Source: Bdellovibrionota bacterium (lineage in GTDB: Bacteria; Bdellovibrionota; Bdellovibrionia; Bdellovibrionales; JAEYZS01). From it: a stretch of 59,567 nt of DNA. The translations under genes and the position numbers were made by a program. Location of the stretch: the NCBI GenBank assembly GCA_040386775.1, contig JAZKEU010000008.1:233184-292750 (forward strand), in the 5' to 3' direction. The notes under the pieces were generated by a model that was not told the origin of the DNA, did not search any database, and worked only from the letters and a program-made list of their open reading frames with translations. Below, piece by piece: positions 1-59,567 of this stretch; within the stretch, counting starts at the first letter, position 1, and each line of letters opens with the position of its first letter.

Positions 1-503
1 TCGTAGCTCTCTGAAAGCACTCTGAAATCCTCTTGTGACTGCTTCTGCACAGAGGGGATTTCGTTAAAATGCCTATCGGGATGAAGCTTCATCGCAAGTT
101 TTTTATAGTCTTTCTTCAAATCTGACCCGCTCATGCTCATGAATGATCTTGCACCCTGTGCGTAAAAAAACCTTACAGCAGTCTTGTCTTTTTCCAAGAG
201 AATGTGAGTTAAGAACTCATTCAACTCGATTTTCTCCCTCTCAAGTCTTCGTGCTGCAATCACTTTTGGATCCTTCTTATATATAGAATAAGAAAACTCT
301 CCCACTTTGGAGGAATGCTTTTGTCCTTGAGAGACATCCGGAGATATATCTGCGGGAGAGCTCAACCATCTCAACAACTCCGCACTCAAACCTGAATTTT
401 CAGAGCGAGCGGAGGTCTCTTCTTCGGTTTCTCTGCCGATTTCACTTCTGTGAAGATCCTCTTTTTTAAGCTTTTCTTGAAGTATTTTACTGAACGAACT
501 CAT
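1..503 (-). CDS. J-domain (DnaJ-like) protein, cut by window start
   Basis: The reverse strand is open from an ATG at 503 to the window edge, giving 167 codons without a stop. The N-terminal ~100 residues are polar and low in complexity. The visible end carries a J-domain core: helix II with Lys-rich residues, then the HPD tripeptide in KLHPDRHFNEI, which is the Hsp70-stimulating signature. J-domain proteins act as DnaK co-chaperones, but a C-terminal J-domain on an otherwise unknown protein is usually a specialised partner rather than DnaJ itself. The C-terminus lies outside the window, so total length and any further domain are unknown. Confidence 0.8.
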   Translation of the reverse strand, partial: MSSFSKILQEKLKKEDLHRSEIGRETEEETSARSENSGLSAELLRWLSSPADISPDVSQGQKHSSKVGEFSYSIYKKDPKVIAARRLEREKIELNEFLTHILLEKDKTAVRFFYAQGARSFMSMSGSDLKKDYKKLAMKLHPDRHFNEIPSVQKQSQEDFRVLSESY

Positions 504-543
504 ACCTCTTTTTCGGAGTTTCCCCTCTGGTAATGAGGCCAGG

Positions 544-555
544 ATTTCTAGAAAT
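544..555. promoter_or_regulatory. 12-bp perfect palindrome between divergent genes
   Basis: ATTTCTAGAAAT is a perfect palindrome in the 95-bp gap between the divergent J-domain gene (start at 503) and the small gene at 599. The position suits a shared operator, but a palindrome this short and AT-rich can arise by chance. Confidence 0.25.
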
Positions 556-598
556 GATTTTACTTGTATTCATTGCCAAAATATCTCAAGCTTAATAT

Positions 599-853
599 AT
601 GAGTCGTCAAAACAACGTTAAGAGCAATCCTGCCAAACACATCCAGATTCCTTCTAATTTGAAGGATACTCTTATACAACTTGAGGGGACTTTGTCAGAG
701 TGGGAAAAGATTTCCCCAGACGGTCAACCAGATATATCCAGCGAAGAGTCTAGACTTGAGCACGACAGAGAGGTCCTTGAAAAGGAGCTTCAAAAAAAGG
801 CTCGAGTAATACTCAATCAACTCAAAGATCAAATCGAAGAACTCTCTGAATAA
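599..853 (+). CDS. small acidic helical protein, unknown
   Basis: An 84-residue protein I do not recognise. The second half is rich in Glu, Lys and Leu with heptad-like spacing (residues ~50-84) and probably forms a coiled coil. There is no signal peptide or membrane segment. The stop lies 11 bases before the ferrochelatase start, so the two are probably cotranscribed. No strong ribosome binding site is visible before the ATG, which lowers confidence in the exact start. It could be a small regulatory or scaffold protein; nothing in the sequence decides this. Confidence 0.55.
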   Translation: MSRQNNVKSNPAKHIQIPSNLKDTLIQLEGTLSEWEKISPDGQPDISSEESRLEHDREVLEKELQKKARVILNQLKDQIEELSE

Positions 854-864
854 TCGAGGTTTCC

Positions 865-1872
865 ATGAGAGGCATTTTACTCGTTAACCTAGGCAGTCCC
901 AAAGAACCCACTATCCCTGCTATTAGAAAATACCTGAGTGAGTTTTTGATGGATCCCTATGTTTTGCAAATGCCTTCGCCACTGAGAGCTATGCTAGTCT
1001 ACGGAATTATTCTTCCCTTTAGACCAAAAAAGACCTTAAAAAATTATCTAAAAATTTGGACAAACGAAGGCTCACCGCTCATTGTTGAGAGTATAAAACT
1101 CAAAAATAAGCTTCAAAAGCATTTTTATAATAAAGATTCAGACATGCACGTGGAAGTTGCTATGAGGTATGGCGATCCCTCCTTTACCCAAGCTCTAGAT
1201 GTCTTTCGCTCTAAAAATATCCGTGATGTACGAGTTATTCCTCTTTATCCACAGTATGCAATGTCCTCGACTGGAACTGTGGAAGCAAAACTCAAAGATC
1301 TGAATACAAAGGACTTTAACCAATTCTTTAATTTTAGTTTCGTAAAGGATTTCTTTAACGACAAAAAATTTATTAATCCTCTAATTGAGACTACAAAAAT
1401 GCACTTAACAAATGCAGACTACGACCATTTATTAATTAGCTTTCACGGTCTCCCTAAAAGTCATCTAGGTGAGAAGGTAGAATCTAGTGTTTGCAAGTTT
1501 GAAGCTTCCTGCTGTGAAGCTATTTCTGAAAAGAACAGATACTGCTATCGAGCTCAGTGCTATGAAACCGCAAGACTACTCACTCAAGGCCTAAATCTTT
1601 CTAAAGACAAGTGGTCCGTGAGTTTTCAATCTCGTTTAACGAGAGGTTGGATTGAACCTTTCACGGATCAAATTATAGAAAATATGTCAAAAAACGGAAT
1701 TAAAAACTTAGCCGTCGTTTGTCCTTCATTTGTCTCTGATTGCTTAGAGACTCTGGAGGAAATTAAAATTGGAGAAAAAGAACGCTTTTTACAAGCTGGC
1801 GGTGAGAAATTTTATTATATTCCATGTGTGAACGATTCGGATTCATGGGTTACAGCCTTAGGTGAACTGTAG
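865..1872 (+). CDS. hemH: ferrochelatase
   Basis: 335 residues, normal length for HemH, which inserts Fe2+ into protoporphyrin IX in the last step of protoheme synthesis. The family marks are present: ILLVNLGSP at the N-terminus, ISFHGLP around residue 191 with the catalytic His, SFQSRL, and SDCLETLEEI near residue 295 with the conserved Glu. Cysteines cluster at residues 210, 216, 217, 227 and 232. Some bacterial ferrochelatases, including Myxococcus, bind a [2Fe-2S] cluster through internal cysteines, so this one may too. A GAGG ribosome site precedes the ATG. The stop overlaps the GTG of the next gene by one base. Heme made here would feed the cbb3 oxidase encoded later in the window. Confidence 0.95.
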   Translation: MRGILLVNLGSPKEPTIPAIRKYLSEFLMDPYVLQMPSPLRAMLVYGIILPFRPKKTLKNYLKIWTNEGSPLIVESIKLKNKLQKHFYNKDSDMHVEVAMRYGDPSFTQALDVFRSKNIRDVRVIPLYPQYAMSSTGTVEAKLKDLNTKDFNQFFNFSFVKDFFNDKKFINPLIETTKMHLTNADYDHLLISFHGLPKSHLGEKVESSVCKFEASCCEAISEKNRYCYRAQCYETARLLTQGLNLSKDKWSVSFQSRLTRGWIEPFTDQIIENMSKNGIKNLAVVCPSFVSDCLETLEEIKIGEKERFLQAGGEKFYYIPCVNDSDSWVTALGEL

Positions 1873-2711
1873 TGGCATCTACTAAAACCACAAAGACAAA
1901 ACGTAAATTCAAAAGAACTGACACTCCCTCTCGTAAAGAGAAAAAACAAGAAGACCCTTTAAGTACAAAATCTGACCGCAAGGGTGTTTTAGGTACCATT
2001 GAAAGCTTTTTAAGAAAATTTAGAAATTTTGCATTTCTTTTGATGCTTGCGCCTATTGCTGTTCTTTACATTTTTTGCATTGGTGTCTCTATCACGCCTG
2101 GAATTTTGATATTCAAAGAAATGAACGAATACGCAGCTGCCTATCCTGTTTTAGAACAAAGCTTTATTCTTGGGTTTTCGATTGCAGCAGGAATTATTTC
2201 TTTCTGGACGACAATGATTTTTATCATTCCACTTGTGAATCTCCCTTTTTTACCATTGGTACAGCCACAAAAAGGAACTTGGTTTTCTTTAAATGTGATT
2301 CCTTGGTATTATCATAATGCCTTAGCTCAACTTGCAAGATACACCGTGCTGGATTTTGTAACTCCAACGCCACTCAATCTTTTGTTTTATAGAATGATGG
2401 GAATGAAAATTGGAAAGGGTGTCGTGATAAATACATCTAATATTTCCGATCCATGTCTGATCACACTCGAAGACTACGTCACCATCGGCGGCTCCGCTAC
2501 GATCTTTGCTCATTACGGAATGAAAGGTTATTTGATCGTAGACCGCGTTCATATTAAAAAAGGAACAACGATCGGGTTGAAAGCTAGCGTAATGGGGGAT
2601 GTGATCATCGGAGAGAATGTAATGGTTACCCCTCATACCGTGATAATGCCAAAATCTCGTATACAAAACGACACTATGGTGGGCTTCAAAAGCTCAAGTC
2701 CTAGCAATTAG
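1872..2711 (+). CDS. membrane protein with hexapeptide-repeat (left-handed beta-helix) transferase domain
   Basis: 279 residues starting at a GTG that overlaps the hemH stop. The first ~45 residues are very basic (Lys/Arg/Thr). Two hydrophobic segments follow (about 53-80 and 95-125). From about residue 175 there are isoleucine-patch hexapeptide repeats (KIGKGVVINT, ITLEDYVTIG, TIGLKASVMGDVIIGENV), typical of acetyl/acyltransferases that fold as a left-handed beta-helix. The pattern resembles the C-terminal transferase module found at the end of some NRPS-like membrane proteins. Substrate and acyl donor cannot be read from the sequence. Expression is probably coupled to hemH. Confidence 0.75.
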   Translation: MASTKTTKTKRKFKRTDTPSRKEKKQEDPLSTKSDRKGVLGTIESFLRKFRNFAFLLMLAPIAVLYIFCIGVSITPGILIFKEMNEYAAAYPVLEQSFILGFSIAAGIISFWTTMIFIIPLVNLPFLPLVQPQKGTWFSLNVIPWYYHNALAQLARYTVLDFVTPTPLNLLFYRMMGMKIGKGVVINTSNISDPCLITLEDYVTIGGSATIFAHYGMKGYLIVDRVHIKKGTTIGLKASVMGDVIIGENVMVTPHTVIMPKSRIQNDTMVGFKSSSPSN

Positions 2712-2735
2712 ATTTGGTTTGTATTTAAAATAAAT

Positions 2736-3650
2736 TTAAAATTTAATACGAGTTATTCTATTCGCATCCATAGTGGCCGTACATCCTTCAGACTTTTTAC
2801 AAACCAAAGTACGATGGCATTTTTGGGTTTCATCGAAAGTAAAATCTCCAATTATTCTTGGATCTGCACTATTGTTATTAGGAATGTCTCCTTGCCCTCT
2901 CACAAAAATACCTTCGACATCTAAGGTTTTAGCATTGAAAACAGGACTACCCGAATTTCCATGAAAGCAATCCAGATTTGTAGAGAAAAAAGAAGGATCA
3001 CCATTTCCCAATACATTTCTGTCGGGAGAAATTTTTTGAGGAAGTCCCCGCGGAAAACCTAGCATAAATATTTTTTCTGAATCGGCAATTTTTCCGGACT
3101 TTCTATATTTTAACGGTTTCCTATCTTTAACTAACTTTGAAAATTTTAAAACTGCATAATCATCCGAAGAGCTATTCGGATCGAATACCAATTTTGCAGG
3201 TTTAATGCACTCATGAACTGAATTTTCACTCAAAATGATTTGAGTTTGGTTCTGAGAAGTCATTCTGTGATCAAATATAATGTAGTAATTTTCACAAAAG
3301 TTTTTTACAGCAACGGGACTCACGCAATGACCAGCTGTTACGCCCAAACCCGATTCAATAAGAAACCCTGAACAACGAGTTCCGACTGAAAACTGCTCAG
3401 CAAAAGGCTCTCCGGGACAAAGACCAACTGCATCCTTTAGCGCAGTTCTATTTGAAAACTCAAACTGACCATCACTGCGTTTCGTGAGATTTGCTTTAGG
3501 AATAAACGTAAAAACTGATTTAGCCAATTCTTGAATGGAAGGATTCTGGATTTCATAAAAATCAAGGCGTTTGTCTTTTTCAAAAACTAAAGCAAAAGCC
3601 TCACCTGCTATAAGAACAGGAAATAAGTAAAGTAATAATTTTTTAAACAT
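2736..3650 (-). CDS. secreted trypsin-like serine protease (S1 family)
   Basis: 304 residues beginning with a Sec signal peptide (Lys-Lys-Leu-Leu start, hydrophobic core, Ala-Phe-Ala cleavage region near residue 20). The chymotrypsin-fold triad is visible in order: His in TAGHCV (~107), Asp in DDYAVLKF (~163), Ser in GNSGSPVF (~233). Several cysteines could form disulfides in the periplasm or outside the cell. There is no PDZ domain, so it is not DegP-like. It is convergent with the preceding transferase gene. A protease of this size would fit prey digestion in a predatory bacterium, but that is inference. Confidence 0.88.
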   Translation of the reverse strand: MFKKLLLYLFPVLIAGEAFALVFEKDKRLDFYEIQNPSIQELAKSVFTFIPKANLTKRSDGQFEFSNRTALKDAVGLCPGEPFAEQFSVGTRCSGFLIESGLGVTAGHCVSPVAVKNFCENYYIIFDHRMTSQNQTQIILSENSVHECIKPAKLVFDPNSSSDDYAVLKFSKLVKDRKPLKYRKSGKIADSEKIFMLGFPRGLPQKISPDRNVLGNGDPSFFSTNLDCFHGNSGSPVFNAKTLDVEGIFVRGQGDIPNNNSADPRIIGDFTFDETQKCHRTLVCKKSEGCTATMDANRITRIKF

Positions 3651-3680
3651 AGCAATCCCCTTTGATTCATCTCATTTTAA

Positions 3681-4001
3681 TTATTTTTTACTACCACCAT
3701 GACAGTCTGGAGATTCGAAAGCAGCTTGTTCTTTGACATACTCTTCTGGAGTCAACAGTCTCATCGTCAGTGCATGCACTCCGTTTTTAAGCTCCTCAGT
3801 AAGCAAATCATAAATTTTTCTTTGCCTTTGGACTCTGTTCAAACCCACAAACAGATCACTCACAAGAAAAAGCTTAAAGTGTGTTTCCGAGTTTTGAGGA
3901 ACTGAATGGTTATGACTTTCATTAATTAGCTCAACAAAGGAAGGTTTTAATGAATGAATTTTGTCTTCGATTTTATTTTGGATTTTCCCTTGAATCGCCA
4001 T
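3681..4001 (-). CDS. bolA: BolA family protein
   Basis: 106 residues with the BolA pattern: an amphipathic N-terminal helix, a histidine-bearing segment (ESHNHSVP), THFKLFLVSDLFVGLNRVQR, and the GVHALTMRLLTPEEY ending with the conserved His-Ala-Leu. BolA proteins partner monothiol glutaredoxins in iron-sulfur trafficking and can affect cell shape and stress responses. The Cys-containing C-terminal tail (SPDCHGGSKK) is short and probably disordered. No monothiol glutaredoxin is adjacent; the glutaredoxin at 9259 is the dithiol type. It lies 30 bases upstream of the secreted protease in the same orientation. Confidence 0.88.
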   Translation of the reverse strand: MAIQGKIQNKIEDKIHSLKPSFVELINESHNHSVPQNSETHFKLFLVSDLFVGLNRVQRQRKIYDLLTEELKNGVHALTMRLLTPEEYVKEQAAFESPDCHGGSKK

Positions 4002-4039
4002 AGAGATATTATGTAACAGAAGCTTAAGTAAAAATCAAT

Positions 4040-4153
4040 TTATAGAAATGACGTATTACCGGCGTGAGCTAAGTATATTAAAACCCCACCCAGCGCCAGT
4101 AATACAAGTATCCCCTTAAAAATCCCAATTACTAAATTCCCCACGAGCTTCAA
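4040..4153 (-). CDS. possible small single-membrane-span peptide (37 aa)
   Basis: In the gap between bolA and the helicase the reverse strand has a 38-codon frame starting at TTG 4153 (MKLVGNLVIG...) and ending at 4040. Residues ~6-30 are almost wholly hydrophobic and glycine-rich (GILVLLALGGVLIYLAHAG), with a basic start, as in real one-helix membrane peptides. An internal GTG at 4144 could also start it. No strong ribosome binding site is visible, and the frame is short enough to be chance. Nothing is known of its function. Confidence 0.3.
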   Translation of the reverse strand: MKLVGNLVIGIFKGILVLLALGGVLIYLAHAGNTSFL

Positions 4154-4164
4154 AGATAGAGCAC

Positions 4165-4199
4165 TGTTTTTGAAATGGCGAACTCAAATTTCAAAAACA
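4165..4199. repeat. 12-bp perfect stem hairpin in intergenic region
   Basis: TGTTTTTGAAAT at 4165-4176 pairs perfectly with ATTTCAAAAACA at 4188-4199 across an 11-base loop. No T-run follows in either direction, so it is not a classical terminator. A second palindrome, CCATATATATGG, lies at 4248-4259. Together they fill the space between the small membrane frame and the helicase stop. Confidence 0.5.
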
Positions 4200-4287
4200 A
4201 AACTCTTACAATGGTGTCTTATGAAATTAGTTCGTATGAAAAAAACGCCATATATATGGTTATTATCATAGCAGCCAAGGAATCAAA

Positions 4288-6306
4288 CTACTTATTTCCA
4301 TCAAGTTGCTTCATCAAATCCGAGAGCATTTTCTTTCTTTGATCGACCGCCAGAGGGCGATGTCCAGTGTTGAATCGTTGATAGTACTTGGGATTTGCCT
4401 CTTCGAGGAACCTTGAAGGAATTCTATAAACCCACTTCCCATTGATTTGGCGTTTTTGAGAGTAGGTCATAATAAGGTGCTGTTGAGCCCGAGTAATCCC
4501 TACATAAAAAAGCCTGCGCTCCTCTGAAATATCTCCACCCAATCTTTTGTGAGGTAAAATATCTTCTTCTAAGCCTATTAATATCACACAAGGAAACTCT
4601 AGCCCCTTGCACGCATGAAGGGTCATCAACTGAACTTCATCCTTTTCTCGATCTTCATCCTCTTGATCTCTTAAATCCAAACTCGTAATAAAATCATCAA
4701 AAGTTGGCAGATCACGTTTTCTTTTTTCAATAAATCGATCCATCCAACGAGCATAAGCTTCAACCAAATTCCAACGCTTTTGTCCCATCAACTGATCTTT
4801 AGAAATATCATTTAAAAGCTGCCTGTATCCGACTTGCTCCATGGCCTTCAAAAGTAATTGTCCAGGAGTGAAACTTGTATTCGTTAACATCTCTTTTTTT
4901 AAAGACTCTAAAAAGTTATATAGAGAATCGATTGTTTCCCCGGCCTTAGGACTCACACCTGCCAGTGCCCAGTTCATTGCGCATTTATAAAAAGTCGAAT
5001 TGAGGGCTTTAGAGTTTTCTACGATTTTTTCTAAAGTAGTTTCTCCTAAGCCTCGAGATGGAGTATTGAATATTCTACGAAAATCTACATCGTTTGGCTT
5101 AAAAGCACATTTCATGTACCCATGAACATCCTTGACTTCTTTTCTTTCAAGAAAACTCATCCCACCAGAAATTTTATAAGGGATTTGTTTTTCTCTCATT
5201 GTAGATTCTAACAAAGCTCCTTGAGCATTCGCCCTAAAAAGAACAGCAATCTCTTTATTTTTATAACCCTTTTCTTTGAAGCTTTGAATTTCTCTAGCAA
5301 CGCCTTCAATTTCTTCCATATCCAAATCAAATTTAAATACCTCCGGAAGAGCTCCAACAGAGATATCTTTATTTTTAGGATTAACTAAAATTTTACCATG
5401 TCTCTTATCATTTTTAGAAATCACATTATTAGCTAAATTTAAAATATGCTCCGTTGAACGATAGTTTTTTTCTAATCTTACCACCAAGCAGTCTTTGTAT
5501 TTTTTCGGAAAATCTAAAATATTTTGAACTTGAGCGCCTCTCCAACCATAGATGGATTGATCATCATCTCCTACAACTGAAATATTATTATTTTTTTGTG
5601 AGAGAAGTTGCACAAGTTTCATCTGGCCAATATTCGTATCTTGGAATTCATCCACCATCAGTTGCTGCCAAGTATCTTGTTCCTTTTCGAGTACAGCGGG
5701 ATGAGATTTGTAGAGATCAATCACCTTTAAAATCAAATCATCAAAATCGACAACTCCTAATAATTCCTTTTTTCTCAAATATTTTGGAAGCAACCACTCC
5801 GTTGTAATGTCGTATTCTTGATCTGTCTTAGATTCTTTTTGATTTACTTCTCTCCAACGAGACATTTGTGCGATCAAAAGATCTGGATCGAATTTATCTT
5901 TTTTGTAGAGATTGTAGTCTTTTAAAATTTCCCTAATAACTCCAGCTGAATCCTGCTGATCCATAATTCCAAAATGCTTCGGAAGATTAGCTTCTTTATG
6001 ATAGGTCTTAAGCGTTCTCACACCAAAAGAATGAAAAGTCCCTGTATAGAGCTGCTTGTTCACTTTAGGAAAATTTTTACTGAGCTTAACTTCAACTCTA
6101 TGCTTGAGTTCCCTGGCAGCCTTATTTGTAAAAGTAAGCACACACATATTTTCAGGTCTAGTGATACGTTCAGAAATCAATCTTCCTGTTCTTGCCACAA
6201 GCGTTGTGGTTTTGCCGGACCCTGCACCTGCCAAAATCAACATGGGCCCAAAATCATGTGCCACAGCTTTTTGCTGTTCTTCATTGAGTCCATCGTACCA
6301 ATTCAT
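4288..6306 (-). CDS. UvrD/Rep/PcrA-type 3'-5' DNA helicase
   Basis: 672 residues from the ATG at 6306 (a TTG four codons upstream is also possible). All superfamily 1A motifs are present in order: Walker A GAGSGKTTTLVART near residue 30, Walker B VDEFQDTN, motif III GDDDQSIYGWRGA, motif IV RLEKNYRST, motif V TLHACKGLEFP and motif VI RRLFYVGITRA. The length (~670) is closest to Rep/PcrA. These enzymes unwind DNA during repair and replication restart by ATP hydrolysis. There is no nuclease or RecB-like extension. Sequence alone does not separate Rep, UvrD and PcrA. Confidence 0.93.
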   Translation of the reverse strand: MNWYDGLNEEQQKAVAHDFGPMLILAGAGSGKTTTLVARTGRLISERITRPENMCVLTFTNKAARELKHRVEVKLSKNFPKVNKQLYTGTFHSFGVRTLKTYHKEANLPKHFGIMDQQDSAGVIREILKDYNLYKKDKFDPDLLIAQMSRWREVNQKESKTDQEYDITTEWLLPKYLRKKELLGVVDFDDLILKVIDLYKSHPAVLEKEQDTWQQLMVDEFQDTNIGQMKLVQLLSQKNNNISVVGDDDQSIYGWRGAQVQNILDFPKKYKDCLVVRLEKNYRSTEHILNLANNVISKNDKRHGKILVNPKNKDISVGALPEVFKFDLDMEEIEGVAREIQSFKEKGYKNKEIAVLFRANAQGALLESTMREKQIPYKISGGMSFLERKEVKDVHGYMKCAFKPNDVDFRRIFNTPSRGLGETTLEKIVENSKALNSTFYKCAMNWALAGVSPKAGETIDSLYNFLESLKKEMLTNTSFTPGQLLLKAMEQVGYRQLLNDISKDQLMGQKRWNLVEAYARWMDRFIEKRKRDLPTFDDFITSLDLRDQEDEDREKDEVQLMTLHACKGLEFPCVILIGLEEDILPHKRLGGDISEERRLFYVGITRAQQHLIMTYSQKRQINGKWVYRIPSRFLEEANPKYYQRFNTGHRPLAVDQRKKMLSDLMKQLDGNK

Positions 6307-6342
6307 ATAGAACACCAATTCATTGCTATTTTTCCACTTCGA

Positions 6343-7254
6343 TTATTTTCGAGAACTACTTTTTATTTTTATGGTCTTTGATGCCTTAGGTTTTCTTTTG
6401 TAGAGGTTAATAGATTCACCAATTCCTTTATTGAGAATTTCAATGCCCGAGAGATAAATTTTCTCTTTTTGATCTTCTAATCTTTTTTGCAATTTCTTAA
6501 GCGCTTTTTCGTCTTTTGGATCTAAAGTGCCAATAGATTTATAATTGTTTAAGAAACTTTTTTCTGAAATCATTTTTTTATCTAAAATCTGCGGCCACAT
6601 TTTTGAGTCTACCAAACAACAATATGTTACGCTATTGGAGTAATCATGAAGAGGTGTAAAGGTAGTAATCAATTGAAACTCTCCATAGCTCGGATGTAGT
6701 TTCAACGCAGGCGAGTGCCACTGAGTTACGCCATACAGTCTTTCAATATTTGCATACCAAAGACCAAAAGCCTTTGATAAAAAACCCAAAGACTTGTACT
6801 GCTCTTTTTTATCTAAAATAGAATTCACCGATGCTAAATTGTGGGCCATCCATGTTCCCGTTTGAACCGTTGGAATTACTATAAATAAAGAGATAGGAGT
6901 CCATTCTTCCAACGGATTAACTCTTAGTTTTCTTTTTAATTTTACAGGCAGAGATTCCGTTCTCGCAGCAAAACCAGCAATGATTCCTGGTAAAACTCCG
7001 CAATCATAAAATACCCATGGCGGAGTTACCATTTGCTGTTTGCCAAAAGCAATCGCATCAAGATTCATAATCGCATGCCCAAAATGCGATTCTTTCATCT
7101 TTAATGAATCCTTAACTAAAAAATTATTACTGAACCAAGGAAACTCATGAAGAGATCCTGGTTGAAGAATCCTATTTTCTTGTCTAACAAAGACATAGGG
7201 CTTTATGTTTTTATCTGAGAGCCATTCAGGCTTAGGAATATTTTCGAGCATCAT
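6343..7254 (-). CDS. unknown protein translationally coupled to fumarase
   Basis: 303 residues, not recognised. The start overlaps the fumC stop by four bases, so it is likely translated from the fumC mRNA. There is no signal peptide or membrane helix. The central part holds many aromatic residues (Trp, Tyr, Phe) and a pair of cysteines ([10 protein letters not shown]). The C-terminus is basic and low in complexity, ending in lysine/serine repeats (IKIKSSSRK). The composition looks like a folded cytoplasmic protein with a nucleic-acid-like basic tail. No function can be assigned. Confidence 0.8.
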
Positions 7255-8660
7255 CCACCAGAGCCAATCTTACCTTCTTGTGGTGCAATCATTTGTTCAG
7301 GTCTAACGACCTCATCAAACTTCTTTTCATCCATAAGACCCAACTTCACCGCTTCTTCTTTGAGCGTAGTTCCGTTTTTGTAAGCTTCTTTTGCAATTTT
7401 CGCAGCATTGTCATAACCGATGTGAGGGTTAAGAGCCGTCACAAGCATCAATGAATTCTCTAAATGTTTTTTTATTTGCTTTTTATTGGCCTCAATTCCA
7501 TCTAAACAATTTGTTCTAAATGAATTCACACCATCACTCAAAATGCGAATTGAGTTCAAACAATTGAATACAATAAGCGGTTTAAACACATTCAATTCAA
7601 GATGTCCCTGAAGCCCACCAACTGTGACTGCCATATCATTTCCAATCACTTGTGCGCAAACCATCGTAAGAGACTCACACTGTGTGGGATTCACTTTTCC
7701 TGGCATGATGGAACTTCCAGGCTCATTCGCAGGTAAAATCAACTCTCCAAAGCCCGACCTAGGACCGCTACCTAAAAGTCGAATGTCATTTGCAATTTTC
7801 ATAAAACTCACAGCCAGAGTTTTTAAGGTTCCACTCAGCTGCACCAAGGCATCGTGAGCAGCCAGTGATTCAAATTTATTCTGACTACTCACAAAAGGTA
7901 GTTTTGTTTCGTTAGCGATTTCTTCCGACACCGTCACTGCAAATTTCGGATGGGTGTTTAATCCTGTCCCTACAGCTGTGCCGCCAATTCCCAATTCATA
8001 TAAGAAAGGGAGATTCTGCTCTACACGCTTGATACCATTTTTAACTTGCACAAGGTATCCTGAGAATTCTTGTCCCAAAGTCAATGGAGTTGCATCCATT
8101 AAGTGCGTCCTCCCAATCTTTATAATTTTATCAAATTCTTTTACTTTTTTATCTAAACTTTTTTCGATGTCTTTAAGAGCAGGCAAAAGCTTGTGATGGA
8201 CTTGTTCAGTCACTGCAATATGCATTGCCGTTGGAAATGTATCGTTAGAGGATTGGGCTTTGTTTACATCATCATTGGGGTGAATTTTTTTAGAACCTAA
8301 TTTTTCACCCATCAGTTCGGTTGCACGATTAGAAATCACTTCGTTCGTGTTCATATTTGTTTGTGTACCACTGCCTGTTTGCCAAACCACCAAGGGAAAG
8401 TGAGCATCAAGTTTTCCCGCAATCACCTCATCTGCAGCAGATTGAATAAACTTTAATTTGTTCTCATCAAGAAGTTTTAACTTTGCATTTGCACGAGCCG
8501 CAGATTTCTTTAAAATTCCTAAAGCTCTGATCATCTCTCTTGGAAAATGGTCATTACCAATCTTAAAGTTTTGCAATGACCTTTGTGTCTGTGCTCCCCA
8601 ATACTTGTCTGAAGGAACCTGAATATCACCCATTGAATCGTTTTCAGTTCTAAAACTCAT
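7251..8660 (-). CDS. fumC: class II fumarate hydratase
   Basis: 469 residues, the usual length for FumC, the iron-free homotetrameric enzyme that interconverts fumarate and L-malate in the TCA cycle. The lyase superfamily signature [15 protein letters not shown] lies near residues 312-326. Other conserved blocks are [33 protein letters not shown] (active-site His) and GSGTQTNMN. An AGGGG ribosome site stands before the ATG. A perfect inverted repeat at 8680-8697 sits just upstream and may control it. The downstream gene at 6343 is coupled by overlap. Confidence 0.97.
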
Positions 8661-8679
8661 AATATCCCCTGATTTTTAT

Positions 8680-8697
8680 ATTGTACATAAGTACAAT
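8680..8697. promoter_or_regulatory. 18-bp operator-like inverted repeat upstream of fumC
   Basis: ATTGTAC-ATAA-GTACAAT is a perfect 7-bp inverted repeat with a 4-bp spacer, 20 bases before the fumC ATG and 56 bases before the divergent EVE gene. The symmetry and place suit a dimeric regulator site. I cannot name the regulator. Confidence 0.5.
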
Positions 8698-8752
8698 AGT
8701 AACCCCTCTTCAGCGTGACAATATAAAAAGTGAGTTATAGAATGAGCGTCAT

Positions 8753-9208
8753 ATGAAGTATTGGCTAATGAAATCTGAACCTGATGTATTCTCCATAGAC
8801 AACCTAGAAAAGAGCAAAACCACTCTCTGGGAGGGCGTGCGCAATTACCAAGCAAGAAACTTTATGATGAAAGATATGGCTCTGGGCGATCAAGTACTCT
8901 TTTACCATTCAAATGCCGAACCCCCAGGCATCGCAGGGATTGCGGAGGTATCAAAACTTCCTCTACCTGATCCTCTTCAATTTGACAAAAAAAGTGAGTA
9001 CTTTGATCCCAAAGCCACCAAAGAAAAGCCCATATGGTACTGCGTAGAAGTGAAATTCAAAAAAAAATTTAAAAACCTATTTTCTCTGAGTGAAATAAAA
9101 AATGACAAGAATTTGAAGAACATGATTGTTATTCAAAAGGGCTCTCGCCTGTCCATCAACCCAGTTGACAAAAAAGATTTCGAGTACATAGTAAAGATGC
9201 TCTCATAG
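8753..9208 (+). CDS. EVE-domain protein (Thy28-like)
   Basis: 151 residues spanning one EVE domain: MKYWLMKSEPDVFSIDNL start, WEGVRNYQARNFM, GDQVLFYHSN, PPGIAGIAEV, YFDPKATKEKPIWYCVEVKF. This matches the small stand-alone EVE proteins related to human THYN1 that belong to the PUA-like fold and bind modified bases in DNA or RNA. No restriction or modification genes lie nearby, so a role in RNA or general metabolism is as likely as defence. It is divergent from fumC across a shared regulatory gap, with a palindromic element after its stop. Confidence 0.9.
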   Translation: MKYWLMKSEPDVFSIDNLEKSKTTLWEGVRNYQARNFMMKDMALGDQVLFYHSNAEPPGIAGIAEVSKLPLPDPLQFDKKSEYFDPKATKEKPIWYCVEVKFKKKFKNLFSLSEIKNDKNLKNMIVIQKGSRLSINPVDKKDFEYIVKMLS

Positions 9209-9226
9209 AGAGAAACCAAAGGAGAC

Positions 9227-9248
9227 AGTAGTCGCTACAGCAACTACT
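9227..9248. repeat. intergenic hairpin element, copy 1
   Basis: AGTAGTCGC-TACA-GCAACTACT forms a 9-bp stem with one mismatch and a four-base loop, between the EVE gene and grxC. Its core resembles the hairpin at 28045-28068 (AGTCGC-yACA-GCrACT), suggesting a small dispersed palindromic element. There is no T-run after it. Confidence 0.4.
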
Positions 9249-9258
9249 AAAATAAGAA

Positions 9259-9510
9259 ATGGCAAATATCATTGTATACTCAAAAAACTTTTGTCCTTAC
9301 TGCGATCGTGCAAAAAATCTTTTAAATAGAAAAGGTGCGAAATTTGAAGAGAGAAATATTGACGGGAACGCAGAAGAATTAAAAAAATTAGTCGAGAAAA
9401 CAGGATTGAAAACTCTTCCTCAAATTTTTATCAATGACAATTTGATAGGTGGATTCGATGACATGAATGCTCTAGACAAATTGGGAAAGCTTGATGCTCT
9501 TTTGAAATAA
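9259..9510 (+). CDS. grxC: glutaredoxin 3 type
   Basis: 83 residues, the whole length of a bacterial glutaredoxin. The dithiol active site CPYC is at residues 12-15, followed by a typical cis-Pro segment (LKTLPQIFIND) and the glycine pair IGGFDDM that binds glutathione. It reduces disulfides and mixed disulfides using glutathione. It lies 50 bases after the EVE gene with a hairpin between them, so it may have its own promoter or be a partial read-through gene. Confidence 0.95.
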   Translation: MANIIVYSKNFCPYCDRAKNLLNRKGAKFEERNIDGNAEELKKLVEKTGLKTLPQIFINDNLIGGFDDMNALDKLGKLDALLK

Positions 9511-9680
9511 ATATTTTTTGAATATTTACAACATAGTATTAAAAAAACATATACCGCTCTCACTCAAATCAAATATGGGATCTTTGGAGCCCCAAGAACT
9601 ATTCGCAAACAAATAATTACTTATAGTAAAAATAAAATCTTTCGATTTGTATTTGTGAGGCTTTCTTCATAAAACATAAG

Positions 9681-9899
9681 TATTCCGAGGGGTCGGAATA
9701 TTGGTTGGTAAGTGTTGGTTAGTAATGTGGTTTAGTTAGGTGCAAAGACCGGAAACGGTCATCAATCGTGGGGCTTATGAGAGTGGGCGTTCAAGGGGGT
9801 AGTGGTTTTAGATTTCAGGGATTTAAAACTATGATTAGGGGTACAGATCAAAATTCAAGACCTTCTGCAAACGTGAGTTAGTTGTTTGCAGAAGGTCTT
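9681..9899 (+). ncRNA. candidate structured, G-rich noncoding RNA with terminator
   Basis: The 395-bp gap from 9511 to 9905 has no convincing coding frame. On the plus strand it holds three clear stem-loops: TATTCCG/CGGAATA at 9681-9700 (loop AGGGGT), GACCG-GAAA-CGGTC at 9747-9760 with a GNRA-type tetraloop, and a 16-bp perfect hairpin at 9857-9899 followed by a U-rich tail. G-tracts recur between them (9770-9773, 9785-9787, 9795-9799, 9837-9840). Stem-loops ending in an intrinsic terminator suit an independent RNA of roughly 220 nt. I compared it by eye with tmRNA, RNase P, SRP and c-di-GMP riboswitch landmarks and found no match. The 5' end is a guess. Confidence 0.4.
9857..9899. terminator. 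strong intrinsic terminator, probably bidirectional
   Basis: AAGACCTTCTGCAAAC (9857-9872) pairs perfectly over 16 bp with 9884-9899, with an 11-base loop. On the plus strand TCTTTCTTTATT follows; on the minus strand GAATTTTG follows. It lies seven bases from the stop of the OmpA-like lipoprotein gene, so it ends that gene and any plus-strand RNA from the preceding gap. Confidence 0.8.
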
Positions 9900-9905
9900 T
9901 CTTTA

Positions 9906-10385
9906 TTAAAAATTATTTTTTGATACAAAAAGGCGAATTTCTACTCTGCGATTTACAGAAGATTCCCTAGCTTCTTCCACAGGCTCAGTTCCTGCAAGCC
10001 ATGACGTTCTGATCTTCTTACGATCAATACCAGAGTCTTTCATGGCTTCTAGAATAGCCAAGGCACGTTCCTTTGAAATATCTAAATTATCGTCTTCTGT
10101 ACCTGTCTGGTCACTATGACCGATGATTTCTATACGATGGTATTTTTTTTGGTTTTTGAGAATGTCTGAAATAATTGTTTGGAAAGACTTTTGGTCTTCC
10201 GCTTCTAACTCTGAAGAATTAGGAGCAAAATTGAAAACTCTTTCAGTCATAACCAAAACAGTCGCTTCTTTGTTTTTGGGGCTTTGTTCAGGACTAGGCA
10301 GCCCTTGAACTGCGATATTTTTCGCCGCACATGAAGAAAGGAGTAATAAAAGTGCAAATAACCCAATTAGTTTCATCTGAGACAT
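9906..10385 (-). CDS. OmpA-family (Pal-like) lipoprotein
   Basis: 159 residues. The N-terminus is a lipoprotein signal with lipobox LLSSC, giving a lipidated Cys near residue 19. Residues ~50-155 form an OmpA C-terminal peptidoglycan-binding domain: FAPNSSELEAEDQKSFQ, IEIIGHSDQTGTEDDNLDISKERA and a final NRRVEIRLF. The conserved Asp and Arg that hold diaminopimelate in this family appear to be present. It probably tethers the outer membrane to peptidoglycan. It resembles Pal in layout but there are no tol genes beside it, so I do not call it pal. Confidence 0.9.
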   Translation of the reverse strand: MSQMKLIGLFALLLLLSSCAAKNIAVQGLPSPEQSPKNKEATVLVMTERVFNFAPNSSELEAEDQKSFQTIISDILKNQKKYHRIEIIGHSDQTGTEDDNLDISKERALAILEAMKDSGIDRKKIRTSWLAGTEPVEEARESSVNRRVEIRLFVSKNNF

Positions 10386-10444
10386 TCTATATAGCGAAAA
10401 ATATTTGTCAATCCATCCAGAATCATCTAAAAGTTTATCCTAGT

Positions 10445-10521
10445 GCGCTCGTAGCTCAGTTGGTTAGAGTATGTGGTCGACATCCACAGGGTCCCCTGTT
10501 CGAGTCAGGGCGAGCGCACCA
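10445..10521 (+). tRNA. tRNA-Val(GAC), with unusual C33
   Basis: A full cloverleaf of 77 nt with encoded CCA. Acceptor GCGCTCG pairs with CGAGCGC; D-stem GCTC/GAGT; anticodon stem TGTGG/CCACA; T-stem CCCTG/CAGGG with loop TTCGAGT. The anticodon loop reads TCGACAT, so positions 34-36 are GAC (valine). Position 33 is C rather than the nearly universal U. The acceptor and D-arm resemble other bacterial tRNA-Val(GAC). It lies alone between two minus-strand genes. Confidence 0.92.
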
Positions 10522-10540
10522 ATATTAACCGAAGATGAGC

Positions 10541-11086
10541 CTAAGCTTGTGATTTTTTGTGGCTTGATATCACTAAGTGTTTATATATCAGCAACCTTGC
10601 AAGCCTCTCTCTTATGAAAAGATACCAGTTGTTTGAAAAATTTAAGTCTTTTCCATAGCTTTTGGCTGTTAGCTTAAGGATCTTAGCAAAGAAGATTGCT
10701 CTCTTTTGATGAAATTCATTAGTCACTACTAATAAATGAGCTTTTGAAAAATTATTTTTTATATAAACAAAAGAATCCCATGTGTTTAGAGAATTAGGAT
10801 CAAGAAGGATATTTGCTTTTGGCAGCCTCCCTCTTAAATATTTTGACATGGCCGAGATTTCATTTTTATTCTTTTCATCACCGGTAAGAAGAATAGGAAT
10901 ACCAGGAAATGCGATGTACGCACGAACTGCAGCTTCCAATCTATCATTCAACAAAGGACTACTCACACGATCACCACAGCCTAAGACGACAATAAGTTCA
11001 GGATTCTGAAAGTTCACGTCTCTTCCAAAATAATAAACGATATATTCTGTAACCAAAACGAGTACCAGTAATCCTAAAATAAACAT
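10541..11086 (-). CDS. DUF218 (SanA/YdcF-like) membrane-anchored protein
   Basis: 181 residues from the ATG at 11086; a TTG four codons upstream abuts the lipB stop. The N-terminus has one hydrophobic anchor (FILGLLVLVLVTEYIVYYF). The DUF218 pattern follows: ELIVVLGCGDRV, NDRLEAAVRAYI, PILLTGDE, ILLDPNSLNTWDSF and LLVVTNEFHQKRAIFFA. Proteins of this family are linked to envelope barrier function and vancomycin sensitivity in E. coli (SanA), but their chemistry is not firmly known. It is very probably cotranscribed with lipB. Confidence 0.85.
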   Translation of the reverse strand: MFILGLLVLVLVTEYIVYYFGRDVNFQNPELIVVLGCGDRVSSPLLNDRLEAAVRAYIAFPGIPILLTGDEKNKNEISAMSKYLRGRLPKANILLDPNSLNTWDSFVYIKNNFSKAHLLVVTNEFHQKRAIFFAKILKLTAKSYGKDLNFSNNWYLFIRERLARLLIYKHLVISSHKKSQA

Positions 11087-11099
11087 TTTCAATCCCAAC

Positions 11100-11699
11100 T
11101 TATATGTTCTCTAAAAATGCATCAGTCCACCTAGAATATAAGTCCGCCAGGGGCATTTTAACACCATGGTCGGCCACTCTGTCGAAGGTTTCAAGACTAG
11201 CTCCGCATGAACGGATCAAAGAAAAATCTTCGGTATCATTTGAAACATTGATTGCGAGACCATGAAAAGCAATGCCTTTTTTAACTCTAATTCCAAAGAA
11301 AGCAATTTTGCCTTTTTTTGTATAGATACCCGGAGAATCTTCTTTCGCGAAAGTTTTAATTCCCAATTGATCAAAAAATGCGATTGTCGACTTCTGAAGT
11401 GCGCACAAATAATCTCTTACTGTTAAACCATATTCCGAAAGATTTAAGATTGGATATATAACAAGCTGCCCAGGAGAGTGAAGTGTGGCGTGTCCCCCGC
11501 GATCGACTTTATAATACTGAATATTAAGGTCTTCTAGAGAATCCAAAGTGATTTTAATTTCTTCTGAGGGCTCGGCACGTTTTCCTAAGGTGATCACAGA
11601 AGGATGTTCCACTCCTAATATAGTCATGGATTTTGGATTGAATTCGACTTGATTAACAAATTGATGCTGGAGTTCAAGGGCTATGGAATAAGACAGCAT
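11100..11699 (-). CDS. lipB: lipoyl(octanoyl) transferase
   Basis: 199 residues, close to the usual ~210. LipB moves octanoate from acyl carrier protein to lipoate-dependent enzymes, forming a thioester on a conserved Cys. Visible motifs: RGGHATLHSPGQLVIYPIL, KIAFFGIRVKKGIAFHGLAI, NVSNDTEDFSLIRSCG with the catalytic Cys near residue 165. The usual PCG is SCG here. The lysine of the KIA block is kept. LipA is not in the window. The downstream DUF218 gene follows at once. Confidence 0.94.
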   Translation of the reverse strand: MLSYSIALELQHQFVNQVEFNPKSMTILGVEHPSVITLGKRAEPSEEIKITLDSLEDLNIQYYKVDRGGHATLHSPGQLVIYPILNLSEYGLTVRDYLCALQKSTIAFFDQLGIKTFAKEDSPGIYTKKGKIAFFGIRVKKGIAFHGLAINVSNDTEDFSLIRSCGASLETFDRVADHGVKMPLADLYSRWTDAFLENI

Positions 11700-11730
11700 T
11701 CCTAGCCATCGTATTGATGGAGCCGGATAC

Positions 11731-12657
11731 TCAGTACAGTTCGACTTTGTCGTTTTCTCTAAAATCGGCTCCAGAATGAACTACTCCTATGGCGCCATCT
11801 TTACCAAAATAGCTAACAATTTCAATAGTTCCTTTCATTCGACCTTCTGCGCGTCCTAAAAAAGTTCCTGTTTGTGGGTCAAAGATATCTTGCCCCTGAT
11901 CCATCACCTTTAAAAGGTCCCCAACTTGGATTCCAGATACTCTACCTGCGTTGATGTAGATTTTTTCACCACGAACCATGGCTATGCGACCTGCCCAGGA
12001 GAGCTTTCTCATTGCCGCAGTTAAACCGGGAATCAAACTTTCAAAAGCTTTTTGAACAACTTCGTTAACAAGAACCGGATCATCTTCTAAATCCAAATTA
12101 CTATATCCACGCTCTGCAAATCTTGTTGTCGTCGCCTCTACTGTTGCAGATCTAATTTCGTTGAAAATCTCTTTCTTACCGTCCACAGCAAAAGCTCTGA
12201 TTCTAACTTTTGCTTCCACGATAACTTTGATTTTCCTAACGATTCCAACGTCATCACCAACTCTTTTCGTTTTCACTTCTAAGATCTGACCTTCAATAAC
12301 TCCAGTAACACCTTGCCCCTGAGAAAGCTCACTCACTTTTCCGAGATCATATTCGTAGCCACTTTCAGGGCCTTTTTTAAAAGTTTCAAAATCTTTCGGA
12401 AAATCCGAGTTCTTAAGAACAATAAACTCTCCTGTTCTTAAAAGCTCTGTAACAAAAACTCTACGTGCACCATCTAAAACATTTTTTGATTTTTGATTTG
12501 CGACATCGACGAAAGGCAAAACAAAAACACGCTTCATCGGCTCATTAGAATTTCTAGCTTTGATGGGAACGTTTCTTTCTGTTGGACCTCTCTGAGGCAA
12601 TGTGCACGAAGTTAAAACAAGTACTGGAATCAATAGAAGTTTTGAGAGTATTTTCAT
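11731..12657 (-). CDS. CsgG/FlgT-like lipoprotein
   Basis: 308 residues with a lipoprotein signal (LVLTSC, lipidated Cys near 18). The central region has the CsgG-like layout: KRVFVLPFVDVANQKSK, ARRVFVTELLRTGEFIVLKN and GVTGVIEGQILEVK. The last ~100 residues contain a FlgT/SH3-like segment (KIYINAGRVSGIQVGDLLKV). Such proteins sit in the outer membrane or periplasm and support secretion or flagellar motor parts. There are no curli or flagellar genes nearby, so the partner is unknown. It lies 31 bases upstream of lipB and may be in the same transcription unit. Confidence 0.8.
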   Translation of the reverse strand: MKILSKLLLIPVLVLTSCTLPQRGPTERNVPIKARNSNEPMKRVFVLPFVDVANQKSKNVLDGARRVFVTELLRTGEFIVLKNSDFPKDFETFKKGPESGYEYDLGKVSELSQGQGVTGVIEGQILEVKTKRVGDDVGIVRKIKVIVEAKVRIRAFAVDGKKEIFNEIRSATVEATTTRFAERGYSNLDLEDDPVLVNEVVQKAFESLIPGLTAAMRKLSWAGRIAMVRGEKIYINAGRVSGIQVGDLLKVMDQGQDIFDPQTGTFLGRAEGRMKGTIEIVSYFGKDGAIGVVHSGADFRENDKVELY

Positions 12658-12768
12658 ACTCTTAGGATAACAAAGTTATATAGATAAAATGAAGACCAAA
12701 ACTACTATGTAGCCAACCTTGGTCTAGGAAAAGGACTTCTTCATGGAATCCACTAAAGCAATAAAACA

Positions 12769-14013
12769 CTATTGAATCGTCCATGTTCTAGAATCAGTCA
12801 TAAGCTGGGCTCTTTGAACCTCATCGCGGACTTTGGAGGTTTTATCTATTACTTTCACAGTTATTTTATGGGTTCCTGAAGTTAGCCTTAAACTAGCAAC
12901 CGAGAAATTCAGTTTCTGAGCAGCATTCAGAATTTCATTTCCATTGAGATACCATCTTACATCCAAAGTGTGCCCTATAGGTTGCATTGGTGTGACTCTC
13001 AGAATTCGATCTTTTGGATAAGTTCCTGGAGCAGTCGCTGCTTCAATCGGTTTTACTTTTTTGTAAATTGAAAAAATCAATTGCTCTGAGTTCACTTCAT
13101 AAAAAGGCAAACCCAAAGTCCTCATCTTGGAGTTTTCCGTAGGTCTGTATCCAGAATTTGTATAGCAAGTTCCTTCAAAAGTTTTTATATGATTCAGATC
13201 CAGCCAGCGAAACCATTTGGTTTTATTAGCTAGCATTTGTAAGGATGTCAGGCTTGATCCATTGGCTTTGGCTAGACATTCAGAAGAATTCGATCCTACA
13301 TAGTTGTACTCATCTCCCAGCTTTCCAAAAGTATGTCCAAATTCATGAATTGCGGTTTCTATAGAACTTGGATTTCTTGAAGCCAACGTTCCTACGCCAT
13401 CTCCCCAGTATCCTGCACCCCCATGCTTCGTGGAATTTGCAATGGCAAGAATCTGATCTACCTTCGGGGCGTTCGCTGCATATTGCTTTGCCTTTTGAAT
13501 ATTTACACAAAGAAGTCTCTCTATTCCACTGCACCAATAATTCATATCTAGAGCGGTGTCTCTCTTACGACCATTAGAAAGATCATTATCCACACCTGAC
13601 TGAGAAGAAATCACATCTACCCTATGAACATTAAAATAAGATTTATAGGATTTTAAAGGTTCTTGATCTAAAAACTTATTAGAAATGTTTTGAGCGTCTT
13701 CTGCATATTGTGAGAGTTGAGATTTCGTGTAACCATCACCGATCAACACTACATTGACTCTGTTTTCTAAACCATTATTTAAAATTGTTTTTACTGAGCT
13801 TAATTGGTTGGCAATCACAATACCTTTTTCATATTCTTGAGCTAAAGGATCTAAAAAAATTTGATGATCATTGAATTCACCAAACTCATTTGTTCCTTCG
13901 TAATGAACATCTCCATCGTCTGTTACTTCTAAAATATTTTTAGTTTTTGTTTTTTGTAATCCGCATCCCGTAAGGATAAATGCGCTTAATAATAAGCAAA
14001 CTAGACCCTTCAA
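12769..14013 (-). CDS. M64-family (IgA peptidase type) metallopeptidase lipoprotein
   Basis: 414 residues starting at TTG 14013, chosen because GGAGG lies four bases upstream and the signal sequence begins there. The N-terminus is a lipoprotein signal with lipobox LTGC. The peptidase domain runs from about residue 80 to 320: VNVVLIGDGYTKSQL opening block and the zinc motif HEFGH near residue 223 followed by GKLGDEY, both typical of peptidase family M64. The last ~90 residues look like an Ig-like or beta-sandwich module (LDVRWYLNGNE, TSGTHKITVKVID). It is an exported surface or periplasmic protease of unknown substrate. Confidence 0.87.
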   Translation of the reverse strand: MKGLVCLLLSAFILTGCGLQKTKTKNILEVTDDGDVHYEGTNEFGEFNDHQIFLDPLAQEYEKGIVIANQLSSVKTILNNGLENRVNVVLIGDGYTKSQLSQYAEDAQNISNKFLDQEPLKSYKSYFNVHRVDVISSQSGVDNDLSNGRKRDTALDMNYWCSGIERLLCVNIQKAKQYAANAPKVDQILAIANSTKHGGAGYWGDGVGTLASRNPSSIETAIHEFGHTFGKLGDEYNYVGSNSSECLAKANGSSLTSLQMLANKTKWFRWLDLNHIKTFEGTCYTNSGYRPTENSKMRTLGLPFYEVNSEQLIFSIYKKVKPIEAATAPGTYPKDRILRVTPMQPIGHTLDVRWYLNGNEILNAAQKLNFSVASLRLTSGTHKITVKVIDKTSKVRDEVQRAQLMTDSRTWTIQ

Positions 14014-14189
14014 ACAGCCTCCACTTCACCGATGAGTTATGACTTTTTATATCGGTAAGTAGGTTAGAAAAATGTCGCATATTTCCCATGCCTTGGGGCA
14101 AAACAGACAAAGTGCTAGGCTCGGAGCAGCTTTTAATTCATATGAACTGGAATGTGGGTTGCAATTTATTGATTTGAAAAGAGGTATTT

Positions 14190-14426
14190 ATGATTATAAC
14201 TAAAGCTATTCGATTCTTTAAAATAGGTGTAGTCACTCTGCAAGCAATAACGATTGCCGCTGCTGTATGGGAAGCTTATAAAAAATCAAAAGACAAAAAT
14301 AGTAATAATTTTGATAAACCTGATTCAGGAAGAAAATATGCCAAAGGCAAAAGAGATATTATAGACGAAACGTCTTGGCAATCCTTTCCGGCAAGTGATG
14401 CTCCTGCATCTAATAAATTCAATTGA
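14190..14426 (+). CDS. small protein with C-terminal WQSFPASDAPA motif
   Basis: 78 residues. One hydrophobic stretch (IGVVTLQAITIAAAVWEAY, residues ~12-30) may span the membrane. The C-terminus carries DETSWQSFPASDAPASN, a motif I recognise as recurring at the ends of small proteobacterial proteins of unknown role (usually written DEASxESFPASDPPA). An AGAGG ribosome site precedes the ATG. It faces the glycine-zipper and BON genes across a shared terminator. Function unknown; a stress role is a guess from the neighbours. Confidence 0.75.
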   Translation: MIITKAIRFFKIGVVTLQAITIAAAVWEAYKKSKDKNSNNFDKPDSGRKYAKGKRDIIDETSWQSFPASDAPASNKFN

Positions 14427-14448
14427 ACTCATTCAATTTAATAATAAA

Positions 14449-14480
14449 AAAAGCGCATGGAAAAAATCCCATGCGCTTTT
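14449..14480. terminator. bidirectional intrinsic terminator
   Basis: AAAAGCGCATGG and CCATGCGCTTTT form a 12-bp stem around an A-rich 8-base loop, between the convergent small gene ending at 14426 and the glycine-zipper gene ending at 14509. A/T runs lie on both sides. Confidence 0.85.
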
Positions 14481-14508
14481 CTAAAATAATTAGAGAATTA
14501 AGAAATAA

Positions 14509-15093
14509 CTAGAAACGAGATTCCATCTCTCCCCTGTTAATTTCTTTTCTAATTATTTTACTGTCTTTCTCTGATACTGCGGTTACGTCTTTGGCTCCGC
14601 CTGATTGAAGAATCAATCTCGCCTTATTCATCCAATTCATGTCATCAGCATGAACAGAGAGAAGCATGGCCCCTTCTTTAACATAGCTCTCGTATTTTTT
14701 TGCTTCATCCTCCGGGATGCCTGACCCTACGAGTGCTCCTGCAACTCCTCCTACTGTACCGGCAATCCCTGCTCCAGCAATGGCTGCCATAATAGGACCT
14801 GCTGCTACAAAAGGGCCAATTCCTGGAATAGCTAGTGCACCTGCACCTGCCAACCATCCTAAAGCTCCGCCAAATGCAAGTCCTCCAACGGCACCTGTTG
14901 CAGCACCTTCCGAAGCCTTAGTTTCTTTTTGATCCTTTTCAAAAAATTCATCGCTTTCGCCGGGAATCAAAACAGAAATATCTGAATTTCTATATCCTTG
15001 GGCTTTGAGGTTATCTACCGTTTTTTCCAACTCCATTCGAGTTTCAAAAACACCGAATACTGCTTTTGCTTTTTGGTATTGAGATGTTGTCAT
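14509..15093 (-). CDS. glycine-zipper protein with general-stress-protein-like N-terminal domain
   Basis: 194 residues. The first ~60 residues (KAVFGVFETRMELEKTVDNL, GYRNSDISVLIPG) resemble the YflT/general stress protein 17M fold. Residues ~75-130 are a Gly/Ala-rich glycine-zipper segment (GAVGGLAFGGALGWLAGAGA and following) likely to insert in or pack against a membrane. The C-terminal part (YVKEGAMLLSVHAD) is a small alpha/beta repeat of the same kind. GGAGGAGG stands before the ATG. It is probably cotranscribed with the BON gene upstream. It may respond to envelope or osmotic stress. Confidence 0.75.
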   Translation of the reverse strand: MTTSQYQKAKAVFGVFETRMELEKTVDNLKAQGYRNSDISVLIPGESDEFFEKDQKETKASEGAATGAVGGLAFGGALGWLAGAGALAIPGIGPFVAAGPIMAAIAGAGIAGTVGGVAGALVGSGIPEDEAKKYESYVKEGAMLLSVHADDMNWMNKARLILQSGGAKDVTAVSEKDSKIIRKEINRGEMESRF

Positions 15094-15155
15094 TAAAATC
15101 CTCCTCCGCTTGTTGCGCTGTAATTATTGTGCTGAAAACTTCTGTTCTCAGTAAG

Positions 15156-15524
15156 TTATCTTCTAGTTGTATCTACCGTGATCTCATTACGAACAGCTCT
15201 GTTCCCTGCAACTCTTTGTGCTACATTAATCAATTGAGTTCTCTCATTTTGAGTTGCAACACTACCTTTTAAAGTTACTGTATTATTAAGTGTAATAACC
15301 TCAATATTTTTAGCTGACGTTGAAAAACTATCGTTTTTACCAAGTTCTTCACGAATCAAGCGAGTAACCTCAACATCTTGAGTAGTTCCTGAGCTTTGAT
15401 CCAAAACGCTGGGATTAGATGCTTCTGTCGGTGCAGTTGTGTATGCTTGTGCGCCTACTCTAAAGCCGCCTATTGAAAAACCCAATAGCACAATTGCTGA
15501 TAATTTAAGTGATGTTCTATTCAT
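15156..15524 (-). CDS. BON-domain periplasmic protein (OsmY-like)
   Basis: 122 residues with a Sec signal peptide and Ala-rich cleavage region near residue 25. Residues ~48-120 form one BON domain: DVEVTRLIREELGKNDSFST, IEVITLNNTVTLKGSVATQ and NAVRNEITVDT-like ending (NRAVRNEITVD). BON domains bind phospholipid and stabilise membranes under osmotic shock; E. coli OsmY has two of them. An AGGAGAG ribosome site is present. It lies 62 bases upstream of the glycine-zipper gene in the same direction. Confidence 0.88.
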   Translation of the reverse strand: MNRTSLKLSAIVLLGFSIGGFRVGAQAYTTAPTEASNPSVLDQSSGTTQDVEVTRLIREELGKNDSFSTSAKNIEVITLNNTVTLKGSVATQNERTQLINVAQRVAGNRAVRNEITVDTTRR

Positions 15525-15945
15525 AATTCTCTCCTGTTTACCTTAAGTACTTTTGAGCTTTTATCTACCCTAAAGAATCTTAAGAAATTGATTGTGAGTG
15601 CCTATCTGCTTCTTCAGTTCCTATTCGCAAATTTTGTACCTAGGTCTGCACTAAAGGATTTAGATTTGAGTGAATATCGTGCGGACAAATTCCACACTCT
15701 AATGAATTTTTACCCCATCTCATTTTGAGGCAACTCCTTAAAATTGAAAAATCAGATTGGGATGTATCATTTTAAGAAAAATTCGTATTCCTGAACAAGA
15801 ACCCCTCCTTAGCATTTCCGTATTCTTTTAGAGAATTTACCTTTCATGAAAAGTTCTATAAAATATCTAAATAATAATCAAAAAACCAAAATTTATCTTC
15901 CTATTACTGTCTATTTGATTGTCTACGGTTTTTTCTAGAGGGTAT
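15525..15945. other. 421-bp intergenic region without recognised features
   Basis: This is the divergent promoter region between the BON gene and the AgmX-like gene. I see no coding frame with support, no tRNA and no strong hairpin; a loose 8-bp inverted repeat (CTTAAAAT/ATTTTAAG, ~15738-15775) is the only structure. AT content is high throughout. Confidence 0.5.
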
Positions 15946-16392
15946 ATGAATAAGAAAAAGATAATTTTATTGTCTCTATCTGTATTTGCAGTTGCAGGAT
16001 CAGCATACGGAATGAAGTACTATTATGACCACTTTGAAAAACGTGGCGGAAAGATTGTTTCTAAAATTCCAAAGCTTTCACAGGAAGATAAAATTAGAAA
16101 TATTATCAAGAAAAACCTTAAGGACATTCAAGATTGTTATAATCAACGCTTAGAAGATGGATTGGATAAAAATGGTAAGCTCAAAATTTCTTGGGATATC
16201 AATGAAATCGGTATCGCCTCAAATTTCAATGAATCTGACAATGAATTGAATGATACAGAGCTTTATGACTGTAGTTCTCACGCCATCAGCAAGTGGCGTT
16301 TCCCTGAAGGAATATATTTTAAAATTAATTATACCTTTAAGTTAAAACAAAAAGAAAAAGGCGATCGTCAAACTGCCTCCACTGTAGAGTAG
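15946..16392 (+). CDS. AgmX/PglI C-terminal-domain-like protein
   Basis: 148 residues from the ATG at 15946, chosen over an upstream TTG because AGAGGG lies just before it. A basic start and hydrophobic segment (IILLSLSVFAVAGSAYGM) anchor or export it. The rest follows the domain found at the C-terminus of Myxococcus AgmX/PglI gliding proteins: NIIKKNLKDIQDCYNQRL, GKLKISWDINEIG and CSSHAISKWRFPEG, with two paired cysteines. In such proteins this domain is periplasmic and part of trans-envelope machines; here it stands alone. The gene precedes dinB by 36 bases. Confidence 0.8.
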   Translation: MNKKKIILLSLSVFAVAGSAYGMKYYYDHFEKRGGKIVSKIPKLSQEDKIRNIIKKNLKDIQDCYNQRLEDGLDKNGKLKISWDINEIGIASNFNESDNELNDTELYDCSSHAISKWRFPEGIYFKINYTFKLKQKEKGDRQTASTVE

Positions 16393-16428
16393 TTTAGACA
16401 TACCTGAACTGCTACCTAAAAATGTCTC

Positions 16429-17721
16429 ATGACAACTGTTTTCGAAACTGATAAATCTAGTTTTATGCCTGAAATGAACTCTCAACCGACAGCCTCTCAA
16501 TCTACAGTTCAGTGGATCTTTGTAGATCTTAATTCTTACTTTGCTGCCGTTGAACAAGAACTCAACCCAAAATATCGTGGAAAGCCATTAGCTGTGCTTC
16601 CAACTATGGCAGAAACCACAAGTGTTATCGCTGCAAGTATTGAGGCTAAAAAATTTGGCGTTAAAACCAATGTTCGTGTCAGTGACGCCAGAAGAATGTG
16701 TCCTGGAATTATTTTTGTAGAAGCAAACCACAGGCATTATGTAGATTATCATAATCGTATTGTGGAAGCCGTAGAGAGTTGCCATCCGGTTCATGCCGTT
16801 ATGTCTATTGATGAAGTGGCGTTGAAATTGGGCGGCCGCGATCAAAAATTAGAAAATGCTTTAAAATTAGCAGAAGAAATCCGTGCCAAGATTTTTTCTG
16901 TAGGATCACAACTCAAATGCTCCATTGGCCTTTCGACAAATAAACTTCTTTCTAAAGTCGCAAGTGATATGCAAAAACCTAATGGACTTACCGTCATTTT
17001 GAAAGAGGACATTCCCAAGAAACTTCTATCCTTAAAACTTCGTGATTTCCCAGGAATTGGTGGCGGCATGGAAGAGCGCTTGAATCTCAAAGGCATTCGC
17101 ACCGTTCAAGATATGTTCAATCAAGATGAGAAATCGATGAAAAACATTTGGGGCGGAATCGTGGGCCAAAGATATTATCATTGGATTCGCGGCGAAGATC
17201 TTGGGGATGCAAAAACTGAAAATACCAAATCCCTCAATCGATCCCATGTGCTTTCACCAGAGTTGAGAACTCAGGCCAGTGCTTTTGGTATTGCTCAAAA
17301 ACTGCTTCATAAAGCAGGTCTTGCTATGAGGCGAGACAACTATTGGGCTCGCGCCATGTATGTTTCTATACGCTATACCGATCGCACAAAATGGTCGGAA
17401 GAAACTCGCATGGATGATTGCCAAGATGTACATGGTCTAAATCACATCCTACAAGATATGTGGTCGAGAAGAAAACAACGAGGAACACCTTTAAAAGTTT
17501 CTATAACGCTTTCCAATCTCATCACAAACGAAGAGAGGACATTGTCTTTTTTTGAGAATACCAATCGCACCAAGCTCTCCCACGCCATGGATGCCCTCAA
17601 TTTAAAGTACGGTAAAAACCTCATATACCTCGCTGGAATGCATGAAACCAAAAAAGGCGCCCCTACACGCATTGCCTTCTCTAATATTCCAGATTTCTCA
17701 ATAGACGAAGAAAAAGACTAG
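16429..17721 (+). CDS. dinB: Y-family translesion DNA polymerase (Pol IV / DinB type)
   Basis: 430 residues, longer than E. coli DinB (351). Catalytic carboxylates are present: Asp33 in FVDLNSYFAAVEQ and Asp128-Glu129 in MSIDEVAL. The Phe of SYFAAVE matches the steric gate. The position equal to E. coli Asp10 is Asn, which is not a metal ligand. A helix-hairpin-helix (LRDFPGIGGGMEERL) and the little-finger region follow. No beta-clamp motif is obvious at the extreme C-terminus. It copies damaged DNA with low fidelity. No LexA-like box was seen upstream, and the ribosome site is weak, so one of the downstream ATG codons could be the start. Confidence 0.9.
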   Translation: MTTVFETDKSSFMPEMNSQPTASQSTVQWIFVDLNSYFAAVEQELNPKYRGKPLAVLPTMAETTSVIAASIEAKKFGVKTNVRVSDARRMCPGIIFVEANHRHYVDYHNRIVEAVESCHPVHAVMSIDEVALKLGGRDQKLENALKLAEEIRAKIFSVGSQLKCSIGLSTNKLLSKVASDMQKPNGLTVILKEDIPKKLLSLKLRDFPGIGGGMEERLNLKGIRTVQDMFNQDEKSMKNIWGGIVGQRYYHWIRGEDLGDAKTENTKSLNRSHVLSPELRTQASAFGIAQKLLHKAGLAMRRDNYWARAMYVSIRYTDRTKWSEETRMDDCQDVHGLNHILQDMWSRRKQRGTPLKVSITLSNLITNEERTLSFFENTNRTKLSHAMDALNLKYGKNLIYLAGMHETKKGAPTRIAFSNIPDFSIDEEKD

Positions 17722-17798
17722 AGGAGAACTGTCTAAAATCTCACTCTGATATTCACGCGTTATACATGTATGCAAACTTCTTTACACCTGTTCTCCTC
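17721..17798. repeat. 9-bp inverted repeat flanking a 60-bp spacer after dinB
   Basis: GAGGAGAAC at 17721-17729 and GTTCTCCTC at 17790-17798 are exact reverse complements; a 10-bp palindrome ATACATGTAT lies between them at 17762-17771. The 235-bp gap to the transglycosylase gene holds no coding frame. The role is unknown. Confidence 0.35.
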
Positions 17799-17956
17799 AT
17801 CTGGGATATAACGCTTTTTACATTCTCATAAATAGATTAACTAGTGATTCTAAGCACTTCGATTTTGGCATCACCCTTGCTTTTATATTATGTAACACAA
17901 CGGGACGTAGAGTTACTGGATGTAATTTAAATGGAACCAAAAGGGAGTTACTAGTT

Positions 17957-18715
17957 ATGAAATTCAATAAACTATATATTACAGCGATTGTGATTGGTTT
18001 ATTTCACGTACCTAGCACGTCATACCAAACTATTTTAGCAATGCCTTCAGTTGATCTCGCTTCAGTATTTGAACATCAAAAAGAACTTGTTGGTTCAAAG
18101 AGACTGCCGAGTGCATTTCAAGAAAACAAAAATGCAGAACAAATCGTTTCTCAATTGGTATTGGAAATTGTGCGCGAGTCACTTCCAAAAAATTATAAAA
18201 ATCAGTCTGAGAAAGTAGCAAAAACCATCATTGAAGAAGCCAATAAATATGAAATGGACCCATTATTTTTAACGTCCATCATCAAGCATGAATCTGCTTT
18301 CAATCCAAAATCCATTGGATTAGTTGGTGAAATTGGTCTTATGCAAATCCGCCCAACTACCGCAAAATGGTTGAACGATAAATATAAAATCGTAAAAAAA
18401 GTGAATCTTAAGAATCCAATTACAAATATCAAATTGGGCGCTTTCTTCTTGAACAAATTAAGAGGAAAGTTTGACAACAATAGCCGTTACTACATGTCTG
18501 CATACAATATGGGAGCAGCAAAATTAAGACAGAAGTTAAAAGAAAACGTAAAACCTAAGGAATACGTAGGCCATGTGATGAAACACTATGTGAAATATAT
18601 GGAACGCCTAGAAGTTGCGGCAGAAAAATCACTTCAGTTGTCAGAAGCAGAAATGATGATCAGAACAGCTCAACTCTGTAACGGAATCCCGGCGAAACAC
18701 TTAGCTTACAACTGA
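17957..18715 (+). CDS. lytic transglycosylase (SLT domain)
   Basis: 252 residues. A hydrophobic N-terminal segment (LYITAIVIGLFHVP) exports it. Residues ~95-225 are an SLT/goose-lysozyme-like domain: KHESAFNPKSIG with the catalytic Glu near 111, GEIGLMQIRPTTAKWL, KNPITNIKLGAFFLNKL and YYMSAYNMGAAKL. It cleaves the glycan strand of peptidoglycan with formation of anhydro-muropeptides. A GGGAG ribosome site precedes the ATG. In a predatory bacterium it could act on its own wall or on prey wall; sequence cannot tell. Confidence 0.92.
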   Translation: MKFNKLYITAIVIGLFHVPSTSYQTILAMPSVDLASVFEHQKELVGSKRLPSAFQENKNAEQIVSQLVLEIVRESLPKNYKNQSEKVAKTIIEEANKYEMDPLFLTSIIKHESAFNPKSIGLVGEIGLMQIRPTTAKWLNDKYKIVKKVNLKNPITNIKLGAFFLNKLRGKFDNNSRYYMSAYNMGAAKLRQKLKENVKPKEYVGHVMKHYVKYMERLEVAAEKSLQLSEAEMMIRTAQLCNGIPAKHLAYN

Positions 18716-18739
18716 TTTATATCTTATCGAATTATTTGG

Positions 18740-18769
18740 AAAGCCTCTGCTAAAAACAGGGGCTTTTTT
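18740..18769 (+). terminator. intrinsic terminator after the transglycosylase gene
   Basis: AAAGCCTCTG pairs with CAGGGGCTTT (one G-T wobble) across the loop CTAAAAA, followed by a T-run. It lies 25 bases after the stop at 18715. The rest of the gap to 18999 holds the promoter region of the next gene. Confidence 0.85.
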
Positions 18770-18998
18770 GTATGGTCATCCCTCAGGCCGAGTCTTTGAT
18801 ATAAACCATTTGGACTAATCAAAATCAAATGAATCATCAAAAACAAACCCATTTCTAACAATCGTCGTTCAAACTTTATACATATCAAGTAAAAAAGTAA
18901 CGAATGATTGTATGAGTGTAATTTTATACACAATTGTCGTATTATCCAAACATACAAAACGAATGCACTCTAGGGTCAAGAGCTGAGGTAGTTTCTAA

Positions 18999-21293
18999 GT
19001 GAGCAATGCTGGTAAAAAAGTTGTAACGTCGCTCCTATTAATCTGTTTTTTAATAACGGATGTATCTCCTGCGTTTGGTCAAGAATTCGATCCAACCCCC
19101 ATCGCACTTGATCCTTCTATCTTCACCCAAATGGATCCAGATAAGTTCACTCAAAATGAAAAAGAACTTACTGAAGAAGAAAAAAAAGAACTCAAAAAAA
19201 TCATCGATATCCCAACAAGAAATATGCAAGAAGTCTTGTTCCTATTAAAAAACTTATATCATAAAGTAAAAATGAATGAACAGACTTTAGGTGCAGAAGC
19301 GGTTGGTAAAATTATTTCTAAAAGAAAAGACTCCGAAAGCATCCAGTACGAGTTTAAGAATGTTGGAAAAGCAGAACCTTTAGTTATCAATACAAAACGT
19401 GGTCCCTATTACTTTACAAAAGTGAGGCACAACGAACTGAAAATACCAATTCTCTTCTTAGACAAAAGTCAAATTGATATAGAATTTCTAGAAGAATCTG
19501 AAAAGCGTGTAAAGCTAGGCATGGAATATTTAGATCCTACACTGCAAGGTCTTTCGAAAAAAGAACTCCAACTCGAACTCGATCATCGTAAATTTATCCT
19601 CAGGCATTTTAGAACTCTGTACGCAAGAATGCTTCACTCCGCATGGAATCCAAAATTCCAATACCAACCTTTGAGCGAAGCGTTTGAAAGACCTAAAGAA
19701 ACGGACACTATCGAAACTCCTCCTGAAGAAATTAAATCTCGCATTGATGATGTATTAAATAAACCTTTCAGCGAATTGAAAACCAAAGGTTGGTTTAGAC
19801 AATTGGTCGACAGAAAATATGATGCTTGGGTTGATCTCGCAAAACAAGAAACTGAAATTGCAAAGACTCGAGAAGGCAATGAAGATGTCATGGTTATTCT
19901 TTACGACGGATCCACGGGGGAAGTTGAAAGCAAAACCATGATTCATAAACCAAAAAAATTCACTTTGGATTATTGGAAATCTTTTTGGAGATCGAAATGG
20001 GAACCCCCTGTTTATGGTGCTCCGGTATGGGATGAAAATAAAGGTTTAGGAAAATTAAGAGTTTTAAGAACTGGAGACTATTTATTGGGTGGTTTCTTTG
20101 CAACTGTTTTAGCAACGTTAGCTTTAGGCACAGGATGGGTTTTTTCAGACGCACTACCTACAGGGCTCACTGCTGGCAAAGTGGCGCAAGTTTCATTTGC
20201 ATGGAGTTTGTTTTTTGGAATCTTCGGTAAAACTTGGGCAAATATTGCTTATACCGGAAATGACTTCTCAAGGTTTATGAAAGCCGCTCTTCCTGGTGTC
20301 ACTCAAACTTATTCATTCCTAGGACTTTCATCAGAATCCTTAGCTTTAAATACCGGCGAAGGTTTTAGAAATACAGCAGACAACGCGGTAAATATTGGGG
20401 TTAAGAGCGTAACCAAAACTTCAACTACAGAAGTTGCTAGAGAAAGACAAAGAACTGGTGAAGCAGAAGGCACAATGAAGGTCAAAGATTTCAATATTGT
20501 GCTGCCGTGGAAACACAATATGAAATTTATGGAGTTCGAAGTCGTGGAAACAGAGATCGATACTCTTAAAGTTTTTAGATGGATCAGAGAACAATTTACG
20601 ATTCAACAACGTGATCCTAAAGCCTGGGAACAGAATTTTATTCTTAAGTTCCATAAAGACATCAAGATGACATTACCATGGCTTGTTCCTACAGAGCACG
20701 AAACCTACATCCCAAGACAAAACTATGAGAACCAAGCTGTACAATTTATTACAACTCCTGTAGGACTTCTCTCACGATTTGGTTACATGGTCGCAGGAGT
20801 TCCTTTAGGACATTTACTTTATTTGGTCCTGGGACCTATTAGCGAAGTAAGACAAATCCGTTACAAAATAAAATATGGCCAAAAGCTTGCTGAAATTGGT
20901 GAAAATCCCACTTTAATTTCAAGATACAACGAATATGTTCAAGATGAAATTAAGCGCTGGAATAGATTAAGAATATTCGGTATTCCTGGTTCTCAGTTCG
21001 TAGGTTATGCGGTTAAAAAAGTTCCACTTGAAGTTTGGGATAGTGCAAAGCAATTTTCTGCATGGCTGAGTCGAAAAGTGGCTTATTATACATTCGAAAC
21101 TTACCAAGGAATTCTGAAAGACTTTAAAAATCAAGAAGACACTAGAGAGCGAGTTAGAGAAACTCAAGATCGCTTCGCACTGGCCATGACCGTACAAACT
21201 GAAGGTGGAAAGCCACATCCGGTCCAGATCATTCAAGCCTCTAAAAAACACCAAAGAGCACAGCACGCTATGTGTGCTCGCCTCTTTCAATAA
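18999..21293 (+). CDS. large exported membrane protein of unknown function, paralog A
   Basis: 764 residues starting at GTG. A Sec-type signal runs to about residue 28 (LLLICFLITDVSPAFGQ). A soluble region follows, with a conserved block NVGKAEPLVINTKRGPYYF near residue 120. Hydrophobic spans appear at ~357-410 (LLGGFFATVLATLALGTGW; VSFAWSLFFGIFGKTW) and ~594-613. The protein ends in AMCARLFQ. The next gene encodes a protein with the same order of blocks and the same Cys-x-x-Leu-Phe ending, so the two are paralogs. I do not recognise the family. It follows the transglycosylase gene but is separated from it by a terminator. It is probably an envelope-spanning structural or transport component. 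Confidence 0.85.
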   Translation: MSNAGKKVVTSLLLICFLITDVSPAFGQEFDPTPIALDPSIFTQMDPDKFTQNEKELTEEEKKELKKIIDIPTRNMQEVLFLLKNLYHKVKMNEQTLGAEAVGKIISKRKDSESIQYEFKNVGKAEPLVINTKRGPYYFTKVRHNELKIPILFLDKSQIDIEFLEESEKRVKLGMEYLDPTLQGLSKKELQLELDHRKFILRHFRTLYARMLHSAWNPKFQYQPLSEAFERPKETDTIETPPEEIKSRIDDVLNKPFSELKTKGWFRQLVDRKYDAWVDLAKQETEIAKTREGNEDVMVILYDGSTGEVESKTMIHKPKKFTLDYWKSFWRSKWEPPVYGAPVWDENKGLGKLRVLRTGDYLLGGFFATVLATLALGTGWVFSDALPTGLTAGKVAQVSFAWSLFFGIFGKTWANIAYTGNDFSRFMKAALPGVTQTYSFLGLSSESLALNTGEGFRNTADNAVNIGVKSVTKTSTTEVARERQRTGEAEGTMKVKDFNIVLPWKHNMKFMEFEVVETEIDTLKVFRWIREQFTIQQRDPKAWEQNFILKFHKDIKMTLPWLVPTEHETYIPRQNYENQAVQFITTPVGLLSRFGYMVAGVPLGHLLYLVLGPISEVRQIRYKIKYGQKLAEIGENPTLISRYNEYVQDEIKRWNRLRIFGIPGSQFVGYAVKKVPLEVWDSAKQFSAWLSRKVAYYTFETYQGILKDFKNQEDTRERVRETQDRFALAMTVQTEGGKPHPVQIIQASKKHQRAQHAMCARLFQ

Positions 21294-21432
21294 AAGTATT
21301 CTTTCCGTGTCGCTTAATCATTAATCATAACTCGGCCCGCAAGCTGTAATGTTTTCCAATTTCCAGCAAGTTGTTAATAAAAATACATAATTCGTTTACA
21401 TATGGGCTTCATCTTTTTACGTGGGGTAAATA

Positions 21433-23391
21433 GTGGTTAAACGATTCCTTGGGGCAGGTAATAGTTTACTTTGGGTAAGTCTTTTTAGACAGGTTCTAGC
21501 GTTCGCGATCATCTTTCAAATTAGTTTCGGATCAACATTAGGTTTTACAGCAGATTCTGGTGAAGCACCGCGCACAAAAAAAGAATACTCTGTTTTCTTA
21601 CCTGAAGAATTTAAGAAACTTGCAGAAGAAAATTTTCTAAAAGACGCATCTCAATTCAGTGAAGATTCAAAGTTACTTATCGAAAATCTATTCAATGAGC
21701 CTGCAAAAGTTCAAATGGATTTGATTGTACTTGCAAGAGCACTTGCAGAAAAAGCAGAAAAGAGCGTCAACTTAGCCGATGATGTAAGATCTCGCCAAAA
21801 AGAGCGCGAAGTTGCTGTCGAAATCAAAGGTTTAGGAAAAGCAGAATTCAATAGTTTTGGATTTAAGGATAGCGGAAGAATCTTTACTCGATTTGTACAC
21901 TATGGAACAGACACGTCTTATGTTTTTATCGACACAGACCTTGTTCCTCTTGAAAGCTTAACTCCTGAAGAACGATTGGAATTGGGTGAAATTGCAGCAA
22001 ACAATGAGGCAAGAACTCGAAAAGAAGTTCTCTCAGAATATGAAAGATACATCGCTCTACAACAGATGCATACAAAAGTTCATCCAGAAGAATACAACCC
22101 TTTTCCTAACTTAGAAGAAATCAATCCCGCAGATGCAAAGGAATATGTGGATGCACTTGTCAATGCAGCCAAACAAGGTAAGCCAGAAAAGAAGTATGAC
22201 AAATACGGAAAAATTAAAACCGGAAGACTAGTTAAAGTGATTGGTTACAGTGGTCGTGCAAATGCCCTACGATTTGTTAAAGAATATCCAAGATACGAAA
22301 GCTATTCTCCTCTTCAAAAAGCTGCACTTTACTGGACAAGTATTAAAAAAGGAACTCGCCTTAATTGGGAGTACTGGGACAATGGAAATATTTTTCAGAA
22401 GCCTTTAACTTTTTTAACTGGTGATGCTCTAATCAGTTTATTTTCAACTGGGATACAAACAGGAATCTTCGTATCTCTTAAACAACTTCAAGGCGATAGC
22501 GTAGATCCTTTCTCAGTCCTCTTGGTCGCAGGCTGGGCTTTTGCATTCAGTATTACTTCAACGGCTAGGAATTGGATCAACGTGAACTCCAGCAAATCCT
22601 CCATATTATTTAAATCTTTTTTAAATAGCGTTGTCTTTAACTATATCTTACTTGTAGCTGTTCATGGATTTGATACGGTGTTTTCTTTGAATGAAGTTGC
22701 TTTTAAACTTTCAATGTTGAATATCGCAAATGCTATGATCAACAACTTTGGAAAAACTTGGTGGTATAAAGTTCCTCAAATGAGGGAGAACGCTGGCTTA
22801 AATCTAAAAGAAATTAATACTTTAAAATTAAGAACTAAGATCGACCAATCAATGCTTGAGCAACAGACTTGGTATTTGGGTAGCAATATATTTAGAACTG
22901 CCGATCTGTTGGCAATGGATGTTTTATTTAGCATTATGTATTTAGATTTTTCTGCATCTCGCCTAGCCATGATCGCAACCATTCCGGTTCTTCACTATAC
23001 AATTATGAGATATGCAGAGAAAAAAGACTTCAAGGCCAGTAAAGAATTAAGGGAAGAATGGAATAAAGCGATGTACCTCAGCTGGAATGGAAAATTCCCA
23101 ACTTACAAAGGACATAAAATTCCAGTACTCTACGCTGGAGCATTTATCTCATTTATAAAAGAAATGGGAATGGTGGGCAGAAATGCAACCTCAATTATTT
23201 ATTGGCCAGGAAAAGTTGTTTTTAATACGATCACTGCCGGCACAAAAAAGATTGTTAATACTCTCAATAGCCTTAGCCAAAAAGTAATGGCTGAAACAAA
23301 TCCATCAAGAAGCGAAAGAACTACTTTAGAGACTACTAAAATCTCTTCACCACAACGTGGATCTCTGTGCGTAGGACTTTTTTCTAACTAA
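21433..23391 (+). CDS. large exported membrane protein of unknown function, paralog B
   Basis: 652 residues, start GTG at 21433. The hydrophobic N-terminus (LLWVSLFRQVLAFAIIFQIS) is signal-like. The block IKGLGKAEFNSFGFKDSGR (about residue 134) matches paralog A. Hydrophobic segments lie at ~330-350, 360-375, 395-418, 488-505 and 510-525; a GKTWW block near 438 echoes GKTWANIAYTG of paralog A. The end is QRGSLCVGLFSN, again Cys-x-x-Leu-Phe. The two genes are 139 bases apart and same strand. The 3' end overlaps the convergent MerT-like gene by four bases. No known domain is recognised. Confidence 0.85.
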   Translation: MVKRFLGAGNSLLWVSLFRQVLAFAIIFQISFGSTLGFTADSGEAPRTKKEYSVFLPEEFKKLAEENFLKDASQFSEDSKLLIENLFNEPAKVQMDLIVLARALAEKAEKSVNLADDVRSRQKEREVAVEIKGLGKAEFNSFGFKDSGRIFTRFVHYGTDTSYVFIDTDLVPLESLTPEERLELGEIAANNEARTRKEVLSEYERYIALQQMHTKVHPEEYNPFPNLEEINPADAKEYVDALVNAAKQGKPEKKYDKYGKIKTGRLVKVIGYSGRANALRFVKEYPRYESYSPLQKAALYWTSIKKGTRLNWEYWDNGNIFQKPLTFLTGDALISLFSTGIQTGIFVSLKQLQGDSVDPFSVLLVAGWAFAFSITSTARNWINVNSSKSSILFKSFLNSVVFNYILLVAVHGFDTVFSLNEVAFKLSMLNIANAMINNFGKTWWYKVPQMRENAGLNLKEINTLKLRTKIDQSMLEQQTWYLGSNIFRTADLLAMDVLFSIMYLDFSASRLAMIATIPVLHYTIMRYAEKKDFKASKELREEWNKAMYLSWNGKFPTYKGHKIPVLYAGAFISFIKEMGMVGRNATSIIYWPGKVVFNTITAGTKKIVNTLNSLSQKVMAETNPSRSERTTLETTKISSPQRGSLCVGLFSN

Positions 23392-23756
23392 TCATTTAGA
23401 AAATATGGAGCTAGATAGGCAAATACAAAGCCCACTAAATAAATGATCACTGAAACAACGTATACTCTGAATGAAAATACCCTCGAGCTTGTGCAAGCAC
23501 GGGCAAGTTCGGGGTCCAGAGGACAGGGTTCAAATCTAACCCTATACTGCAAATAACCGCCTAAGCTCAGTAAGATTGCTCCTAAAGCAAATATCACAGA
23601 CTTATTTTCAGAAATAAAAATAAGCTGTGGATTGTCGCCTAAAAAACCCGCCAACGCTGCGCCAAACCCAAGTGTCACTACCAAGGCTGGCAGAGCACAG
23701 CAGATCAATGTGGAAAAGGACGTAAAGAGCGTAAGAAAATTTACAAACTTTTTCAT
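23388..23756 (-). CDS. MerT-like metal transport membrane protein
   Basis: 122 residues with about three membrane helices. A vicinal Cys pair lies in the first helix (LICCALPALVV), and a loop holds two more cysteines (PCPLDPELARACTSS), the arrangement used by MerT to pass Hg2+ inward. Directly upstream is a periplasmic MerP-like protein. However there is no merA or merR here, so the metal may be something other than mercury. The gene is seven bases after the MerP-like gene and is the last of a three-gene operon. Confidence 0.75.
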   Translation of the reverse strand: MKKFVNFLTLFTSFSTLICCALPALVVTLGFGAALAGFLGDNPQLIFISENKSVIFALGAILLSLGGYLQYRVRFEPCPLDPELARACTSSRVFSFRVYVVSVIIYLVGFVFAYLAPYFLND

Positions 23757-23762
23757 ATTGAA

Positions 23763-24038
23763 TTATCTTTCAACCCTCACAACATTATAACCCGCTTCGG
23801 TTATAATTTTTTTGATTTCATCGTCAGAAAGATTCTTTTGATCTTTAAATACCAAATGCACATTCTTTTTATCTAGGTCCACGTGCACAACATTCACTTC
23901 GTCTTTGGCCTTAAAAGATTTCTCTAACTTGCTTGTGCAGAAGCTGCAAACCATTCCATTCACTTTTACATTGGCTTCTCCCGCAAAACCAGAAAGAGGC
24001 AATAGTGCTAGTGCAGCTACTAAAAATAATTTTTTCAT
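23763..24038 (-). CDS. periplasmic heavy-metal-associated (MerP-like) protein
   Basis: 91 residues: Sec signal of ~19 residues (KLFLVAALALLPLSGFAG), then a single HMA domain with the metal motif GMVCSFCTSKLEKSF (Cys-x-x-Cys). The fold ends with ITEAGYNVVRVE. It binds a soft or borderline metal ion in the periplasm and would hand it to the adjacent MerT-like transporter. GGAGAATTT stands before the ATG. It is cotranscribed with the outer-membrane protein gene upstream. Confidence 0.88.
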   Translation of the reverse strand: MKKLFLVAALALLPLSGFAGEANVKVNGMVCSFCTSKLEKSFKAKDEVNVVHVDLDKKNVHLVFKDQKNLSDDEIKKIITEAGYNVVRVER

Positions 24039-24070
24039 AAATTCTCCTATTTTGTTAATTAAAAATGTAC

Positions 24071-24727
24071 TCAGTAATGAACCATAAAATTAAAAATAAA
24101 ATTTCCATCAATTGTAGAACCAAATTCTGTTAATACGTTTTTGTAGAAGAGCCTAATAACCGGAGCGAGATCGATGCTCTCACTTTCCGCTCTATCCATT
24201 GTTGCTTGAAGAATAAACCAGGCATTGAGATCATAGTAACCTGCTACAAAGGGAGCAAACCCAGCTCGCAATTCATAATACTCACTGATGATATCGTTTT
24301 TGGTTTTTATATTTTCGTACTTTGCGAGAGTATATATTTTTCGAGTTTCATAATCAGCCTGAATCCCTGTGGAGTAAGCAAAATCATCATTCAATGTATT
24401 GTTGTCTAAATCTTTAAACCACGCATTCCCTGCCCCACCCACCAAGTAAACATTCCCCTGATGCTCTTCACCGTTGGACCTGTACAAAAGGAAGCCCATA
24501 GTTCCGAGGGCCACATCCGTTTTTCCCAAGAGATATCTTTGTTGGTGCATGCGAGCTCCTAAACCCAACCAATACTTTAATGAGTATATAACATCGTAAT
24601 GAGACATATCCTCAGAATGCTCTCCCATAAGACTCAAAGTGCCTTGGGAGCTGGTGGGATGGGCAACAACCAGGCGAGGAACAAATCCTATGACTGCTAA
24701 TATTAAAATGAATAAATAGATTTTCAT
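24071..24727 (-). CDS. predicted outer-membrane beta-barrel protein of the metal operon
   Basis: 218 residues with a Sec signal (FILILAVIGFVPRLVVAHP). The mature part alternates polar and hydrophobic residues with many Tyr, Gly, Asn and Asp, and ends in a strand with terminal aromatic residue (NFIFNFMVHY), as in outer-membrane barrels. A His/Asp/Glu-rich segment (SLMGEHSEDMSHYD) near the mature N-terminus could bind metal. First gene of the operon with the MerP- and MerT-like genes; divergent from the ECF sigma gene. The exact role is not known. Confidence 0.65.
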   Translation of the reverse strand: MKIYLFILILAVIGFVPRLVVAHPTSSQGTLSLMGEHSEDMSHYDVIYSLKYWLGLGARMHQQRYLLGKTDVALGTMGFLLYRSNGEEHQGNVYLVGGAGNAWFKDLDNNTLNDDFAYSTGIQADYETRKIYTLAKYENIKTKNDIISEYYELRAGFAPFVAGYYDLNAWFILQATMDRAESESIDLAPVIRLFYKNVLTEFGSTIDGNFIFNFMVHY

Positions 24728-24801
24728 TTTACCTCATTTTATCTAAGCTACTTATTATGTTTCAGCTTATTACAGTCTATATACGAACTCAGCCGTCCCT
24801 A

Positions 24802-24828
24802 TGTGACAAAAATCTGGTGGCTGTCACA
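24802..24828. promoter_or_regulatory. TGTGACA-N13-TGTCACA inverted repeat in divergent promoter region
   Basis: A perfect 7-bp inverted repeat with a 13-bp spacer lies between the metal operon and the ECF sigma gene. On each strand TGTGACA lies upstream of the gene it points to, at a distance suited to a -35 element. A direct repeat CAGCCGT flanks it at 24790-24796 and 24841-24847. It may be the promoter pair of the ECF sigma factor or an operator. Confidence 0.5.
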
Positions 24829-24869
24829 AAATAAAGAGCGCAGCCGTAATAGCAATAAGGAAAGCGATC

Positions 24870-25391
24870 GTGAATTACGACAATATGACGGATGAAAAAC
24901 TGATGGAGCTTTACCAAGCCTCTGACAAGAGTGCCTTTAATACTCTATTCAAAAGACACTCGGGATTGGTTTATGGTTACCTACTCAAGAAGTTAAAAAA
25001 TGAAGAGGTTTCAAAGGATGTCCTCCAAATTGTCTTTATGAAACTTCATGTGAATAAAGAAAAATTCAATACTGAGCAGCCTTTTTTACCCTGGTTTTTC
25101 GTATTGATAAAAAACACGATGACCGATGAGCTTCGAAAAAAGAAAGAACATCTTGAACTCAAAGAAGAGATGATTATGGAAGATCCAGAGCCACAAATTC
25201 ACATTGATCTCGACAACGCTGTAAGAGAATTGAATCCACGTTATCAGAAAGTACTCGAAATGAGATACACCGAAGATTTGGATTTTGAAGTGATAGCGAA
25301 AAGTTTAAACACAACACCACAGAATATTAGAAAAATAGTGAGCCGCGCAGTTTCAGAACTTAAAAATAAATTTTTAAAGGATGAAAGATGA
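24870..25391 (+). CDS. ECF-type RNA polymerase sigma factor
   Basis: 173 residues from a GTG with AAGGAAAG upstream. Region 2 is seen in SAFNTLFKRHSGLVYGYLL, DVLQIVFMKLHV and PWFFVLIKNTMTDELRKK; region 4 in ELNPRYQKVLEMRYTEDLDF and the helix-turn-helix TTPQNIRKIVSRAVSELK. Region 3 is lacking, as in the ECF group. It would direct RNA polymerase to a small set of promoters. The next gene overlaps by four bases (ATGA) and encodes a membrane protein, the usual anti-sigma arrangement. The divergent metal operon is the most obvious candidate target. Confidence 0.93.
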   Translation: MNYDNMTDEKLMELYQASDKSAFNTLFKRHSGLVYGYLLKKLKNEEVSKDVLQIVFMKLHVNKEKFNTEQPFLPWFFVLIKNTMTDELRKKKEHLELKEEMIMEDPEPQIHIDLDNAVRELNPRYQKVLEMRYTEDLDFEVIAKSLNTTPQNIRKIVSRAVSELKNKFLKDER

Positions 25392-25942
25392 AAAAAGAAT
25401 TTATAGATTTTTTAAACACAAAAGAAACTCCCGTTCCCAAAGAGCTAGAGAATCATATTTATATAAATATAGAAAAAGATCTATCTCCAACAAAACCCTT
25501 AAATTTGCTTTTAAAATTTGCAGCTTTGAATCTTTCAGCCGGAGTATTCACTTTGGCAATCTGTCCTCAGTTTGGATTGGGTCCGGCTCTAGGGGGGCAT
25601 GATATTACTCACTATTTTATGAGCATTGGAACTTGGGCTTGTGCGATTTTCTGTGCTACTTTTTATTTTGCAATTGCACAAACTCTTTCTCTCATTATTT
25701 TATCTAATCAAGAAATCCGGTGGATCGCTCGCAACAGGTATTCTGTTTTACCAGGATTGGTGATTGCTTCCTTTATAGCTCTGTCAATGCTTGGAAATTC
25801 TTTGAGCTCAGATGGGCACAAGATGGTTTTTGAACCAGAATTTCAAGCGATCTGGATCTTGGCGGGAATCATTGTCACTCAAGTCTTATTCAATTTAGTT
25901 TCGTTTAGATTCAGAGGTATCAGTAAAGTGGCCCTAAGATAA
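25388..25942 (+). CDS. membrane protein coupled to ECF sigma (probable anti-sigma factor)
   Basis: 184 residues. The first ~40 residues are cytoplasmic and helical (KEFIDFLNTKETPVPKELEN), then about four membrane helices follow (~45-70, 75-105, 120-140, 150-175). The start overlaps the sigma stop by four bases, so the two are made together. No zinc anti-sigma motif (HxxxCxxC) is seen. The size and layout resemble multi-span DUF1109-like or CnrY/ChrR-unrelated anti-sigma factors. It ends 23 bases into the convergent M23 gene. The assignment as anti-sigma is from context. Confidence 0.75.
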   Translation: MKKEFIDFLNTKETPVPKELENHIYINIEKDLSPTKPLNLLLKFAALNLSAGVFTLAICPQFGLGPALGGHDITHYFMSIGTWACAIFCATFYFAIAQTLSLIILSNQEIRWIARNRYSVLPGLVIASFIALSMLGNSLSSDGHKMVFEPEFQAIWILAGIIVTQVLFNLVSFRFRGISKVALR

Positions 25943-26561
25943 GTCTTGGGTCAGGGTACTTTTCTAAAGATTCTTTTAAATTCTTTTCGTGAACAACTCC
26001 TGGCATATCACATGTTTCTGGTTTTTCGTAAGACAGTTGAAAATGAAGATGAGGATTCCATCCACCGTTCTCAGTTCTATCTCCTAGCCATGCAATGACC
26101 TCACCTGCTTTAAATTTTAGGCCAGGCTTTTTGGTTTCAATGGACTTTTTGTTCAAGTGACCGTGAAGAACATAGAGATCTGTTTTCTCAAGGACATGCT
26201 TTGTAATGACAGTATAACCGTAATCTAAAGGCTGAGAATTATAACCTACCATATAGATCTCACCATCATAAAAGGCATGCACGGGGGTCCCTACAGGAGC
26301 TCCAATATCTATTCCAACATGTATATCCCTTTGATCCACATAAAGTGGCCCCGTGTACATGTTTTTTCTTTTCTCATTGTACTTCCCTATTCCATAAGGA
26401 AACTTAAGATTGCGATTTTCATCATAGCCTTGAGTAAAATCGAATATTTCATAATCTTTAGGCAAATCTATAACTGAATGAAATTTAAAGTTTTTAAAAT
26501 TTATCATTTTTGCTTCATTTTTCCTTAATTTTTCTCTAAAGGGCTTTGCCTTTGAACACAT
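25920..26561 (-). CDS. M23-family (LytM) peptidase
   Basis: 213 residues from the ATG at 26561, preceded by AAGGA; a GTG nine codons upstream would overlap the divergent thioesterase gene. The LytM zinc ligands are visible: HVGIDIG (His and Asp), LHGHL, and HLHFQ. M23 enzymes cut peptide cross-links of peptidoglycan. No signal peptide is clear, so it is either cytoplasmic or exported by an atypical route. The core domain lies at about residues 75-190. The C-terminal tail follows the catalytic core. Confidence 0.87.
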   Translation of the reverse strand: MCSKAKPFREKLRKNEAKMINFKNFKFHSVIDLPKDYEIFDFTQGYDENRNLKFPYGIGKYNEKRKNMYTGPLYVDQRDIHVGIDIGAPVGTPVHAFYDGEIYMVGYNSQPLDYGYTVITKHVLEKTDLYVLHGHLNKKSIETKKPGLKFKAGEVIAWLGDRTENGGWNPHLHFQLSYEKPETCDMPGVVHEKNLKESLEKYPDPRLILGPLY

Positions 26562-26581
26562 CTTAGCTATATCCTTTATGA

Positions 26582-26986
26582 ATGACACCTAAAATTTTTG
26601 AATACAATTTACTTATAAAAGAAGCTCACTTAGACACTTTCGGTCACGTGAATAACGCTAAATATCTCGAGCTTTTGGAAGAAGCTCGCTGGGATCTAAT
26701 CACACAAAATAGCTATGGCTTAAAAGAAGTTATGGCTAAAAAAATTGGACCTGTAATTTTAGAAGTAAATTTAAAGTTTAGAAAGGAATTAAAATTACGT
26801 GAAAAAATAAAAGTTCTTACTTCTTGCAAAAAACATGAAGGAAAAATCGGAACTATTGAGCAAAAAATAATAAATGAAAAAGGCGAAGAATCTGCAATTG
26901 CCGTTTTTACCTACGCACTTTTTGATTTAGCACAACGAAAAATCATTGATCCTACGCCAGAGTGGCTTAAAGCTATTGGATACTAG
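26582..26986 (+). CDS. hotdog-fold acyl-CoA thioesterase (YbgC/FadM-like)
   Basis: 134 residues, one 4-hydroxybenzoyl-CoA-thioesterase-like domain. The active-site segment DTFGHVNNAKYLELLEEARW contains the family's Asp and the GHVNN turn. Residues after this form the beta sheet (GPVILEVNLKFRKEL). Such enzymes hydrolyse short to long acyl-CoA thioesters. The ATG overlaps the region of the divergent peptidase start, so the two share a very short promoter region. Confidence 0.9.
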   Translation: MTPKIFEYNLLIKEAHLDTFGHVNNAKYLELLEEARWDLITQNSYGLKEVMAKKIGPVILEVNLKFRKELKLREKIKVLTSCKKHEGKIGTIEQKIINEKGEESAIAVFTYALFDLAQRKIIDPTPEWLKAIGY

Positions 26987-27377
26987 GTTCACTTTTAGAA
27001 TGAATTCCAAGACTCATAAACGCGTTTTTAAATCAAATTTTCAATCTCATATTGACGATCTAAAAGTCACTATAACTGTCTCACCATTATATTTTCTAGA
27101 CTGAGACATAGCTTTACCAAAAGCAGTTCATTATGATATACTGGTAGTATCTCAAGGTGATCACTCTATGATCTCCTTAACCTTAACAGGATGGTGTTAT
27201 ATGAAGTTATCCATTCTAATGCTTAAAATATACTCTGGTGGTTAGCTTACCCCTCTGAAGTATATTTCGAATTTTCAAAAAAAATAATAAACGATAAGAT
27301 TTAGAGTTATAGGTTTACCTTACATATAAGACAGGTTTACTTAGCGCTCAACTCTCGTCCTCAAAAACGGAGCTTTT
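26987..27377 (+). other. 391-bp leader region with hairpins and a possible leader peptide
   Basis: No gene fits here. A stem AAGGTGATC/GATCTCCTT (one mismatch, 27155-27179) is followed by AGGATGG and a 14-residue frame at 27201-27245 (ATG to TAG). Its end lies inside a second stem ATATACT/AGTATAT around 27228-27264, then an A-rich run. The order of hairpin, mini-frame and hairpin resembles an attenuator or leader peptide, but the mini-frame has no clear run of one amino acid. It could also be a long untranslated leader of the gene at 27378. Confidence 0.3.
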
Positions 27378-28031
27378 ATGTTTTTCAACAATAAACCCAC
27401 GCGCAGCAAGCGCTATAAAAAAATCAATGGTAGAAATACTATTGAGATGAATATTAAAACTACCGACCATCTGTTTGATGGCCGAGATCCAGCGCCTTTT
27501 AGAGAAAAAGATCTTGATGAAGATGCTGCGAAGTACATTATCACTTCTTTAAGAGAATTGCCGGACGATCAGCCTGCACAACTTAAGATTTATATCACCC
27601 AACCGCGAGGCGTTTCTGAAAATGATTCTTCTATTAAAGAAGCGATTAGAAAATTTTTCGAATATGAATCTGATATGAAGAGATTAGAAAGACGCCATAT
27701 ATTTAAAGTGGCTTTTAGATCACTGTTTATTGGTCTTACTTTTTTATTTTTGTCGATTTATGCCTCTTCATTTATTGATCCAGACAAGGGATTATTTCTA
27801 AAGTACATCAATGAAGGGATTCACATTCTAGGTTGGTATTCGATGTTTCACCCAATTTCATATGCCCTATATGAATGGTGGCCAATCCGAGACGATGAAC
27901 TTTTATTTGAAAGAGCTTCGGAGCTTGAAATGGAAATTCTATTCAGAAATGAAATGATCGAAATAGCTAAAAAAGAAGATTCAAAAGAATACCTAAAAAA
28001 GCTAGCCAACCTAGCCATTAGCTACAAATAA
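27378..28031 (+). CDS. membrane protein of unknown function
   Basis: 217 residues. The first ~115 residues are charged and cytoplasmic. Two membrane helices follow (FIGLTFLFLSIYASSFI, ~120-138; LGWYSMFHPISYALYEWW, ~157-175), then a charged helical tail. Residues PDDQPAQLKIYITQPRG near 60 look like a folded strand. CGGAG stands before the ATG. I do not recognise the family. It is convergent with corA and separated from it by a hairpin. Confidence 0.75.
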   Translation: MFFNNKPTRSKRYKKINGRNTIEMNIKTTDHLFDGRDPAPFREKDLDEDAAKYIITSLRELPDDQPAQLKIYITQPRGVSENDSSIKEAIRKFFEYESDMKRLERRHIFKVAFRSLFIGLTFLFLSIYASSFIDPDKGLFLKYINEGIHILGWYSMFHPISYALYEWWPIRDDELLFERASELEMEILFRNEMIEIAKKEDSKEYLKKLANLAISYK

Positions 28032-28044
28032 TCCAAAAGGTGCC

Positions 28045-28068
28045 CACTAGTCGCCACAGCGACTAGTG
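28045..28068. repeat. perfect 10-bp hairpin element, copy 2
   Basis: CACTAGTCGC-CACA-GCGACTAGTG is a perfect stem with a four-base loop between the convergent unknown gene and corA. Its core TAGTCGC-yACA-GCrACTA is shared with 9227-9248. No T-run follows, so it is a weak terminator at most. Confidence 0.5.
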
Positions 28069-28077
28069 TTGACCAGA

Positions 28078-29151
28078 CTAGATCCATTTTTTTCTTTTGA
28101 AGAAAGTTAGCATGATTGTAGTGATCGCAAGCATGATCGCCCAAATCATGTAATATCCGTTTTCCCATTGGAGTTCCGGAAAATTTTTGAAGTTCATGCC
28201 ATACACTCCCACAATGAATGTGAGAGGACTGAATACGGATGTGAAAACCGTTAAGAGTCTTAGTACTTCGTTCAATTTTCTATTCATGTTTTGTGCATAG
28301 GATTCTGATAAACCACTTAACATTTCTCGATAAAAATCCAAGTGTGCAACCACTTGCAGCGCGTGTTCATAAGAATCTTTGAAATACATTTTTGTTCGAG
28401 GCTCAATATCTTCCGTTTCGCTTCTCGTGATGAGTCCAATTGAATCTCTGATTGGAAGCGCAGCCTTCCTTATGTAAATCAATTCGTTTTTTAGATGTCG
28501 AATTTCTTGGGCATCTTTGTCGTCCACTTCGACATTCATCTTTGTATCCAGGTCTTCAATTTTGTGACCCAGAATTTTTACAACATGCAGATACTGATCT
28601 ACTAAGGAATCCACTAAAGCGTAAAACAGATAATCTGCCTTTGCTTGACGGATCTTTCCTTTGGCTTGCCTGATTCTATTTTTTACTGGCTCTAAGATAT
28701 CATTTGGATTTTCCGTAAATGAAATTACAAAATTTGGACCCAAAAACAAACTCACTTGATCGTATTCAATATACTTTAATTGATCATCAAATCTTGCCGC
28801 TTTAATAATAGTGAATAATAAATCATCCACTTCTTCGGCCTTGGGCTGATGTTCAGTATTTAAAACGTCTTCCAACCACATACGATGAATGCCAAAATAC
28901 TTTCCGACGGCTTCAATAGTTTTAGTATCGCTTAATCCTTTAATATCCACCCAAGTGACATTTTCTTTTTCTTCCGTATTGCTTTTGCATTGCTCGATAT
29001 TTTGAACTTCTAATTCCGAATAAAAATTTTCACTGTAATCTATAATGTTGATTTTTACTTTTGTGTCGACATGCGAACCAACATAAACAAGGGATCCCGG
29101 AGGGAGCCAATTTCGTTCTTTATTTTTTTGCGGACTCTTAGATGACGTCAT
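28078..29151 (-). CDS. corA: CorA-family magnesium/divalent cation channel
   Basis: 357 residues, usual length. The large cytoplasmic domain has the family block VTWVDIKGLSDTKTIEAVGKYFG. Two C-terminal helices follow, with the defining GMN motif in VYGMNFKNFPELQW near residue 317 and a basic end (FFKRKKWI). CorA forms a pentameric channel for Mg2+ and sometimes Co2+ or Ni2+. No M-box or Mg riboswitch was seen upstream. The ribosome site is weak. Confidence 0.95.
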   Translation of the reverse strand: MTSSKSPQKNKERNWLPPGSLVYVGSHVDTKVKINIIDYSENFYSELEVQNIEQCKSNTEEKENVTWVDIKGLSDTKTIEAVGKYFGIHRMWLEDVLNTEHQPKAEEVDDLLFTIIKAARFDDQLKYIEYDQVSLFLGPNFVISFTENPNDILEPVKNRIRQAKGKIRQAKADYLFYALVDSLVDQYLHVVKILGHKIEDLDTKMNVEVDDKDAQEIRHLKNELIYIRKAALPIRDSIGLITRSETEDIEPRTKMYFKDSYEHALQVVAHLDFYREMLSGLSESYAQNMNRKLNEVLRLLTVFTSVFSPLTFIVGVYGMNFKNFPELQWENGYYMIWAIMLAITTIMLTFFKRKKWI

Positions 29152-29186
29152 TGATTAAGTTATCGGATCCTTTCAATAAAATAAAA

Positions 29187-29215
29187 AGAGAGGTCTCATA
29201 TTTTGAGACCTCTCT
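29187..29215 (-). terminator. intrinsic terminator downstream of the response regulator gene
   Basis: AGAGAGGTCTCA and TGAGACCTCTCT form a perfect 12-bp stem with a 5-base loop. On the minus strand a long T-rich tail follows (TTTTTATTTTATT). It lies 85 bases after the response-regulator stop and also shields corA from read-through. Confidence 0.85.
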
Positions 29216-29290
29216 GGGGTATTAACTGGACCTTGGGTAGGATCCGTATTAATGGGGTATGAGGTACGTGGGTTGTGTTAGCGGGTAAGG
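29216..29290. other. G-tract-rich intergenic stretch between response regulator and terminator
   Basis: The plus strand here carries runs of three or four G every ~10-15 bases (29215-29219 area, 29235-29237, 29254-29257, 29270-29272, 29283-29285). The order TGGGG, TATGAG, GTGGG, GGGTA matches the order at 9769-9801. On the minus strand it is the C-rich 3' untranslated part of the response-regulator mRNA. Function unknown. Confidence 0.35.
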
Positions 29291-29299
29291 ATACCTAAG

Positions 29300-29758
29300 T
29301 TAAAGTAAATCCTGTAGGATTGATTTCCATTCACTGTATTGCACAGGTTTAGCTAAGAATAAAGGAATCTTGCTAAAGCCATACTTACTATAGAACTTGT
29401 CAATAGAAGTACTTGATGTCGCAATGAAAGGAATATCTGGATACAATCCCTGACACTTTCTAAAAAGATCAAGACCTGTCTCCTCACCTTCTAAGAAAAT
29501 ATCGGCAATAATTAAATCATATGGGCTATCCCAATTATGTATTTTTTGACTATGCAATCTAAAGTGCGCTTCCTCTGCACTACTTGCCCAACTCACCTCT
29601 GTCGATGGGTTGATGGACATTAAAATCTTTTCAACAATTTCTACCATGTCTAGATCATCTTCTACGATCAAAACTTTTGGTCTGTATTCCTTTACGTTAA
29701 GAATGTTTTCCAAATGCTGTGTTAACTCAGAAGTTGATACTGCTTCCTGTTCACTCAT
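29300..29758 (-). CDS. single-domain response regulator
   Basis: 152 residues: ~25 linker residues and one receiver domain. The acidic pair lies in VLIVEDDLDM, the phosphorylated Asp near residue 86 in LIIADIFL, Thr/Ser in FIATSSTS and the Lys in LFLAKPVQ. No output domain, so it is CheY/Spo0F-like. GGAGGAGGT lies before the ATG. It follows the hybrid kinase in the same direction, with a 191-base gap that has its own candidate promoter repeats; the two probably belong to one pathway. Confidence 0.92.
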   Translation of the reverse strand: MSEQEAVSTSELTQHLENILNVKEYRPKVLIVEDDLDMVEIVEKILMSINPSTEVSWASSAEEAHFRLHSQKIHNWDSPYDLIIADIFLEGEETGLDLFRKCQGLYPDIPFIATSSTSIDKFYSKYGFSKIPLFLAKPVQYSEWKSILQDLL

Positions 29759-29845
29759 TAGTTACCTCCTCCATACATTATCTCGATTGCTGTCTATATA
29801 GAGAGTATCTCATGATTCTTATTAACTGCTTAGCCTCATTCTGAG

Positions 29846-29887
29846 ATGTGAATATATCTAAAACTTTGTCGCGCAAATGTGAATATA
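29846..29887. promoter_or_regulatory. 11-bp direct repeats 31 bp apart upstream of the response regulator
   Basis: ATGTGAATATA occurs at 29846-29856 and 29877-29887. The spacing of 31 bp is close to three helical turns, which would place two protein dimers on one DNA face. The repeats are about 90-130 bases upstream of the response-regulator start. Confidence 0.4.
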
Positions 29888-29949
29888 GGAGAACATATTG
29901 GTCTGGATAGGAGACACCAAATAAGACGTAAGTTGAGCTTTTTTGAGAA

Positions 29950-32541
29950 TTAATTCAGGTAAATTTTTCTGTATTCAGTGATTCTATTGACGATCTTTGC
30001 AACAACTAGCTTAATTTCTGCCATGTTTTCTACTCCTGCTAATTGTTCTAATTCATCGCCCAATTGACCTAGTTCTTCAAAACCATAACTCTTTGCAGAG
30101 CCTTTTAATTGATGCCCGATACGAATAAGGTTTTTTAAATCATTCTTTTCGATGCATTCTTTCATTTGGTCAATCTCCTTAGTACGTCTTTCCAAATACG
30201 AAGGAATAAGGTCTGTTACATCAAAATCATCTTTTTTAGTGGGTATATTTTTCTTAAGCGAAATTTCCATTTTTAGATCCTCTTTTTTTATTTCTTCTGT
30301 AAATTCTAAATACTGTTTCAATTTAGATCTTACAATATTAGCGTTGATTGGCTTCAATACAAAATCAGTAAATATATTTTTCTCTTTACCAGGATGAAAA
30401 ATATCCTGACGCTTGTGCGCTGAAAATGCCAGAATTGGTGTTGCATTTATTTTTTGTTTATTTTCATATTCTCGAATTAACGTTGTTGCCGTTATACCAT
30501 CCATCTCTGGCATTTGTATATCCATAAATACCATGTCAAATTTTTGCTGTTCAAATAGCTCAACAGCTCTTTTACCATTTTCTGCAAAATAAAGATCCAG
30601 AGGATATTTTTCTAAATAGACATGCAGCAAAGTCCTATTGTCCGCAGAATCCTCAGCAATCAAGAGTTTATATCTACGTTTAGAAGTTAATAATGTGTCC
30701 TCAACCACCAGAGGAGTGTCACTTTCCACATTGTATCCACTCAAATAATTTGCAAATTCAATGGGCTTAATTGGCTTAGGGAAGAAACTATGAATTCCAT
30801 AAGTATGCAGCAGATCAAAGAGATAATTCGCATGGATGTATCTGAACAAGATACAAATACTATCCATATCGAATTTTTTTTCGCGCAAGAAAATAAAAAA
30901 ATCCTCAAGATTTGCCCCGAGTGTAGAAGCATCCAACAATACTTTACTGTATTTGGTTTTAACCATACATCCATAAAGCTCTTCGAAGTTATTATAGTTC
31001 TTGATTCTATCACACGCACCACCCTGCTCTTCGATGATCGATTGGATGTGAGTACTGGCTTTGTCATTCTTATCAATTAAAAGATATTGGCCACCCGTCA
31101 ATTTTATTGGAATGTAGTCGTTGATTGTTTTAACTTCTCCATCTATCTCAAGCGGAATTGAAAAACTAAAAGTACTCCCCACACCTTTTTTCGTTTCCAA
31201 TGTCAATTCTCCACCCATGAGATTTACAATTTCTTTAGCAATAGTTAAACCAAGACCTGTTCCTCCATATTTTCTTCTTACCGAAGAGTTTTCTTGTACG
31301 AAACTCTCAAAAATAGAATCAATTTTAGACTGCTCAATTCCAACCCCAGAATCTATAATAGAAAATTGAATTCTTTTTCCTTCAGAATTTGGAACCAAAC
31401 GAATTTTACAACTTATAAATCCATGCTCAGTGAATTTAGCTGCATTCGAAAGAAGATTCACCAAGACTTGCTGAAACCGAATAGGGTCAGACAAAACCTT
31501 AAGAGGAACATCGGAAGCGATATCCAGTGTTAACTCCAAACCTTTTTCTTGAATTTTTGTAGTTACTAAATCTAAAGTTTTCTCTACTACGTTATAGAGA
31601 TCCGTTCTGATATTTTCTAATTTTAATTTTGAAGACTCCAATGTTGAATAATCCAAAAGATTATTCAACATTTCTAGCAATCCCACACTGGAATTTTCTA
31701 AAATTTTAATATAATTTTTCTGCTGGGGCGTCGGTTTAGTTTTGGATAATAATTGAGTCATGCCCAAAATGGAATTCATTGGATTCCTAATTTCATGGCT
31801 CAATCGACTTAAAAAATCCGATCGAGACTGAATCGCGGTATTTACTCGATGTACCGCAGGTCTAAATACATATAACCCTTCTATCACCAAAATCAATAAT
31901 GTAAAAAGTAACAGTGCTATCTCGAGATGTTTAAAATATTGGATAGTATCTCTACTATCTTGCTCATAATTTTTTACAAGTTGAGATATGATATCCCTAT
32001 AATGATTTTCTGACTTAATAAAGTTTACCACTATAGGATCATTCAATCTGAGCGTAGGATCATCTAGATACTTTATATTTCCTAAACGACCAAAAACATT
32101 ACTGAGCTGATCAAAAGCGTCAGATACACTCTTTTTGTAAGGCTCAAGTTTTTTTGGAAAACCCAAACCAAAAACGCTTGTTTGATTGATTCTTGTAATT
32201 ATATTTTTATGATTTTCAATGAGATGGATAATGTCTTTGTCTATGGTCTCAAGCTGTCTCTTGAAATCAGCTTCTCTTCCTATAGTTTGAAGCCTGATGA
32301 TTTCACGATAAAAACTCTCTGAATCATCAACTTGGCTTTCTAGAATACGTATTGTTCTTTCGTCTGCAGAAAGTTTAACCAAAGAAACTTGAATCAAAAG
32401 GTGTCCTGCTAATGATAGTAACCCAATGATTGTTAGCCCAAGGATATATCTTACCGTCAAATTTAAAGGAAAAATTTGATCAAAGTATTTCTGTACTTTT
32501 CTATCTAAAGCCTTTAAAAGTGCTATTCTTTGTTTTGTCAT
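29950..32541 (-). CDS. hybrid histidine kinase with two receivers and an Hpt domain
   Basis: 863 residues. Two membrane helices (~25-52 and ~203-225) flank a ~150-residue periplasmic helical sensor. Then HisKA (FLSRLSHEIRNPMNSILGM, His near 250), the HATPase (NLLSNAAKF, DSGVGIEQSKID, GGTGLGLTIAKEIV), a diverged receiver (~480-600, with Asp in VLLDAS and Lys in FFPKPIKP), a canonical receiver (LLIAEDSADNR, Asp near 671 in VFMDIQMPEMDG) and an Hpt domain (IRIGHQLKGSAKSYG, His near 810). This is a BarA/ArcB-type phosphorelay. Phosphate could pass from the Hpt to the nearby single-domain response regulator. The sensed signal is not readable. Confidence 0.94.
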   Translation of the reverse strand: MTKQRIALLKALDRKVQKYFDQIFPLNLTVRYILGLTIIGLLSLAGHLLIQVSLVKLSADERTIRILESQVDDSESFYREIIRLQTIGREADFKRQLETIDKDIIHLIENHKNIITRINQTSVFGLGFPKKLEPYKKSVSDAFDQLSNVFGRLGNIKYLDDPTLRLNDPIVVNFIKSENHYRDIISQLVKNYEQDSRDTIQYFKHLEIALLLFTLLILVIEGLYVFRPAVHRVNTAIQSRSDFLSRLSHEIRNPMNSILGMTQLLSKTKPTPQQKNYIKILENSSVGLLEMLNNLLDYSTLESSKLKLENIRTDLYNVVEKTLDLVTTKIQEKGLELTLDIASDVPLKVLSDPIRFQQVLVNLLSNAAKFTEHGFISCKIRLVPNSEGKRIQFSIIDSGVGIEQSKIDSIFESFVQENSSVRRKYGGTGLGLTIAKEIVNLMGGELTLETKKGVGSTFSFSIPLEIDGEVKTINDYIPIKLTGGQYLLIDKNDKASTHIQSIIEEQGGACDRIKNYNNFEELYGCMVKTKYSKVLLDASTLGANLEDFFIFLREKKFDMDSICILFRYIHANYLFDLLHTYGIHSFFPKPIKPIEFANYLSGYNVESDTPLVVEDTLLTSKRRYKLLIAEDSADNRTLLHVYLEKYPLDLYFAENGKRAVELFEQQKFDMVFMDIQMPEMDGITATTLIREYENKQKINATPILAFSAHKRQDIFHPGKEKNIFTDFVLKPINANIVRSKLKQYLEFTEEIKKEDLKMEISLKKNIPTKKDDFDVTDLIPSYLERRTKEIDQMKECIEKNDLKNLIRIGHQLKGSAKSYGFEELGQLGDELEQLAGVENMAEIKLVVAKIVNRITEYRKIYLN

Positions 32542-32546
32542 TATTG

Positions 32547-32612
32547 TGTTAATTTTATCTACTTATTGTTGTAAGCATAAGCGTTAAAGTAAATTATGTA
32601 GATAAATTAACA
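32547..32612. promoter_or_regulatory. long imperfect inverted repeat with direct repeats in divergent promoter region
   Basis: TGTTAATTTTATCTAC (32547-32562) is the reverse complement of GTAGATAAATTAACA (32598-32612) apart from one extra T. A 10-bp direct repeat GCGTTAAAGT lies at 32581-32590 and 32620-32629. All are between the divergent hybrid kinase and YdjM-like genes and may form a joint operator. Confidence 0.5.
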
Positions 32613-32664
32613 TCAATGCGCGTTAAAGTGAATCTAGAGTTACTCTAGAATAGCAGAGGAAATC

Positions 32665-33705
32665 ATGGATATTATTACCCAAGGCCTAATCGGAGCAACA
32701 TTTGCCCAGAGTTTTAGCAATAAAAAGTCGATTAAGATCGCAACTGTTGCAGGTTTTTTAGGGGGCCTTGCTGCAGACTCCGATGGTTTTATTCGGTCTT
32801 CTAAAGACTCGCTACTTTCTATCGAATACCATAGGCACTTTACTCACTCTATCCTTTTTATTCCTTTTGGCGCTTTGATTGTAAGCCTAATTATCTGGCT
32901 ATTTCTTAGACGCAAAGAGGACTTTAAGCAGGTCTATCTTTTTGCGTTTCTCGGTTACGCCACGCACGGAATTCTTGATGCCTGTACAAGTTACGGGACA
33001 AGACTCTTTTGGCCTTTTAGTAACGAGCGTATCGCTTGGGATAACGTTGCTATTATCGATCCATTTTTCACAATACCTCTGCTTATCGCAATGATTTGGG
33101 GACTGAAAACAAAAAATACTCTTGCTGTTCGTGGAGTTTTTGCAGTTTGCGTAGTTTATCTGTATTTAGGAATTATACAGAGAAACCGGGCCATTGAAAC
33201 GATTCAAAATTTTGCTCAAAGTAATGGCCAAGTTCCAATGAAAGTACAAGCCAAGCCTACAATTGGACAATTGGTTCTCTGGAAAACTATTTATGTTACT
33301 GAAAATAACAAAGCAGAACTTTTTTATAATGTAAATGCAGTACGCTTAGGAATACCTTTCTTATTTGATACAAAAATCTATCCTGGTGAAACAGCTCCAG
33401 TGCTAGATTCTAGAAAACACTTTGCTGACTTGAATCCGCAATCAACTTTATACAAAGATATTTTCAGATTCGAAGATTTCTCATCAGGCATGGTCATCCT
33501 TATGGCGGATAATCCGAATGTCATTGGTGATGTGAGATACTCACTTTTGCCGAACCAAATCAAGCCTCTTTGGGGTATATCTATTGACATTACAAAACCT
33601 GACGAACACGCAAACTTTTTAGGTTTTAGAGCTATTGGAGAAAGGGACTGGACCACCTACTGGTCAATGATTGTAGGAACTCACCCAGCTCAGGTCAGTC
33701 TTTAA
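32665..33705 (+). CDS. YdjM-like (DUF457) membrane-bound hydrolase-fold protein
   Basis: 346 residues. It begins MDIITQGLIGATFAQSF, then GGLAADSDGF and EYHRHFTHSILFIPFG with the conserved His residues of the family, and YATHGILDACTSYGTR. Four to five membrane segments fill residues ~1-175; the C-terminal ~170 residues are soluble. E. coli YdjM is an SOS-regulated inner-membrane protein, and the family is often annotated as metal-dependent hydrolase; activity is not proven. AGAGGA stands before the ATG. The 3' end overlaps the next gene, which is convergent, by 11 bases. Confidence 0.85.
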   Translation: MDIITQGLIGATFAQSFSNKKSIKIATVAGFLGGLAADSDGFIRSSKDSLLSIEYHRHFTHSILFIPFGALIVSLIIWLFLRRKEDFKQVYLFAFLGYATHGILDACTSYGTRLFWPFSNERIAWDNVAIIDPFFTIPLLIAMIWGLKTKNTLAVRGVFAVCVVYLYLGIIQRNRAIETIQNFAQSNGQVPMKVQAKPTIGQLVLWKTIYVTENNKAELFYNVNAVRLGIPFLFDTKIYPGETAPVLDSRKHFADLNPQSTLYKDIFRFEDFSSGMVILMADNPNVIGDVRYSLLPNQIKPLWGISIDITKPDEHANFLGFRAIGERDWTTYWSMIVGTHPAQVSL

Positions 33706-34873
33706 TAGTCACGTCGATAGTTCGAGCGGCACCACTGGTCGTAACATTGAAACCTTGAAATTTCAGCGCTTGAATTCTTTTCGTTAAATCCAGAATAGAT
33801 CCCGCGTAATCAACATCAAAAATTCTTTTGTCACTTTCGATAGATCTTTCCGAAAGATATCTAATACTTCCAATGGATTTAAGAAGTGTTGATTTAAAAT
33901 TCTCAAGATTTTTAAAACTCATATCCCCGCGTACTGCGATCTGAATCATTGATGACTCTAGAATTCCTTTTCTTAAAGCACCTTCTAATTGATCTTTAAG
34001 GTCGTTTGAAACCTCAGAGAAAATCTTTGGAGCATTCTTTTGAAGAATCGAAGAAAGATCACCGGATTCGGTTTCAAGCTGTCGTGAACTCTCCGCAACC
34101 ACCTTACCTTGAGACGTAAGAATAGCTTCAAGCTTCACCTGAATTTTGTAGCTTGTCGAAACTCTTTGTGAAGGAGCAATATCTACTTGTCCTTTGATGG
34201 CCAAAGGAAACTTAAAGTAAGACTCCATAGATTGATAATCTTCTTTTTTAAAGTAATCTTTTTGGAATTGCATGGGTAAAGAATTTCTAAAATTCCAATC
34301 TATAGGATCTAACACATAGAAATTAAGAGATTTTAAAGATTTTCTAAGCTCCGTATTAAAATATTTATTTACGTTTCTCAAAGTATCGTCATTCAGAGGT
34401 TCACTCACCCACCACTTGTAAGTTTTTGCTCGAACTTGATCCACATAAGTTACAAAAGGAAGAACAACTCCAGAATCAAACTGCGAGGTAAGAATTCCCG
34501 TTTTTTCTAACATTTGCCTTAAATTTTGTGGAGAGACTTTCATATCTACTGAAACTTTAAATTTATTTCCGTTCTGCTCTAAAATATCAGCTTTTATTAC
34601 AGGAGCAAATTTCCCTGCTTCTTTTGCTGTTTGAGCGTTTAAAATATTTTTACTGGCTTCATATTTTTTTTCGCCAACGAGATCTACCGTAAATCTTGCG
34701 ACAACTTTTTCGAGAGATTCCTGAATAGCTTTTTCGCGAGCCGCAGATGCGCTTTCTGCCTGGATTGTCATTTCTTCTTTGATATCCGCAAAATCAGTAT
34801 ACTGTGCATGCGCCGTAGAAAGAGCAGAAATATTATGTAACGCTACCAAGGCAAAAAACAAAAGCTGCTTCAT
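33695..34873 (-). CDS. secreted protein of unknown function
   Basis: 392 residues from the ATG at 34873, preferred because GGAGAGAAT lies upstream and a clean Sec signal begins there (LLFFALVALHNISALSTAHAQ). The mature part starts with a helical domain (AESASAAREKAIQESLEKVV), resembling the amino-terminal FlgT-like pattern, then beta-rich stretches (KFKVSVDMKVSP, KGQVDIAPSQRV). The C-terminus (QALKFQGFNVTTSGAARTID) may be a small alpha/beta domain. I do not recognise the family firmly. Probably periplasmic or outer-membrane-associated. Confidence 0.75.
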   Translation of the reverse strand: MKQLLFFALVALHNISALSTAHAQYTDFADIKEEMTIQAESASAAREKAIQESLEKVVARFTVDLVGEKKYEASKNILNAQTAKEAGKFAPVIKADILEQNGNKFKVSVDMKVSPQNLRQMLEKTGILTSQFDSGVVLPFVTYVDQVRAKTYKWWVSEPLNDDTLRNVNKYFNTELRKSLKSLNFYVLDPIDWNFRNSLPMQFQKDYFKKEDYQSMESYFKFPLAIKGQVDIAPSQRVSTSYKIQVKLEAILTSQGKVVAESSRQLETESGDLSSILQKNAPKIFSEVSNDLKDQLEGALRKGILESSMIQIAVRGDMSFKNLENFKSTLLKSIGSIRYLSERSIESDKRIFDVDYAGSILDLTKRIQALKFQGFNVTTSGAARTIDVTIKD

Positions 34874-34976
34874 ATTCTCTCCACAATTTAGAAGATTGAA
34901 AACTAGCCCCAAAGGGGTGAACCCATGGATGGGCGAATTTTCAAACTTTCAGAACAGGATGTTCTGTTCCGAATAT

Positions 34977-35660
34977 TTAAATGTTAACTTTGATACCCAG
35001 TTTGTTCAAGAGGTTTGAAAAGTCTTGATCGGGCGCTGTCTTCACAAAAACCTTCTCTTTTGTCTCTGGATCTACAAACGAAATAGACACAGCGGAGAGA
35101 AGTGTGCGGTTTATATTGTATTTTTCTTTAAAGAAATCGTTATTCCAACTGTTCCCATAAACTGGATCTCCAACTATGGGGCACTTCATCATTTTTAAAT
35201 GCCTTCTAATCTGGTGATAACGTCCAGTTTCGGGGATAGCCTCCACCAATGAATACTTGCGCTTTTCATTCTTAGCATCAATCTCAATGGTCTCTAAATT
35301 TAGAAGATTTGTAGCAGCTAGTTCCGTTAATTTTTCTTTGTGTTTTTTTAAAGGAAAATCTGCCCGAGCTTTTGCAACCATTTCTCCGTGGCAAAATGCC
35401 AAATAAGTTTTATCTACCCTTTTTGTTTTAAAAAGTGTCGAGAGCTGATTTGCTTTTTGTTGAGTGAGTGCATAGATTAAAACTCCACAAGTAGGCTTAT
35501 CAATTCTATGAACGGGATAAATTTTTTGTGAAAGTTGCTTTTCTAACAAAACCTGGCAACTGATTTTATTGTCTTCTTTAGAGTCCGAATAGACCACGTA
35601 GCCTGCAGGCTTGTGGACTATGATGTATGTTTTTGCTTTCTTAAGAATTTTAATATTCAT
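34977..35660 (-). CDS. RluA-family RNA pseudouridine synthase
   Basis: 227 residues. The catalytic Asp lies in HRIDKPTCGVLIYA near residue 52, in the RluA family pattern HRLDxxTSG. Other blocks are TYIIVHKPAGYVVYSD, VDKTYLAFCHGEM, GRYHQIRRHLKMM and CPIVGDPVYGN. There is no S4 domain, so it belongs with the short RluA/TruC/YqcB forms. It converts particular uridines in rRNA or tRNA to pseudouridine; the target cannot be read. It follows dnaE with only five bases between. Confidence 0.92.
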   Translation of the reverse strand: MNIKILKKAKTYIIVHKPAGYVVYSDSKEDNKISCQVLLEKQLSQKIYPVHRIDKPTCGVLIYALTQQKANQLSTLFKTKRVDKTYLAFCHGEMVAKARADFPLKKHKEKLTELAATNLLNLETIEIDAKNEKRKYSLVEAIPETGRYHQIRRHLKMMKCPIVGDPVYGNSWNNDFFKEKYNINRTLLSAVSISFVDPETKEKVFVKTAPDQDFSNLLNKLGIKVNI

Positions 35661-35665
35661 ATTTG

Positions 35666-38600
35666 TTAGCGCTCGTTCGATTGAGCACTATGACCCGACA
35701 TGATGTGAATAAAGCTAGTGTCATTATACTGAGACTGAACTTCTTCAAAAAATCCTTGAGACAAAGAAACACCCGCCACGTCTTCCACTTCAAACATCAC
35801 TTTTTTCTTTAAATCATCCAGCTGACATTCAAAAAAGACTTTTGATTTTCCTGGATATCTTTTGAAAATGTCTTTGAGTGGCTCGATATCCATGCCCTGA
35901 GATTTCATTGCAATTTTTATTTGTGATGCTTTTTTTATTCTTTCTTCTAGCGTGAATACTTTTTCAGCAATTGTTTTAACATTATCTTCATTTTTTTCTA
36001 CAACAGCTTCAATGATCAAAGGTTGATCGGACTTTGTAAGTGTTTCTGCTTCAGAATAAGCATCTGGAAACACTACCACTTCAACTGAGGAAGTGAGGTC
36101 TTCGAGAACCAAAATCGCCATTCTCGTTCCTTTTCTTGTAATGATTTCTCTATGAGAAGAAACGATTCCGCCGATGATAGCTCTTTTCTTATGCTCCACT
36201 TTATCTAGATCTACGATATCGTGAGTCACTACTTTACTGAACACATTTTCTAGTCCATTGAGAGGATGTTCGCTCAAGTAAAATCCCAAAACTTCTTTTT
36301 CACAGTTGAGTTTTGCAGATTTTGTCCATGTGGGCACTTCAGGCAAATCAATTTCTTTCTCAGAGGATTCTTCCTCGATCATGCCAAAAAGACTAGATTG
36401 GCCCAATTCACGATCGTTTCTTTCCACTTCCGCACGCTCAATGAATTTTTCAAATCCTGCAAAGAGTTTTGCTCTGTGTACACCAAAATTATCAAAGGCT
36501 CCGGCTTTAGTTAAACTCTCGATCACTTTTTTATTTACGCGTCTTAAATCCACGCTCATAAAGAAGTCTGATATAGATTCAAATTTTTGATTTTCTTTGA
36601 GCCCACGAGCTTCTAAAATAGCTTCCACAGCAGACTGCCCGACACCTTTGATCGCACCAAGACCGAAGAAAACATCGCTTTCTCTCACTGTAAATCCATG
36701 CTCAGAGAAATTCACATCTGGTGGTTTTACAATGATATTGTGTTTTCTTGCATCTTTAATGTACTTAACGATTTTATCTGTATCTGAAAGTTCGGTGTTG
36801 AGCAGAGCTGCGTAGAATTCCACAGTGTAGTAGTTCTTAAGCCAAGCAGTTTGTCCAGCAACCACACAATAAGCAGCAGCATGGGATTTGTTAAAACCAT
36901 ACTCGGCAAACTTTGCCATCAAATCAAAGAGTTCTCCCGATTTTTTAACATCGTGACCATTCTTATTCGCACCATCCATGAATCGTTGTCTTTGCTGATC
37001 CATTTCTTCTTTGATCTTTTTACCCATCGCACGACGGAGTAAATCCGCTTCACCCAGAGAGTAACTGGCAATCTTCGAAGCAATCAGCTGTACCTGCTCT
37101 TGGTAAACAATAATCCCGTAAGTTTCTTTTAAAATCTCTTCGAGTTCTTCAAAGATATAAGTCACCTTCACTTGACCATGTTTACGCGCAATGTACTCAG
37201 GAATCATATCCATAGGACCTGGACGATAGAGTGAGTTCACAGCAACGATATCTTCAAAGCAAGTTGGCTTCACACGCTTTAAGGTTTCGGTCATACCGCC
37301 ACCTTCAAACTGGAACACTCCAGCCGTATCTCCTCTAGTCATCAGGTCATAAATCCCTGCATCCGTCATAGAGATTTCACTCGCTTTAAACTTCTTGCTT
37401 CTATTTTTTTCAATGAGTTTTAAAGCATTATCAATAAGTGTAAGAGTTTTTAATCCCAAAAAGTCGAACTTGATCAATCCGATTTTCTCAGACACCTTCA
37501 TATCATACTGAACAACGTTTTCGCCCTCAGCGCCTTTGTAAAGAGGTGCGTAACTTACAAGAGGTAAATTAGAGATAACAACACCCGCAGCATGGATCGA
37601 GGCATGTCTATGAATGCCTTCGATCTTGCGCGCAAGCTCAAAAAGATTTGCCATTCTAGAGTCTTGATCCATCAATTCTTGGATTCTTGGTTCTAGAGTC
37701 AATGCATCCTCTAAAGTGACACCTAGCTTATCTGGCATGAGCTTGGAAAGTACATCCACTTCCTGGAAACTCATTCCCATCACGCGCCCGACATCTCTGA
37801 TTGCAGCACGAGCCTGAAGTTTACCGAAAGTAATGATCTGAGAAACTGAAGCTGCACCATATTTATTGGTTACATAATTAATCACTTCACCACGACGATC
37901 TTGACAGAAGTCGATATCAAAATCCGGCATAGATACACGCTCAGGATTTAAGAATCTCTCGAAAATTAATTTATTTTTAATAGGATCAAGATCAGTAATG
38001 TTAAGAGAGTAAGCGACCAAGCTTCCCGCTCCCGATCCCCTTCCTGGTCCAACGGGTATTCCATTTTCTTTGGCCCAGTTGATAAAATCTTGTACGATCA
38101 TGAAGTAACCGCTGAATCCCATCTTGTCGATGACATCCAACTCGAAATCCAATCTTGCAAAGTATTCCGGTTTATTTTCTTCTAAGACCGTTTCATTACG
38201 GGCTTTTTGTTCTTGGAACCTGCCCTCGAGTCCAATCAAAGATTTATCTTTGATTTCTTGCTTAAGAGTTTTTCCATTTTCAGTTGGGAAACTTGGAAGA
38301 TGATAAATCGGTTTTCCATTTTCATCTTTCAATTTGAAATTTACTTTGCAGCGATCAGCAATCACCAATGTATTGTCACAAGCTTCCGGAATGTCCTTAA
38401 AAAGCGCTCTCATTTGCTCGGGAGGCTTGAGATAAAGCTGATCACTTCCAAGTTTTAGTCTAGATTCATCCTGAAGAGTTTTGTTACTTCCAATGCACAT
38501 TAAAACTTCTTGAGAGAAGGCATCAGAGTTCTCTAAGTAAAACACTTCATTTGTAGCAACAAGTGGAGCACCTGTGATTTTAGAAGCTTCCTGCAAAAAT

Positions 38601-39175
38601 GCATTATATTCTTTCCACTTTTCAATTCCCGGTCTTTGCATTTCAAGATAGAAACTTTCTGGATATATTTTTTGATAGAATTTGATTTGTTCTATCGCTT
38701 TTTCAGGACCATGATCAAAATAGGTTATCGCGATATCACCACGAAGGCCGCCAGAAAGCGCTATAAGATTTTTATTAAACTTTTCTAAAACTTCATAGTC
38801 GATTCTGGGTTTATAGTAAAAACCTTCCTGATAACCGATCGAAGAGATCTGACAGAGATTTTGATAACCTTCATAATTTTGCGCTAGCAGAACAATCCTT
38901 TTATTTTGCGCTCGCCCTGCGTTCCTGGATTCTTCTTGCTTAACCAACCTTCCTGCAGGAGCAATATAAGCATCAAGACCAATGATTCCATTGATGCCTT
39001 TAGCTTTTGCGCCAAGATAAAAATCCACAGCACCGAACATATTTCCGTTATCCGTTATCGCAGCTGCAGGCATCTGAAAATCAGAAACTTTTTGAATGAG
39101 CGACTTCACTCTCGTGCTAGCCTCGAGCAAAGAATATTCTGTGTGAACATGCAAATGTACAAATGAGTTACCCAA
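35666..39175 (-). CDS. dnaE: DNA polymerase III alpha subunit
   Basis: 1169 residues, normal size. Start TTG at 39175, with GAGGG upstream; no ATG fits. The PHP domain opens (FVHLHVHTEYSLLE). The polymerase core contains GRGSGAGSLVAYSLNITDLD, PDFDIDFCQDRR with catalytic aspartates near 417-419, and YGFNKSHAAAYC. The OB fold near 1000 (AIIGGIVSSHREIITRKGTR) is intact. It is the replicative polymerase. It heads a minus-strand housekeeping run. Confidence 0.97.
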   Translation of the reverse strand: MGNSFVHLHVHTEYSLLEASTRVKSLIQKVSDFQMPAAAITDNGNMFGAVDFYLGAKAKGINGIIGLDAYIAPAGRLVKQEESRNAGRAQNKRIVLLAQNYEGYQNLCQISSIGYQEGFYYKPRIDYEVLEKFNKNLIALSGGLRGDIAITYFDHGPEKAIEQIKFYQKIYPESFYLEMQRPGIEKWKEYNAFLQEASKITGAPLVATNEVFYLENSDAFSQEVLMCIGSNKTLQDESRLKLGSDQLYLKPPEQMRALFKDIPEACDNTLVIADRCKVNFKLKDENGKPIYHLPSFPTENGKTLKQEIKDKSLIGLEGRFQEQKARNETVLEENKPEYFARLDFELDVIDKMGFSGYFMIVQDFINWAKENGIPVGPGRGSGAGSLVAYSLNITDLDPIKNKLIFERFLNPERVSMPDFDIDFCQDRRGEVINYVTNKYGAASVSQIITFGKLQARAAIRDVGRVMGMSFQEVDVLSKLMPDKLGVTLEDALTLEPRIQELMDQDSRMANLFELARKIEGIHRHASIHAAGVVISNLPLVSYAPLYKGAEGENVVQYDMKVSEKIGLIKFDFLGLKTLTLIDNALKLIEKNRSKKFKASEISMTDAGIYDLMTRGDTAGVFQFEGGGMTETLKRVKPTCFEDIVAVNSLYRPGPMDMIPEYIARKHGQVKVTYIFEELEEILKETYGIIVYQEQVQLIASKIASYSLGEADLLRRAMGKKIKEEMDQQRQRFMDGANKNGHDVKKSGELFDLMAKFAEYGFNKSHAAAYCVVAGQTAWLKNYYTVEFYAALLNTELSDTDKIVKYIKDARKHNIIVKPPDVNFSEHGFTVRESDVFFGLGAIKGVGQSAVEAILEARGLKENQKFESISDFFMSVDLRRVNKKVIESLTKAGAFDNFGVHRAKLFAGFEKFIERAEVERNDRELGQSSLFGMIEEESSEKEIDLPEVPTWTKSAKLNCEKEVLGFYLSEHPLNGLENVFSKVVTHDIVDLDKVEHKKRAIIGGIVSSHREIITRKGTRMAILVLEDLTSSVEVVVFPDAYSEAETLTKSDQPLIIEAVVEKNEDNVKTIAEKVFTLEERIKKASQIKIAMKSQGMDIEPLKDIFKRYPGKSKVFFECQLDDLKKKVMFEVEDVAGVSLSQGFFEEVQSQYNDTSFIHIMSGHSAQSNER

Positions 39176-39187
39176 AATATTTTCCCT

Positions 39188-40717
39188 CTATTCCCACTCA
39201 ATAGTGCCCGGAGGCTTTGATGTAATATCATAAACCACTCGGTTCACTTTTCTTACTTCGTTCGTGATTCTCCCAGAAACCTTCTTTAAAAAGTCATGAG
39301 GAAAATCAAACCAATCTGCCGTCATGCCATCCCGTGATGTCACAGCTCTCAGTGCAACTGATTTTTCATAGGACCTGTTGTCTCCTTGAACTCCTACAGT
39401 TCTAATAGGAAGAAGTACCACAAACGCTTGCCAGATCTGAGCATACAACCCACTTGATTTTAATTCTTCAGTGAAAATTGCATCACAATCTCTTAAAATA
39501 TCTAAATATTCTTTTGTAATATCGCCAAGAACTCTTACCGCCAATCCCGGCCCAGGGAACGGGTGTCTCATCAAAATTTCTTTTGGAATTCCAAGCTCAG
39601 CGCCAATAGCCCTTACTTCATCCTTAAAAAGTTCTCTCAAAGGTTCTACCAACTTCAATTTCATTTTTTCAGGCAAGCCGCCCACATTGTGATGGGTTTT
39701 GATTGTCACCGAAGCTCCATTCGGAGAAACACTTTCAATCACATCAGGATACAAAGTTCCTTGCGCGAGGAAAGTGATCTGATCTTTTGATTTAATAAAT
39801 TGATCAAAAACTTCGATAAATTTATTTCCGATAATTTTTCTTTTCTTCTCCGGCTCTACTATATCTTTCAATGCAGTTAAAAAATCATCTTCCGCATCAA
39901 TACCTGTAACATTAAGACCAAGACTTCTATAAATTCCTAAAACTTCTTCATATTCATTTTTTCTTAAAAGGCCATTGTTTACAAAACAGCATTCCACTTT
40001 GTCTACGCCTAAGATTCTTGTGAGCAAGACTCCCACAACCGTGGAATCCACTCCACCTGACAGCGCACAAAGCACGTGTCCATCCTGAACTCTATCTTTT
40101 ACTTTTTTTGTAAGTTCATTTAAAATATTTTGTGGAGACCAGGTGGCCTTCACTCCACACATTTCAAAAACAAATTTTCCAAGGATATGTTCACCATTTT
40201 GTGTGTGGCTCACTTCCGGATGGAACTGCAATGCCAGAATATCTTTTCCATCAAGCTTTCCATGAATCGCGGCAATGGCTCCAGAATTTGTTTTTGCTAA
40301 AATCTTAAAGTTTTTTGGAAGTTCTTCAACGGTATCTCCATGGGACATCCAAACCATTTGTGTATCCCCATCGTAAATAGAATTGTCTTCCCACTTGAGA
40401 TAAGTCATCCCGTATTCACGCTTGTTAGAAGGAATTACTTTTCCCCCAAGATCTTTGGTTACAAGCTGCATTCCGTAGCAAACCCCAAGAATTGGAGCAA
40501 TATTCACAAGCTCAGAAATTTTTCTATAAGGAGCACCTTCATCACCTACTGATGACGGACCACCACTTAGGATAATTCCTTTAGGAGAAAAATTTTTTAA
40601 ATTCTCTAATGAATGACTAAACGGAAAAATTTCCGAGTAAATGCCCATCTCTCGCAATTTTCTTGCGATAAGCTGTGTGTACTGAGATCCGAAATCCAAG
40701 ATGGCAATTTTATCCAT
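39188..40717 (-). CDS. guaA: GMP synthase (glutamine-hydrolysing)
   Basis: 509 residues. The class I amidotransferase domain has ILDFGSQYTQLIARK, the nucleophile Cys in GVCYGMQLV and His in LQFHPEVSH. The ATP-pyrophosphatase domain has the P-loop LSGGVDSTV near residue 230, and the dimerisation domain ends GTIEWE. It turns XMP to GMP with glutamine and ATP. It lies 39 bases after guaB in the same orientation, so XMP made by IMP dehydrogenase is used by the next product. Confidence 0.98.
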   Translation of the reverse strand: MDKIAILDFGSQYTQLIARKLREMGIYSEIFPFSHSLENLKNFSPKGIILSGGPSSVGDEGAPYRKISELVNIAPILGVCYGMQLVTKDLGGKVIPSNKREYGMTYLKWEDNSIYDGDTQMVWMSHGDTVEELPKNFKILAKTNSGAIAAIHGKLDGKDILALQFHPEVSHTQNGEHILGKFVFEMCGVKATWSPQNILNELTKKVKDRVQDGHVLCALSGGVDSTVVGVLLTRILGVDKVECCFVNNGLLRKNEYEEVLGIYRSLGLNVTGIDAEDDFLTALKDIVEPEKKRKIIGNKFIEVFDQFIKSKDQITFLAQGTLYPDVIESVSPNGASVTIKTHHNVGGLPEKMKLKLVEPLRELFKDEVRAIGAELGIPKEILMRHPFPGPGLAVRVLGDITKEYLDILRDCDAIFTEELKSSGLYAQIWQAFVVLLPIRTVGVQGDNRSYEKSVALRAVTSRDGMTADWFDFPHDFLKKVSGRITNEVRKVNRVVYDITSKPPGTIEWE

Positions 40718-40756
40718 TTTTACCTTTGTTTTTGTCTTCGCAAAAAATTCCTCATG

Positions 40757-42229
40757 CTATTCTAATCTATAATTAGGTGCTTCTTTTGTGATTGTCACAT
40801 CATGCACGTGAGATTCTTTTAGTCCAAATGGAGAGATTCTAACAAATTGCGCCTTCTCTTGAAGTTCAGCAACTGTGTTTGCACCTAAGTAACCCATGCC
40901 TGACTTTAATCCACCAAGAAGCTGATAAATGATTCCACTGGCACTTCCCTTGTAAGGAACTTTACCTTCGATGCCTTCAGGAACTAATTTTTCATTTTCA
41001 TAAACTTCGGCTTGGCCATAACGATCTTTCGATCCTTCTTTCATAGCACCGATGCTACCCATCCCACGGTAAACTTTGTATGTACGACCTTGATAAAGAA
41101 TTGTTTCACCAGGCGACTCATCGCAACCCGCCAGTAAGTTTCCAACCATGATGGTATTTGCTCCTAAGGCAATGGCCTTTGTTACGTCACCAGAATATCT
41201 GATGCCGCCGTCGGCGATCACAGTCTTACCCATTTTCTTTGCCACTTCTGCGCAATCCATCACTGCCGAAATTTGCGGAACACCAATTCCTGCTACTATT
41301 CTTGTAGTGCAGATACTTCCAGAACCCATTCCCACTTTGACCACATCAGCCCCTGCTTCAAAGAGTGCCTTAGCACCGTCAGCCGTTGCTACGTTACCTG
41401 AGATGAGAATAATATCTGGAAATCTTTTTCTTAAATATTTTGTCGTATCAATTACGTTTTTTGAATACCCGTGAGCTGTATCGATACAGATGATATCTGC
41501 ACCATGAGTAACTAAAGCATCTGCTCTTTCGAACGCCTCAGGACCCACACCAATTCCTGCACCAGCAACAAGTCTTCCACGACCATCTTTTGTGGCCTGA
41601 GGATATTGCTTTGCCTTTTCGATATCTTTGATTGTGATAAGACCTTTTAAAATTCCATCTTTATCCACAACTGGTAATTTTTCGATTCTATGTTCTTGCA
41701 AGATATCTCTTGCCTGAGCGAGAGTTGTTCCCACTTGCGCCGTGACAAGATCATCTTTTGTCATCACGTCACCAATAAGTTGAGTCGTGTTGGTTTCGAA
41801 TCTTAAATCACGGTTTGTTAGAATCCCAACGAGTTTTCCTTTTACCGTGATCGGAACTCCACTGATTCCATATTTTTTCATGAGATCGAGAGCATCTTGA
41901 ACTTTTTTATCTGGACCGAGAGTTATAGGTTCTGAAATCATCCCACTTTCATATTTTTTTACTTTTTCAACTTCTTGAGCTTGTATATCGATCGGCATAT
42001 TTTTGTGAATCACACCAAAACCGCCCAATTGAGCCATCACTCTTGCAACCTTATGGCCAGTCACTGTGTCCATCGCGGATGATATCAGTGGGGAGTTTAA
42101 ATACAGATCTTTAGCAAAAAAACTTTTTGTTGAAATTTCTGTAGGAACCAATTCCGAATATTGAGGAATTAATAATACATCATCAAAGGTCAGTGCTAGT
42201 CTAATATCGTTCTTCGATAGGCTGGCCAT
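40757..42229 (-). CDS. guaB: IMP dehydrogenase
   Basis: 490 residues. The TIM-barrel catalytic loop is GSGSICTTRIVAG, with the nucleophile Cys near residue 308. Two CBS domains are inserted (~95-205). The conserved flap and NAD-binding features (LISGNVATADGAKALFEAGA) are present. It oxidises IMP to XMP. The ATG directly follows the stop of the upstream carbonic anhydrase gene (TGAATG), so the genes are coupled. Confidence 0.98.
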   Translation of the reverse strand: MASLSKNDIRLALTFDDVLLIPQYSELVPTEISTKSFFAKDLYLNSPLISSAMDTVTGHKVARVMAQLGGFGVIHKNMPIDIQAQEVEKVKKYESGMISEPITLGPDKKVQDALDLMKKYGISGVPITVKGKLVGILTNRDLRFETNTTQLIGDVMTKDDLVTAQVGTTLAQARDILQEHRIEKLPVVDKDGILKGLITIKDIEKAKQYPQATKDGRGRLVAGAGIGVGPEAFERADALVTHGADIICIDTAHGYSKNVIDTTKYLRKRFPDIILISGNVATADGAKALFEAGADVVKVGMGSGSICTTRIVAGIGVPQISAVMDCAEVAKKMGKTVIADGGIRYSGDVTKAIALGANTIMVGNLLAGCDESPGETILYQGRTYKVYRGMGSIGAMKEGSKDRYGQAEVYENEKLVPEGIEGKVPYKGSASGIIYQLLGGLKSGMGYLGANTVAELQEKAQFVRISPFGLKESHVHDVTITKEAPNYRLE

Positions 42230-42772
42230 TCAAATACCCTTTCCTGTTTGTTGGCTTGCTTCTGCATACCATGATTTATATAAAATATAATTTTGTTCTG
42301 ATTTTTCTAGGAATGCCAATTCATCAGGCTTTAGTGGTCTTACCGCTTTTGCCGGGCGACCTAAAATCAACATCCCTTCTTGATCAAAGTTTGCTTCTTC
42401 TGTGATCAAGCTTCCAGCGCCAACGATACATCTTGCCGCAACTTTAGCCTTATCCATGATCGTTGTACCCATACCGATTAAACATCTATCACCGATCTCA
42501 CAACCATGAAGAATCACATTGTGTCCGACCGTGACACCTTTTCCAATTGTAGTTCCGCACTTATTAAAAGTTCCATGAATCATGGTGCCGTCTTGAATAT
42601 TTGTTTTATCGCCAATTCTAATGTGATGAACATCGCCTCTTAAAATAGCGTTAAACCAAATTGAAACATCACTACCCAGAACCACATCACCCACAACCGT
42701 AGCATTGGGAGCCAAGAAACAATTTTCGCCAATTTTTGGCGTGAATCCTCTTACCGTCATAATTGTCGCCAT
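42230..42772 (-). CDS. gamma-class carbonic anhydrase-like protein
   Basis: 180 residues from ATG 42772. Left-handed beta-helix repeats run through the chain: NATVVGDVVLGSDVSIWFN, NIQDGTMIHGTF, TIGKGVTVGHNVILHGCEIGDRC. The three zinc histidines are in MIHG, VGHNV and ILHG. Family members (YrdA/PaaY/Cam) bind zinc or iron; some are carbonic anhydrases, others thioesterases. A GAGAGGGA site stands upstream. It is squeezed between miaB and guaB with overlap or abutment on both sides. Confidence 0.9.
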   Translation of the reverse strand: MATIMTVRGFTPKIGENCFLAPNATVVGDVVLGSDVSIWFNAILRGDVHHIRIGDKTNIQDGTMIHGTFNKCGTTIGKGVTVGHNVILHGCEIGDRCLIGMGTTIMDKAKVAARCIVGAGSLITEEANFDQEGMLILGRPAKAVRPLKPDELAFLEKSEQNYILYKSWYAEASQQTGKGI

Positions 42773-44163
42773 CAATTCCCTCTCAGCGTTGCGTACAAGG
42801 TTTGTGGTTTTGCTTTTTCAATTTTTACTCTGATCGTTTTTCCAATATAGTCTTTATCTATGATCGGAGTTTCATTCGTTACGTGAACCAACTGGTTTCT
42901 AGAGTTTCTTCCAGTTACGATTCCAGGATAATCATCATTTACTTTTTCAACTAAGATATCAAATTCTTGGCCTACGGCTTTCTGACAGCCCGTTGCTAGT
43001 TGGGCTTTATGTTTTTTAAATAAGCGATCGAGTCTCTCTGATTTTACTTCTTCTGGAATCTGATCGCCCCATCTTGCCGCTTTAGTGAAAGGTCTTGGCG
43101 AATATTTATAAGCATAGATTGTTTCAAATTCGACTTCATCGAGCAGCGAAAGTGTTTGCTGGAATTCTTGTTCTGTTTCACCAGGAAAGCCCACGATAAT
43201 GTCCGTTGATAAACAAACTCCCGGAACATGATCTAAAATTTTTTTTACTTTATCGAGATATTGCTCACGCGAATAAACCCGGTTCATTTTATTTAAAACT
43301 TCCGTGCTTCCTGATTGAACTGGAAGATGAATATAATCACAAACTTTATCGCGATAATTTTTGTGAACCAACATTAAATCTTCATTGAAATCCTTTGGAT
43401 GACTTGTTGTGTATCTAATTCTTTGAAGTTCGGTTTCATCAGTGAGCTTCATAAGAAGTTGCGCAAATGTAGTTCCGCACTCACCTAGATAGGAATTTAC
43501 ATTTTGACCAAGCAAAGTAACTTCCTTTACCCCACGCTCAGTTAATTTTTTAATATCATTTACGATGTCAATTGCAGGTCTTGACCTCAATCTTCCACGC
43601 GTGAAAGGCACTACACAGAAGGTACAAAAATTATCGCAGCCTTTAGTGATATTTACAAAAGTTGAAATCCCAGGATTTCGCACCATGTGTTCAACATTGT
43701 AGGGCTCGTTGTTATAAAATTGAGCCTTAACAACCTTTCCGTCGGTCGTTTGACCTTGGCTTAATATCTGTGGAAGTTCATCGATATTGTCTGGACCAAA
43801 TACAAAATCAATCAAGGGCGATCTAGTTAAAAGCTTCGCCTTCTCTTGCTGGCCTACGCACCCACCAACACCGATCTTGAGCTTTGGATTTTTATTTTTA
43901 AGTTTATAGTATGAACCCACTTCAGAATGAACCTTATGAACGGGTTTTTCACGAACGCTGCAAGAATTGATGATGATAAGGTTTGCTTGTTCCGGAGTTT
44001 TAACTGGAGTGTAGTTTTGCATCTCCAGAAGTGAGTACATTCTTTCGGTGTCATTTTCATTCATTTGACAACCGTAAGTAGAGATAAACACACCATTCTC
44101 TACGGCCTGTACCGGCTGTTTTACCGTTTGATTTTCGGTAGAGTTTTGAGGTGTGTTTTCCAT
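42772..44163 (-). CDS. miaB: tRNA-2-methylthio-N6-dimethylallyladenosine synthase
   Basis: 463 residues. MiaB adds the methylthio group to i6A37 of tRNA with radical SAM chemistry. The N-terminal UPF0004 domain has cysteines in STYGCQMNENDTERM, SCSVREKP and GVGGCVGQQEK; the radical SAM loop is GCDNFCTFCVVPFTRGR; the end is a TRAM domain. All six cluster cysteines are visible. The substrate prenylated A37 implies a miaA elsewhere. The following gene starts inside its stop. Confidence 0.97.
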   Translation of the reverse strand: MENTPQNSTENQTVKQPVQAVENGVFISTYGCQMNENDTERMYSLLEMQNYTPVKTPEQANLIIINSCSVREKPVHKVHSEVGSYYKLKNKNPKLKIGVGGCVGQQEKAKLLTRSPLIDFVFGPDNIDELPQILSQGQTTDGKVVKAQFYNNEPYNVEHMVRNPGISTFVNITKGCDNFCTFCVVPFTRGRLRSRPAIDIVNDIKKLTERGVKEVTLLGQNVNSYLGECGTTFAQLLMKLTDETELQRIRYTTSHPKDFNEDLMLVHKNYRDKVCDYIHLPVQSGSTEVLNKMNRVYSREQYLDKVKKILDHVPGVCLSTDIIVGFPGETEQEFQQTLSLLDEVEFETIYAYKYSPRPFTKAARWGDQIPEEVKSERLDRLFKKHKAQLATGCQKAVGQEFDILVEKVNDDYPGIVTGRNSRNQLVHVTNETPIIDKDYIGKTIRVKIEKAKPQTLYATLRGN

Positions 44164-44327
44164 AAGTACCTATAGTATAAATTGTGTAAAAAAGTAAGGT
44201 ATTTCCAGTTACTTCCCTGCTTTTTTAAAGCCAATTATTTAGTTATTTAAAATCAATTTTTTGTACGGTATATTAGGGTTTTAGTGGTGCACGTCTAAGT
44301 GTGTCAACAATCAAAAGGTGAAGTGAA

Positions 44328-44801
44328 ATGGATCCACGCAGCTCAAGTTCCCAAAAGCATAAATATCAACCCGTCCCCAAAGACTTTTTAAAGCTTGTTA
44401 AAGAGACTTTTGAAGAAAAATACGCAGACTTTTTGAAGGATAAAACCCTTATTGTGGATGGCGCCATCTTCCCAGAAGAGCTTATTTTGGTTGTGGGCAT
44501 AAAAAACAATAACGAGAAGATCAGACAGGTGAATTTCGAATCTTCTATGGACTATGAAAACGTAGACGATACTAAGGTTTTAGAGAAAATCCATATGAGT
44601 ATCGATGCCTTGGACGCTATGTTTATAGAATATGTTGAAGCTAATGGCGATATTGAAATGCCAAAGCTCTGGACAGAATTCGAATTCGAAGGCCAAAAAC
44701 TCTACCTAAAATCAAGCACAGATAACATAGAACTCGAAAAGGCCGCCGAAGAATTCTTGCGTCAACACGACACAAACTCCTCTGAAGAAACTATTCATTA
44801 A
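44328..44801 (+). CDS. unknown acidic protein
   Basis: 157 residues with no signal or membrane segment. The first ~15 residues are polar (SSSSQKHKYQPV); the middle has a strand-helix pattern (KDKTLIVDGAIFPEELILVV), and the C-terminus is acidic and helical. AAAGGTGAAG precedes the ATG. It is divergent from miaB. I do not recognise a family. It may bind or regulate another protein, but nothing shows this. Confidence 0.75.
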   Translation: MDPRSSSSQKHKYQPVPKDFLKLVKETFEEKYADFLKDKTLIVDGAIFPEELILVVGIKNNNEKIRQVNFESSMDYENVDDTKVLEKIHMSIDALDAMFIEYVEANGDIEMPKLWTEFEFEGQKLYLKSSTDNIELEKAAEEFLRQHDTNSSEETIH

Positions 44802-44910
44802 TTACATCAAAAACAAAATACACCTACTGTAATTAGTTCTGACGCATTAGTTTTAAGTTTATACTCTTTAAAAAAGTACCTAGCCTCCGCTCAACAATAA
44901 AGGGGGCTTT

Positions 44911-45291
44911 ATGCTAAAATTCGCTTTGGCTGCAATCGCAGTCGCTTTAATTTCACAAAACTCATTTGCTTTAGAATGTCATGGTACGGAACCATTCTGG
45001 GGAGCAACTCTAACCGAAGACAATCTGTCTTTACAGACGGTAGATATTGAGGGAGTAACTGAAACTAAAATCACGAAAGTTGCAGGCGCCGCAGGAATGG
45101 TTGAAGAATTCCTTCAAGTTTACTCTAACGAAGATGGTCCAGTTGCTGTAGTTAGAAAAACAGATTCATGCTCAAACGGAATGTCTGATGAAACGTTTCC
45201 ACAAGAAATCATTATTCTTAGTGGAGATACAAATCTTTACGGCTGTTGCGGTGAACCATTGCCAGTTAACGACGGAGAGAATTCTAAGTAA
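44911..45291 (+). CDS. small exported protein with C-x-G-x-EPFW and GCC motifs
   Basis: 126 residues: Sec signal (LKFALAAIAVALISQNSFAL) then ECHGTEPFWGATLT, a motif of small secreted proteins annotated as uncharacterised membrane or copper-tolerance-associated (COG3650-like). Two further cysteines lie in YGCCGEPLP and one in TDSCSNGM. The pairing suggests disulfides or metal binding in the periplasm. GGGGGC stands upstream of the ATG. A terminator follows. No function can be asserted. Confidence 0.75.
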   Translation: MLKFALAAIAVALISQNSFALECHGTEPFWGATLTEDNLSLQTVDIEGVTETKITKVAGAAGMVEEFLQVYSNEDGPVAVVRKTDSCSNGMSDETFPQEIIILSGDTNLYGCCGEPLPVNDGENSK

Positions 45292-45313
45292 TCTCAATTT
45301 TAAGAATTTAAAT

Positions 45314-45347
45314 AAAAAAGGCGCGGATTGTATCCAGCGCCTTTTTT
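45314..45347. terminator. bidirectional intrinsic terminator
   Basis: AAAAAAGGCGC and GCGCCTTTTTT form the stem, extended inward by GGAT/ATCC with one bulged A. It separates the small secreted gene ending at 45291 from the convergent histone-like gene ending at 45371. Confidence 0.9.
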
Positions 45348-45370
45348 ATTTGTACTTTAAAGATTACGAA

Positions 45371-46201
45371 TTAAAACGAGTCATCATCTCCGTCGCCGGC
45401 TGTTTGTAGACCTCTAACCTCGTCCATCAAGCCTTGATCGTCTTCATTTTCTGGTTGGTCAACATCAACGTCTTCAATTTCAAGCTCTTGAATTGCAGCT
45501 AAGAAGTGTTTTTCAGATTTTAAATCATCACGAATCATTTCAATATACTTATCTGGATATCTTAAAGTTAATTCTTCGATATATTTTTCGAGTTTTCCGT
45601 CTGTTAAAATTTTCTTTCTTAGTTGGATTTTTTTCCAAAGTTTTAAGTAATGGAAACGACAATATCCATCTACGATAGAAAGCTCATCACATTCTCTCAT
45701 TTTACAATAGAGTCTACCTTCAGCGTCCCTAAGAGCAATTTCGACTTCACCTTCACCATCAGATTCGCCTAAAAGAGCTCTTAACTCTTCCATTTGTTCT
45801 GGAGTTTTGGTTTTAAGGTCCTCGTATTGAGCCACTTCATCATCGAAGTTGTCTTCATAGTCATCAAAACCTAGGTCGTCTTTTTTCTCTTTAGATTTTT
45901 TATCCGGCGATTTTTTATCAGCTTTTTTGTCTGCCTTTACCGGAGTTGCTGCGGCTACCGTTTTAGGTGTTTTTTTAGCAGCTTCTTCCTTTACAGCAGT
46001 TTTTGGAGCCATAACTTTTGCGACAGGAGCTTTAACAGGCTTTGCAGTTTTTACAGGTTGCTTGTTATTTTTCTGTGCCGCAGCCGCTGCTTTTGGAGCT
46101 GCTACTTTAGAATTAGGTGTTTTTGCTTTAACTGCAGGCTTTTTCTGGGTAGTTTTCTGCGCTGCAGCTTTCTTTTTGGGGTCTTTTTTAGTCTTTGCCA
46201 T
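45371..46201 (-). CDS. histone-H1-like lysine-rich tail fused to a zinc-knuckle-like domain
   Basis: 276 residues. Residues ~1-110 are Lys/Ala/Pro-rich with repeats of KKxAA and PVK type, like bacterial and eukaryotic H1-type tails. A strongly acidic linker (DDYEDNFDDE) follows. The C-terminal part contains Cys-x4-Cys-x9-Cys-x2-His near residue 165, consistent with a small zinc site, then a basic helix (LKLWKKIQLRKKILTDGKL). The C-terminus is acidic again. It may bind DNA through the tail and protein through the folded part. AGGA lies before the ATG. I do not know a named homologue. Confidence 0.8.
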   Translation of the reverse strand: MAKTKKDPKKKAAAQKTTQKKPAVKAKTPNSKVAAPKAAAAAQKNNKQPVKTAKPVKAPVAKVMAPKTAVKEEAAKKTPKTVAAATPVKADKKADKKSPDKKSKEKKDDLGFDDYEDNFDDEVAQYEDLKTKTPEQMEELRALLGESDGEGEVEIALRDAEGRLYCKMRECDELSIVDGYCRFHYLKLWKKIQLRKKILTDGKLEKYIEELTLRYPDKYIEMIRDDLKSEKHFLAAIQELEIEDVDVDQPENEDDQGLMDEVRGLQTAGDGDDDSF

Positions 46202-46284
46202 AGGAAAAAAATCCTAGGGTTGATTCACAAACCTGTCAACGAGTTCCTTCAGGTGTTGCACGAATAGTGCAGCCAGATGTGGGT

Positions 46285-47298
46285 TCAGAACGTATTTAGA
46301 TTTACTCGTCCCGCTTCGCCAGTGATCGAAATTCTTCCTGATTCTCCGCCACGCAAAGTTCCTTTAAGAGTTTTCGTTGCTCCATACTCATCTTTGTTTA
46401 AGTAACTAGGAGCCTGGAACTGACCTTCTGATAGAGCAAAGTAAACTTGAGCACCACTAGAAGACGGCACCGAAAGCTTAATGTTTGCATTCTTGATGGT
46501 TGCCTTAAATCGAGCAGGATTTGTAAGTTTTGCCGTAATTATAGCTTGGTCAGAAACACCTTCGATTGCACCTTGGAAAGATACTAAATCTAGCTTTCCT
46601 TGATCCGCATCGAACTTAAGAGTTCCACTTGAACCCTCAACTGTTGTCGTACCGGATTTAGAATTCAAATTCACATCGCCATTCACTCCTTTTAAAGAAG
46701 AATTGCCATTGAAATTTGTAACATCTAAATTCCCTTCGACTCCTGAAAAAATAAGTTTTCCATCAAACACGTCCGCTTTTAAGCGGCCAGAGTGTTTAGT
46801 AACATCCAAATTTCCTTTTACCATATTCACTTTAAATGGTGCCGCTGTATTCTCTAGAGATACGGAACCATTTTCCAAAACAACATGTGTCGCCTGCTTC
46901 CATCCATTGATTGAAACCTTACCTACTCTCGAATTGATATTGAGCTCTGTTGAAGGGCCTCGAAGGATCATGTAGTAGCGGTATTGAGTTTCTAGTTTTT
47001 TATCTACAAATACTTTTGAGGGATAGTTACAAATAACTTTAATTGTTTCTTTGATCGCATCTTTTTGAACAGAAATATTCCAGTCTGTATCAGTATTCGC
47101 CTTAGTTCCGTCAAAAACTTGTGTGCCGACTTTCAAGTGCGGTGTTGATCCATCATGAATAACTTTGATATCAATATTCAAACATTGAATATCGATTTGA
47201 GTATTTTTGATATTTTCAAAAGTTGTAACATTTTGTGACTTTTGTGCAAAACTGACTGCTGTAAATAAAGTTATTAGCGCAGTAAAAAATGTATTCAT
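46285..47298 (-). CDS. secreted beta-helix protein (DUF4097-like)
   Basis: 337 residues with a short signal (ALITLFTAVSFAQ). The mature protein has repeated short strands with Gly/Asn/Asp turns: SRVGKVSINGWK, ENGSVSLENTAAP, VKGNLDVTKHSGR, FDGKLIFSGVEG, FNGNSSLKGVNGDV. This is typical of DUF4097-type adhesin-like beta-helices. It is exported to periplasm or outside. No anchor is visible. Divergent from the thiolase operon. Confidence 0.75.
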   Translation of the reverse strand: MNTFFTALITLFTAVSFAQKSQNVTTFENIKNTQIDIQCLNIDIKVIHDGSTPHLKVGTQVFDGTKANTDTDWNISVQKDAIKETIKVICNYPSKVFVDKKLETQYRYYMILRGPSTELNINSRVGKVSINGWKQATHVVLENGSVSLENTAAPFKVNMVKGNLDVTKHSGRLKADVFDGKLIFSGVEGNLDVTNFNGNSSLKGVNGDVNLNSKSGTTTVEGSSGTLKFDADQGKLDLVSFQGAIEGVSDQAIITAKLTNPARFKATIKNANIKLSVPSSSGAQVYFALSEGQFQAPSYLNKDEYGATKTLKGTLRGGESGRISITGEAGRVNLNTF

Positions 47299-47384
47299 AA
47301 AACCTCAATCCGTTATATTCAGCCCAACACGATACCAATATCATTATTTAGAGGTATGTGTCATTGATAAATCTTTCTTGCCCC

Positions 47385-47407
47385 TGCTCTACAAGAGCAA
47401 TATTTTT
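47385..47407 (+). terminator. hairpin with following T-run upstream of the thiolase operon
   Basis: TGCTCT-ACA-AGAGCA followed by ATATTTTT sits 45 bases before the thiolase ATG. Placed in a leader it could be an attenuator; it is short and could be chance. Confidence 0.3.
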
Positions 47408-47451
47408 ATCTCAATTGATTAATAGCTCAGTGGTGAGCTTTGGAGGAACAT

Positions 47452-48627
47452 ATGAAAGAAGTTGTAATATTATCTGCTCAACGTACGGCCATTGGCTCTT
47501 TTATGGGAAGCTTGTCATCTGTTCCCGCTCCCAAGTTAGGTGCTGCCGCAATAAAAAAGGCACTCGAAGTAGCTAAGATTGCAGGCGACCAAGTTCAAGA
47601 ATGCATTATGGGAAATGTACTTACGGCAGGAGTTGGCCAGGCGCCAGCAAGGCAGGCCGCTATCTATGCAGGTCTTCCGCAATCTGTAGAATGTTTAACG
47701 ATCAATAAAGTGTGTGGTTCAGGATTGAAAGCCGTAATGCTAGCCAGTGATTCTATCCGTGCTGGAAATGCAGATGTGATCGTGGCGGGCGGACAAGAAA
47801 ATATGTCTCTCGCTCCTCATCTTCTTGAAAACGTAAGAAACGGATACAGAATGGGCCCATCACAATTAACAGACTCCATGATCAAAGATGGTCTCTGGGA
47901 TCCCTACAACAATATGCATATGGGAAATTGTGGAGAGATTTGCGCAAAAGAATTTAACTTTACACGCGAAGCTCAAGATCAATTTGCCATCGATAGTTAT
48001 AAAAATGCTCAAGAGGCTTTAAAATCTGGCGCTTTCAAAAATGAAATTGTTGGTGTAGAAGTTCAAGCCGGAAAACAAACTGTACTCGTGGACTCTGACG
48101 AAGAACCTACAAAAGCTAAGTTTGATAAAATCCCAGAATTAAAACCTGCCTTCGATAAAACCGGAACGATCACCGCGGCCAATGCCTCTAAATTGAACGA
48201 TGGTGCTGCTGCTCTTGTTATTGCTTCTGGAGATTATGCAAAGTCTAACAACCTAAAACCAATGGCTAGAATTGTCTCTTACGCATCCTTTGCCCAAGAT
48301 CCAAAATGGTTTACGACTGCACCAGCCGGAGCAATCAAAAAAGCTTTAACAAAAGCTAATCTCAAAGCTACAGACATAGACCTCTGGGAAATCAACGAAG
48401 CTTTCGCCGTTGTTACAATGGCTGCAATTAAAGAATTCAACTTAGATCCTAAAAAAGTAAATGTGAATGGCGGGGCGATTGCTCTGGGTCATCCAATTGG
48501 AGCAAGTGGTGCGAGAGTTCTTACAACTCTTCTCCACACTCTCGAAAAGAAAAATCTAAAGCGCGGTCTAGCAACACTTTGTATTGGTGGCGGCGAAGGT
48601 GCCGCACTTATCGTAGAAAGATTATAA
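47452..48627 (+). CDS. acetyl-CoA acetyltransferase (thiolase)
   Basis: 391 residues from ATG 47452, set by GGAGGAAC upstream (a TTG four codons earlier is open). Active-site blocks: [11 protein letters not shown] with the acyl-accepting Cys near 88, [16 protein letters not shown] with His near 347 and [13 protein letters not shown] with Cys near 378. It condenses or cleaves acetoacetyl-CoA. With scoA and scoB directly behind, the set favours degradation: acetoacetate is activated by the CoA-transferase and split to two acetyl-CoA. Confidence 0.95.
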
Positions 48628-48628
48628 T

Positions 48629-49324
48629 ATGGCAGCAACGAAAGTTTACAAAGACGCAGAATCAGCACTTGAAGGCGTAAAAGACGGAATGACTATCCTA
48701 GTGGGTGGCTTCGGTCTTTGCGGAATTCCTGAAAATTTAATTACAGCACTCAGAGACACGGGAGCAAAAAACCTCACCTGTGTTTCCAATAACGCAGGCG
48801 TGGATGATTTTGGTTTAGGACTTTTGCTTCACACAAGACAAATCAAAAAGATGGTTTCCAGTTACGTTGGAGAAAATAAAACTTTTGAAAAACAATATCT
48901 CTCAAAAGAATTGGAATTGGAATTTGCCCCACAAGGAACTCTTGCCGAAAGACTTCGTGCAGGCGGCGCCGGTATCCCTGCTTTCTACACACCCACTGGT
49001 GTGGGAACCTTAGTTGCTGAAGGCAAAGAGATTCGTGAATTCAACGGACGTCCTTATGTCCTTGAAAAAGGAATCACAGGAGATTTTGCACTAGTTAAAG
49101 CTTGGAAGGGCGATAAGTTCGGAAATTTGATTTTTAGAAAAACTGCTAGAAACTTTAATCCTATGATCGCAACAGCTGGAAAAATCACAGTTGTTGAGGT
49201 TGAAGAGTTGGTAGAAGTTGGAGAACTTGAGCCAGATCAAATTCACACCCCTGGTGTTTACGTTCAACGTATCATCCAAGGTCCTTCATACGAAAAACGC
49301 ATCGAACAACGAACAACAAGGTAA
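48629..49324 (+). CDS. scoA: 3-oxoacid CoA-transferase subunit A
   Basis: 231 residues. [48 protein letters not shown] and [19 protein letters not shown] are the family blocks for the alpha subunit of succinyl-CoA or acetate:acetoacetate CoA-transferase. It starts one base after the thiolase stop. The catalytic Glu is in subunit B. It moves CoA to acetoacetate; the donor (succinyl-CoA or acetyl-CoA) is not certain. Confidence 0.95.
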
Positions 49325-49327
49325 GTC

Positions 49328-49981
49328 ATGTTAACTAAAGAACAGATCGCACAAAGAATTTCAAAAGAAGTAAAAGACGGCTTCGTTGTAAACTTAGGTA
49401 TTGGTATTCCAACTCTAGTTGCGAATTATATTCCTGAAGGGATGACTGTCTATTTACAAAGCGAGAATGGTCTTTTAGGAATGGGTCCTTTCCCTTCCGA
49501 AAAAGATGTGGATGCCGACCTCATCAATGCCGGCAAACAAACAATCACCACTGTACCAGGAGCAAGTTTCTTTTCATCAGCAGATAGTTTTGCGATGATT
49601 CGCGGGGGTCACGTGGACTTAACAGTTCTCGGTGCTATGCAAGTAGACGAAGAAGGCAACATCGCAAATTGGATGATTCCTGGAAAAATGGTAAAGGGCA
49701 TGGGCGGAGCAATGGATCTCGTTGCCGGCGCAAAACGTGTGATCGTGGCCATGCAACACGTAGATAAGTCAGGCGATATGAAACTCGTTAAAAAATGCAC
49801 TTTGCCCTTTACAGGATTGAGATGCATTCATCAGATCGTCAGTGACTACGGAGTTCTTGACGTTACGCCAGAAGGTTTTTTACTCAGAGAGTTCGCTCCA
49901 GACTTATCTGTTGACCAAGTTGTGAAAGCCACTGCGGGTAAAATTAAAGTAGCTTCTGACGTTAAGCCTATGAAGCTTTAA
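49328..49981 (+). CDS. scoB: 3-oxoacid CoA-transferase subunit B
   Basis: 217 residues. NLGIGIPTLVANYIPEG and LQSENGLLGMGPFP contain the catalytic Glu near residue 46 that forms the CoA thioester. GGHVDLTVLGAMQVDEEGN and NWMIPGKMVKGMGGAMDLV follow. AAGG lies before the ATG; three bases separate it from scoA. Pairs with subunit A as alpha2beta2. Confidence 0.95.
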   Translation: MLTKEQIAQRISKEVKDGFVVNLGIGIPTLVANYIPEGMTVYLQSENGLLGMGPFPSEKDVDADLINAGKQTITTVPGASFFSSADSFAMIRGGHVDLTVLGAMQVDEEGNIANWMIPGKMVKGMGGAMDLVAGAKRVIVAMQHVDKSGDMKLVKKCTLPFTGLRCIHQIVSDYGVLDVTPEGFLLREFAPDLSVDQVVKATAGKIKVASDVKPMKL

Positions 49982-49991
49982 TCTTTATTAA

Positions 49992-50261
49992 TTAATAGGG
50001 TATGCAAAAGAATAAGTTTGCTTTGCTTTGCTTTTGCGAAGCAAATTCTAGATGCTGTAGAATAAATATGAACGCAAAGAAAAATAAAATACTTAGGAAG
50101 ATCGGTGCAGTTTTAGATTTTTTTGTATTCTTCTTGATTAAAAAGTAACTAAATATTCCTACAATAAAGCAATGAGAGCTTGCAATAATCGCAAGCAGCG
50201 GGACAGACAAAAGGCTCCAGTAGAAATCCAATCCTTTAAATATATCAGTAAGGTCCGACAA
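49992..50261 (-). CDS. small two-helix membrane protein at the end of the cco operon
   Basis: 89 residues from TTG 50261; AAAGGA lies eight bases upstream within ccoG. Two hydrophobic stretches (~16-43 and ~52-70). The start lies inside the last codons of ccoG. The place matches ccoH in other cbb3 operons, but the sequence lacks CcoH/FixH features I know. It could be a small oxidase assembly protein or an unrelated end gene. Confidence 0.55.
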   Translation of the reverse strand: MSDLTDIFKGLDFYWSLLSVPLLAIIASSHCFIVGIFSYFLIKKNTKKSKTAPIFLSILFFFAFIFILQHLEFASQKQSKANLFFCIPY

Positions 50262-51645
50262 GAGTTAATTCCTTTAAGATTTGAGTATTCTTATTATTGA
50301 TCCGAATATCAATTCGCAAATCTTTTTTAATACTTCCCCCAGACTCTCTAATTAAAGCCGTGGAAAATTTTGCGAAGAAATGAATCTCCCGACTTGTATT
50401 GGGATTTAGCATCAGATTATTTTGAGGAAGTACCAATTCGATATCTGAACTTATCTGAGCAAATATTATATCCGAACTTTGATTATGCATATGAAGTTTA
50501 AAATGATTCAACACTCTGTCTTCCCCATTCTCTTTTATTAGAGAGTAAGGTGCCTCTTTGGCCTTAAGTACACTCACCATAAGAGGATCTCTAGACTGAA
50601 CAAAATAAATTAGCAATGTGCTCATTAATAAAATTACAAATAGGTATGCAAGCACTCTGGGTCTAAGTATTTTATTTCTTACTGAAATATGAGTTTTACT
50701 TTCAATTTCAAATTCTGAACTATAGCGTATAAGACCTAAGGGTTTTTTAACCTTTTCCATTATCTCATCGCAAGCATCAATGCACGCTGTACAACCAATG
50801 CATTCCATCTGGATTCCACGCCGAATATCAATACCCGTTGGACAAACTTCAACACAACGATTGCAATTGACACAATCGCCCTGTTTTTCTTTTGATATAT
50901 TCGGATCTTTTCTAGGCTCACCACGATTGTAATCATACATAACTGACAGGGATTTTTTATCCATCAATACAGCCTGTATACGCCCATAGGGACACGCGAT
51001 AATACAAAATTGTTCTCTAAACCAACCAAAATTAAAAAGTAATACTAAAGTCATTCCCATTACGATTGTAAAAGCCGTCCAGTTTTCTTTTGGTGTGCCG
51101 GTCATCATTCCAATCAAACGATCTGATCCGACAAAATACGCTACAAAGGAGTGTGCTATGACAGCGGACACAACAAAATAACAAAGCCACGTTAAAGAGA
51201 CTTTTAATATTTTTTCTTTATGCCAAGGCTCTCCTGATAATTTTCTTCTTTTTATATAATTACCTTGTATCCAAGCTTCAATTCTGCGGTAAATTCCATC
51301 TATAAAAACAGTTTGAGGACAAGCCCATCCACACCAAACTCTACCAAAAAGAGCCGTCACAAAAGCCAGGCTAATGGTGCCAACAGCCAGTACCAAAAAA
51401 ATCAACGGAGCATCATGGGCTTTAAACAAGATTCCAAAGAGATGGAAAGTTCTGTTTGGTATATCAAATAAAAATATTTGAATCCCATTCCATTTCAACC
51501 AAGGTAAAATAAGAAAAAATAAAATTAGCGCGACTTCGACAATATTTCTATGTCTTCTAAAAAAACCTCTCACCTCAGCCGGATAAAGGAAAATACGATT
51601 TCCTTTATTGTCTGTAGTAGAAAGTCTTTCGTCGCCTAAGGACAT
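50245..51645 (-). CDS. ccoG: cbb3 oxidase accessory protein CcoG (FixG)
   Basis: 466 residues, usual size. Membrane helices frame two ferredoxin-type clusters: CVNCNRCVEVCPTGID (near 255) and ECIGCTACIDACDE (near 283). The C-terminal half is an Ig-like domain exposed to the periplasm. An N-terminal WCGWACPQTVF motif typical of the CcoG/NapH-like group is present. It is needed in assembly, probably for copper reduction. It follows ccoP by two bases. Confidence 0.95.
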   Translation of the reverse strand: MSLGDERLSTTDNKGNRIFLYPAEVRGFFRRHRNIVEVALILFFLILPWLKWNGIQIFLFDIPNRTFHLFGILFKAHDAPLIFLVLAVGTISLAFVTALFGRVWCGWACPQTVFIDGIYRRIEAWIQGNYIKRRKLSGEPWHKEKILKVSLTWLCYFVVSAVIAHSFVAYFVGSDRLIGMMTGTPKENWTAFTIVMGMTLVLLFNFGWFREQFCIIACPYGRIQAVLMDKKSLSVMYDYNRGEPRKDPNISKEKQGDCVNCNRCVEVCPTGIDIRRGIQMECIGCTACIDACDEIMEKVKKPLGLIRYSSEFEIESKTHISVRNKILRPRVLAYLFVILLMSTLLIYFVQSRDPLMVSVLKAKEAPYSLIKENGEDRVLNHFKLHMHNQSSDIIFAQISSDIELVLPQNNLMLNPNTSREIHFFAKFSTALIRESGGSIKKDLRIDIRINNKNTQILKELTLVGPY

Positions 51646-51647
51646 AA

Positions 51648-52232
51648 CTAATCCTTATACTCTGTCCCCTCTGAAGCCTTTGCTCCAGCAGGATTAGTAC
51701 CTTTTAATGATTTAATAAACGCTACCGTCGCAATTTGTTCCTCAGGGCTCAAAACTGCTTCCCAAGGCACCATACCTTTTTCAGGTACACCTTTTTGAAT
51801 GACATGGAGTATGTCTTTTGGTTTATCTCCATGGATCCAGAAGTTATCTGTCATATTGGGACCGATGAGCCCTTGCCCCTTATCGCCATGACACATAAAA
51901 CACTTTTCGGCATAAATTTTTTTTCCAACCTCTATATTTTTTGTATCTTTAATGAGTTCGTCCAAATTTGCAAAGGCATCCCCACCGCCACTCGAGTCCA
52001 CATCGAGAGTTTTAATAACCGCTAATTCGCCAGCTAACTCCTGATCTGTTGATGGCCCATCAAAAATTTCGTAATACCCGTAATATAATACTCCGTAGAT
52101 GACTGTAATTACAAAAATAGCTACCCACCAATTCGGCAAAGGATGATCGTGTTCAACAATACCATCATAATGCTCATTTAGAATCTTCGCGTCTTTATTG
52201 TCTAGATTATTTTTATCGTTCTTATCACTCAT
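51648..52232 (-). CDS. ccoP: cbb3 oxidase cytochrome c subunit CcoP, single-heme form
   Basis: 194 residues, much shorter than the usual ~300. One helix (ISVITVIYGVLYYG-like, ~35-52) follows a charged start. Only one heme motif, CFMCH near residue 110, with the CcoP-like LIGPNMTDNFWIHGD and MVPWEAVLSPEEQIATV. Most CcoP have two hemes, so one domain is missing. It carries electrons to CcoO and CcoN. The start overlaps the ccoQ stop. Confidence 0.92.
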   Translation of the reverse strand: MSDKNDKNNLDNKDAKILNEHYDGIVEHDHPLPNWWVAIFVITVIYGVLYYGYYEIFDGPSTDQELAGELAVIKTLDVDSSGGGDAFANLDELIKDTKNIEVGKKIYAEKCFMCHGDKGQGLIGPNMTDNFWIHGDKPKDILHVIQKGVPEKGMVPWEAVLSPEEQIATVAFIKSLKGTNPAGAKASEGTEYKD

Positions 52233-52393
52233 GACTCATTTTCCTCTAATGGAATTTTTGACATAACATCGTAATATTCATCCTTAATTTTGTAGACCTT
52301 GATAATCATCACGACAAAAAAGACAAAAAATATAACTAGACCAATCAGGGTCAACCACGTGTCTGTGAAATATGCCAAACCCTCTTGCTTCAT
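52229..52393 (-). CDS. ccoQ: cbb3 oxidase small subunit CcoQ
   Basis: 54 residues encoded in the gap between ccoNO and ccoP. One membrane helix (LIGLVIFFVFFVVMIIKVY), a short N-terminus and an acidic tail (DEYYDVMSKIPLEENES), as in CcoQ/FixQ. It starts four bases inside the ccoNO stop and its stop overlaps ccoP, with a GGAG ribosome site (AAAAGGAG) before the ATG. CcoQ stabilises the complex and aids CcoP docking. Confidence 0.9.
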   Translation of the reverse strand: MKQEGLAYFTDTWLTLIGLVIFFVFFVVMIIKVYKIKDEYYDVMSKIPLEENES

Positions 52394-54504
52394 TTTTTCT
52401 CCTTTTGTCCAAGAGACTGTAGGTATGCTATCAGCGCAATAATTTCTTTCTGCTCAAGCTTATCTACTGCAACGCCACTGGCTTTTAAATTTTCTGCGAT
52501 GGATTTTGCTTGTTCTTCAGCATCAAGATCAGCCCTAGAAAGCTCTTCATCTGTATACGGAACCCCTAGGCTCTTCATGACAGATAATTTTTTTCTCAAA
52601 ACTAAGAAATCTGTTTTGTTTTTAGCTAACCAAGGATACGCCGGCATAATTGATCCCGGAGTGACAGCTCTTGGATCAATCATATGACGGTAATGCCATA
52701 GGTCTGGATATTTTTTCCCAAGGCGAGAAAGGTCAGGGCCTGTTCTTTTTGATCCCCACTGAAACGGTCTATCCCACATTGACTCTTCGATAGTAGATGC
52801 ATTTCCATATCTTATTACTTCAGCTGGTAATTTTCTGATCATTTGAGAATGACAAACATAACAGCCTTCTTTGATATAAAGGTCTCGCCCTGCCAGTTCC
52901 AATGCTGAGTACGGATCAATCACCTTTATAGGATCAACATATTTATGCAAAGAAAGTGTCGGTACAATTTCAATGACTGAACCTACAGCAATTGCAATGA
53001 ATGAAAGCACACTGAATAAAAGTCCCATGCCCTCTAATTTTTTGTGCTTAGTCCCTGTTGTATTATCAAATTTAATTACCTTTGCTGCTAAAAGCTCTGC
53101 CTTCTCTTTTTTAGGAGCCGCCTGAATTGTCTTATAGATATTGTAAGCTAACAAAATAAATCCAGCTAAATAAAACGCTCCACCAATTGCACGCACCCAG
53201 TAAAGAGGTACAATTCTTGTTACAGTTTCTACAAAATCTGGATATACTAATTTCCCTTTTTCATTCAGTGCCAACCACATCAATCCTTGCGTGATTCCCG
53301 CCGTAACCATAGATATGTAATATAAAAGTATCCCTAGTAAGCCCAACCAGAAGTGAACTGTCGCCAATTTCACGCTATGTAATTTTACATTCCATAAACG
53401 AGGAACTAGATAATAGATCATGGCAAAAGTAAGGAAACCATTCCATCCCAATGCACCACTATGAACATGGCCGATAATCCAGTCCGTGTAGTGACCGATT
53501 GCGCTTACGGATTTAATGGATAAAAGAGGACCTTCAAAAGTTGCCATCCCATAGAATGTTATCGCTGCAACCATAAATTTAATGATCGGATCATCACGGA
53601 GGAGATGCCATGCGCCTCTCAAAGTCAAAAGACCATTGATCATCCCACCCCAACTTGGTGCCCATAGCATAAGTGAGAAAACCATACCCAATGTTTGCGC
53701 CCAATCAGGCAAAGCTGTATAAAGCAGATGATGAGGACCTGCCCAAATATAAATAAAAACTAAAGACCAAAAGTGTATAATTGAGAGTCGATATGAATAA
53801 ATCGGACGATTCGCCATCTTGGGCATGTAATAATACATGAGTCCTAAGAACGGCGTTGTTAAAAAGAATGCAACAGCATTGTGACCATACCACCACTGAA
53901 CGAGTGCATCTTGAATACCCGCATAAACAGGATAACTTTTTAAGAATGTCACTGGAAGTTCAATCGAGTTCACAATATGCAGCACTGCTACGGTAATGAT
54001 CGTGGCAATATAAAACCATATAGCAACATACATATGCTGCTCACGGCGTTTTTTTATAGTCCCAAAAAAATTAATTGCAAAAACAACCCAGATCAATGTG
54101 ATTGCAATATCAATAGGCCATTCGAGCTCTGCGTATTCCTTGGATTGAGAATAACCTAGCGGTAGCGTAATTGCTGCAGCTACAATGATTAGCTGCCAGC
54201 CCCAAAAATGAATTCCACTTAAAACATCCGAAAACATTCTGGTTTTAAGAAGCCTTTGAGATGAATGATAAATACCTGCAAAAATCGCATTTCCTGCAAA
54301 AGCAAAAATTGCAGCATTGGTATGAAGAGGTCTAAGCCTTCCAAAAGTAATATACTCGCTATTTAAGTTGAACGGCCAATAAGCTAATTGCAGTGCTGCC
54401 AGTAAACCAAAGAACATGGCTGCTCCTGCCCATACCATCGTAGCTAGTAGAAATTTCTTTACGATATCATCATCGTAAGAAAAATACTCGTAGTTATCCT
54501 TCAT
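52390..54504 (-). CDS. ccoNO: CcoN-CcoO fusion, cbb3 cytochrome oxidase
   Basis: 704 residues from ATG 54504, chosen because AAGGAGAG lies just upstream. Residues ~1-470 are CcoN: 12 helices, heme and Cu ligands in PLHTNAAIFAF, WWYGHNAVAFF, WAGPHHLLYTA and IGHVHSGALGWNG. Residues ~490-704 are CcoO: one helix then CYVCHSQMIRK with the c-type heme near 547. Elsewhere these are two proteins; CcoNO fusions occur in several groups. It reduces O2 at very low concentration and pumps protons. Confidence 0.97.
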   Translation of the reverse strand: MKDNYEYFSYDDDIVKKFLLATMVWAGAAMFFGLLAALQLAYWPFNLNSEYITFGRLRPLHTNAAIFAFAGNAIFAGIYHSSQRLLKTRMFSDVLSGIHFWGWQLIIVAAAITLPLGYSQSKEYAELEWPIDIAITLIWVVFAINFFGTIKKRREQHMYVAIWFYIATIITVAVLHIVNSIELPVTFLKSYPVYAGIQDALVQWWYGHNAVAFFLTTPFLGLMYYYMPKMANRPIYSYRLSIIHFWSLVFIYIWAGPHHLLYTALPDWAQTLGMVFSLMLWAPSWGGMINGLLTLRGAWHLLRDDPIIKFMVAAITFYGMATFEGPLLSIKSVSAIGHYTDWIIGHVHSGALGWNGFLTFAMIYYLVPRLWNVKLHSVKLATVHFWLGLLGILLYYISMVTAGITQGLMWLALNEKGKLVYPDFVETVTRIVPLYWVRAIGGAFYLAGFILLAYNIYKTIQAAPKKEKAELLAAKVIKFDNTTGTKHKKLEGMGLLFSVLSFIAIAVGSVIEIVPTLSLHKYVDPIKVIDPYSALELAGRDLYIKEGCYVCHSQMIRKLPAEVIRYGNASTIEESMWDRPFQWGSKRTGPDLSRLGKKYPDLWHYRHMIDPRAVTPGSIMPAYPWLAKNKTDFLVLRKKLSVMKSLGVPYTDEELSRADLDAEEQAKSIAENLKASGVAVDKLEQKEIIALIAYLQSLGQKEKK

Positions 54505-54655
54505 GCATCTCTCCTTTTTCATCATCATTGAGCATTTTTAGAGCAGGCGTATCCAAATCATCAAATTGACCAGAACGATTGGCCCATAAAAAATAAATTA
54601 AAAAAACAAAACCCAAAAGCAAAGCTAAAGGAATAAGTATGACCAGAATATTCAT
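54494..54655 (-). CDS. ccoS: cbb3 oxidase assembly protein CcoS
   Basis: 53 residues. One N-terminal helix (LVILIPLALLLGFVFLIYFL), then WANRSGQFDDLDTPALKML, the defining CcoS pattern with the Gln-Phe-Asp-Asp-Leu segment. It is needed for cofactor insertion in the oxidase. Its start overlaps the ccoI stop and its 3' end overlaps the ccoNO start by 11 bases. GGAG stands before the ATG. Confidence 0.93.
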   Translation of the reverse strand: MNILVILIPLALLLGFVFLIYFLWANRSGQFDDLDTPALKMLNDDEKGEMHEG

Positions 54656-56715
54656 CTCACTCCTCTCAAAGTATTTAGCAAAATTACAACCGAACTGATG
54701 GGCATTAGAATAGCAGCAATCAATGGATTGATTGCTCCTGTCAGAGCAAAATAGCCGGCAACAAAATTATAGAATAGAGATATTCCCAAGTTAGTGTAGA
54801 TTGTAGAACGAACTCTTTCAGAGAGATTAAATAAAAAAGAAATTTGACTAATCCCACTCTTCAGAAGGTAAGCATCACTGCTGTCAGCGCTCATCTGCAC
54901 GGAACCTTGCACTGAGATTCCGATGTGCGCCGATTGCAAAGCTAAGACATCATTTAAACCATCACCCACCATTAAAGCAGGATGATATTTTCTTACCCAG
55001 TCTTTTTTCATATCTGGTGTTTGATCATAGAATACATTTTCGATACCGCATTCGCCGGCAACTTCTTGCGCAACGAGAGAAGTATCTCCCGTTAATAAAA
55101 ATATATTTTTATCTTTACTTGCAAGCCTTGAGATTTCAGATTTGCTATCCATTCGAACTGAATCTTCAAAATATACTGCCAACACAGGTTCGTTATTTTT
55201 GTATAGAACCGAGGACATTCGCTCTGAGTCTACATTTTTAAGAAATCTATATGTGTCATCGTTCCATTGCGCTTGAATTCCTATGCCAGGAATTTCATAA
55301 GCAGAAATCTTTAAATCAGAATAATAATTGATATATTTTTTCCTTAGAGCAAAGGCTATCGGATGCTGAGAAACCAGTTCCATATTGAGCACAATATTTA
55401 TGAGGTGCGGATCATAAGGCACTGTTCGCTGTACGCTGATCTGCCCATGTGTGAGGGTGCCTGTCTTATCAAAAAAAATATTTTTTACTTGTAAAAGTCT
55501 ATCAAAAATATCTTTTTTATAAACAAGTATACCTGCTTGATTTGCTCTGTACACTCCTAACAAATAAGCGAGTGGCGTACCTAAAGCCAAAGCACAAGGA
55601 CATGCAACGATCAGCAAAGCTAACGATCTCTGAAAAGCTTGAAAAGAATCAACCTGAGCAAAGTAAATTCCAAAAACTATCGCCACTGTAAAAACAGATA
55701 AAATAAAGTAATGTGAAAATCGATCCGTAAAGTGCACAAACTCACTTTTAGTCTTTTTTATATCTTCTAATTTTTTTTGAAAATTACAAATTCTGCTATT
55801 CTTATAAGTTTCAAGGACCTCAACTGAACACTTACCGGATATTAAAATTGCTCCGGATTGTATAATCATATTTTTTTGATAGTCTTTTGGATATGTTTCG
55901 CCTGAGATCAAAGACAAATTCCATTCTGAAAAATCAGAAGATATTTTTGATTTCACAGGTAAAGCTTGACCTTTTGTTAAAGTCAGTTGATCTCCCACCA
56001 AAAGAAACTCTTTCTTTTTTGATCCTTCATAGTGTGTCAATTGATATGGATGATTCAATCCAAAATCTGTATCTGAATATGTAGCAATAAAGTTTTGCTG
56101 AAGCTTATTCAAAAGATATCTAGCAGATAAAATAAGAAATATAAAACTCGCAGTAGAGTCATAATAGAGATGATCGTACTCTGCTTTAAAAAGATTCCAC
56201 GTTGAAAATGCAAACCCCGTGATTAGCGCAACAGTTATAGGTAGATCAATACTTAATGACTTTGCCTTAAACGAGCGCCACGCATTTTTGTAAAAATCCT
56301 GCGCTGAGTAGATCATAATTGGCAAAAATAGAGCAAACGCCAGATATGAAAAATAATGTTTATACTCTGTCTCAACCCCTGAGTACAAAGGCACTGTCGC
56401 CAGCATTATATTTCCAGCGCAGAATCCTGCAACACCCAGCTTACTCAAATGCTCTCGATTGGACCTCTTGTTGGCCTCAAAAATTTCTGCTTTGTCCTCT
56501 AAAAACTCAGCCTTAAAGCCTAACTTTTTAATATAATCTACGACTTCATTTGGAGTTGTCTGTTGATGGGTTTGGATTTCTACAAGCGACTGTCCAAAAT
56601 AGACATGCGCAGACTTTACTTTGTCATCGTAGTTAGAAAGGTTCTCTAACTTCTGAATGCACATACTGCAAGTGATGCCACGAACATGAATGAGGTACTT
56701 ATTATCAGCTTTCAA
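54652..56715 (-). CDS. ccoI: copper P1B-type ATPase of cbb3 assembly (CcoI)
   Basis: 687 residues starting at TTG 56715 with GGTGG upstream. The N-terminal metal domain has GITCSMCIQKL. The transport helix has CPC (IVACPCALALGTP, near 372), the phosphorylation site is FFDKTGTLT near 417, and the hinge is MVGDGLNDVLALQSA. Together with the ccoSNOQP genes this is the copper exporter that supplies or removes Cu for CcoN. It is the first gene of the operon here, where most bacteria place it last. Confidence 0.95.
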   Translation of the reverse strand: MKADNKYLIHVRGITCSMCIQKLENLSNYDDKVKSAHVYFGQSLVEIQTHQQTTPNEVVDYIKKLGFKAEFLEDKAEIFEANKRSNREHLSKLGVAGFCAGNIMLATVPLYSGVETEYKHYFSYLAFALFLPIMIYSAQDFYKNAWRSFKAKSLSIDLPITVALITGFAFSTWNLFKAEYDHLYYDSTASFIFLILSARYLLNKLQQNFIATYSDTDFGLNHPYQLTHYEGSKKKEFLLVGDQLTLTKGQALPVKSKISSDFSEWNLSLISGETYPKDYQKNMIIQSGAILISGKCSVEVLETYKNSRICNFQKKLEDIKKTKSEFVHFTDRFSHYFILSVFTVAIVFGIYFAQVDSFQAFQRSLALLIVACPCALALGTPLAYLLGVYRANQAGILVYKKDIFDRLLQVKNIFFDKTGTLTHGQISVQRTVPYDPHLINIVLNMELVSQHPIAFALRKKYINYYSDLKISAYEIPGIGIQAQWNDDTYRFLKNVDSERMSSVLYKNNEPVLAVYFEDSVRMDSKSEISRLASKDKNIFLLTGDTSLVAQEVAGECGIENVFYDQTPDMKKDWVRKYHPALMVGDGLNDVLALQSAHIGISVQGSVQMSADSSDAYLLKSGISQISFLFNLSERVRSTIYTNLGISLFYNFVAGYFALTGAINPLIAAILMPISSVVILLNTLRGVR

Positions 56716-56840
56716 TTTCCACCAATTTAAATTGCCAACTCATACCTAAAAACTACTCAAAACAAGTGGTGGACCTACTTTGGATATAGCTTTAGATAAG
56801 AGCGGCACCTTCAAGTCTAGTAGAGTCCTCACTTTAAAAT

Positions 56841-56854
56841 ATGATCCAGATCAT
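56841..56854 (-). promoter_or_regulatory. FNR-type box upstream of the cco operon
   Basis: ATGAT-CCAG-ATCAT carries the FNR half-sites TGAT and ATCA with the proper 4-bp gap. It lies 126-139 bases before the ccoI start and just after the stop of the FNR-like gene. If it is centred at -41.5 the start point would be near 56806, leaving a ~90-base leader. Confidence 0.75.
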
Positions 56855-56867
56855 GTTTTAAATTTTA

Positions 56868-57539
56868 TTAATATTCTTTAGAGATATTGGATATAGCCTG
56901 ATCATCGGCAATTCGAATGAGACGCCCTTCTTGATGAATAAATCCTTCGCTTTCAAAATGCGCAAGAGTTCTCATTACTGTTTCTGGAGTTGTGCCAATC
57001 CATTCTGCAATGTCTTTACGAGTCCATTTGGACTCCGGCAATTCATTTTTAAAATATATCAAAGCTTCAGCAACTCTACTCTTAACAGGTTTAGATATGA
57101 TTGAGGTCATCCTATCTTCAGTACTGTGGATCTCTTTAGAGACTTGCTTTAGAATACTCAAAGCAAGGTCTGGTTCTTTAGCCATTAGTTCTTTGACAAT
57201 ATTTTTCGGAATGAAGCAAACCTCACTGTTTTCCTGAGCGACAGCCGTAGCGTGGTATTTTTCTTCCGCGAATAAGGCTCGATAGCCAAGCATTTCTCCG
57301 GCTTTATGAAATCTCAGGATAACTTCATTTCCCTCTTCATCTATGTGATTTAACCTAATGATACCATTATCGATACAGTAAAGACCTTGAGGGCTATCAC
57401 CTTCACGAAAAATAGTTTCACCTTTTCTATATGTGACGTGCTTTTTGTTCTCGTTTAAAAAATTTAAATACTTTTGCTTTAAGTTACAAAAGTGCGAATT
57501 TGAAAGACTAGCGCAATTTCCGCAATCATCTGATTTCAT
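56868..57539 (-). CDS. fnr: FNR-type oxygen-sensing transcription regulator
   Basis: 223 residues from the ATG at 57539; an upstream frame extension lacks Cys motifs and looks spurious. N-terminal cysteines at residues 6, 9 and 18, and a fourth near 107 in NSEVCFIP, placed like E. coli Cys20, Cys23, Cys29 and Cys122 that bind [4Fe-4S]. The cyclic-nucleotide-like fold follows, then the helix-turn-helix TRKDIAEWIGTTPETVMR with the DNA-contacting Glu and Arg; the usual Ser between them is Met. It should respond to oxygen and bind TGAT-N4-ATCA, such as the site 14 bases from its stop. Confidence 0.9.
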   Translation of the reverse strand: MKSDDCGNCASLSNSHFCNLKQKYLNFLNENKKHVTYRKGETIFREGDSPQGLYCIDNGIIRLNHIDEEGNEVILRFHKAGEMLGYRALFAEEKYHATAVAQENSEVCFIPKNIVKELMAKEPDLALSILKQVSKEIHSTEDRMTSIISKPVKSRVAEALIYFKNELPESKWTRKDIAEWIGTTPETVMRTLAHFESEGFIHQEGRLIRIADDQAISNISKEY

Positions 57540-57665
57540 ATCAACCACCAATATGATTACTATCCTCCTCAAATTTGACGAACTCAAAAGGTTTAATAAA
57601 ATTTAAAAATTAAAATGTAGCTTTATGAATTCGGAGCGCAGCGCGATGTAAATGTAGGGTAAAAA

Positions 57666-57691
57666 AAAGCCCCAGCTTGAACCGGGGCTTT
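57666..57691 (-). terminator. intrinsic terminator downstream of the DEAD-box helicase
   Basis: AAAGCCCC and GGGGCTTT flank a ten-base loop; on the minus strand seven or more T follow. It ends the helicase transcript whose stop is at 57719. Confidence 0.9.
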
Positions 57692-57718
57692 CTTAATATC
57701 AAATCTTAAAATAAATTA

Positions 57719-59446
57719 TTATCTACGCGGTCTGCTACGTTCGCTGCTTGCGCTGCGAGGTTTGCGTGCGCCACTAAATGAAGATCTGTCACCTTCTTTA
57801 CGGGGCTTGCGTTCTGAGCGTTCTGCTCTTTCGCCTCGGTCAGCAGTTGCCGCTCTTGCAGGTCTTTCGCTACGCTCCGGTCTATCCGCACGATCAGCTC
57901 TTGGACCTCTACGTTCAGATCTCTCACCGCGATCATCTCTCACGTCAGCTTTGTATCCACCGCCGCGATCATCGCGTCTTCCATATCCACGGCTGCCGCC
58001 CTCTCCACGATCGTCACGTCTTCCGTATCTTCCGCCGCCGCCACCGCCGCGTCTTGATCTGCTCACTCCGCCACCAGTTCCGCTTCCACGGTTACCAGCA
58101 CCAAGAGTTAATGGCTGAATGTCTTTTTGGAATAATAGATCGCTATAATCAGCAATTAACATTGCCGCCAAAATTTCATTAGGAGTTTTTTCTTTGATTG
58201 CAGAGACTGAATCTTCAACCATTTTTAAAGCTTTATTGAATAAGAATTCGTTTTCAGTCGCCTTAACCAAGTTTTCTTGAATGCTTGCGATTTTTTGTAG
58301 AGCTAATTTTTGACCAGATGGAATTTCTAATTTTTCCATTTGAACTTTCAATTGGCCTTGGATTCTGTGCATGTCTCTCACTTCTTGATTAGAAATGATG
58401 TTGATTACAGTTCCAGATTCACCATTTCTTCCAGTTCTTCCGATTCTATGAGTATAAGTGTCTACAACCCACGGCATAGTGTAATTGATCACGTGAGTTA
58501 ACTCTTTAATGTCGAGTCCTCTAGCTGCAACGTCAGTTGCAACTAGAATTCTTACAGCGCGCTTTCTAAATCTTGCCAGTGTAGTTTCTCTTTCTTGTTG
58601 AGTTCTATCACCATGGATCGCTTCTGCAGCGAATCCTCTTTCAGTAAGGATTCTTGTAAGAGTTGAAACCTGAGATTTCATTTCACAGAAAATTAGACCG
58701 TAGAAATTGTCGTCTGCTTGAAGAATACGAGTTAAAACTTCCGCTTTATCTCTTTCTGGAACAGCAATGTACATTTGCTTAACGTTGCTATTAATTTGAT
58801 CTTCTTTTTTGATTTCTGTTGTTTCAGTTACTTTTAAATAGCTATTCGCAATTTTTGAAACTTGTGAGCTCATTGTTGCTGAGAATAACCATGTTTGTGG
58901 GTGCGTCTCTTGTCCTTTAGTCGCTTCTAATATGAACTCGAGGTCATCTTTAAATCCACGAGAAACCATTTCATCAGCTTCATCAAGCACAACCACTTGT
59001 ACGTTAGCTAGTGACAATGCTTTTTTCTCGATGAAATCAACTAGTCTGCCTGGAGTTGCAACAACGATGTGCGCTCCTCTTTTTAGACCACTCAATTGTG
59101 TCGAGTAGCTAGCGCCACCGTATACAGTTACAACTTTGATATTTTTTTGACGACCGAAGTTTTGTAATTGAAGTGATACCTGTTGAGCCAATTCTCTTGT
59201 TGGGCTCAATACCAATGCTTGAATTGCATTTTTGTTTGCATCAATCTTTTCGATGAGAGGCAATCCAAATGCTGCTGTCTTTCCTGTTCCTGTCGGAGCA
59301 AGACCTACGAAATCATCTTTTGATTTTAAAAGTTTTGGAATGGTGTTCACTTGAATTGGTGTTGGAGTTGTAAACTGCATTGTCAGCAAGTGTTTTACAA
59401 GTTCAGGATTTAATCCTAGATCAGAGAAAGTCATTGTTTGGTTCAC
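57719..59446 (-). CDS. DEAD-box RNA helicase with long RG/RD-rich tail
   Basis: 575 residues, GTG start at 59446 set by AAGGGA upstream. Helicase motifs: Q motif TPIQV, APTGTGKT near 50, VLDEADEM, FSATMSSQ, and HRIGRTGRNG in domain 2. Residues ~445-575 are a disordered tail of Arg, Gly, Asp, Glu and Ser (GRYGRRDDRG, RGPRADRADRPERSERP), which can bind RNA and promote condensates. It resembles the DeaD/RhlE group used in cold adaptation and RNA turnover, but has no DbpA-like fold. The first bases of the window's last 121 bp are its leader. Confidence 0.95.
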   Translation of the reverse strand: MNQTMTFSDLGLNPELVKHLLTMQFTTPTPIQVNTIPKLLKSKDDFVGLAPTGTGKTAAFGLPLIEKIDANKNAIQALVLSPTRELAQQVSLQLQNFGRQKNIKVVTVYGGASYSTQLSGLKRGAHIVVATPGRLVDFIEKKALSLANVQVVVLDEADEMVSRGFKDDLEFILEATKGQETHPQTWLFSATMSSQVSKIANSYLKVTETTEIKKEDQINSNVKQMYIAVPERDKAEVLTRILQADDNFYGLIFCEMKSQVSTLTRILTERGFAAEAIHGDRTQQERETTLARFRKRAVRILVATDVAARGLDIKELTHVINYTMPWVVDTYTHRIGRTGRNGESGTVINIISNQEVRDMHRIQGQLKVQMEKLEIPSGQKLALQKIASIQENLVKATENEFLFNKALKMVEDSVSAIKEKTPNEILAAMLIADYSDLLFQKDIQPLTLGAGNRGSGTGGGVSRSRRGGGGGGRYGRRDDRGEGGSRGYGRRDDRGGGYKADVRDDRGERSERRGPRADRADRPERSERPARAATADRGERAERSERKPRKEGDRSSFSGARKPRSASSERSRPRR

Positions 59447-59567
59447 AGGTAGTCCCTTATAGATTTTTGAATGTGAGTTTTTCTTATCAATTTCAGATGA
59501 AGTGCACTATATAGCTTTTCGCGTTAAAATGCTAAAAATAAAGGACTATTGTAAATATTATGGGATG
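59447..59567. other. upstream region of the DEAD-box helicase gene
   Basis: 121 bp to the window end. It has no coding frame of note. An AT-rich segment (TATATAGC around 59510) may hold a promoter; nothing more can be said. Confidence 0.3.

Follow-up and report, generated by a model that had tools for sequence, protein, structure and literature searches.

A C-terminal Cys-x-x-Leu-Phe tail shared by unrelated exported proteins in a member of the Bdellovibrionota

Introduction

C-terminal tags of several kinds are known on exported proteins. One of the closest is MYXO-CTERM, handled by myxosortase (MrtX), in which signal-peptide-bearing proteins, dozens per genome, carry a C-terminal signal with an invariant Cys, then a transmembrane helix and, on the cytoplasmic side, an Arg-rich end; they are cut by a CPBP protease and follow a dedicated sorting route. 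GlyGly-CTERM (rhombosortase) and PEP-CTERM (exosortase) are likewise tags common to unrelated exported proteins, and both are tripartite, with a transmembrane helix and a basic end. The CaaX box of eukaryotes also has a near-terminal Cys followed by hydrophobic residues; it occurs on cytosolic proteins, has exactly three residues past the Cys and is cut by Rce1. In type IX secretion of Bacteroidota, a Sec signal peptide is combined with a C-terminal domain (CTD), which is folded, has about 70-100 residues and directs proteins to the cell surface or the exterior. Finally, a periplasmic protein may have a C-terminal disulfide staple, in which a Cys among its last eight residues is paired with a second Cys, so that Cys counts are mostly even.

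The cytoplasm of the prey stays compartmentalised from a Bdellovibrio-like predator, so that transport of predator proteins is required (PMC2797640). Such proteins must get from the Sec pathway to their site of action in the prey. A tag readable in the raw sequence would make it possible to list candidate cargo and to test it with a simple reporter. It would also represent a C-terminal sorting signal with neither a membrane helix nor a CPBP protease. C-terminal mCherry fusions, which are customary in this field (PMC7925074), would mask a tag of this kind. Here we analyzed two adjacent genes, P1 and P2, in a window of 59,567 nucleotides from a Bdellovibrionota genome; a preliminary description had seen in them paralogous membrane proteins sharing a Cys-x-x-Leu-Phe end.

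Results

Features of P1 and P2

The following features were assigned, all on the + strand:

17957..18715, SLT-domain lytic transglycosylase, directly upstream of P1
18999..21293, P1, 764-aa exported protein with a GTG start, from a family without Pfam match
18999..19079, signal-peptide-like segment of P1, ..LLLICFLITDVSPAFG/Q, without lipobox (from sequence and hydropathy)
21198..21272, pre-tail linker of P1, TEGGKPHPVQIIQASKKHQRAQHAM, net charge +3
21273..21290, C-terminal tail of P1, Cys-Ala-Arg-Leu-Phe-Gln
21433..23391, P2, 652-aa exported paralog of P1 with a GTG start
21433..21546, signal-peptide-like segment of P2, approximate (from sequence and hydropathy)
23293..23367, pre-tail linker of P2, ETNPSRSERTTLETTKISSPQRGSL, net charge +1, predicted disordered
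23368..23388, C-terminal tail of P2, Cys-Val-Gly-Leu-Phe-Ser-Asn

By sequence comparison P1 and P2 are distant paralogs, with 19% identity over 216 aa (BLASTP E = 2e-6), and larger family alignments agree. Homologs of P1 were found in six other genomes, and in G069, from a second genus of the family, the P1-P2 pair is likewise preceded by an SLT-domain lytic transglycosylase, 55% identical to the one found here. As reported previously, each protein has the GKAE block as well as a signal-peptide-like segment at its N-terminus. The paired membrane helices that had been described are, by contrast, only marginally hydrophobic: a 19-residue Kyte-Doolittle scan (threshold 1.6) found no hydrophobic segment outside the signal peptide in P1 and two in P2. 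No family match for either protein was obtained in Pfam, NCBIfam or PADLOC, and a PDB sequence search brought no significant hit, nor did Foldseek with the AlphaFold models of the two proteins; with mean pLDDT of 59 and 63 for these models and no significant match, fold assignment failed.

The two proteins end in QRAQHAMCARLFQ (P1) and PQRGSLCVGLFSN (P2), each directly followed by the stop codon. C759 in the tail of P1 is the sole Cys past the signal peptide, the only other one, C16, lying within that peptide rather than in a lipobox, and C646 in the tail of P2 is the sole Cys of the whole protein. Neither protein thus has the Cys at the N-terminal cleavage site that marks signal-peptide lipoproteins. 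The Gln-Arg that had been noted ahead of the tail Cys is present in P1, P2 and both of their G069 homologs; it is not general elsewhere, and we rejected it as a component of the signal.

Enrichment of the tail among exported-like proteins

We counted the pattern C-x-x-[LIVMY]-F followed by 0-3 residues at the C-terminus in 1.26 Mb of the same genome, a sample comprising 528 exported-like proteins, called by a hydropathy rule rather than by SignalP, and 637 other proteins. The tail was found on 10 exported-like proteins where 0.21 were expected by chance, an excess of about 48-fold (P 3.6e-14), and the eight that remain when the seeds P1 and P2 are left out are still far above expectation (P 7.5e-11). 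No excess was seen among the other proteins (1/637 vs 0.40 expected), and swapping the Cys in the pattern for any other residue gave no comparable excess. The common ending of P1 and P2 is thus far above chance, and its proposed excess in exported proteins was borne out. With three proteins added from a pattern search, at least 13 exported proteins of this genome carry the tail. They fall into 11 unrelated families with no detectable mutual similarity; two pairs among the 13 are paralogs, P1/P2 and L049/L032. The specificity for exported-like proteins and the dependence on the Cys position are therefore shown, as is the spread over 11 unrelated families, among which P1 and P2 are in no way special. 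Of 387 exported-like proteins in random samples from other genomes of the order, a single one had the tail, with about 0.2 expected, so the class is abundant only in this lineage. A DNA-level count of tails over 141 genomes was dominated by composition and was set aside.

In general, a basic, acid-poor linker precedes the Cys-x-x-Leu-Phe end, with a net charge of +3.0 as compared with +0.1 (p 2e-5). In the own-genome set 0 to 2 residues follow Leu-Phe, and relatives have more. Beyond residue 40, 9 of the 10 tailed proteins in the sample had no Cys other than that of the tail (12 of 13 with the three pattern-found proteins), whereas 164 of 518 other exported-like proteins had no Cys in that region (Fisher p 3e-4). 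AlphaFold models predicted, with low confidence, that the tail is a short helix behind a disordered stretch. A Cys within the last eight residues is frequent among the exported-like proteins of this genome in general, mostly with an even Cys count.

Domains recognized on tailed proteins include PI3/4K, DnaJ, Amidoligase_2 and DUF7932, of which the kinase, amidoligase and J-domain are of intracellular types linked to ATP. The DRHxxN motif of the PI3/4-kinase-like protein and the HPD motif of the J-domain protein are intact.

Conservation in orthologs

The tail is conserved in orthologs, as the preliminary description had required of a signal. Every one of the ten aligned members of the P1/P2 family has the tail Cys, and the tail itself is often retained by orthologs from other taxonomic families of the order. 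A 394-aa protein of G007 (L098:4681-5865), for example, ends in ACGPVFN. Searching genome contigs with the kinase alignment returned named relatives in Bdellovibrionales, and the kinase-family tails CQSLFL, CRRLFAS, CHQLFF, CRALF and CHQIFN are kept across genera behind diverged linkers. Tails of the DUF7932 family were CATLFN, CSDIFDKK, CERIFDLSRQ, CVRVLNNN and CVRLLEE, and those of the exported J-domain protein in three genera were CSKLFN, CSKVFAE and CKSLFRD; none of 14 cytosolic DnaJ homologs whose C-terminus was read had one. Retention is not universal: four DUF7932 homologs (L126, L127, L129, L130), the exported kinases L153-L159 and the kinase paralog in this genome (L166) lack the tail, and some lineages keep the Cys but lose Leu-Phe (SCRRSAK, SCRGKSK, SCSKSAK). 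What would mark a shared address signal was found together, namely the same tail on unrelated exported proteins, kept in orthologs and absent from cytosolic homologs.

Comparison with known C-terminal signals

Like MYXO-CTERM proteins, those of the P1/P2 family combine a signal-peptide-like N-terminus with an invariant C-terminal Cys. In contrast to MYXO-CTERM, no membrane-spanning helix or Arg-rich end lies past the tail Cys, and the tail has neither the Gly-Gly nor the PEP motif; none of the NCBIfam CTERM models matched any of 12 tailed proteins scanned. Whereas CaaX boxes end exactly three residues past the Cys, the 13 tailed proteins of this genome, which are exported, have 4 to 6 residues after it and those of relatives as many as 10. 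At five to seven residues the tail is also unlike the type IX CTD, and unlike stapled proteins those with the tail almost always have a single Cys, a second mature Cys being absent from 12 of 13 in this genome. Of 141 genomes from the order, 55 have a CPBP-family protease (PF02517), but no CPBP/Rce1-like protease was found in this genome (98% complete) or in its two family relatives (G069, G070), and we therefore rejected CPBP/CAAX-type processing as for MYXO-CTERM. A literature search for the motif or for a C-terminal signal in Bdellovibrio, in a body of text from which most subscription journals were absent, returned nothing relevant.

Discussion

One and the same tail at the end of unrelated exported proteins suggests an address or an anchor that has so far gone unrecognised. 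The reading we favor, at somewhat better than even confidence, places P1 and P2 in a class of proteins exported through Sec whose common C-terminal address tag is read by a partner in the envelope and routes them outward. Members of such a class would consist of a signal peptide, any domain, a flexible basic linker and Cys-x-x-Leu-Phe with 0-3 further residues. After Sec export and cleavage of the signal peptide, the free tail may fold into a short helix that would bring the Cys, the Leu and the Phe to the same side, where a periplasmic or outer-membrane partner could recognise the tail, either using the Cys as a handle (by acylation or a mixed disulfide) or reading it directly. Recognition would then send the cargo either to the cell surface or outside the cell. 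The processing, lipidation or sorting signal suggested earlier is supported in part: neither a lack of conservation nor a lack of excess in exported proteins was observed, while the known CPBP/CAAX-type route is contradicted.

Alternatively, the tail Cys may be S-acylated or thioether-lipidated by some acyltransferase, so that the proteins are held at a membrane without C-terminal cleavage or after a cut by a non-CPBP protease. A lone near-terminal Cys beside hydrophobic residues, in proteins whose signal peptides are of the usual cleavable type, would suit such an anchor, and by analogy lipidation has been proposed for the invariant Cys of MYXO-CTERM (PMC11980579). We nevertheless consider it unlikely, given the missing CPBP/Rce1-like protease and the lack of either a transmembrane segment or a basic cluster past the Cys. 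Neither a reader of the tail nor a candidate enzyme acting on it was identified in this analysis. A redox-dependent tether, in which the Cys would be disulfide-bonded either within a homodimer or to an envelope protein and the tail would be no sorting signal at all, would agree with the absence of a partner Cys in the same protein and with a periplasm that is probably oxidising, since near-terminal Cys residues are common here in exported-like proteins, usually at the even counts expected of staples. This seems rather improbable, as it leaves unexplained why 11 unrelated families share a strict Leu-Phe and a basic linker, unless there is one common partner, in which case the tail would again be a recognition signal.

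Periplasmic PDZ proteases of the Prc/Ctp or DegS type read the last few, often non-polar, residues of their substrates, and the tail might accordingly set protein lifetime. However, the number of residues after Leu-Phe varies and the invariant position is the Cys rather than the last residue, making a turnover tag highly improbable. Least probable of all is that the tail arose by chance or was simply passed down from a single ancestral protein. Inheritance could have accounted for a comparison of two genes alone, P1 and P2 being paralogs as are L049 and L032, but the spread of the 13 proteins over 11 families without detectable similarity and the conservation across genera argue against this reading, and a chance origin was rejected on the enrichment statistics (P 4e-14).

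The tail may thus act after Sec export to route proteins, perhaps towards another cell, or to anchor them. Since a kinase, an amidoligase and a J-domain protein need ATP or Hsp70, which the periplasm does not offer, some cargo might, as a speculative last step, end in the cytoplasm of another cell, such as the prey. A bolder and doubtful extension is that Cys-x-x-Leu-Phe is the thiol-dependent tag of a hitherto undescribed two-step export route, by which Bdellovibrionales would deliver Sec-exported, ATP- or Hsp70-dependent effectors into another bacterial cell; the effectors would, just as tentatively, include the kinase, the amidoligase, the J-domain protein and hairpin proteins such as P1 and P2. 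A cargo list comprising an exported J-domain protein, a kinase and an amidoligase is in itself unusual.

Conservation of the C-terminal ending in the P1/P2 family

The two tandem proteins are encoded in the window at:

18999..21293, + strand: P1, 764 aa
21433..23391, + strand: P2, 652 aa

Both reading frames and their C-terminal ends are borne out by the sequence, and the preliminary description of these ends, Cys-x-x-Leu-Phe plus one or two residues (the tail), is confirmed and extended here. P1 and P2 are distant paralogs, and eight further Bdellovibrionales genomes encode a homolog of at least one of them. The expected conservation in orthologs was found at the tail cysteine, which is invariant in all ten full-length family members aligned, even though the others share just 16-23% identity with P2 and gaps or variable positions make up most of the last 100 columns. 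The family tails are CARLFQ, CVGLFSN, CVQIFSFANSN, CRLLFNY, CMGYFR, CRAYF, CKSLFDF and CSDWLK; those of two lineages read CRRSAK and CRGKSK. No fold assignment was obtained for P1 or P2.

The tandem order and the upstream lytic transglycosylase are kept in G069, a second genus of the family. The wider block at 17957-28031 (lytic transglycosylase, P1, P2, small MerT-like, heavy-metal-domain-like, 218-aa exported protein, sigma-like and following genes) has the same order there (L060:7173-17263), plus one additional metal-domain-like gene. In G139, an unrelated 407-aa exported protein (L061:12267-13490) about 3 kb from a P1/P2 homolog ends in CELMFQ, its only cysteine outside the signal peptide. 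In G140, from another family of the order, the P1/P2 homolog (L058:6957-9395) ends in SCRRSAK and an alpha/beta-hydrolase-like exported protein (GHSLGG; L121:15120-16484) in SCSKSAK; judging from these sequences, such ends, with Cys retained and Leu-Phe replaced, may be a variant of the signal particular to that lineage.

Enrichment in the source genome

We sampled 1.26 Mb in stretches of the 2.86-Mb source genome (44%). Among ORFs of 100 aa or more, the longest that did not overlap were counted, and as a rule of thumb those with an uncharged hydrophobic run of 12 residues close to the N-terminus were classed as exported-like. The motif C-x-x-[LIVMY]-F with 0-3 further C-terminal residues was compared with its frequency at internal positions. 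As had been proposed, exported proteins show an excess: 10 of 528 exported-like proteins end in the motif against 0.21 expected (P 3.6e-14), or eight when P1 and P2 are left out (P 7.5e-11), compared with 1 of 637 other proteins (0.40 expected). Swapping the Cys position for any other residue gave no comparable excess in this sample. Three further proteins came from a pattern search, and the thirteen tailed proteins fall into 11 families with no detectable mutual similarity:

P1 and P2
L049, 477 aa, and its homolog L032, 468 aa
L051, 250 aa
L055, 278 aa
L068, 1133 aa, DUF7932
L078, 320 aa, PI3/PI4-kinase domain
L197, 354 aa
L201, 212 aa, weak TPR
L204, 557 aa, 7110-8783 (genome C8:207110-208783), signal peptide, then directly a J domain, then weak HEAT-like repeats
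L205, 371 aa, Amidoligase_2
L220, 642 aa

Leu-Phe is exact in all thirteen. Beyond the first 40 residues the tail cysteine is the sole cysteine in 12 of 13, the 1133-aa protein included; among the remaining exported-like proteins, just one in three or so has no Cys in that region (Fisher p 3e-4, sampled set). The 25 residues preceding it have a mean net charge of +3.0 against +0.1 (p 2e-5). The DRHxxN motif of the PI3/4-kinase-like protein and the HPD of the J-domain protein are intact.

Occurrence on other cargo families

Outside this lineage the tail turns up mostly on certain cargo families. Kinase-family orthologs from other genera and families of the order, three of them from named Bdellovibrionaceae or Bdellovibrionales assemblies, end in CRRLFAS, CHQLFF, CRALF and CHQIFN with diverged residues upstream of Cys; the exported paralog L166 of the source genome and the long exported kinases of genus g7 have no tail. 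DUF7932-family homologs end in CSDIFDKK, CERIFDLSRQ, CVRVLNNN and CVRLLEE, other members having none. The J-domain family offers a within-family control, as three of five proteins with a signal peptide and J domain end in CSKLFN, CSKVFAE or CKSLFRD, versus none of 14 cytosolic DnaJ homologs readable to the end (Fisher about 0.01, by hand). A 394-aa exported protein of G007 ends in CGPVFN, with its sole Cys in the tail; matches in 20 of 24 genomes of its genus mostly reach the last or next-to-last residue, and these match extents suggest that the end is kept. Random samples from other genomes of the order held one tail among 387 exported-like proteins (about 0.2 expected); abundance of the class is thus limited to the source lineage. 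It is very probable that the ending is a real C-terminal signal, conserved among exported proteins.

Two side observations concern these families. In three genera, apparently exported proteins (L204:7110-8783, L226:565-1878, L228:1426-3048) carry a J domain with intact HPD directly after the signal peptide. The contig that carries the tailed kinase of G136 (UBA1609) also encodes, some 10 kb away, an exported alpha/beta hydrolase ending in CGKLFGGR (L167:8613-9797).

Comparison with known C-terminal systems

Exported-like proteins of the source genome (L064-L083, L185-L224, window) have cysteine in a general 2.4- to 5-fold excess at positions -2 to -7, counted from the C-terminus. Those with several cysteines mostly have an even total, as expected for disulfide staples, and this sequence pattern suggests that C-terminal staples are common in the organism; staples involve several, mostly even cysteines, whereas tailed proteins have a single one. 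In MYXO-CTERM proteins a transmembrane helix and an Arg-rich end lie beyond the Cys, and a CPBP protease makes the cut; only 4-6 residues follow the tail Cys in the source-genome set, and no NCBIfam CTERM model matched the tailed proteins scanned. A CaaX box is ruled out by tail length. CPBP/Rce1-like proteins, present in 55 of 141 genomes of the order, were not found in the source genome or its two family relatives.

Possible function and destination

The common architecture is a signal-peptide-like N-terminus, an arbitrary domain, a basic linker and the conserved end. The tail would be free once Sec export is done, and may fold into a short helix that lines up Cys, Leu and Phe on the same side, an arrangement to which models lend weak support. 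It could then be recognised in the envelope, the thiol serving as covalent handle or recognition point, and recognition would route or anchor the cargo. We lean slightly toward such a routing or anchoring role after Sec.

Bdellovibrionales include predators growing inside other bacteria, the source organism being only a putative predator, and the periplasm offers neither ATP nor Hsp70. Because the PI3/4-kinase-like protein, amidoligase and J-domain protein need one or the other, another cell's cytoplasm would, speculatively, be their most economical site of action; that the tail itself leads into another cell seems unlikely. The tail would mark a route distinct from ordinary secretion: well-studied secreted enzymes of B. 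bacteriovorus such as Bd0934 and Bd3507 are exported with a C-terminal mCherry fusion (PMC7925074), and thus ordinary secretion needs no free C-terminus.
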